From an uncultured Flavobacteriales bacterium (GTDB lineage: Bacteria > Bacteroidota > Bacteroidia > Flavobacteriales_D > Parvicellaceae): a DNA stretch of 33,495 nucleotides. Below the pieces are notes generated by a model that saw nothing but the letters and a program-made list of their open reading frames with translations, made no database searches and had not been told where the DNA came from. The position numbers were made by a program, and so were the translations under genes. Below, piece after piece: positions 1 through 33,495 of the stretch. Where the stretch lies: contig CAMZKF010000327.1 of the NCBI GenBank assembly GCA_947311095.1, positions 1-33,495 of the forward strand, written 5' to 3'. Position 1 is the first letter of the stretch. Each line of letters starts with the position of its first letter.

Positions 1-2
1 AC

Positions 3-44
3 AACAAACGCCTCAGTCGAATAATCGGTTGAGGTGTTTGTTTA
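3..44. terminator. Strong hairpin at window edge, probable terminator of a gene outside the window
   Basis: AACAAACGCCTCAGTCGA-ATAA-TCGGTTGAGGTGTTTGTT: 18 consecutive pairs (including G.T wobbles) with a 4-nt loop, ending in TTTGTTT. Confidence 0.75.
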
Positions 45-112
45 TAAAGAGGGAAATAATGCTATTTCAATGTTAATTTGATTAAGTTAGAAAGTGTTCT
101 TCTAATTTGTTT

Positions 113-206
113 GCGTTAGGGATAGGAGCATTTGTTTGAGCTCTTTTTTGTTTTTTTATTATAGAAAAACAAAAAAAGCGAGTGCGGATAGCCCGCTCGA
201 ACGCCC
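113..206 (-). repeat. Intergenic palindromic repeat, copy A
   Basis: Minus strand reads GGGCGTTCGAGCGGGCTATCCGC...TTTTTTTGTTTTT...AAAAAAACAAAAAA...GCTCCTATCCCTAACGC. The ends match copy B at 24554-24639 (22/23 at the 5' end, 15/17 at the 3' end). Confidence 0.85.
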
Positions 207-688
207 TAAAACATTCCTTCGCTTATCTGCTTTTGTTCTTTTTCGAACCATTCATCTACTAAGTGATTTTCTTTATCGTAGGCTGCTTTTACGGCTAATT
301 TATCGACTACTTCGTTGTATTTGTTTCCTGCATGTCCTTTTACCCATGTAAAGTTAACGGTATTTTTGGGGTATATTTTTAAGAATCGTTTCCACAGATC
401 GGAGTTTTTTTTACCTTTAAATCCTTTTTTTACCCAGCCAAAAACCCATCGTTTTTCTATGGAGTCGATTACGTATTTAGAATCGGAGTAAATCATTACA
501 TTGTGACCTCCTTCTTTTAGGGTTTCTAATGCTACAATAACTGCCAAAAGTTCCATTCTATTGTTGGTGGTCATTCGGTAGCCTTGGTTTAATTCTTTGT
601 AAAACTTTCCTGCCATTAAAACTATTCCGTAACCTCCATTTCCAGGGTTTCCTAGTGCCGATCCGTCTGTGTAAATTGTAATATTCAT
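206..688 (-). CDS. rnhA: Ribonuclease HI
   Basis: ORF MNITIYTDGSALGNPGNGGYGIVL...NNRMELLAVIVALETLK...YSDSKYVIDSI...WVKGHAGNKYNEVVDKLA shows the RNase HI D-E-D-D motifs. Confidence 0.97.
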   Translation of the reverse strand: MNITIYTDGSALGNPGNGGYGIVLMAGKFYKELNQGYRMTTNNRMELLAVIVALETLKEGGHNVMIYSDSKYVIDSIEKRWVFGWVKKGFKGKKNSDLWKRFLKIYPKNTVNFTWVKGHAGNKYNEVVDKLAVKAAYDKENHLVDEWFEKEQKQISEGMF

Positions 689-693
689 TTTTT

Positions 694-1803
694 TTATCCT
701 AATTCGTATTTTTTTCCTGGTAATTGTTTGACCATTCCTTTAAATTCTAGTAGAAGCAATTGAGTTGATAATTTACTCATTGGAAATTCTAAAGCGACTG
801 CTAGTTCGTCAATTGATAGGGTTTCTTTGTTTTGCAATATAGTAACAATTGCTGTTTCGTCGGCTGTTAAATCTACAAAAAGTTGTTTTTGAATGGCTTT
901 TGGTTGCTTTTTCTGGGTGTTCCAGTTTAGAATGTAGGCAATGTCTTTGGAGGCTTGGAGTAAATGAGCTTGGTTTATTTTGATTAAATGGTTGCAGCCT
1001 TCCGAATATTTGTCGCCTAATCTACCTGGAATGGCAAATACATCTCTGTTGTAATCGTTACCTAATTTTGCGGTAATCATAGAGCCTCCTGTAATTGCTG
1101 ATTCTACAACTATTATAGCGTCGCACATTCCAGCTACTACTCTGTTTCTTTTTGGAAAGTTTTCTCTATTTGGTCTTGTTTTTATTTTGTTTTCGGTGAG
1201 TAAACCTCCGTTTTTAAGCATTTTTTTTGCATAAACAGTGTGTTCTTTTGGGTAAATAGAGTCTAATCCGTGTGCTAATACTCCAACTGTTGGGGTATTG
1301 TATTGCATGGCAAAATTATGAGCGGATACATCTATTCCGTATGCTAATCCACTTACTACAAGTACGTTTTGAGTTGCCAATTCTTCGACTATATGTTCGC
1401 ACATTTTTTTTCCATAACTGGTTGCATTTCTTGTTCCTACAATTCCTACAACTTTGGTATTGTTCAGGTCGGTATTTCCTTTGTAGTAAAGAATAAGTGG
1501 TGCGTCTGCACAGTGTTTTAGTCTTCGGGGGTAATTGTCATCGTAAAAACTAAGTATTTCGATGCTGTATTTTTCGGCATAATCGATTTGTTCTTTAGCT
1601 GTAGAAAAGAGGTATTCTTTCTCTAATGCTTCTTTTATGTTTCTCCCATTTTCTCCCAATAGTTTATAAGTTTCCAAGGATTGATTGAGTACTTGTTGTG
1701 CCGAACCATATCGTTCGATTAGTTTTTTTGCAGTAGCGATGCCAATTCCAGAAATTTCTAGCAAAGCAATAATGTAATAGTTTTCGGGGTATGTTTCTTG
1801 CAT
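694..1803 (-). CDS. dprA: DNA-processing protein DprA/Smf
   Basis: Contains VGTRNATSYGKKM, VSGLAYGIDVSAH, NRVVAGMCDAIIVVESAITGGSMITA; N-terminal HhH-like and C-terminal winged-helix-like regions. Confidence 0.96.
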   Translation of the reverse strand: MQETYPENYYIIALLEISGIGIATAKKLIERYGSAQQVLNQSLETYKLLGENGRNIKEALEKEYLFSTAKEQIDYAEKYSIEILSFYDDNYPRRLKHCADAPLILYYKGNTDLNNTKVVGIVGTRNATSYGKKMCEHIVEELATQNVLVVSGLAYGIDVSAHNFAMQYNTPTVGVLAHGLDSIYPKEHTVYAKKMLKNGGLLTENKIKTRPNRENFPKRNRVVAGMCDAIIVVESAITGGSMITAKLGNDYNRDVFAIPGRLGDKYSEGCNHLIKINQAHLLQASKDIAYILNWNTQKKQPKAIQKQLFVDLTADETAIVTILQNKETLSIDELAVALEFPMSKLSTQLLLLEFKGMVKQLPGKKYELG

Positions 1804-1805
1804 TT

Positions 1806-2741
1806 TTAGTCTTTTTTTGAATGAAATTTTTTAAATCTCAATGCTTCGTTTTCCATTCTTTTTAAGAATTTGTAAGGAGTAGGAATTGCAATCGAAATGG
1901 ATTTTTTTGTTCTCGGATGTGCAAAAGTAATGGAAACAGCGGAAAGAAACAAGCCTTTATGTTTGAGTATTAATCCTTGTTTTCCGTAAAGTTTGTCGCC
2001 CAAAATAGGGCAGCCTAGTGAAGCGCAATGTATTCTTAATTGATGGGTTCTTCCTGTTTGGGGTTTTAATTGGAGTAAACTTAAATGTTTATTTTTTAAA
2101 GATTCTACGGATTTTAATTTAACGAAATTACTAACTGCTTTTTTGCCTTCTATCGGTAGGTCAATTTGTCCTTTTTTTGGAGTATTTCCAATTACAAGAG
2201 CTTGATAGTTTTTTTCTATGGTTTTGTTTTCAAAGGCTAGACCTAAATTTTTTCGTGCTAGTTTTGTTTTTGCAATCAATAGCAATCCACTCGTTTGATT
2301 GTCTAATCGATGAACAGGTAATGCCCAGTTTAAAGCATCTATTTGTTTGCTTTTTTCAATGTTATAGCCCAATGCATTTTGAATGGTTTTGTATTGGTTT
2401 CCACTTACGCTAATTCCAGCTGGTTTATTGATAACAGCTAAATCTTCATCTTCAAAAAGAATCTCTAATTTTAAATGGTATGGTTTGGGTGGAGTTAACT
2501 CTAAATCTAAAAATGTAATTACATCTTTTTCGTTTAACCAAGTACCTCCTTCAACGACTTTTGAATTTAATATTAACTCTCCTTTTTTTATAGCTTTTTT
2601 TACGCCTTTTCGACTGGGGATTTCCATTACAAATTTTTCGCAATAGTTATTGAAACGAACAGGCTCTGAAAGTTTAGGGACAATATATTTTTGTTTGATA
2701 ATACTCAAAATAATACAAGAATTAAATTCTAATTCCAACAA
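1806..2741 (-). CDS. RluA-family pseudouridine synthase with N-terminal S4-like domain
   Basis: PVHRLDNQTSGLLLIAKT, LKPQTGRTHQLRIHCASLGCPILGDKLYG motifs. The start is uncertain because the ORF overlaps the upstream CDS by 20 nt. Confidence 0.92.
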   Translation of the reverse strand: MLELEFNSCIILSIIKQKYIVPKLSEPVRFNNYCEKFVMEIPSRKGVKKAIKKGELILNSKVVEGGTWLNEKDVITFLDLELTPPKPYHLKLEILFEDEDLAVINKPAGISVSGNQYKTIQNALGYNIEKSKQIDALNWALPVHRLDNQTSGLLLIAKTKLARKNLGLAFENKTIEKNYQALVIGNTPKKGQIDLPIEGKKAVSNFVKLKSVESLKNKHLSLLQLKPQTGRTHQLRIHCASLGCPILGDKLYGKQGLILKHKGLFLSAVSITFAHPRTKKSISIAIPTPYKFLKRMENEALRFKKFHSKKD

Positions 2742-4818
2742 TACAGATGTCGTCTAGTTGTTCTAAATTTCCTTTCCAGTTGATAAACGTAGTATTCAAA
2801 ATTTCTTTTTGTTCGGCTACATTCTTGGTTGCTATATTTATCAATAATTCTTTAAAAGGTTTGTATTTGAATTTTTTACCTCTTTCTCCTCCAAATTGGT
2901 CTGCATATCCGTCGGTTGAAGCGTATATCATATCTCCTTTTTCTAGCTGAAACGTTTGTAAAGTAAAAGCTTTGGCGTGTTCCGAATATCCTATTGGTTG
3001 CTTGTCTCCTTTAAGTTCTATTAAGTTTGAATTTCTAACAATATATAGTCCATTTTTAGCTCCTGAAAAAGAAAGTTCTAAACTGTCTTTATCTATAGCG
3101 CAAAAAGCTAAGTCCATTCCATCTCTAATTACATTTGTTTTGTGTTTATTTACAGTATTATACATTTGACTATTTAAATAATCGAGTGCCTGAGCAGGCG
3201 TATTGACTGATTTTTCTTTTAATGTTTGATTAAATATGTTTAATCCTATAATGCTCATAAAAGCTCCAGGAACTCCATGTCCTGTGCAATCGGCTACACT
3301 CATAATTATAACCGAAGAGTTTTCTCGGTCTTTATATGTTGTTTTAGATTCTTTTATCCAATAAAAATCACCACTTACAATGTCTTTTGGCTTAAATAAG
3401 ACAAATGAATTTGGAACTATTTTTTTTACTGCATCAATTGAAGGCATTAAGGCATTTTGTAGTCGTTTGGCGTAGTTGATACTATCTATAACTTCTTTAT
3501 TTTTTTTCGAAAGTTGTTCTTTTTGTTCTTCTAATGCTTCTGTTCTTTCTTTTACTTTTGCAGAAAGCATTTCGTTTTGAAGGTCTATTAAATTATTTTT
3601 TTCTTTTAAACTTATTAATGCTTTTTCTTGAGCCAACTCTTTTTCTTTTTGCAAACCTCTTAGCTTATTAGCCATTGACATAGCGAGTAATAATACTTCA
3701 ATAAATACAGCTGTTTTTAAAGAATATTTAAACAAAAACTCATCATTTATTATTCTGAAGTTTGTTAAAATAAAAATAATAGCACCTGTTACAATTGTAA
3801 AAACAGCCATTGAAAAGTAGGTGCAAATATTTTCTCCTTTATTTTTTAAATAAAGAACTGTTGTTAGGGCTAAAATAAGGGAAACTAAAGAAAATCCATT
3901 AATTAAAAGGTAGGATAAGGCGTGTAATTTTCCTGGTATAAAAGTTAGAAGTGTAATTAGGGATAGAATCCATATAAAAGTTTTAAAAATTTTATTCAAA
4001 CGAGGTAATTTTTCTTTTAATTGTAGAAAACTCTTTATATATACTAAAAATAAAGATGATGCTAAAGCTGCCGAAAAAACAATAATATATTGTTCGAAAA
4101 CAATTGCGTGTTTAAACAGGTAAAAATAAGTCAATCCATCGAGGGTGAATTGAAGTAAGAATACACTAGCAACATAATAAGAATACAACAATAAAGAACG
4201 TTCTTTTATTCCATAATAATAAAAAGCATAAAGAATAATGATGGTTAATAATATGCCGTAAAAAGAACCTAGAAAAAAAGAACGAAGGCGTGTAGAAAGG
4301 TAATATCCTTTAGCGGTATTGATTACAATGGGAACAAGTAAAGCCTCTCCGTCACTTTTTAGTTTCAGTACAAATTGAGTTGGTTTGTTTTTTTCTAATT
4401 TGACAGAAAAAGTATTGTCTATTGTTTTTACTGTGCGTTTAGAAAAGGGGACTTGATCTCCTGTTATTTGAACTTTTTTCACTGTATTGTTTTCTATTTC
4501 GTACAATACAACTTCATCGGCTATAGTTCGAGATATGAAAAAACTAAATTCGTGATTATCTGTTTGGTTTTCTACTTCAAACTTAAACCAATACGACGCT
4601 GACGTAAATCCTAATTTTTCTAATTTACGATCAAAAGGTTTAAAACCTAAAGGACGATGTAAAATAGAATCAATTGTTAATTGATGCGAATCGTCTTGTA
4701 GGTAAACAGTTGACTTCGTAAACGATTGACCTAAATTATTTTCATTCAAGATTATTTTTGTTTGAGATAATGCTACGAAACAAATAAGTAAATTAAGTAT
4801 GAATAAAAGTTTTTTCAA
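2722..4818 (-). CDS. Sensor phosphatase: periplasmic 7TMR-DISM-like N-terminus, seven TM-like segments, coiled coil, SpoIIE-type PP2C domain
   Basis: Signal peptide, sensor domain, run of hydrophobic segments, then PKDIVSGDFYWIKE...SVADCTGHGVPGAFMSIIG...STDGYADQFGGERGKKF. Confidence 0.9.
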   Translation of the reverse strand: MKKLLFILNLLICFVALSQTKIILNENNLGQSFTKSTVYLQDDSHQLTIDSILHRPLGFKPFDRKLEKLGFTSASYWFKFEVENQTDNHEFSFFISRTIADEVVLYEIENNTVKKVQITGDQVPFSKRTVKTIDNTFSVKLEKNKPTQFVLKLKSDGEALLVPIVINTAKGYYLSTRLRSFFLGSFYGILLTIIILYAFYYYGIKERSLLLYSYYVASVFLLQFTLDGLTYFYLFKHAIVFEQYIIVFSAALASSLFLVYIKSFLQLKEKLPRLNKIFKTFIWILSLITLLTFIPGKLHALSYLLINGFSLVSLILALTTVLYLKNKGENICTYFSMAVFTIVTGAIIFILTNFRIINDEFLFKYSLKTAVFIEVLLLAMSMANKLRGLQKEKELAQEKALISLKEKNNLIDLQNEMLSAKVKERTEALEEQKEQLSKKNKEVIDSINYAKRLQNALMPSIDAVKKIVPNSFVLFKPKDIVSGDFYWIKESKTTYKDRENSSVIIMSVADCTGHGVPGAFMSIIGLNIFNQTLKEKSVNTPAQALDYLNSQMYNTVNKHKTNVIRDGMDLAFCAIDKDSLELSFSGAKNGLYIVRNSNLIELKGDKQPIGYSEHAKAFTLQTFQLEKGDMIYASTDGYADQFGGERGKKFKYKPFKELLINIATKNVAEQKEILNTTFINWKGNLEQLDDICIVGIRI

Positions 4819-4946
4819 GATAATTGTAATTTTAGCTAAATATAGTAAAAAATCATTCGAATAAACAAAAAAGCAACTATTTTTATTTTGAGTATAACCT
4901 CTTTTAGTTGTTGAAAAACCTTTGTAATATAAAAGGACATATTTTG

Positions 4947-4954
4947 CATCTTTG
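4947..4954 (+). promoter_or_regulatory. Candidate Bacteroidota -7 element for purD
   Basis: CATCTTTG (one mismatch to TAnnTTTG), 22 nt after TTTG at 4921-4924, 15 nt before the ATG. Confidence 0.4.
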
Positions 4955-4969
4955 TAAAAAATAAAAACA

Positions 4970-6250
4970 ATGAAAGTCTTAATTATTGGTTCTGGAGGAA
5001 GAGAACACGCTATTGCTTGGAAGTTAGAGCAAAGTTCTCAATTAGAAAAACTATTTATAGCTCCTGGTAATGCAGGAACATCACAGTTGGGTACAAATGT
5101 AGATTTGGCAATTGATAATTTTGAAGCAATAGGACAGTTTTGTTTGGAAAATAAAATAGGAATTGTAGTAGTAGGTCCTGAACAACCTTTGGTTAATGGT
5201 ATTCACGATTATTTTGCAGGAGACGACAAGCTAAAATCTATTTGTATTATTGGTCCAAAAAAAGAAGGAGCTATTTTAGAGGGAAGTAAAGATTTTTCTA
5301 AAGCGTTTATGAAAAGACATAATATTCCTACGGCAAAATATGTTTCGGTAACAAAAGAGAATATAGCAGCTGGTTTTTCTTTTATGGAATCTAAAAAACC
5401 TCCTTATGTTTTAAAAGCCGATGGCTTAGCAGCGGGTAAAGGTGTTTTGATTATAGATAATATAGAGGAGGCTAAATCTGCGTTAGAAGAAATGTTGTCT
5501 GGTAAATTTGGAGATGCTAGTAATACCGTTGTTATTGAAGAGTTTTTAGACGGTGTTGAAGCAAGTGTATTTGTAATTACAGATGGAACAGCTTATAAAA
5601 TATTGCCAACAGCAAAAGATTATAAAAAGATAGGAGAAGGGGATACAGGATTGAATACAGGAGGAATGGGGGCCGTTTCGCCAGTTTCGTTTGGGAATAA
5701 TGATTTTTTAGATAAAGTTGACAATCAAATTATAATTCCAACAATAAAAGGATTGAAAAAAGAAGGAATAGACTATTCTGGATTTATATTTTTTGGAGTC
5801 ATTAACGTAAAAAAAGATCCTTATGTAATTGAATATAATTGTAGGTTGGGTGACCCAGAAACTGAAGTTGTAATGTTGAGGTTGAAATCTGATTTACTCG
5901 AATTGTTCGATGGAATAGCTTCTGGAACTCTTTCTGAAAGAGATGTGAAAATAGATCCTAGAACTGCTGCTACTGTAATGATGGTTTCGGGTGGTTATCC
6001 CGATAAATACGAAAAAGGTAAAGAAATTAATGGTTTGTCAGACCTGGCAGAACAAGTGGTGTTTCATGCAGGAACAACTACAAATGCTGAAGGTAATGTA
6101 GTTACAAATGGAGGTCGAGTGTTAGCTGTTTCTGCTGTTGGAAAAGATGTAAATACGGCAGTAAAAAAAGCTTACGAAGGAGTAGATAAACTTAACTTTG
6201 AAGGAGCAGTTTACAGAAGAGATATAGGTTCGGATTTAATGAAAAAATAA
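4970..6250 (+). CDS. purD: Phosphoribosylamine--glycine ligase
   Basis: MKVLIIGSGGREHAIAWKL, APGNAGT, LKADGLAAGKGV, IEYNCRLGDPETEVVM. Confidence 0.98.
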   Translation: MKVLIIGSGGREHAIAWKLEQSSQLEKLFIAPGNAGTSQLGTNVDLAIDNFEAIGQFCLENKIGIVVVGPEQPLVNGIHDYFAGDDKLKSICIIGPKKEGAILEGSKDFSKAFMKRHNIPTAKYVSVTKENIAAGFSFMESKKPPYVLKADGLAAGKGVLIIDNIEEAKSALEEMLSGKFGDASNTVVIEEFLDGVEASVFVITDGTAYKILPTAKDYKKIGEGDTGLNTGGMGAVSPVSFGNNDFLDKVDNQIIIPTIKGLKKEGIDYSGFIFFGVINVKKDPYVIEYNCRLGDPETEVVMLRLKSDLLELFDGIASGTLSERDVKIDPRTAATVMMVSGGYPDKYEKGKEINGLSDLAEQVVFHAGTTTNAEGNVVTNGGRVLAVSAVGKDVNTAVKKAYEGVDKLNFEGAVYRRDIGSDLMKK

Positions 6251-6257
6251 TTTTTAA

Positions 6258-7319
6258 ATGGTTGATTATTTGATAGTAGGGCAAGGAATAGCAGGGTCTA
6301 TTTTAGCATTAGAGCTTATAGAAAGAGGCTTTTCTGTTAAAGTAATCGATAATCATCACTATAAATCATCATCACTTATTGCAGGAGGTTTGGTTCACCC
6401 AATGTCATTTAGGCGTACTATTTTGAGTTGGAATGCAGAAGTGTTGTCAAAACATTCGATTAGCTATTATCAAAAAAAAGAAAAAGAATTAAAGGCTAAT
6501 TTTTTTGAATCCTTAACTTTTTTACGATTATTTGGTTCTATTGAAGAGCAGAATACATGGTTTACTAAACAGTCGATAGCGCCATACAATAATATTTTGG
6601 AAAGTTTTGATGATTCTAAAATTGAAAAATATGCGATTAAAAACAACTTTGGAATTGGAAAGGTTAATTGGTCTTATCGCTTACATTTAGATGTGTTTTT
6701 GCCTGTTGTAAAAAATAAATTAGAAGAACTAGGAGCTTTATTTTTAGAAAAATTAGACTATTCTAAATTAGAAGTGTTGGAGAATGGGATAGTAAATTAT
6801 AAAAATATAACGGCTAAAAATATTGTTTTTTGTGAAGGACATCAATATATACATAATCCTTATTTTAGTTACTTGCCTCAAAATTTAACGAAAGGAGAAA
6901 TTTTAATTTTAAATGTTAAAAAATTACCGCCTTATCTTATTAGTAAAAATTGTTTTTTATTGCCTTTAGAAAATGAAAAATACATTTTGGGAGCAACATA
7001 TAATTGGTCTAGTACCGATTGTGAAACAACAGATGAAGCAAAAACAGCGTTGTTGGAAAAATATAGTAAAATAAGCGATGAACCAGTCACTGTTTTGGAG
7101 CAAAGGGCAGGAGTTCGTCCTACAACGATTGACAGAAAACCAATTTTAGGAACACACCCTAAGCACAATTCTATTCATTTTTTTAATGGTTTGGGAAGTA
7201 AAGGAGTGCAATTAGCTCCTTATTACGCTGAAGTAATGGTTGATTATTTAGAAAATAAAATTGAATTAAAAAAAGAGATTAATATTCAACGCTTTACGCA
7301 AAAATATTACAACGCTTAA
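6258..7319 (+). CDS. FAD-dependent oxidoreductase (DAO/glycine oxidase-like)
   Basis: N-terminal VDYLIVGQGIAGSILALELIERGFSVKVID Rossmann motif; C-terminal RAGVRPTTIDRKPILG...FFNGLGSKGVQLAPYYA. Confidence 0.88.
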   Translation: MVDYLIVGQGIAGSILALELIERGFSVKVIDNHHYKSSSLIAGGLVHPMSFRRTILSWNAEVLSKHSISYYQKKEKELKANFFESLTFLRLFGSIEEQNTWFTKQSIAPYNNILESFDDSKIEKYAIKNNFGIGKVNWSYRLHLDVFLPVVKNKLEELGALFLEKLDYSKLEVLENGIVNYKNITAKNIVFCEGHQYIHNPYFSYLPQNLTKGEILILNVKKLPPYLISKNCFLLPLENEKYILGATYNWSSTDCETTDEAKTALLEKYSKISDEPVTVLEQRAGVRPTTIDRKPILGTHPKHNSIHFFNGLGSKGVQLAPYYAEVMVDYLENKIELKKEINIQRFTQKYYNA

Positions 7320-7341
7320 TTTTTAGTTTTTTCGAATAATC

Positions 7342-8055
7342 TTATTTTTCCATAGCGATAATCTTTGCTATCAAAAAATCATTGATCAAAACATTTTCAC
7401 TATAACAACCTTTTATTTTCCATGCCGAAGCGGATGAATTAATAGCTATTTTTTTTTGTTTATAATTGGGGTTTGTGGGGGTAATTAAAAATGAACTATC
7501 TTTTATTTCTACTATTCCTTTATTAATCGATTTATTGTCAATTACTATACCTAAGAAAAAATTGTTTTCTGTAAATTCAAGGAGCTTTTCTAAAAATAAA
7601 ATATCACCATGTAAAAACCCATTATTGTTAAAATACAATTCGTTCCCTTTGTTATAAATAGCAAGTCTATTTTTTTTATTGTCAATAAAAGGAAAAACTA
7701 TTCGAGGAAGACTCTTTAGAAAAGAAAGGTTCTCTTTTTGTTTAGGAAATTGTTTTAATAGTTCTTCAGGAATGTATTTTGTTCCTGTGTTCAATTTATT
7801 CTTACTTGTATCAAAATCACTAATTAAGTTGAAATTAGAGATTTCATTTACCGTTAATTCTTTTGTAACTAACTTACTAATGTTAATTTTATAAAAGTCA
7901 GCTATTTTAAGAATAATGTCTAACTTAGGTTCAGCACGTTGCTCTTCATAAGAACCAATGTTAGCTCTAGTTAAACCAAATAATTTAGCAAACTCAGTTT
8001 GACTAATTCCTTTTACCTTTCTTATTTTTTTTATATTTATTCCAATTAATGACAT
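7342..8055 (-). CDS. XRE-family transcriptional regulator, possible LexA/CI-like C-terminal domain
   Basis: N-terminal HTH INIKKIRKVKGISQTEFAKLFGLTRANIGSYEEQRAEPKLDIILKIADFYKI. The C-terminal assignment is weaker. Confidence 0.88.
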   Translation of the reverse strand: MSLIGINIKKIRKVKGISQTEFAKLFGLTRANIGSYEEQRAEPKLDIILKIADFYKINISKLVTKELTVNEISNFNLISDFDTSKNKLNTGTKYIPEELLKQFPKQKENLSFLKSLPRIVFPFIDNKKNRLAIYNKGNELYFNNNGFLHGDILFLEKLLEFTENNFFLGIVIDNKSINKGIVEIKDSSFLITPTNPNYKQKKIAINSSASAWKIKGCYSENVLINDFLIAKIIAMEK

Positions 8056-8066
8056 AGTACTAACAA

Positions 8067-8098
8067 ATTTAGCATAATTAATGAAAAATACGCTAAAT
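8067..8098. promoter_or_regulatory. Candidate XRE operator (inverted repeat)
   Basis: ATTTAGC (8067-8073) and exact reverse complement GCTAAAT (8092-8098), just upstream of the XRE start codon. Confidence 0.45.
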
Positions 8099-8179
8099 AA
8101 AATAGTTTTTGGATTTTTATTCTTGTTTTTTTGATAGTGTTAAAAAATAAAAATGCAAAAAATATTAGTTTTATGTTGC

Positions 8180-8194
8180 TAACTTAATTAGTTA
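8180..8194. promoter_or_regulatory. Candidate operator/promoter region of the YbjN-like/pspA pair
   Basis: TAACT-TAATT-AGTTA dyad, overlapping a TTATTTG -7-like sequence upstream of the ORF at 8228. Confidence 0.35.
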
Positions 8195-8227
8195 TTTGTA
8201 GTTTTATAAAAAATAAATTCAAAACCT

Positions 8228-8623
8228 ATGAAAACAAAACAAAATTACTTCCAAAAAGTAAAAGAATATTTATTGGATTCAAACTATTTGTTGAAAGTAG
8301 AAAATACTGAAAGTCAAATGTTTGTGATAGATAAGCAAGAAGATGGAATACATAACTTAGTATTAGATTGTGAAGATCCTATCCTTATTATAGAGCAATT
8401 TTTATTTGAAATTAAAAATCCATCAACTCAAATATATAAGGATTTACTGATGAAAAATAGAGATATTATTCATGGAGCTTTTGTTCTTGATGGAGATAGA
8501 GTTTCTTTTAGAGATACTTTACAATTAGAAAATTTAGATAGAAACGAATTAGAAGGTTCGTTAAATTCATTGAGCTTATTAATGTCGGAATATAACAATG
8601 AATTAATAGAATTTTCAAAATAA
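8228..8623 (+). CDS. Small YbjN/CesT-like protein
   Basis: 131-aa ORF (YFQKVKEYLLDSNY...VLDCEDPILIIEQFLFEI...GAFVLDGDRVSFRDTLQLENLDRNELEGSLNSLSLLMSEY) 32 nt upstream of pspA; fold assignment by eye. Confidence 0.7.
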   Translation: MKTKQNYFQKVKEYLLDSNYLLKVENTESQMFVIDKQEDGIHNLVLDCEDPILIIEQFLFEIKNPSTQIYKDLLMKNRDIIHGAFVLDGDRVSFRDTLQLENLDRNELEGSLNSLSLLMSEYNNELIEFSK

Positions 8624-8655
8624 AAATAAAACGCAGTTAAAAAAACAATAAAACA

Positions 8656-9354
8656 ATGAGTATATTTAGTAGATTATTTAAGATAGGACAATCAGAAGCA
8701 CATAATTTAGTTGATAAATTAGAAGATCCAATAAAACTAACAGAACAAGGAATAAGAGATTTAAGAGGTGATTTAGATGAGTCATTAAAAGCTTTAGCAG
8801 AAGTAAAAGCAATGAGAATCCGTTCAAATGCAGAATTGAGCAAGTCAAAATTTCAAGTCAGTGATTTTGAGAAAAAAGCAATGACGCTATTGAATAATGC
8901 AAAAGAAGGGAAAATGGATGCGGCAGAAGCAGACCGTTTGGCTACCGAGGCATTAAAAAGAGTAGGTCAAGCAAAAGAAAACGCTGCAAGAGCTCAAGAA
9001 GAAGTTAAAAAATTCGACGCTTCGATTTCTCAATTAGAATCTAACATCAACAAAATAAAATCGAATGTTACTAAATACGAAAACGAATTAAAAACGTTAA
9101 AAGCTCGTATGAAAGTAAGTAAAGCAACTTCTAAAATTAACAAACAATTAGCTCAGGTAGATTCGACAGGAACAATAGCAATGTTGGAAAAAATGAAAGA
9201 TAAAGTAGCCGAAGAAGAAGCATTAGCCGAAGCCTATGGAGATATTGCAGCTTCATCGAAGTCGATAGATGACGAAATCAATAGCGCTTTAGATAATGTA
9301 GATGCTGATTCGTCTGATGCATTAGCCGAATTAAAGAAAAAAATGGGAATGTAG
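8656..9354 (+). CDS. pspA: PspA/IM30 family protein
   Basis: MSIFSRLFKIGQSEAHNLVDKLEDPIKLTEQGIRDLRGDLDESLKALAEVKA followed by long coiled coil. Confidence 0.93.
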   Translation: MSIFSRLFKIGQSEAHNLVDKLEDPIKLTEQGIRDLRGDLDESLKALAEVKAMRIRSNAELSKSKFQVSDFEKKAMTLLNNAKEGKMDAAEADRLATEALKRVGQAKENAARAQEEVKKFDASISQLESNINKIKSNVTKYENELKTLKARMKVSKATSKINKQLAQVDSTGTIAMLEKMKDKVAEEEALAEAYGDIAASSKSIDDEINSALDNVDADSSDALAELKKKMGM

Positions 9355-9384
9355 TTTGTCTGTATTCTTAAAGCTAGTTTTAGC

Positions 9385-9430
9385 AAAAAAAATGTGTTAT
9401 TGTTTTTAAAGAATGATAGCACATTTTTTT
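9385..9430 (+). terminator. Rho-independent terminator after pspA
   Basis: AAAAAAATGTGTTAT...ATAGCACATTTTTTT: 9-bp stem with one wobble plus T run. Confidence 0.75.
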
Positions 9431-9466
9431 GTTTATTGAGGGGGGTATTTTCTAATATTTTAGTGG

Positions 9467-9474
9467 TATGTTTG
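9467..9474 (+). promoter_or_regulatory. Candidate -7 element upstream of LuxR-type regulator
   Basis: TATGTTTG fits TAnnTTTG, about 42 nt before the ATG at 9517. Confidence 0.4.
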
Positions 9475-9516
9475 TATCGTAATAAGTTTGAGTAATGTAG
9501 CAATTTAAATAAAATT

Positions 9517-10260
9517 ATGAAGTATCCATTACATGAAGTTTTTTCGAAGTTTAATAATACCATTTCTACTTCTGGATTACAAAAAATAAAAGAATCGATT
9601 GATGTTTTCATGAAATTTGAAAAAGTAGATTTTGTATCTGTAATTGCGGCACAAAACAAAGATATGTTTGCTTATGAAAAAAATATTAACCTTGATTTTG
9701 GAGGGAAAAAAGAAGCGAGTGAAACAATAGCAAAATCGTTATTATCAAATCAGGTGAAATTGGTTAAAAAGGTAGATGAAAAACTAATAGAATTTCTACT
9801 TCATCATAAAATTAAACCATTTGAATTGCAATTTACATTAGTGTTTAATGTCGAATTAATAGAAGGAGACGTAAGAACAATCATGCGAAAAATAACGCTA
9901 GTAAAAACAGATGAATTTGATAATCCTGAATACGTATTAGTTACTTTTTTAGATGTAACAAATACCTCAAAATCTAACTCAGTAAAGAGTGATGTTCGTT
10001 ATGAAAGCACTTCCAATAACTTAAAAGATGAAGTGGAACAATTTAGAAAAAACCTCTCATCTATATTGAGTAAAAAAAGCTTGTTGACCAAAAGAGAAAT
10101 AGAGATATTAAAGGTGGTAGCTCTTGGCAAAACAAGCGAAGAAGTTGCAATAGAACTAAATATAACTAAATCAACCGTAGATACTCATCGGCAAAATATG
10201 TTAAGAAAGTACGATGTTTCGAATACATTTGAACTGCTTCAAAAATGTAATTTAGATTAA
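9517..10260 (+). CDS. LuxR-type transcriptional regulator with PAS-like N-terminal region
   Basis: C-terminal LTKREIEILKVVALGKTSEEVAIELNITKSTVDTHRQNMLRKYDVSNTFELLQ is a LuxR/GerE HTH. Confidence 0.9.
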   Translation: MKYPLHEVFSKFNNTISTSGLQKIKESIDVFMKFEKVDFVSVIAAQNKDMFAYEKNINLDFGGKKEASETIAKSLLSNQVKLVKKVDEKLIEFLLHHKIKPFELQFTLVFNVELIEGDVRTIMRKITLVKTDEFDNPEYVLVTFLDVTNTSKSNSVKSDVRYESTSNNLKDEVEQFRKNLSSILSKKSLLTKREIEILKVVALGKTSEEVAIELNITKSTVDTHRQNMLRKYDVSNTFELLQKCNLD

Positions 10261-10273
10261 AATAAGTTTATCT

Positions 10274-10300
10274 AGTAAAATAAAGTTTTACTGTTTTTTT
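10274..10300 (+). terminator. Terminator after the LuxR-type gene
   Basis: AGTAAAA-TAAAG-TTTTACT followed by GTTTTTTT. Confidence 0.7.
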
Positions 10301-10359
10301 ATTTGAGTATATAAAAACTAATTGTATTGAGTTTATTTCGACTATGTAGAGTTAATTAT

Positions 10360-10367
10360 TACATTTG
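10360..10367 (+). promoter_or_regulatory. Candidate -7 element of the glycan cluster
   Basis: TACATTTG matches TAnnTTTG; no good -33 element at ideal spacing. Confidence 0.4.
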
Positions 10368-10421
10368 TAGTCTTATTCGTTTATAAAAACCAACAACGAT
10401 AGAGATAAGGTAATTATACAA

Positions 10422-11522
10422 GTGAAAATAGAACACTTAAAACATATAAAAGGATTAAATACAATTAGAGCAATTGCCGCCTTAGGTGTATTGGTGCACC
10501 ATGTAGAATTATACAAGCATAGAGATGGAATAAGTTCTTTATTTAGAAATGTTTACTTCTCTACATTAATAGAAACATTAGGGGCTAGTATGGTACACTT
10601 GTTTTTTGTTTTAAGTGGTTTTTTAATTACCTATTTATTATTATTAGAACAAAAAAAAAACGGTTCAATCAGTATCAAACAGTTTTATTTTCGTAGAGTT
10701 TTTAGAATTTGGCCGTTGTATTTTGTTATCCTGTTTATTTCGTTTGCTATTATACCTTATTTTATTTATGGAAGTTCATTTTTTGATAATTCAACACATT
10801 ACTATCACTTAATTAATACAAGTAATTATTCTCAAGCTTTTCCGTTGTATTTTTTATTTCTTTCAAACTTAGCTCTTAGTAAAGGATTAATTATAGTGGG
10901 AGCTTCGCAGTCTTGGAGCGTAAGTGTAGAAGAACAATTTTATTTAATCTGGCCTTGGATATTTTTTATTTTTAGAAAGCATCTAGCTTTAGTTTTAAGT
11001 GCTTTTATAATTTTGAAGGTTTTTCTAGTTAAATTATCTATTTCATATCTATCCATACTAGGAGTACTTCCTTTAGAATATATGTGTTTAGGAGCTTTAG
11101 TTGGCTATATAGCATTTCAACAACCTAAAAGTATTGTTTGGATATTTAAATTAAAATATAGTTTTTATTTTTCATTAGTAATCGCTTTAATCGTTTTGTT
11201 TTTTAAATTTCAACTCATTCAAGGAAGTTTTTTCGCAATACTTATAGGAATTATTTATTTTAATCAAACTAGAATTAAAGATGTGAAAATTTTTAATTTT
11301 TTAGGAAGTATTTCTTACGGAATTTACATGTATCACCCAATTATGATGTATTTTAGTTTCGAAATAGTTAATCGTTATATTGACGCTTCTTTAAATTTAG
11401 GATTTTATAATATTGCAGTATATTTATTAGTGTTATTGTCAACAGTATTGATTAGTCAACTTTCTTATGCTTATATTGAAAGTCCAATTCTTAAATTAAA
11501 AAATAAATTTAACAGGATATGA
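10422..11522 (+). CDS. Membrane acyltransferase, acyltransferase-3 (OafA/YrhL-like)
   Basis: GTG start; LNTIRAIAALGVLVHHVELY...FFVLSGFLITYLLL...FRRVFRIWPLYFVIL...SWSVSVEEQFYLIWPWI. Confidence 0.93.
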   Translation: MKIEHLKHIKGLNTIRAIAALGVLVHHVELYKHRDGISSLFRNVYFSTLIETLGASMVHLFFVLSGFLITYLLLLEQKKNGSISIKQFYFRRVFRIWPLYFVILFISFAIIPYFIYGSSFFDNSTHYYHLINTSNYSQAFPLYFLFLSNLALSKGLIIVGASQSWSVSVEEQFYLIWPWIFFIFRKHLALVLSAFIILKVFLVKLSISYLSILGVLPLEYMCLGALVGYIAFQQPKSIVWIFKLKYSFYFSLVIALIVLFFKFQLIQGSFFAILIGIIYFNQTRIKDVKIFNFLGSISYGIYMYHPIMMYFSFEIVNRYIDASLNLGFYNIAVYLLVLLSTVLISQLSYAYIESPILKLKNKFNRI

Positions 11523-13276
11523 ATTTTAAATTAAAAAACATTTCAACTAAAATAAGTAACCTTTACGATAAGAAAATAGACAGTATAGGCTTAGCTGTTT
11601 TTAGAATATTGTATGGAATAGTATTGTTAATGGAAGCGATACACCTTTTCTATTTTAGACATTTAACATTTGATTATGTCCCTTATTTAGAAAAGGCAGA
11701 AATAGATTTTTCAATCCCTATTTTGTTGTGGATGGTTTCTATTATTCTAATCATATTTGGAGCATTTACTCGTTTTGCTACTATTTTGAACTATTTGCTC
11801 ACGGTAATTATAATAGGAACGATGAAGACATTTGAATACCATGTTTTTTATACCTATTTGGGTTTAAATTTTCTTTTAATTTTCTTGCCAATATCACAAC
11901 AGCTATCTTTAGATCGTTCATTTTTAAAGCTAAAATATTCATCTGCTCGATTTCAATATAATCCCCCAACAAAGGTTTCTCAATTGTATTATTTTTTTCC
12001 GCTAGTGATGGGAATTGCATTTGTTTATTTTGATTCTATTTTTTATAAATTCACATCGCCTCTTTGGTTAAATGGTCTTGGAATGTGGAAGCCTGCAAAT
12101 TTACCAATGATATCTCACTTTGATTTATCTTTTTTATCACAAACAGAATTTTTAATTAAAGGTTTAGGTTTCTTAACTCTTATATTTGAGTTAGTTTTTA
12201 TTTTCTTTTTTTGGAATAAAAAATTTAGAATACCTTTATTAATAATCGGAGTAGGCTTGCATTTAGGTATCTTAATTGAATTTCCAATTCCTTTTTTTGC
12301 TTTAAGTGTAATAGGTCTTTATAGTTTATTAGTCCCAATTAGATTTTGGAGATTTTTTAAAATCAAAAAAAGAGATTCAAGTCTTCTGTTTTATTACGAT
12401 GCCGAATGTCCTTTATGTATAAGAACTAAAATAACAATAGAACACTTAGATGTCTTTAAAAAAATAGAATTTAAGTCAGTACAATATTATGCAAAAGATG
12501 AGGTAGCATTGAAAAACATAAATGAAGAAGAATTATATAACGATATTTATAGTGTCGATAAAAAAGGTATAGTTAGAAAAGGTATAGCTACTTATATTGC
12601 AGTTTTTAAACGAATTTGGTACATCGCTCCATTGGGATACTTGTTGCAGTTTCCAGGTATATATACTCTTGCTAAAAGAATATATGCCTATGTTGCAAAA
12701 AACAGAACAACAGAACGATGTACAGATGATAATTGTTCTTATTCAATACCTGTATTACCAGAAGATCAAAATAATATTAAAATACTACAGAATTTAAATT
12801 TAGGACAAATTAAAAAATATGGAGTATTATTTGTGTTTGGAGTATTATTTTTATTTAATACGTTTAGCGTTATAGATACTTTTGTTTCAAGGGCTCCCTT
12901 TATAAATAAAACAATTGTTTCAAAGGTAGTTCATACACTATATAATCCTATAAGGCTATTTAATCATACTTTTTTTGGTATAACAAAACACGGCGTATTT
13001 ATGGACGGTCACTTTAATGGATATAACCACATTGTATCTGTTTACTATGTAGATAAAAACGAAAATAAAGTAAGATTACCAATCATTACAGAAGAAGGGC
13101 TTCCCGATTATTACAATTATGGAGCAAATTGGGTTAAGTGGACTTTTAGGGTTGTTGGCACTCGTATAAATGAAAAAACATTAAGTAAAGGACTCCGAAG
13201 GTTTTCTGCTTTTTGGGCACACAAACACAATATAGATTTAACAGATGCTAAATTTATAATCAAAGAAAAAAAATAG
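11519..13276 (+). CDS. HTTM-domain membrane protein fused to a DCC (DUF393) thioredoxin-like domain; apparent C-terminal frame break
   Basis: N-terminal multi-TM HTTM-like region; SLLFYYDAECPLCIRTKITIEHLD is DCC-like. A -1 shift at A8 (13266-13273) extends the protein to a stop at 13402-13404. Confidence 0.82.
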   Translation: MNFKLKNISTKISNLYDKKIDSIGLAVFRILYGIVLLMEAIHLFYFRHLTFDYVPYLEKAEIDFSIPILLWMVSIILIIFGAFTRFATILNYLLTVIIIGTMKTFEYHVFYTYLGLNFLLIFLPISQQLSLDRSFLKLKYSSARFQYNPPTKVSQLYYFFPLVMGIAFVYFDSIFYKFTSPLWLNGLGMWKPANLPMISHFDLSFLSQTEFLIKGLGFLTLIFELVFIFFFWNKKFRIPLLIIGVGLHLGILIEFPIPFFALSVIGLYSLLVPIRFWRFFKIKKRDSSLLFYYDAECPLCIRTKITIEHLDVFKKIEFKSVQYYAKDEVALKNINEEELYNDIYSVDKKGIVRKGIATYIAVFKRIWYIAPLGYLLQFPGIYTLAKRIYAYVAKNRTTERCTDDNCSYSIPVLPEDQNNIKILQNLNLGQIKKYGVLFVFGVLFLFNTFSVIDTFVSRAPFINKTIVSKVVHTLYNPIRLFNHTFFGITKHGVFMDGHFNGYNHIVSVYYVDKNENKVRLPIITEEGLPDYYNYGANWVKWTFRVVGTRINEKTLSKGLRRFSAFWAHKHNIDLTDAKFIIKEKK

Positions 13277-13409
13277 ATTCGGTATCGGATTGGGAAAAAG
13301 ATTATTATAAAAAACAAATAGCTAAACCATGGGTTTATGGGGGTTATTTTGAATGGAAAGATAACGAGTTTTCTGCTCATTTAAAAGATATAGAAGCTAT
13401 ATAATAAGT

Positions 13410-14267
13410 ATGATAGAATTGAATAATAAAGCAACTCAACTAGTAATAGGAGCAAATAGCTTTTTAGGGAAAGAAATATGTAAACAACTTAGTTTAAAAT
13501 CTTATTCTGTTACAGGTGTTTATAATAAAAATAAGAATAACTTTATAAATAATATTGATTATATATCAATATTGGAAATGTTTGAATCAGATAAAACTTA
13601 TGATGTAGTATATATAGTAAGTGCTTATATACCTAATAAGGGGGATTTAAATGTTGAAGAAAGATTGAAAAAAGTTAATGTAGAGTTAGTAAGAAATATT
13701 TGTAATAAATATGCTAATGCTAAAATTATTTATTGTTCAAGCGTCTCTGTATACGAAGGCTCAGAAGGGGTTATTAAAGAAAATAGTAAAATAAACCCAA
13801 TCTCATTGTATGCTAAATCTAAAATTTTAGGTGAGAATTTGGTAAAAGAAAACAAAAAATATGCTATTGTAAGAATTTCATCGATGTTTGGTTTAAATAT
13901 GAAGGAAATGACATTTTTACCAATAATAATTAAACAAGCTATAAACAAGAAAACAATTAAATTACTAGGAGATGGTAGTCGTCTTCAAAATTATATTTCA
14001 GTAAAAGATGTAGCTATTTTTTTGATTGAGTCAAGTAAACATCATAATAATTTATATTTAGCAACCAATATTAAAAGTTTTTCGAATTTTGAAATAGCAA
14101 AAAAAATTCAATCAGACATTGAGGGAGTTAGAATTGTTTTTTCAGGAATTGATAATTCAAAATCATTTATATATGATAATACTTTTAGTAGGAAACAACT
14201 AAAAATAAAAGAATATCATAACTTTACACAATCTTTAAAAGAATTAATAAAATGGCTAAAAAAATAA
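13410..14267 (+). CDS. NAD-dependent epimerase/dehydratase (SDR)
   Basis: TQLVIGANSFLGKEICKQLSLKSYSVTGVYN; IIYCSSVSVYEGSEGVI...YAKSKILGENLV (YxxxK). Confidence 0.88.
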   Translation: MIELNNKATQLVIGANSFLGKEICKQLSLKSYSVTGVYNKNKNNFINNIDYISILEMFESDKTYDVVYIVSAYIPNKGDLNVEERLKKVNVELVRNICNKYANAKIIYCSSVSVYEGSEGVIKENSKINPISLYAKSKILGENLVKENKKYAIVRISSMFGLNMKEMTFLPIIIKQAINKKTIKLLGDGSRLQNYISVKDVAIFLIESSKHHNNLYLATNIKSFSNFEIAKKIQSDIEGVRIVFSGIDNSKSFIYDNTFSRKQLKIKEYHNFTQSLKELIKWLKK

Positions 14268-15229
14268 TAGTAACAGGTATTGGCGGTAATGTTGGTCAAG
14301 GAATAATTAGAAATATTAGAAAAACCAATTTTGATATTATTGTAATAGGAACGAATACTGAGAGTTTTTCAGCAGGAAGCCATTTATGTGACTCTTTTTA
14401 TAAAGTTCCTTATGCTTATGATGAAGAGTATATTCCTAAAATAATAAGTATTGTTGAACAGGAAAAAATAGATTTAATTATACCTTCTACCGATTATGAA
14501 GTCTATTATTTATCGCTTTATAAAGATAAAATACCTTGTAAAATAGTAGTTTCTGAAAAAGAAACAGCAGCTATTTATTTAGATAAGTATTTAACGTTTA
14601 AACATTTGAATGAAAACAATATACCATTTTCTTCATCCGTTTTACCCTCTGAATATAAGAATGAATTTGATGAAATTATCTTAAAACCAAGAAAAGGAAG
14701 AGGCTCTAGAGGACTTCAAATTAATCCAAAATCAGTAAAGGGCTATTCAGATGAAGAATACATGGTTCAAAAATTACACAAAGGAGTTGAGATAACAACA
14801 GCTTTTTATGTAGATAAAAACAATAATCTTCATGGTTTTATAACGTTAGATAGAATTTTAGAGAATGGAACAACAACACATTGTAAAGTTGTAACTCAAT
14901 ATGATTCAAAAATTAGAATTATTTTAGAAGATTTGATTAAAGTGTCAAATATTCGAGGTTCTGCAAATATTCAATCCATAGTAAATGAAAAAGGAGAAAT
15001 TAAACCATTTGAAATAAATTGTAGAATATCTGGAACAAATTCGATTAGGGCAAATTTTGGATTTGAAGATGTTAACTACACAATAGAAGAGTGGCTATAT
15101 GATCTTAAACCAACTTCTCCTAAAATCATAAACGGAATAGCGACAAGAATACTTATGGATGTTATATATAAAGGAGCAACAGATTTTTCAAAATTAAAAG
15201 ATAATTCAACAAAACCTTATATTTATTAA
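14252..15229 (+). CDS. ATP-grasp protein with PylC/CarB-like architecture
   Basis: KKIIVTGIGGNVGQGIIRNIRKT N-terminus; ILKPRKGRGSRGLQ and IKPFEINCRISGTNSIRANFGFEDVNYTIEEWLY. Confidence 0.85.
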   Translation: MAKKIIVTGIGGNVGQGIIRNIRKTNFDIIVIGTNTESFSAGSHLCDSFYKVPYAYDEEYIPKIISIVEQEKIDLIIPSTDYEVYYLSLYKDKIPCKIVVSEKETAAIYLDKYLTFKHLNENNIPFSSSVLPSEYKNEFDEIILKPRKGRGSRGLQINPKSVKGYSDEEYMVQKLHKGVEITTAFYVDKNNNLHGFITLDRILENGTTTHCKVVTQYDSKIRIILEDLIKVSNIRGSANIQSIVNEKGEIKPFEINCRISGTNSIRANFGFEDVNYTIEEWLYDLKPTSPKIINGIATRILMDVIYKGATDFSKLKDNSTKPYIY

Positions 15230-15231
15230 TT

Positions 15232-15864
15232 ATGATAGAATATATATTGTTTGATGCAGCAAATACTCTAATTTATAAACCCAGTTTATGGATTAAAATG
15301 GATGAAGTTTTAAAAAAAAATGGTTATCATATTAGCTTAAAAGAATTAAAATTTAAACACAAAATATTGAGTGAATTTATCAAATTTCCCGATGTTACGA
15401 ATGAAGAATTTTATAATTTATTTAATAAGGAATTATTAAACTCTTTGGGTATTATCGAATCAGAAAAGTTATTACATGATATTTTTCATAATTGTAAATA
15501 TTTAGATTGGAAAGCTTTTGACGATACAAGGAATATTCCTAATTATGACTGCGAGGTAGGAGTCTTATCTAATTTTAATTTAAACTTGACATCTATACTA
15601 AATCAGACTTTACCAAGTGTTAAATTTAAACATGTATTTATTTCTGAAAAAGAAAAAGTTGCTAAGCCAAATTTGTTGTTTTTTGAAAAAGCAATAGATA
15701 AAATAGGATTACCTCCTCAAAAAATACTTTATATTGGAGATTCATTAAAATTAGATATTATTCCAGCATTAAAAATGGGACTAAATGTGAAATTGATTGA
15801 TAGAGACAATGTATATCTTAGTTCAAAATATAGATTAGACACCCTTCAAAATATTAAATTATGA
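15232..15864 (+). CDS. HAD-family hydrolase
   Basis: IEYILFDAANTLIYKP (atypical motif I with DAA), VGVLSNFN, EKVAKPNLLFFEKA, ILYIGDSLKLDIIPALKMG. Confidence 0.87.
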   Translation: MIEYILFDAANTLIYKPSLWIKMDEVLKKNGYHISLKELKFKHKILSEFIKFPDVTNEEFYNLFNKELLNSLGIIESEKLLHDIFHNCKYLDWKAFDDTRNIPNYDCEVGVLSNFNLNLTSILNQTLPSVKFKHVFISEKEKVAKPNLLFFEKAIDKIGLPPQKILYIGDSLKLDIIPALKMGLNVKLIDRDNVYLSSKYRLDTLQNIKL

Positions 15865-16796
15865 CGTATTTATCTTTAGTTATCCCTGTTTATTTTGAAG
15901 AAGATGTCATATCTCATTCAATAGAAGAATTGACAAAGGAATTAGTTAAATTGAATCTATCTTATGAAGTAATTTTTATCGATGACGGAAGTAAAGATAA
16001 TACAGTTCCAATTATTAAAAAGTATGCTAAAATAGACCCTTCTATAAAGTTAATTGAATTATCATATAATCATGGAAAACAAGCTGCACTTACAGCAGGT
16101 ATCAATTATTCTAGTGGTGATTTAATCATTTACATGGATCCTGATTTACAAGACCCTCCGTCAGAAATTAAACGGATGATAGCAGAAATTAATAAAGGAT
16201 ACGATTTAGTTTTTGGGGTAAGAAAAGAGAAAAAAGATTCTATTATGAATAAGTTATTTTCTAAAATATTCTGGGGAACGCTAAATAAATTTACAGGATT
16301 AGAATTACCTGTAGGGTTAGCTGTAATGAGAATATTTAATCGGAAATTTGCTAATAAATTTTTAGAATACAATGAACAAAATAGGTTTATTGAAGGTGTT
16401 TTTATGCATATCGGCATGAAGAGATCTACAATAGAGATTGAGCAAAGAGAACGATTTGCAGGTGTTAGTAAATTTACTTTTAAAAAGAAAATGAACTTAG
16501 CTTTTAATGCTATATTTGATTTTTCAGAATTACCTTTAAAATTAGCTGTTAAATTTGGATTGACACTTTCTTTTTTGGGGCTTGTATCGCTTTTTTTTAT
16601 TGCATTTCTGAAAATATTTTTGATTGATTATCAAGCTGGTTGGGCATCTTTAGTAAGTTTAATTATAATGTCAACAGGTTTAAATATATTTTTCATTGGT
16701 ATCTTAGCAATTTATATAGGTAAAATATACAAAGAAGTAAAGCACCGTCCTTTATTTTCCATTATGGAATTAACTAATTTAAAAGAAATAAAATGA
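15861..16796 (+). CDS. GT2 family glycosyltransferase with two C-terminal TM helices (DPM1/GtrB/ArnC-like)
   Basis: LSLVIPVYFEEDVISHSIEEL...VIFIDDGSKDNT...MDPDLQDPPSEI...RFAGVSKFTFKKKMNLAFNAI. Confidence 0.94.
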   Translation: MTYLSLVIPVYFEEDVISHSIEELTKELVKLNLSYEVIFIDDGSKDNTVPIIKKYAKIDPSIKLIELSYNHGKQAALTAGINYSSGDLIIYMDPDLQDPPSEIKRMIAEINKGYDLVFGVRKEKKDSIMNKLFSKIFWGTLNKFTGLELPVGLAVMRIFNRKFANKFLEYNEQNRFIEGVFMHIGMKRSTIEIEQRERFAGVSKFTFKKKMNLAFNAIFDFSELPLKLAVKFGLTLSFLGLVSLFFIAFLKIFLIDYQAGWASLVSLIIMSTGLNIFFIGILAIYIGKIYKEVKHRPLFSIMELTNLKEIK

Positions 16797-17425
16797 AAAG
16801 AGTAGCAATTATAGGTTCAGGAGACTTGGGGCAGTTAATAGCTTATCATTGTGAAAATGATAAACAAGCAAAAGTAGTTGGCTTTTTTGATGATTTTAAA
16901 ACTAAAAATGAAATCATTGGAACACTTCCTGTTTTAGGGGGAGTAAAAGATATTGAGTCTGTTTTTTTAGCATCTAAATTTGATGAATTAGTTATTGCTA
17001 TAGGTTATCATTATTTCGATTTTCGACAACAAATATTTGAAGAGTTTAAAAATAAAATACCTTTTGCTAAATTAATTCATTCTTCATGTTACATTGACGA
17101 CTCTTGTGAAATAGGCGAAGGTGTTTGTTTATTGCCAGGGTCAGTACTAGATAGGAATGTAAAAATTAAGTCCAATGTTTTAATAAATGTAGCTTGTACA
17201 ATTGCCCATGATTCTGAAATAGAAGAGCATTCGTTTTTATCCCCTAGAGTAGCTATTGCTGGTTTTTCTTTTGTTGGTAAGTGTTGTAATATAGGGATTA
17301 ATTCCACAATAATCGATAATATAACAATAACAGATAACGTTCAAACAGGAGGAGGTTCTGTTGTAATTAAAAACATCGAAAAATCAGGCGTTTATGTCGG
17401 TAATCCTGTAAGAAAAATTAAATAA
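16793..17425 (+). CDS. NeuD/PglD-like sugar O/N-acyltransferase
   Basis: N-terminal KRVAIIGSGDLGQLIAYHC then left-handed beta-helix-like hexapeptides (IGEGVCLLPGSVLDRNVKIKSNVLINVACTIAHDSEIEEHSFLSP). Confidence 0.9.
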   Translation: MKRVAIIGSGDLGQLIAYHCENDKQAKVVGFFDDFKTKNEIIGTLPVLGGVKDIESVFLASKFDELVIAIGYHYFDFRQQIFEEFKNKIPFAKLIHSSCYIDDSCEIGEGVCLLPGSVLDRNVKIKSNVLINVACTIAHDSEIEEHSFLSPRVAIAGFSFVGKCCNIGINSTIIDNITITDNVQTGGGSVVIKNIEKSGVYVGNPVRKIK

Positions 17426-17428
17426 ATT

Positions 17429-18553
17429 ATGATTTCATTCAACAAACCACACCTAACAGGTAAAGAAACGCATTACATTTACAAAGCTGTACAATCGCTA
17501 CACCTTTCGGGAAATGGAATGTTTACCAAGAAAAGCCATCAATTTTTTGAAGAAAAATACGGGTTCAAAAAATGTTTATTAACCTCTAGTTGTACCGATG
17601 CCTTAGAAATGTCTTCTATTTTAATTGGAATAGAACCAGGTGATGAGGTTATTATGCCTGCTTACACATTTGTAAGTACTGCAAACGCTTTTGTTTTGCG
17701 AGGAGCAAATATTGTTTTTGCTGATAGTTTGCCCAATCATCCCAATATAGACGTGTCAAAAATAGAAGCGTTGATAACCGAAAAGACCAAAGCAATAGTC
17801 CCTGTGCATTATGCTGGTATGGCTTGCGAAATGGACGAAATAATGCGTTTAGCCGAAAAGTATAATTTATATGTAGTCGAAGATGCTGCTCAAGCCGTAG
17901 ATTCTTTTTATAAAGGAAAACCATTGGGAAGCATAGGACATTTAGCAACTTTCTCGTTTCACGAAACCAAAAATATAATTAGTGGAGAAGGCGGAATGTT
18001 GGTTGTTAATGACCAAAAACTAAGCGATAGAGCCGAAATTATTTGGGAAAAAGGAACAAATCGTTCTGCATTTTTTAGAGGAGAAGTCAACAAGTACGGT
18101 TGGGTTGATGTAGGTTCATCTTATTTGCCATCCGAAGTTGTAGCAGCATTTTTATACGCTCAGTTAGAAAATCTAGACGACATTCAAAATCGTAGAAAAT
18201 ACATTTGGAACACCTATTACAAAGGCTTAAAAAAACTAGAAGAAAAAGGAAAACTAAAACTTCCTATTGTTCCAGATGGAGCAACCAACAACGCACATAT
18301 GTTTTATGTGATATGCAATTCTTACGAAGAAAGAACCGCATTGATTCGTTATTTAAAAGAAAAAGAAATAATGTCTGTTTTTCATTATTTGAGCTTACAC
18401 AAAAGTCCTTTTTACGAAAACAAACACGACGGTCGAGAATTAGTTATGTCCGATTTTTATGAACATCATTTGTTACGATTACCTTTCTTTTACGACATTA
18501 CGGAAGAAGAATTGACAAAGGTCATCGTCGAAATCAATAAATTTTTTGCTTAA
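17429..18553 (+). CDS. DegT/DnrJ/EryC1 aminotransferase, WecE/RffA-like
   Basis: SSCTDALEMSSILIGIEPGDEVIMPAYTFVSTANAFVLRGA...VVEDAAQAVDSFYKGKPLGSIGHLATFSFHETKNI. Confidence 0.94.
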   Translation: MISFNKPHLTGKETHYIYKAVQSLHLSGNGMFTKKSHQFFEEKYGFKKCLLTSSCTDALEMSSILIGIEPGDEVIMPAYTFVSTANAFVLRGANIVFADSLPNHPNIDVSKIEALITEKTKAIVPVHYAGMACEMDEIMRLAEKYNLYVVEDAAQAVDSFYKGKPLGSIGHLATFSFHETKNIISGEGGMLVVNDQKLSDRAEIIWEKGTNRSAFFRGEVNKYGWVDVGSSYLPSEVVAAFLYAQLENLDDIQNRRKYIWNTYYKGLKKLEEKGKLKLPIVPDGATNNAHMFYVICNSYEERTALIRYLKEKEIMSVFHYLSLHKSPFYENKHDGRELVMSDFYEHHLLRLPFFYDITEEELTKVIVEINKFFA

Positions 18554-18558
18554 AAAAA

Positions 18559-20484
18559 GTGAAGCTTTTAAAAAACTTAAATTCGCATCAATGGCTATTG
18601 GTCTTGATTGTTGGAATAGGTACATTTTTGAGGTTTTACAACCTTTTGGATATGCCTTTTATGCACGACGAGTTTAGTGCTTTGTTTCGTACCCGATTTT
18701 CTAATTTTAGCGATTTAATCGAAACAGGAGTTCGCATTGGCGATACACACCCAGCTGGAGTTCAAGTTTTTCTTTGGGGATTGGTTTCTTTAGTGGGTGA
18801 AAATGAGCTTTTACTCAAATTGCCTTTTGTCTTTATGGGGATAGCAGCTATACCGCTATCTTATTTAATCGGAAAGAGGTGGTTCAATGAAAAAGTAGGT
18901 TTACTAACGGCTGTTTTTATAGCTACAACACAATACACATTAACGTACAGTGTGATTATTCGCCCGTATATTTCTGGTTTATTCTTTACACTTTTACTGG
19001 TCTATTTTTGGACTAAATTAGTTTTTGACAAACAGTTTCGATGGAAAAATTGGGTCGGCTATATCCTTTTTTCAGTTTTAAGTGCTTACAATCATCATTT
19101 TAGTTTACTCTTTGCTTTCATTGTAGGAATTACAGGTGTTTTTGTGGTTTCTAAAAAACAAATAGGAAAATATATTTTGGCAGGAATTTTAATTTTTGCT
19201 TTTTACATACCTCACTTATCAATTTTCTTTGACCAACTAGGGCAAGGCGGTTTGAGTGGTTGGTTGAGAAAACCGACATTTTATTTTATTCTAAATTACC
19301 TGAAATATATTTTTCATTTTTCACCTTCAATTTATATTGTTGTAGTTTTTACTTTTATACTTACTCTGTTGCATAGTTATTCTAAAAAGTTAACTGTTTT
19401 TTATAAAATAAGTATTATTTGGTTTCTATTACCTCTAGTTATAGGATTGGGATATTCAATGTTGGTAAGTCCAGTCATTCAATATTCAATGCTGTTGTTC
19501 TCGTTTCCTTATTTTCTATTTATTATATTTGGACTGCTTCCAAAAGATTTGAGCAATCGACTATTTACTTTTTTGGTAATTTTAATTATTTCGCTCAATG
19601 TTTTTACCTTGTTTTCAAATAGGCAACATTACAGAGTACTTTATGAAACTTCTTATTATCAATTTTTAAAAGACATCAACGAGTTACCTCAAAAAGATAA
19701 AGCAGAAATCTTAATCGCTAATCATTCTCAAATCAGTATTTATTACCAAGAAAAATACAAATGGGAATTTAATTATAAAAATGTAATAGTTACAGAGTTA
19801 GAAAATATAACGTTAGATAGTGTACAAAAAATTGTACAAAAAAGTACTCAACCCTATTTTATATACGGAGGTGTTTCTTATGTCAATCCAGCAATTCCAC
19901 AAATTATAAAACAAAAATATCCTTATTGTATTTTAAAAAACGATTATAGAGCAAGTAATTTGTATGTTTTTTCTAAAGCAGAAAAACAAGATTTGATGCA
20001 ACCAATTTTTGAAGAATATTATAACTTTAGACAACCTAAAGCAACTTGGAACAATACCAAAGATTTAACAATAACCAAACAGAACGTTCAGATGAGCCAA
20101 GAACAAGAATGGGGACCTACTTTAAAATTAAAATTAGATACATTGTTGACGCATAAAAACAATGTGATAGACATTAATTTTAAAGTAAAGATAGAAGGAA
20201 ATAAGGAGGTTTTGGTCGTTTCAGAAATTAAAGAAAATGGGGAAATGATTGATTGGTCAGCTGTTTTATCAAATGATTTTTTAATAAACAACGGAAAAAT
20301 CTCAATGTATAAAACAATAGAACTTTCGGGACTAGATTGTGGAAATAAAAATGTAGAATTAATTACTTATATTTGGAACAAAAACAAGGCGAAAATAAAG
20401 TTGTATAATGCTTCTATATCAATTCGAAAAGGAAATCCAATCCAATATTCGCTATACGAACCGATTTTAAATAATTATGAATAA
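18559..20484 (+). CDS. GT39/ArnT-like polyprenyl-linked glycosyltransferase
   Basis: GTG start; FLRFYNLLDMPFMHDEFSALFR...GDTHPAGVQVFLW, many TM segments, C-terminal soluble domain. Confidence 0.87.
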   Translation: MKLLKNLNSHQWLLVLIVGIGTFLRFYNLLDMPFMHDEFSALFRTRFSNFSDLIETGVRIGDTHPAGVQVFLWGLVSLVGENELLLKLPFVFMGIAAIPLSYLIGKRWFNEKVGLLTAVFIATTQYTLTYSVIIRPYISGLFFTLLLVYFWTKLVFDKQFRWKNWVGYILFSVLSAYNHHFSLLFAFIVGITGVFVVSKKQIGKYILAGILIFAFYIPHLSIFFDQLGQGGLSGWLRKPTFYFILNYLKYIFHFSPSIYIVVVFTFILTLLHSYSKKLTVFYKISIIWFLLPLVIGLGYSMLVSPVIQYSMLLFSFPYFLFIIFGLLPKDLSNRLFTFLVILIISLNVFTLFSNRQHYRVLYETSYYQFLKDINELPQKDKAEILIANHSQISIYYQEKYKWEFNYKNVIVTELENITLDSVQKIVQKSTQPYFIYGGVSYVNPAIPQIIKQKYPYCILKNDYRASNLYVFSKAEKQDLMQPIFEEYYNFRQPKATWNNTKDLTITKQNVQMSQEQEWGPTLKLKLDTLLTHKNNVIDINFKVKIEGNKEVLVVSEIKENGEMIDWSAVLSNDFLINNGKISMYKTIELSGLDCGNKNVELITYIWNKNKAKIKLYNASISIRKGNPIQYSLYEPILNNYE

Positions 20485-20905
20485 AATATTAGAACTTTAT
20501 AATAAAACTAACGAGTTTGGAAAGTTATTAGACATGACTTACGAAGTTATAGAGCCTGGAAATATTGTGTATAAACTAAAAGTGACCAAAAAAATGTTGG
20601 GAACACCTACTGTAATTCATGGAGGAGCTTTAGCTGGGTTCATGGATGCTATTATTGGAGTTGCAGCGCTCTCTATTTCGTCAGAAAAAGGAAGAGCCGT
20701 ATCAACAGTTGAATTTAAAGTAAATTACCTAAAACCAATTTTTTTAAATGATGAATTAACAGGTTTAGGAACAGTACTGTCCGAAGGAAAAAGAATAATT
20801 GTTGCAAAAGGAGAAATATTTAATCAACACAACGAATTAGTTGCAATATCAACAGCTACCCTAAATGCCTATCCATTAGAAAAAACAGGATATAAATTTC
20901 CTTAA
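20477..20905 (+). CDS. PaaI-family hotdog thioesterase
   Basis: GTPTVIHGGALAGFMDAIIGVAALS...RAVSTVEFKVNYLKPIF. Confidence 0.9.
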   Translation: MNKILELYNKTNEFGKLLDMTYEVIEPGNIVYKLKVTKKMLGTPTVIHGGALAGFMDAIIGVAALSISSEKGRAVSTVEFKVNYLKPIFLNDELTGLGTVLSEGKRIIVAKGEIFNQHNELVAISTATLNAYPLEKTGYKFP

Positions 20906-20917
20906 TCATTTCTGTTT

Positions 20918-21019
20918 GGTTGCTATGGGGAAGCGAGTACCAAATCTATTGCTTGATAATTTTTAGCCTTACTTGTTTTACAAATAAAAACTACAAGAGA
21001 ATAGCCCGTTAAAACGTCC
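20918..21019 (-). repeat. Probable degenerate copy C of the intergenic palindromic repeat
   Basis: Minus strand GGACGTTTTAACGGGCTATTC matches the copy A 5' end at about 16/21; an AT-rich middle and GGTACTCGCTTCCCCATAGCAAC loosely match the 3' end. Confidence 0.5.
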
Positions 21020-21167
21020 AAAAAAAAGACAGCAAAGCGGTTAATGAAATGCTCTTCCTAAAATTATTTGAGATGGTGTAAATGCTGAGTTCTACAAATT
21101 ACATAATTTAAATTGGCTAGTCTGAACTAGATGAGTATATTTGAGCGATTATAAAAAAATAAAACAC

Positions 21168-22022
21168 ATGACACAACAAGTTTTTCTTTGTGCTATCAAC
21201 AATGTCTTAAACGGATATTGTGGAGAAGATTGTAAATTTTGTACACAAAGCACAAGGTACAATATAGAAATTGGACGCTACAAACGTAAAGACATTCCTA
21301 GAATTGTAGAAGAAGCCAAACTTGCAAAAGCCAACGGAGCATTGGGATACTGCTTGGTTACTTCTGGAAAAGGATTGAATGAAAAAATGGCTCAATTTAT
21401 TGGCGAAACAGCAACAGCTATAAAAAAAGAAATAGATAATATAAATGTGATTGGATGTAATGGAATAGCAACCTTAAAACAATTACAACATTTAAAAGCC
21501 AACGGAGTAGATAGTTATAACCATAATTTAGAAACGTCAAAAAATTATTACAATAAAATATGTACAACTCATTCTTGGGATGAACGCTACCAAACATGCT
21601 TAAATGCTAAAGAAGCAGGCTTACAACTTTGTACAGGAGGCGTATTTGGAATGGGCGAATCATTGGAAGATAGAAAAGCTTTAATTGAAGCCATTATATC
21701 GCTAAAACCAGAATCAGTTCCCTTAAATTTCTTTATACCAAACGAAGATTTACCTTTAAAAGAAAGAACAATCGACAAAGAAGCTGCATTAGAAATTATA
21801 GCAGACGTAAGAAGTCAATTGGGAGAACAAGCATTGCTTATGATTGCAGGAGGTAGAGAACAACTTTTTTCTGGATTTGAAAAAGAAATGTTTGATGCAG
21901 GAGCTAATTCCATTGTAATAGGAGATTACCTAACTTCAAAAGGAGAAAACCCTAGTGCAGATAAAGAAATACTCGAAAAATTAAACATAGAAATAGCGAC
22001 TACTTGTCCCGATTTTGATTAA
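21168..22022 (+). CDS. bioB: Biotin synthase-like radical SAM protein
   Basis: FLCAINNVLNGYCGEDCKFCTQS (CxxxCxxC), GYCLVTSG, VIGCNGI, YNHNLETS, LCTGGVFGMGE, IAGGREQLF. The ATG at 21168 is preferred over the TTG at 21141. Confidence 0.88.
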   Translation: MTQQVFLCAINNVLNGYCGEDCKFCTQSTRYNIEIGRYKRKDIPRIVEEAKLAKANGALGYCLVTSGKGLNEKMAQFIGETATAIKKEIDNINVIGCNGIATLKQLQHLKANGVDSYNHNLETSKNYYNKICTTHSWDERYQTCLNAKEAGLQLCTGGVFGMGESLEDRKALIEAIISLKPESVPLNFFIPNEDLPLKERTIDKEAALEIIADVRSQLGEQALLMIAGGREQLFSGFEKEMFDAGANSIVIGDYLTSKGENPSADKEILEKLNIEIATTCPDFD

Positions 22023-22040
22023 ATATTAAAATACTAAAAC

Positions 22041-23087
22041 ATGAAAAAAATACTACTATACTTGCCGTTATTCGCAATAATAAGCTCTTGTGTAAATTCA
22101 GAAAAAAAAGAAACTGAAGATGTAAAAGATTACATTATCTTCTCAGGAGAAATTACAAACCCCAAAGAGAATGAATTAACCATTTTAGATCCTAGCGAAA
22201 CTTTTGTTCAAGTTATTTCAGTAAACGAAGACGGAACTTTTTCCGATACACTACGAGTTATCGATACTATTTTTACTTACTATTTCAATCACGGAGGAGA
22301 ATATTCCAAAATGTACCTTAAAAATGGATACGATTTAACATTTAAAATGAATACCGATGAATTTGACGAAACAATCGAATATAGTGGGGTTGGTTCTAAA
22401 GAAAATAATTACTTAGCCGATTTGGCTTTGTTCAAAGAAAAAAACATCAATTTTTCGGAGTTAGTAGATGTTGAAAATCAAGATTATAAAGAACAATTAA
22501 AAACAATAGAACAACAACTCAAAGAACGTTTAGCTGCCGTTGAAGGTTTAGATTCTACTTTAATAGCATTAGAAAATGAAAGTATAGAATCGCTTTCTCA
22601 AGAAATTGAAAAACAGAGAGCTTTAGCAATCGAAAAAGCAGAAAAATTAGCAAGTTTAATAGGGGGACCCTCTCCAGAATTTAGTTTTAAAACTCCAGAA
22701 GGAACAACAAAATCTTTAGTCGATTTTACAGGGAAATATCTTTACATAGACGTTTGGGCAACTTGGTGTGGACCATGCAAAGCCGAAATACCAGCCCTAC
22801 AAGAATTAGTAAATAAATATAAAGGTAAAAACATTAACTTTCTTAGCATCTCAACCGATAAACAAGAAAAACTAGAAGAGTGGAAAAGCATGATAGTTGA
22901 CAAAAAGATGACTTGGAATCAAGTTATTGCCGACAAAGATTGGTCTTCTGATTTTATTCAAGCGTACTTTATCAATTCTATACCCCGCTTTATACTAATT
23001 GACCCAAAAGGATATGTAGTTAATCCCGATGCACCTAGACCCTCTAACAACAAAATAGAACAACTATTTAATGAGTTAGGTATCTAA
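22041..23087 (+). CDS. TlpA/ResA-like thioredoxin-fold lipoprotein
   Basis: Lipobox-like LPLFAIISSCVNS; SPEFSFKTPEGTTKSLVDFTGKYLYIDVWATWCGPCKAEIPALQEL. Confidence 0.93.
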   Translation: MKKILLYLPLFAIISSCVNSEKKETEDVKDYIIFSGEITNPKENELTILDPSETFVQVISVNEDGTFSDTLRVIDTIFTYYFNHGGEYSKMYLKNGYDLTFKMNTDEFDETIEYSGVGSKENNYLADLALFKEKNINFSELVDVENQDYKEQLKTIEQQLKERLAAVEGLDSTLIALENESIESLSQEIEKQRALAIEKAEKLASLIGGPSPEFSFKTPEGTTKSLVDFTGKYLYIDVWATWCGPCKAEIPALQELVNKYKGKNINFLSISTDKQEKLEEWKSMIVDKKMTWNQVIADKDWSSDFIQAYFINSIPRFILIDPKGYVVNPDAPRPSNNKIEQLFNELGI

Positions 23088-23138
23088 AGTAACACTAATA
23101 ACTAACAAAAATCAGTGTAAAATCAGTAAAATAACACT

Positions 23139-23146
23139 TACCTTTG
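23139..23146 (+). promoter_or_regulatory. Candidate -7 element for the FNR/ferredoxin operon
   Basis: TACCTTTG matches TAnnTTTG, 22 nt before the ATG at 23169. Confidence 0.5.
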
Positions 23147-23168
23147 TAGCTTAATTATTACAAAACAC

Positions 23169-24176
23169 ATGATAGAAACAGATATACTTATAATAGGAGC
23201 AGGTCCAGTTGGACTATTTACCGTTTTTGAAGCAGGATTATTAAAGTTAAAATGTCATTTGATAGATTCTTTACCGCAAATTGGAGGACAATGTTCCGAA
23301 ATATATCCAAAGAAACCCATCTATGATATACCAGCTTATCCCTCAATTTTAGCAGGCGATTTATCCGATAAATTAATGGAGCAAATAGCACCATTTAAAC
23401 CAGGCTTTACACTAGGAGAAACAGCTGTTAGTATAGAAGAAACAGAAGACAATCAATTTATTGTAACCACCAATAAAGGAACGAAACATAAAGCTAAAAA
23501 CATTGCAATAGCAGGAGGTCTAGGCGTGTTTACACCTCGAAAACCACCCATTCCCACCATCAAACAATTTGAAGATAAAGGAATTGATTACATCGTAAAA
23601 GACCCCGAAAAATTTAGAGACAAAAAAGTAGTCATTAGCGGAGGAGGAGATTCAGCATTAGATTGGGCTATATTCTTAGCCGAAGGAGTGGCAAAAGAAG
23701 TAAGCTTGGTACATCGAAGCAAAAGTTTTAGAGGACATTTAGATTCTGTTCAAAAAATAATGGATATGGCAACCGAAGGAAAAATAGACCTCATGACCGA
23801 TAGTGAAGTCTTCGAATTAAAAGGAGATTCAGACCTCGAAACAGTTACCATTAAAACAAAAGAAGCTGAAAATACAATCAAAAAAGTTGATTATTGGTTG
23901 CCTCTATTTGGCTTAACCCCCAAACTAGGACCTATTGCAAAATGGGGATTAGAAATAGAAAAAAATGCCATAAAAGTCGATACTTTTGATTACAGTACAA
24001 ATAGAGAAGGAATTTATGCCGTAGGAGATGTAAATACCTACCCAGGTAAATTAAAATTAATTCTCTGTGGATTTCACGAAGCCACCTTAATGGTTCAAAG
24101 CGCCTTTAAAAGAGTTCATCCAGACAAAAACAATGTTTTAAAATATACAACCGTTAACGGTGTCAATGGATTTTAA
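23169..24176 (+). CDS. Thioredoxin reductase-like ferredoxin--NADP+ reductase
   Basis: ILIIGAGPVGLFTVFEAGLLKLKCHLIDSLPQIGGQCSEIYPKKPIYDIPAYP and KVVISGGGDSALDWAIFLA; TrxR fold without a CxxC pair. Confidence 0.93.
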   Translation: MIETDILIIGAGPVGLFTVFEAGLLKLKCHLIDSLPQIGGQCSEIYPKKPIYDIPAYPSILAGDLSDKLMEQIAPFKPGFTLGETAVSIEETEDNQFIVTTNKGTKHKAKNIAIAGGLGVFTPRKPPIPTIKQFEDKGIDYIVKDPEKFRDKKVVISGGGDSALDWAIFLAEGVAKEVSLVHRSKSFRGHLDSVQKIMDMATEGKIDLMTDSEVFELKGDSDLETVTIKTKEAENTIKKVDYWLPLFGLTPKLGPIAKWGLEIEKNAIKVDTFDYSTNREGIYAVGDVNTYPGKLKLILCGFHEATLMVQSAFKRVHPDKNNVLKYTTVNGVNGF

Positions 24177-24185
24177 TAAAACCAA

Positions 24186-24530
24186 ATGGAAGAAAATATA
24201 ATTACAGTAACAGTCATCGATAGAGAAGGAGTAGCGCACAAACTCGAAGCTCCTACCGATATGAATATGAACATGATGGAACTTTGCAAAAGCTACGAAC
24301 TTCCAGTAAAAGGAACTTGTGGAGGTATGGCAATGTGTGCTTCGTGTCAGATGTATATCGAAAACGATAAAGTAACCTTAGAACGCAACGAAGACGAGCA
24401 ACTCATGTTAGACGAAGCTTGGAATGTAGAAGACAATAGCCGCTTGGGTTGTCAAATTCACTTAGCAAACGAAATGGACGGTCTAATCGTTCGTTTAGCT
24501 CCCGAAGTGGACGACGAAGACGATTGGTAA
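24186..24530 (+). CDS. 2Fe-2S ferredoxin, adrenodoxin type
   Basis: GTCGGMAMCASCQMYIE...RLGCQIHLANEMDGLIVRLAPE: C-x5-C-x2-C...C. Confidence 0.94.
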   Translation: MEENIITVTVIDREGVAHKLEAPTDMNMNMMELCKSYELPVKGTCGGMAMCASCQMYIENDKVTLERNEDEQLMLDEAWNVEDNSRLGCQIHLANEMDGLIVRLAPEVDDEDDW

Positions 24531-24553
24531 TCCGTAATTTATATTAATGTTTT

Positions 24554-24639
24554 GGGCGTTCGAGCAGGCTATCCGCTATATCTTTTTTTGTTTTTGAAAT
24601 AAAAAACAAAAAAAAGGATGTCGCTACTATCCTTAACGC
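24554..24639 (+). repeat. Intergenic palindromic repeat, copy B
   Basis: GGGCGTTCGAGCAGGCTATCCGCTATATCTTTTTTTGTTTTTGAAATAAAAAACAAAAAAAAGGATGTCGCTACTATCCTTAACGC, 23 nt after the ferredoxin stop, same relative orientation as copy A after rnhA. Confidence 0.85.
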
Positions 24640-24794
24640 ATAATAAAAATAAAGAAGTTGTCCAGATTTTAAGACATGAAAACTCTATGAATAATTCGGA
24701 TTATACTTTGCAGAAAGTTATATTTATTAAACGTATTTCCATGTTAGGAAAGTATTAATGTAACTTTTGTTATTTAGAATACTTATAAAAAGTG

Positions 24795-24802
24795 TACTTT
24801 TG
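24795..24802 (+). promoter_or_regulatory. Candidate -7 element for the bacilliredoxin gene
   Basis: TACTTTTG matches TAnnTTTG, 37 nt before the ATG at 24839. Confidence 0.45.
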
Positions 24803-24838
24803 TAACCTTATTATTATAACAAATAAAACAAACAAGAT

Positions 24839-25252
24839 ATGTATCCACCAGAACTAATCGCTCCAATGAAAGAAGAGCTAATCAACGCAGGATATACCGA
24901 TGTAACAACGGTAGAAGAAGTTGATAATTATTTAAACGCAGAAAAAGGAACTACTTTTGTCGTAATCAATTCCGTATGCGGTTGTGCTGCATCTAACGCA
25001 AGACCAGCTGCTCGTATTGCAAAAACAAACGAAAAAGTACCCGATAATTTTATTACAGTATTTGCAGGAGTCGATAAAGAAGCTGTAAACCAAGTAAGAA
25101 AATATTGTTTGCCTTATCCAGCGTCATCTCCAAGTATGGCTTTATTTAAAGACGGTCAATTAGTACATTTTGTAGAACGACACCACATAGAAGGACGTCC
25201 AGCAGAAATGATAGCAGAGAATATAGCAGCAGCTTTTGATGAGTTTTGCTAA
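24839..25252 (+). CDS. Bacilliredoxin, BrxA/BrxB (YphP/YqiW) family
   Basis: MYPPELIAPMKEELINAGYTDVTTVEEVD...VVINSVCGCAASNARPAA with CGC motif. Confidence 0.95.
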   Translation: MYPPELIAPMKEELINAGYTDVTTVEEVDNYLNAEKGTTFVVINSVCGCAASNARPAARIAKTNEKVPDNFITVFAGVDKEAVNQVRKYCLPYPASSPSMALFKDGQLVHFVERHHIEGRPAEMIAENIAAAFDEFC

Positions 25253-25266
25253 AATTATTAATTATT

Positions 25267-25301
25267 AAAAAAAGGAAGTAATATTATTACTTCCTTTTTT
25301 T
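25267..25301 (+). terminator. Rho-independent terminator after bacilliredoxin gene
   Basis: AAAAAAAGGAAGTAAT-ATT-ATTACTTCCTTTTTTT: perfect stem plus T run. Confidence 0.9.
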
Positions 25302-25677
25302 GTGTTTATTTTTACGGTGTAATTACTTTATTTTAAACGTGTTACGTCATCTAGCTTAAAGTAATTCAGAAACTAGTGTGAATATCATTTATAGATAGCT
25401 ATTGCCTCTAAACAAAAATAAATAAATATTTGTATTGTAATTGAACTATTGCATCAATCGAAGTTCTAAATTTTGACTGATACTGGTTTTAATTTTAAAT
25501 TAAAAATCTTATTGATTTCTTAATCTAAAAAAGAAAAACGGAACATAACCATTGTGAAGTTTTAATTTTAAATAAGGGTAACAAAAAAGGTTTTAATACG
25601 GTTATTTAAAATTAGAAAAAGTACAATCATTTTTAGTTCTATTGTTTTTATTGTAAATATTCAAATCTGCTATACTT

Positions 25678-26265
25678 ATGAATGGAAATTATAATATAAT
25701 GGGAATGTTTCCGTTGCGCTTGTTTTTGTTGCATCAAGAACGAACAACACTACATGTTAACGAACCAAAATTTTTACAGTTAATAAACGACTGTGTTGAA
25801 AACGAATCTTATTTTGGAATACCTTTCCAATCTAAAACTAAGTTTCACGAACACGGTTCTATTGTTAAAATAGTCGCAATTGTAAAAAAATATAACAACG
25901 GAGAATTAGACGTGTTAGTAGAATGTGTGCAAAACTTTAAATTAGTTTCGTTTGAAGCCAAAAAAGAAAATCGATTGTATCCTAGCGGAGTAGTTCAATT
26001 TTTAAACCCATTAGCCATTGAACATAACGATAAATTAATAGAATGTGCATTAGATTACAATAAACTTTTGTTTAGTCAAAGCGAAGATGAAGATTTGGAT
26101 ATTGGAAAAGTAATTAGCCTATTGAGCTTAAAAGACGAAGAAAAACTTAAGCTATTTAGATATAATCCCTTAAAACAAATTCAATTTCTTATTCACAAAT
26201 TAAAGTACATGTCTATTTTAGTTCATAAAGAAAAACTAGTAGAGCACCAGTATCATCTAAATTAG
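25678..26265 (+). CDS. LON substrate-binding (LON-N) domain protein
   Basis: MGMFPLRLFLLHQERTTLHVNEPKFLQLINDCVENESYFGIPF...EHGSIVKIVAIVKKYNNGELDVLVECVQNFKLVSF; no ATPase or protease domain. Confidence 0.82.
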   Translation: MNGNYNIMGMFPLRLFLLHQERTTLHVNEPKFLQLINDCVENESYFGIPFQSKTKFHEHGSIVKIVAIVKKYNNGELDVLVECVQNFKLVSFEAKKENRLYPSGVVQFLNPLAIEHNDKLIECALDYNKLLFSQSEDEDLDIGKVISLLSLKDEEKLKLFRYNPLKQIQFLIHKLKYMSILVHKEKLVEHQYHLN

Positions 26266-26326
26266 AACATTAGGCATTAAAATTGCTTGCAAGTATTGAT
26301 GTAAGTAGAAAGAAGCAGACAAACAA

Positions 26327-27217
26327 GTGAAATTTTTTATAACTATATTTTTATTAATTCCTATTTTCGGAAAAGCCCAATTGTTAGACAATAGGAAATG
26401 CAATGTTTTTTCAGATGACAATTTTTTTTATTCTAATTTCATAAAAAAAAATCACATAAAAAAAATTACAGGAGTTATATCTACAAAAAAAAACCTGCAA
26501 GTAATAGAGCAAAGAAACTTAGTCAATACTTATCTGTTTGACAAACAAGGACGGTTAGAAAAACAATATAGATCATTTAACTATTCAAATAAAAAAGACA
26601 CTACTTTTTTTAAGTATATTTATAATTCAGACAATAAAATTGTAACCAAGAGAACAAATGATAGTTATGGTTTTTTTTCTGATAATTTCGACTATAATAC
26701 AGAAGGATTAGTAACAAGAAAATCTTATTGTAGAGACGAAAATATAGGTAAGGATAAAAATAATTTCAAATTAGGAAAACAACACGTTATTGTAGAAGAA
26801 ACTTTTTCACATCAAAAAACAGACTCTACCGAAAGCACAATAACATACAATACACACGGCAAAAAATATCAAGTATTTACAACCTTTTTTAACGAAGAAG
26901 GATTCATTACCAAGGAAGAAAAAAAACTAACAATCAATAAAAAGAAAAGCATAATAACTTATAGCTACAACGACAAAGGTTTGGTAAGCGAAAAAACAGT
27001 TTATCCCAATTATAATAAAAAAGAAAACAAGCAACAAAAATTTGAATACGACGAATTTGGAAACCTAACCTACGCCGATGAATATATTAACGGAAAGCAT
27101 ATTACGCATAAAGAAATTATTTACAATAAATCAACCTTTCTTATAAAAGCTCTACTAATACAAGATATAGAAACCAATTATATAAAAATTATAAAATATA
27201 AATACGAATATTGGTAA
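26327..27217 (+). CDS. Secreted protein with YD/RHS-like repeats
   Basis: GTG start, signal peptide; repeated motifs YLFDKQGRLEKQYR, FDYNTEGLVTRKSY, YSYNDKGLVSEKTV, FEYDEFGNLTYADE. Confidence 0.72.
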   Translation: MKFFITIFLLIPIFGKAQLLDNRKCNVFSDDNFFYSNFIKKNHIKKITGVISTKKNLQVIEQRNLVNTYLFDKQGRLEKQYRSFNYSNKKDTTFFKYIYNSDNKIVTKRTNDSYGFFSDNFDYNTEGLVTRKSYCRDENIGKDKNNFKLGKQHVIVEETFSHQKTDSTESTITYNTHGKKYQVFTTFFNEEGFITKEEKKLTINKKKSIITYSYNDKGLVSEKTVYPNYNKKENKQQKFEYDEFGNLTYADEYINGKHITHKEIIYNKSTFLIKALLIQDIETNYIKIIKYKYEYW

Positions 27218-27284
27218 AATAAGGGATTATATTATTTTTTAAGCAAATTATTTTAAATAGATTTGTTGGAATAAAAGAAAAACT

Positions 27285-27800
27285 ATGTTAAAAGATAAAA
27301 TACAAAAAGCATTAAATACGCAAATAGAGCTAGAAGCCTCATCATCTCAGTTTTATTTAGCAATGGCATCTTGGTCAGAAACAATTGGACTTACAGGTAC
27401 AGCTTCCTTTTTGTATAAACACAGCGACGAAGAACGGTTTCATATGTTGAAATTAATTCGATTTGTTAACGAAAGAGGAGGGCAAGCATTAATTCCTCAA
27501 ATTAGTCGTCCACCTGCAACATTCGATTCGTTAGAAAACATATTTAAATTACTTTTAGAACATGAGCTAAATGTAACCGATAGTATTAATAATATTGTGG
27601 ACTTATGTCTACAAGAAAAAGATTATACAACTTATAATTTTATGCAATGGTATGTTTCAGAACAATTAGAAGAAGAAGCTTTAGCACGAACAATATTAGA
27701 TAAGTTAAAGTTAATAGGAGCCGATAAAGGAGGTTTATACATGTTTGACCGAGATTTAGAAACAATGGCAGCTAACTTAACAATCGATTCCGTTAAATAA
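27285..27800 (+). CDS. Non-heme ferritin
   Basis: ALNTQIELEASSSQFYLAMASWSETIGLTGTASFLYKHSDEERFHMLKLIRFVNERGG...MQWYVSEQLEEEALARTILDKLKLIG. Confidence 0.96.
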   Translation: MLKDKIQKALNTQIELEASSSQFYLAMASWSETIGLTGTASFLYKHSDEERFHMLKLIRFVNERGGQALIPQISRPPATFDSLENIFKLLLEHELNVTDSINNIVDLCLQEKDYTTYNFMQWYVSEQLEEEALARTILDKLKLIGADKGGLYMFDRDLETMAANLTIDSVK

Positions 27801-27803
27801 ACA

Positions 27804-28154
27804 ATTATCAAAAAAATAGTACTCATATTACTTTTACTCTTAGTAGGAGGAGTTGCAAACGAAAGTTATGGTCAATATAGAGATGGCTCGTCAAAGAAAA
27901 AAAAGAAGAAAAAAAGAAAACCTCTTTTTAGAAAGAGTTCTAGTCATACAAAAACAAGTGTAAATCCATTTTCAGGAAAGAAACAAAAAAATTATAGAAC
28001 CAACATTAACGATAGTCCGTTTGCGACTAAATCAAAAGGAAAGAAAAAAAGAAAAAAAACACCAAGGAAATCAGAACCTAACAATAAACCCAGGTTTTCG
28101 AATAAAAAACCTAAAAAAACAAAGTTAGGAGGGAAAACAAAATCGAGGTATTAG
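27804..28154 (+). CDS. Lysine-rich basic secreted small protein with no ATG/GTG/TTG start (not in ORF track)
   Basis: Frame from ATT 27804 to TAG 28152-28154: IIKKIVLILLLLLVGGVANESYGQYRDGSSKKKKKKKRKPLFRKSSSHTKTSVNPFSGKKQKNYRTNINDSPFATKSKGKKKRKKTPRKSEPNNKPRFSNKKPKKTKLGGKTKSRY*; signal-peptide-like N-terminus. Confidence 0.65.
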   Translation: MIKKIVLILLLLLVGGVANESYGQYRDGSSKKKKKKKRKPLFRKSSSHTKTSVNPFSGKKQKNYRTNINDSPFATKSKGKKKRKKTPRKSEPNNKPRFSNKKPKKTKLGGKTKSRY

Positions 28155-28244
28155 TAAATTGGACTAGTTTTTGTTTTACTATTCTAAAAAAAATATACTG
28201 TTTTGTATTTTTTTTGTATCTTGCATCTCATAATTATTATTTAA

Positions 28245-28775
28245 TTGAAAAAAATACTTTACATATTATTGGTTTTTCTACTTAGTTGCTTGTCAGTTTT
28301 TAGTCAAAACGATGCTGCGTCAAAAGCTAATAATAAAATTAAAGGTATATACGTTTATCAGTTTGCTAAGAATGTAGATTGGCCACAAAAATATAAAAAA
28401 GGAAATTTCGAAATCGCAGTATTAGGAGATAAGGAACTCTATAAACAGTTAGAAAGTGCATATTCAGGACGAAATATAGGAAGTCAACCCATCTCAGTTA
28501 TTTTTTATGAAAGAATAGCAGATGTAAAAATACCTCATTTATTGTATGTATCACCTTATAATAAAAAAACAGCAATAGCTTTAGCAAAAAAACTAAAAAA
28601 CGATAAAACGCTAGTAATAGGAGAGGATAAAGGGTTACTTCAAAATGGAATTATCATAAATTTTGTAGCTAAGAACAATAAGTTAGCTTTTGAAGTTAGT
28701 GAGCTAAATGCTCGAAAAAAAGAATTAATAATTAGTCAAACTTTAGCTAAATTAGCAATCGTAGTTATTTCATAA
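28245..28775 (+). CDS. YfiR/DUF4154-like secreted protein
   Basis: TTG start, signal peptide; NNKIKGIYVYQFAKNVDWPQKYKKGNFEIAVLGDKELYKQLE...LLYVSPYNKK...LVIGEDKGLLQNGIIINFV...KLAFEVSELNARKKELIISQTLAKLA. Confidence 0.85.
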   Translation: MKKILYILLVFLLSCLSVFSQNDAASKANNKIKGIYVYQFAKNVDWPQKYKKGNFEIAVLGDKELYKQLESAYSGRNIGSQPISVIFYERIADVKIPHLLYVSPYNKKTAIALAKKLKNDKTLVIGEDKGLLQNGIIINFVAKNNKLAFEVSELNARKKELIISQTLAKLAIVVIS

Positions 28776-28777
28776 AT

Positions 28778-29707
28778 ATGAAGAAAGAAATTTATATATT
28801 TCTATTTGTTTTAGTTAGTTTTACTAGCTGGTCTTCTTATGCGCAAACATATAATAAATACTGTGCTTATGCCGATTATGCTAATACAGCTTACGAAAGA
28901 AATCAAGTAGAGTCAGCCATTGCTTTAATGGATTCAGCTATTAAAAAATGTCCCGTACAAGCAGACAATGTAGTTAATTGGTTCAATTACGCACTGTTTA
29001 ATAAACAAATGTCAAAAAAAAATAATAGCCTTCAATACAGAGAAAAAACATTCTATTCAATATTAAAAGCAAGAGAGTTAGATACAGATAATGAATTTGA
29101 ATCAAATATAAATAAAGTAATTAAAAGCATTGCTATAGCTTATAAAAACGATGCGATTAAAGGCTTGGCAGATACATCTTCCAATTTTTCAGGAGCAATA
29201 AATAATTATCAAAAATACAAAGAAATTTTAATCGAATCGAATCCAAATTATGTTTTCACACAAGACGACATTAGATTTTACAATGTATTGGCAGAGCGAA
29301 ACTTAATTAAGTATAAAAACAATGAAAATTTATATAAAAATTACTTAGACTCTACTATTCTTTGTTACAAAAGAGTTATAGGACTAGATAGTAGCAAGGT
29401 AGATGCTTACTTAGATTTGGCAATTGTATATTTTAACGAGGCCATTGTTTTAGTTAATAAATTAGAAGTAGATGCTGATATTGAAGAGTTAATGAAAGTA
29501 GATGAAAAAAAAGCTGAATTAGCATTGTTAAGTATTCCTTTATTAAAAAGAGTGTTAGAATTAGAACCAAACAATTCAAAAGCAATTTATAGTTTGTCAG
29601 CTTGTTATAAATTAATATCAAACGAAGAAGAACATTTAAAATATTTAGAACTACTAAAGGAAGTTGATATTGATTATTATAACGATGTTTTTACCATAGA
29701 ACCTTAA
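28778..29707 (+). CDS. Secreted TPR-like protein
   Basis: Signal peptide then helical repeats (YADYANTAYERNQVESAIALMDSAIKKCP; LALLSIPLLKRVLELEPNNSKAIYSLSACYKLI). Confidence 0.78.
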   Translation: MKKEIYIFLFVLVSFTSWSSYAQTYNKYCAYADYANTAYERNQVESAIALMDSAIKKCPVQADNVVNWFNYALFNKQMSKKNNSLQYREKTFYSILKARELDTDNEFESNINKVIKSIAIAYKNDAIKGLADTSSNFSGAINNYQKYKEILIESNPNYVFTQDDIRFYNVLAERNLIKYKNNENLYKNYLDSTILCYKRVIGLDSSKVDAYLDLAIVYFNEAIVLVNKLEVDADIEELMKVDEKKAELALLSIPLLKRVLELEPNNSKAIYSLSACYKLISNEEEHLKYLELLKEVDIDYYNDVFTIEP

Positions 29708-29720
29708 TGTTGTTAAACAA

Positions 29721-31553
29721 ATGAGATTTACAGTAGGTAAAAAAATAGGTTTAGGTTTCTTGGTAATAGGTTTTTTATTGTTAACTGTTTTTGCTGTGAC
29801 CTTGTCTGTGGTGACAGAGGCAGAAAAGACAATGCAAACCAGTATAAATAATAACAAAAAATACATCGAAGTAGGTCAACCAACCGTAGATAAATTAATT
29901 GCCTTAAAATTCAATCTTAGCAACTCCTTAAAGTATATTCAACACATTACTTATCAGCAAACAAAGTCTAATGCAGAAGAACGAACAAATCTAAACACAT
30001 TATTAAGAGCTAGTATTCCAGGAGATTTAATATTTTTAGACAGTATAAAAAATCAATGGTCTGGAGCTAAGAAAAAGGAAAGTATTAATCTATTTAACTC
30101 AATTAAATCGGAGATAAAAAAAACAACAGAAGATTATTATTCAAAAATAGGAAATGTTCTAAAAGGATTTGAAGATTACGAAGGTTTAGAGGTTTTTGAA
30201 GCTCAAACAGATTATGAATTGAATATTAATCCAAGGTTTCAAACCATAATAAAAAATGTTGAAATTCTTCTTGTTATAAAAAATAAAGAATTAGAGGAGC
30301 AAAAAGAAAAAGGTTCAGCTTCTTTCGAGGCTACCAACATAAAATTTAATTTTTTATTTTGGGGTATATTAATAGCGGGGACAGTACTTATAATCGGAAC
30401 GTTAATTATAGCAACTTTTACTACAATAAGTATTACAACGCCAGTTCAAGAGTTGAAAACATTTTTAATTGATTTGGGAAAAGGAATTATTCCAGAAAAA
30501 CATATAAAGCCAAGCAACGATGAAATAGGAGAAATGGCGGTAGCAATGAATAATTTGGTTGATGGACTAGAAAGAACAACCACTTTTGCAAATGAAGTTG
30601 GTAAAAGTAATTTCAATTACCCTTACGAACCACTAAGCGACAAAGACACCCTAGGTCATGCACTACTTGTCATGAAAGACGAACTAGCTGAAAGCGAAAG
30701 AGAACTGGAGAAAAAAGTAGTAGAACGAACAAAAGAAGTTGTTTTACAGAAAGAAGAAATAGAACATCAAAGCGAAAAATTAGAAGAATTATATAAAGAC
30801 ATTACAGCTAGTATTCGTTACGCAAAGAGGCTACAAGATTCAATACTTCCTCAAGATAGATATATAAAAAAAATATTACCTAATTCATTTGTCTTATTTA
30901 AGCCCAAAGATATTGTAAGTGGAGATTTTTATTGGATACAAGAAATAGAAAATAAAGTTGTTTTTTCTGCTGTTGATTGTACAGGTCACGGAGTTCCTGG
31001 AGCATTTATGAGTTTGATAGGAGCAAATTCCTTAACTCGAATTGTGAGTGAAAATAAGGTCACTAAACCAGCTGTTATTTTAGACGAGCTAAACCGACTT
31101 TCCTCTGAAGCATTAAATAAATCGGAACAAGGGAACGAAGTGAGAGATGGAATGGACGCAGCATTGTGTACGCTCAACAAAGAAACATTAGTTTTGCAAT
31201 ATGCAGGAGCAAATAATCCTCTGTACCTTGTTAGAGGTAACGAAGTGATACAAATAAAAGCCGATAAATTTGCTATAGCAGGTTTTGTTCCCGATACAAA
31301 AAACTACACAAATCACGAGATTCAATTAGAAAAAGGAGATGTTATTTATCTGTTTTCAGATGGTTATGCCGATCAGTTTGGAGGAGAAAAAGGGAAGAAA
31401 TTTATGTATAAAAGATTTCGAAACTTGTTACTTCAAATTAAAGATAAAGCTCCTGCGGAACAAAAGCAGATATTGAATGAGACGCTTGAAGATTGGCGAG
31501 GTGTACACGAACAAGTTGACGATATACTCGTGATTGGGGTGCAAATTAAATAA
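29721..31553 (+). CDS. HAMP-containing SpoIIE-type PP2C sensor phosphatase
   Basis: TM1, ~180-aa extracytoplasmic region, TM2, HAMP (TTPVQELKTFLIDLGKG...SNDEIGEMAVAMNNLVDGLERT), coiled coil, DIVSGDFYWIQE...AVDCTGHGVPGAFMSLIG...FSDGYADQFGGEKGKKF. Confidence 0.92.
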   Translation: MRFTVGKKIGLGFLVIGFLLLTVFAVTLSVVTEAEKTMQTSINNNKKYIEVGQPTVDKLIALKFNLSNSLKYIQHITYQQTKSNAEERTNLNTLLRASIPGDLIFLDSIKNQWSGAKKKESINLFNSIKSEIKKTTEDYYSKIGNVLKGFEDYEGLEVFEAQTDYELNINPRFQTIIKNVEILLVIKNKELEEQKEKGSASFEATNIKFNFLFWGILIAGTVLIIGTLIIATFTTISITTPVQELKTFLIDLGKGIIPEKHIKPSNDEIGEMAVAMNNLVDGLERTTTFANEVGKSNFNYPYEPLSDKDTLGHALLVMKDELAESERELEKKVVERTKEVVLQKEEIEHQSEKLEELYKDITASIRYAKRLQDSILPQDRYIKKILPNSFVLFKPKDIVSGDFYWIQEIENKVVFSAVDCTGHGVPGAFMSLIGANSLTRIVSENKVTKPAVILDELNRLSSEALNKSEQGNEVRDGMDAALCTLNKETLVLQYAGANNPLYLVRGNEVIQIKADKFAIAGFVPDTKNYTNHEIQLEKGDVIYLFSDGYADQFGGEKGKKFMYKRFRNLLLQIKDKAPAEQKQILNETLEDWRGVHEQVDDILVIGVQIK

Positions 31554-31693
31554 GGTTCATAATACACCATAATTCGCTATTCAATAAAGCTAGGATAAAA
31601 TATTTTATTTATTTCTATTTCTTTACGTTTAAAATTTTGTCAATCTGTCACAAATTACTGCCATTTTATTGGTCAAATTGTCGAATAATTTAT

Positions 31694-31710
31694 TTGGCAT
31701 AAAATCTGAC
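31694..31710 (+). promoter_or_regulatory. Candidate sigma-54-like promoter of groESL
   Basis: TTGGCATAAAATCTGAC resembles TTGGCA-N..-TGC spacing (GG-N10-GA rather than GG-N10-GC), about 45 nt upstream of groES. Confidence 0.25.
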
Positions 31711-31755
31711 TATTGTCGATTGTTAATATTAATAAATTAAAAACTAAAGATAAAA

Positions 31756-32028
31756 ATGGAAGTTAATGTAAAGCCATTGGCAGATAGAGTTCTTGTAGAA
31801 CCAGCTGCCGCTGAATCAAAAACAGCAGGAGGGATTATAATACCAGATGCCGCTAAAGAAAAACCAGCAAAAGGAATTGTATTAGCAACAGGAAGCGAAA
31901 AATTATCGTTTACTGTAAAAAAAGGAGATACAGTTATGTATGGTCAGTATAGTGGAACTGAAATAACGGTAGAAGGAAAAAAGTATTTAATTATTAAAGA
32001 AAGTGATATTTACGCAATTTTAGGGTAA
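31756..32028 (+). CDS. groES: Co-chaperonin GroES
   Basis: [43 protein letters not shown]...[35 protein letters not shown]. Confidence 0.98.
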
Positions 32029-32066
32029 TACCAAATTAATGTTAATTTGATATAATTACGAATTAA

Positions 32067-33495
<1,429 letters not shown>

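Follow-up and report, generated by a model that had tools for sequence, protein, structure and literature searches.

The DNA analysed here (the window, 33,495 nucleotides) is an entire contig from the 2.88 Mb draft genome, 92% complete, of an uncultured Flavobacteriales bacterium. Three neighbouring genes on its plus strand encode periplasmic YfiR (DUF4154), an exported TPR protein and a membrane-bound PP2C phosphatase (Table 1), with gaps of 2 nt between the YfiR and TPR genes and 13 nt between the TPR and phosphatase genes. The coordinates and gaps given in an earlier note on this DNA were confirmed, and Pfam and hydropathy agree with its domain calls (YfiR/DUF4154; TPR; TM-periplasmic-TM-HAMP-PP2C), the HAMP match being weak. 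The three genes probably constitute a switch in which periplasmic YfiR, whose most familiar role is in c-di-GMP control, instead governs a membrane phosphatase that dephosphorylates signalling proteins.

Table 1. Features of the YfiR-TPR-phosphatase locus in the window.
Feature	Coordinates	Strand	Basis
Small Lys/Arg-rich exported protein with 'GQYRD', candidate fourth gene	27804..28154	+	Homologous basic ORFs upstream of YfiR
YfiR/DUF4154 periplasmic protein	28245..28775	+	176 aa, TTG start; Pfam PF13689 1.2e-28
TPR protein, exported	28778..29707	+	309 aa, all-helical superhelix; Pfam TPR, AlphaFold2, Foldseek
Membrane phosphatase, TM-periplasmic helical bundle-TM-HAMP-coiled coil-SiaA-like PP2C	29721..31553	+	610 aa; Pfam SpoIIE, NCBIfam SiaA, PDB 6K4E
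TM helix 1, residues about 13-31	29757..29813	+	Kyte-Doolittle
Periplasmic sensor region, residues 32-211, modelled as a four-helix bundle	29814..30353	+	AlphaFold2; Pfam without CHASE8
TM helix 2, residues about 212-230	30354..30410	+	Kyte-Doolittle
HAMP domain, residues 237-284	30429..30572	+	Pfam HAMP 0.0021, weak, below Pfam cut-off
SpoIIE/PP2C phosphatase domain, Pfam boundaries	30951..31547	+	Pfam SpoIIE 2.9e-21; Asp conservation; Foldseek 6K4E

The window's YfiR scores 100.4 bits against PF13689 (YfiR/HmsC-like; cut-off 24.9 bits) and begins with a hydrophobic segment of the export type by Kyte-Doolittle hydropathy, a signal peptide. Its assignment rests on Pfam, since a single-sequence search of the PDB returned no match and a YfiR profile matched P. 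aeruginosa YfiR in the PDB weakly (E 0.2). Aligned through this weak profile match, F149 and E150 of the window's protein correspond to F162 and E163 of P. aeruginosa YfiR, surface residues proposed as YfiN contacts, whose counterparts are thus kept here; the first position is aromatic (F or Y) in 96 of 96 homologues and the second is E in 77 of 96. P. aeruginosa YfiR has two disulfides (C71-C110, C145-C152) and is under redox control (PMC4887326). Disulfide-based control of this kind cannot apply here because the window's YfiR has no cysteine after residue 40, that is, in its mature part; cysteines are absent from 42 of the 96 homologues and number zero or one in 78. The viral contigs that we scanned for YfiR relatives held none.

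The TPR protein matches Pfam TPR families (best 8e-7), its AlphaFold2 model has a mean pLDDT of 94, and Foldseek matches it to TPR proteins. By eye its N-terminus resembles a signal peptide, one that falls below the 19-residue hydropathy threshold. Pfam finds no OmpA match in this protein, and YfiB, the OmpA/Pal-like lipoprotein of the YfiBNR system, is absent from the operon; by analogy with that system, the TPR protein, whose gene is the middle one in 96 surveyed loci, is the likely substitute for YfiB in the role of third component.

In the window's family a further small gene separates ferritin from YfiR, and its basic product carries 'QYRDP(F)' after the signal peptide. Homologous ORFs are found 5' of YfiR in loci L056, L061-L063, L088, L104, L105, L109, L110, L113, L114, L120 and L126-L129. 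Neither in the window nor in four loci of the same genus (L056, L105, L113, L114) is there an ATG, GTG or TTG near the signal peptide, so annotation would miss this ORF; ATT or ATC are possible starts in the window, and ATT, ATC or ATA over the window and these four loci. The protein may be a fourth member of the operon.

In its AlphaFold2 model (mean pLDDT 84) the receptor part of the phosphatase forms helices at residues 5-78, 86-112, 118-144 and 156-253, with pLDDT mostly above 80 there; the periplasmic part comes out as a four-helix bundle instead of the CHASE8/PAS domain of YfiN, and a PP2C domain is modelled as well. A distant homologue of the receptor matches 4HB_MCP_1. Pfam detects no CHASE8 in the window's receptor, and none was found anywhere in the same genome. 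The AA[VIL][VIL]F motif was likewise found in none of 96 receptors, a point that is weak alone; since a similarly strict pattern also missed three CHASE8 receptors, the difference in domain is the stronger argument. The weak HAMP match gains support from its location after the second TM helix and from HAMP matches in homologues, and its residues D267, E268 and G270 are invariant across 28 homologues. The earlier note had described a YfiN-like architecture in which PP2C replaces GGDEF. What stands of this description is the TM-periplasm-TM-HAMP topology; the periplasmic domain and the missing YfiB speak against it, and we rejected the view of the receptor as a YfiN with a swapped output, with topology alone in common.

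The C-terminal domain is, by sequence and fold comparison, a SiaA-like phosphatase with an intact catalytic site. It matches the NCBIfam SiaA model (NF038263; 6e-69) over the C-terminal 300 aa only, at 233 bits where the equivalog cut-off is 700. SiaA-PP2C (6K4E) is its sole sequence match in the PDB (1.2e-38) and its best fold match by Foldseek (TM-score 0.91, normalised by target length); SpoIIE, RssB and RsbU rank behind it. The metal-binding aspartates D402, D419, D547 and D600/D601 are all present, and 94-96 of 96 homologues keep them. Phosphatases of triad loci cluster in a PP2C tree, and two paralogues from the same genome (L004, L010) are placed close to them, though with uncertainty; we therefore do not claim a strict single origin. 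The window holds a second SiaA-like phosphatase at 2722-4818 on the minus strand, which combines a 7TMR-DISM extracellular domain, seven TM helices and PP2C.

DUF4154 occurs in 174 of 299 genomes of Flavobacteriales. We classified 119 loci, namely the neighbourhoods of 118 of the stronger DUF4154 matches and the window itself. Ninety-six carry the full triad YfiR-TPR-HAMP/PP2C in that order, and complete triads are found in families f1, f2, f3, f4, f7, f8, f9 and f10; ten more are consistent with the triad up to the contig end, one is uninformative, five have a single-domain YfiR with other neighbours and seven have YfiR fusions. Conservation of the gene order, on which the earlier note had staked its proposal beforehand, was thus borne out by this neighbourhood survey. 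The YfiR and TPR genes are mostly joined by overlapping stop and start codons (the commonest gap is -4), and the triad is retained while its flanks vary among ferritin, RNase R, groES and propeller genes. Outside Flavobacteriales, no triad was seen in a phylum-wide sample.

Fusions and exchanged partners extend this picture. At two loci (L080, L081) a single protein runs from YfiR through a long coiled coil and one TM helix to SpoIIE/PP2C. With the conserved gene order, these two natural fusions give good support to the coupling of YfiR, TPR protein and PP2C receptor that the earlier note had proposed. In L076-L079 and L082, YfiR lies within an ORF of about 603-611 aa that has a TM helix and stands directly 3' of an ORF of about 900 aa; the one scanned, L076, is a fusion of YfiR to a histidine kinase preceded by a gene for a TonB-dependent receptor. 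At three loci (L093, L097, L121) YfiR adjoins a CHASE8-HAMP histidine kinase, that is, a genuine YfiN-type receptor. With the receptor N-terminus as query we also found loci in Cytophagales and Bacteroidales (L144, L148-L151, L157) in which YfiR precedes a four-helix-HAMP front end that ends in GAF or GAF-PAS, and no catalytic domain was found in the scanned receptors of this group. Since the same front end stands beside YfiR with a different rear end, YfiR travels with the four-helix-HAMP front end; with PP2C, histidine kinase and GAF/GAF-PAS partners counted together, YfiR is found with two kinds of receptor front end and with three or more kinds of rear end.

At two of the CHASE8 loci a gene for a protein with a 5'-nucleotidase C-terminal domain lies directly upstream of YfiR and the histidine kinase (L097, 5523-6284, minus strand; L121, 4245-4886, plus strand), preceded in L097 by a TonB receptor gene. 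These loci are possibly nucleotide-sensing.

In P. aeruginosa, SiaC is phosphorylated by SiaB and dephosphorylated at Thr68 by SiaA; in its free form it switches on the diguanylate cyclase SiaD (PMC7278518, PMC8457831). The genome that contains the window has four intact SiaC-family genes, one broken one and three SiaB-like genes, and at the aligned T68 site three of the four intact proteins have T or S and the fourth has I. GGDEF domains were not found in this genome at its 92% completeness, and SiaD is accordingly absent. Contig C305 has a PP2C gene with SiaC directly after it and another PP2C gene that overlaps SiaB; the whole run there (L207, 4677-9982) reads PP2C-SiaC-PP2C-SiaB and then a SiaC gene broken by stop codons. 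Over the order, SiaC occurs in 246 of 299 genomes and GGDEF in 9 of 299. With this rarity of GGDEF and the predicted PP2C output, the earlier suggestion that YfiR control has moved off c-di-GMP to protein dephosphorylation holds up well. By a count that ignores relatedness, SiaC is present in 164 of 174 YfiR-positive genomes versus 82 of 125 others.

In the loci examined, neither a SiaC match nor a SiaB gene was found beside the triad; the one SiaB-like match among the loci is in L097, next to a YfiR of the histidine-kinase type. An apparent linkage of YfiR to SiaB and SiaC in genome G103 (L205) was rejected, as YfiR there serves a histidine kinase and genes for a TonB receptor, a ZIP transporter and a methyltransferase intervene between its operon and SiaB-SiaC. 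The window's genome also encodes an RsbW-like HATPase_c_2 protein (C115) and short STAS ORFs (C8, C222), so SiaC has rivals as the substrate, although it is the likeliest candidate. There are 26 SpoIIE/PP2C matches in this genome, corresponding to about 20 or more proteins, several of them split at contig ends or between frames; many phosphatases thus face few substrates, with four to five SiaC and three SiaB proteins.

In YfiBNR, YfiR represses the receptor by binding to it, and YfiB draws YfiR off (PMC3375315, PMC4887326); it is by analogy with this system that we propose a hold-off by YfiR and its relief through the TPR protein. Periplasmic YfiR would bind the receptor's periplasmic helices and most likely keep the receptor inactive, and the exported TPR protein would be the likely counter-partner that removes YfiR or relays an envelope signal, as YfiB does. 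Altered YfiR binding would shift TM helix 2 and the HAMP domain and so turn the cytoplasmic SiaA-type PP2C on or off. The phosphatase would then strip Ser/Thr phosphate placed by SiaB-like kinases on SiaC-like (STAS-fold) proteins, and the dephosphorylated SiaC-like protein would bind a target of its own. That YfiR touches the receptor and represses it, that the TPR protein acts in this way and that SiaC is the substrate are our inferences. To the reading as a whole, namely that YfiR restrains or frees a SiaA-type phosphatase acting on SiaC-like proteins and is itself modulated by the TPR protein, we assign a probability of roughly 0.6. Several points weigh against it: some 20 other PP2C proteins share the few SiaC proteins, an RsbW-like kinase and short STAS proteins are encoded as well, neither SiaC nor SiaB lies beside the triads examined, and the receptor is without PAS/CHASE8, the domain bound by YfiR in YfiN.

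The sign of control could be the reverse, with YfiR activating the phosphatase, for instance as a ligand-binding co-receptor, and the TPR protein loading or localising YfiR. The receptor domain is unrelated to that of YfiN, and the permanent tethering of YfiR to PP2C in L080 and L081 fits a built-in sensor as well as it fits a repressor. P. aeruginosa YfiR also binds small molecules (PMC4887326), but the characterised YfiR system is a repressive one (PMC3375315, PMC4887326), and we consider activation somewhat unlikely.

Other doubts concern the substrate and the coupling itself. STAS proteins are substrates of RsbU/SpoIIE phosphatases, which belong to the SpoIIE family too, so that the same YfiR-gated receptor might serve the RsbV-like STAS protein of an RsbW-type partner switch, or another phosphoprotein, and the RsbW-like protein and short STAS ORFs of this genome would suit such a switch. 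Yet SiaA is the nearest relative of the PP2C domain in both sequence and fold, and PP2C genes are physically paired with SiaC and SiaB in the genome; either alternative substrate seems to us improbable. The three genes might even be mere neighbours co-inherited within one order, YfiR acting elsewhere, as would fit the confinement of every triad to Flavobacteriales in the phylum sample; we think this very improbable given that the triad is kept despite differing flanks, that its genes overlap and that YfiR is fused to PP2C and to histidine kinase.

If gating of a SiaA-type phosphatase by YfiR is the correct reading, YfiR control would take in, besides second-messenger synthesis, Ser/Thr dephosphorylation as well as a receptor domain without kinship to that of YfiN, and the locus would offer an entry point to the many SiaA-type phosphatases and SiaC-like proteins of bacteria that mostly have no c-di-GMP synthases. 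Thanks to the natural fusions of YfiR with PP2C, the coupling can be put to a direct test. On a broader view, to which we give about even odds, YfiR serves as a general control protein of the periplasm that has moved to an unrelated class of receptor, one with a four-helix-bundle HAMP front end, and that in Flavobacteriales runs, with the TPR protein, an undescribed order-wide, c-di-GMP-free SiaA-SiaC-SiaB phospho-switch. A search of openly accessible literature found no paper linking YfiR, PP2C and Bacteroidetes.

Among known systems, YfiBNR of P. aeruginosa (HmsCDE in Yersinia) likewise combines YfiR/DUF4154 with a receptor of TM-periplasm-TM-HAMP topology whose cytoplasmic output is catalytic, and includes a third, exported protein. 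There, however, the receptor has a PAS/CHASE8 domain and a GGDEF output and the third protein is the OmpA/Pal-like lipoprotein YfiB, whereas here a helical bundle, PP2C and TPR protein take these positions, and the mature YfiR differs in being cysteine-free. The CHASE8-HAMP histidine kinase loci L093, L097 and L121 share with the window a YfiR gene adjoining a receptor of this topology but have the true YfiN-type periplasmic domain and a histidine kinase output, with a TonB receptor near in L093 and L097. SiaA of the P. aeruginosa SiaABCD system is, like the phosphatase here, a membrane-bound PP2C; it is the closest solved relative, and relatives of SiaB and SiaC are present in the genome. Unlike SiaA, the triad phosphatase of the window shares no operon with SiaB and SiaC, lies in a genome without SiaD or GGDEF, is paired with YfiR and TPR genes and falls below the NCBIfam equivalog cut-off. 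Malone et al. (2012; PMC3375315) showed that the YfiN PAS core is conserved among YfiR modules of divergent bacteria while the output attached to it may be GGDEF-EAL, Hpt, histidine kinase or MCP. Those modular YfiR-YfiN[PAS] systems resemble ours in joining YfiR control to differing outputs; the text consulted names neither a PP2C output nor another receptor domain, whereas here both are changed. As YfiR with other outputs had already been described in 2012, we regard the system in the window as a widespread new form within the known idea of the YfiR module.
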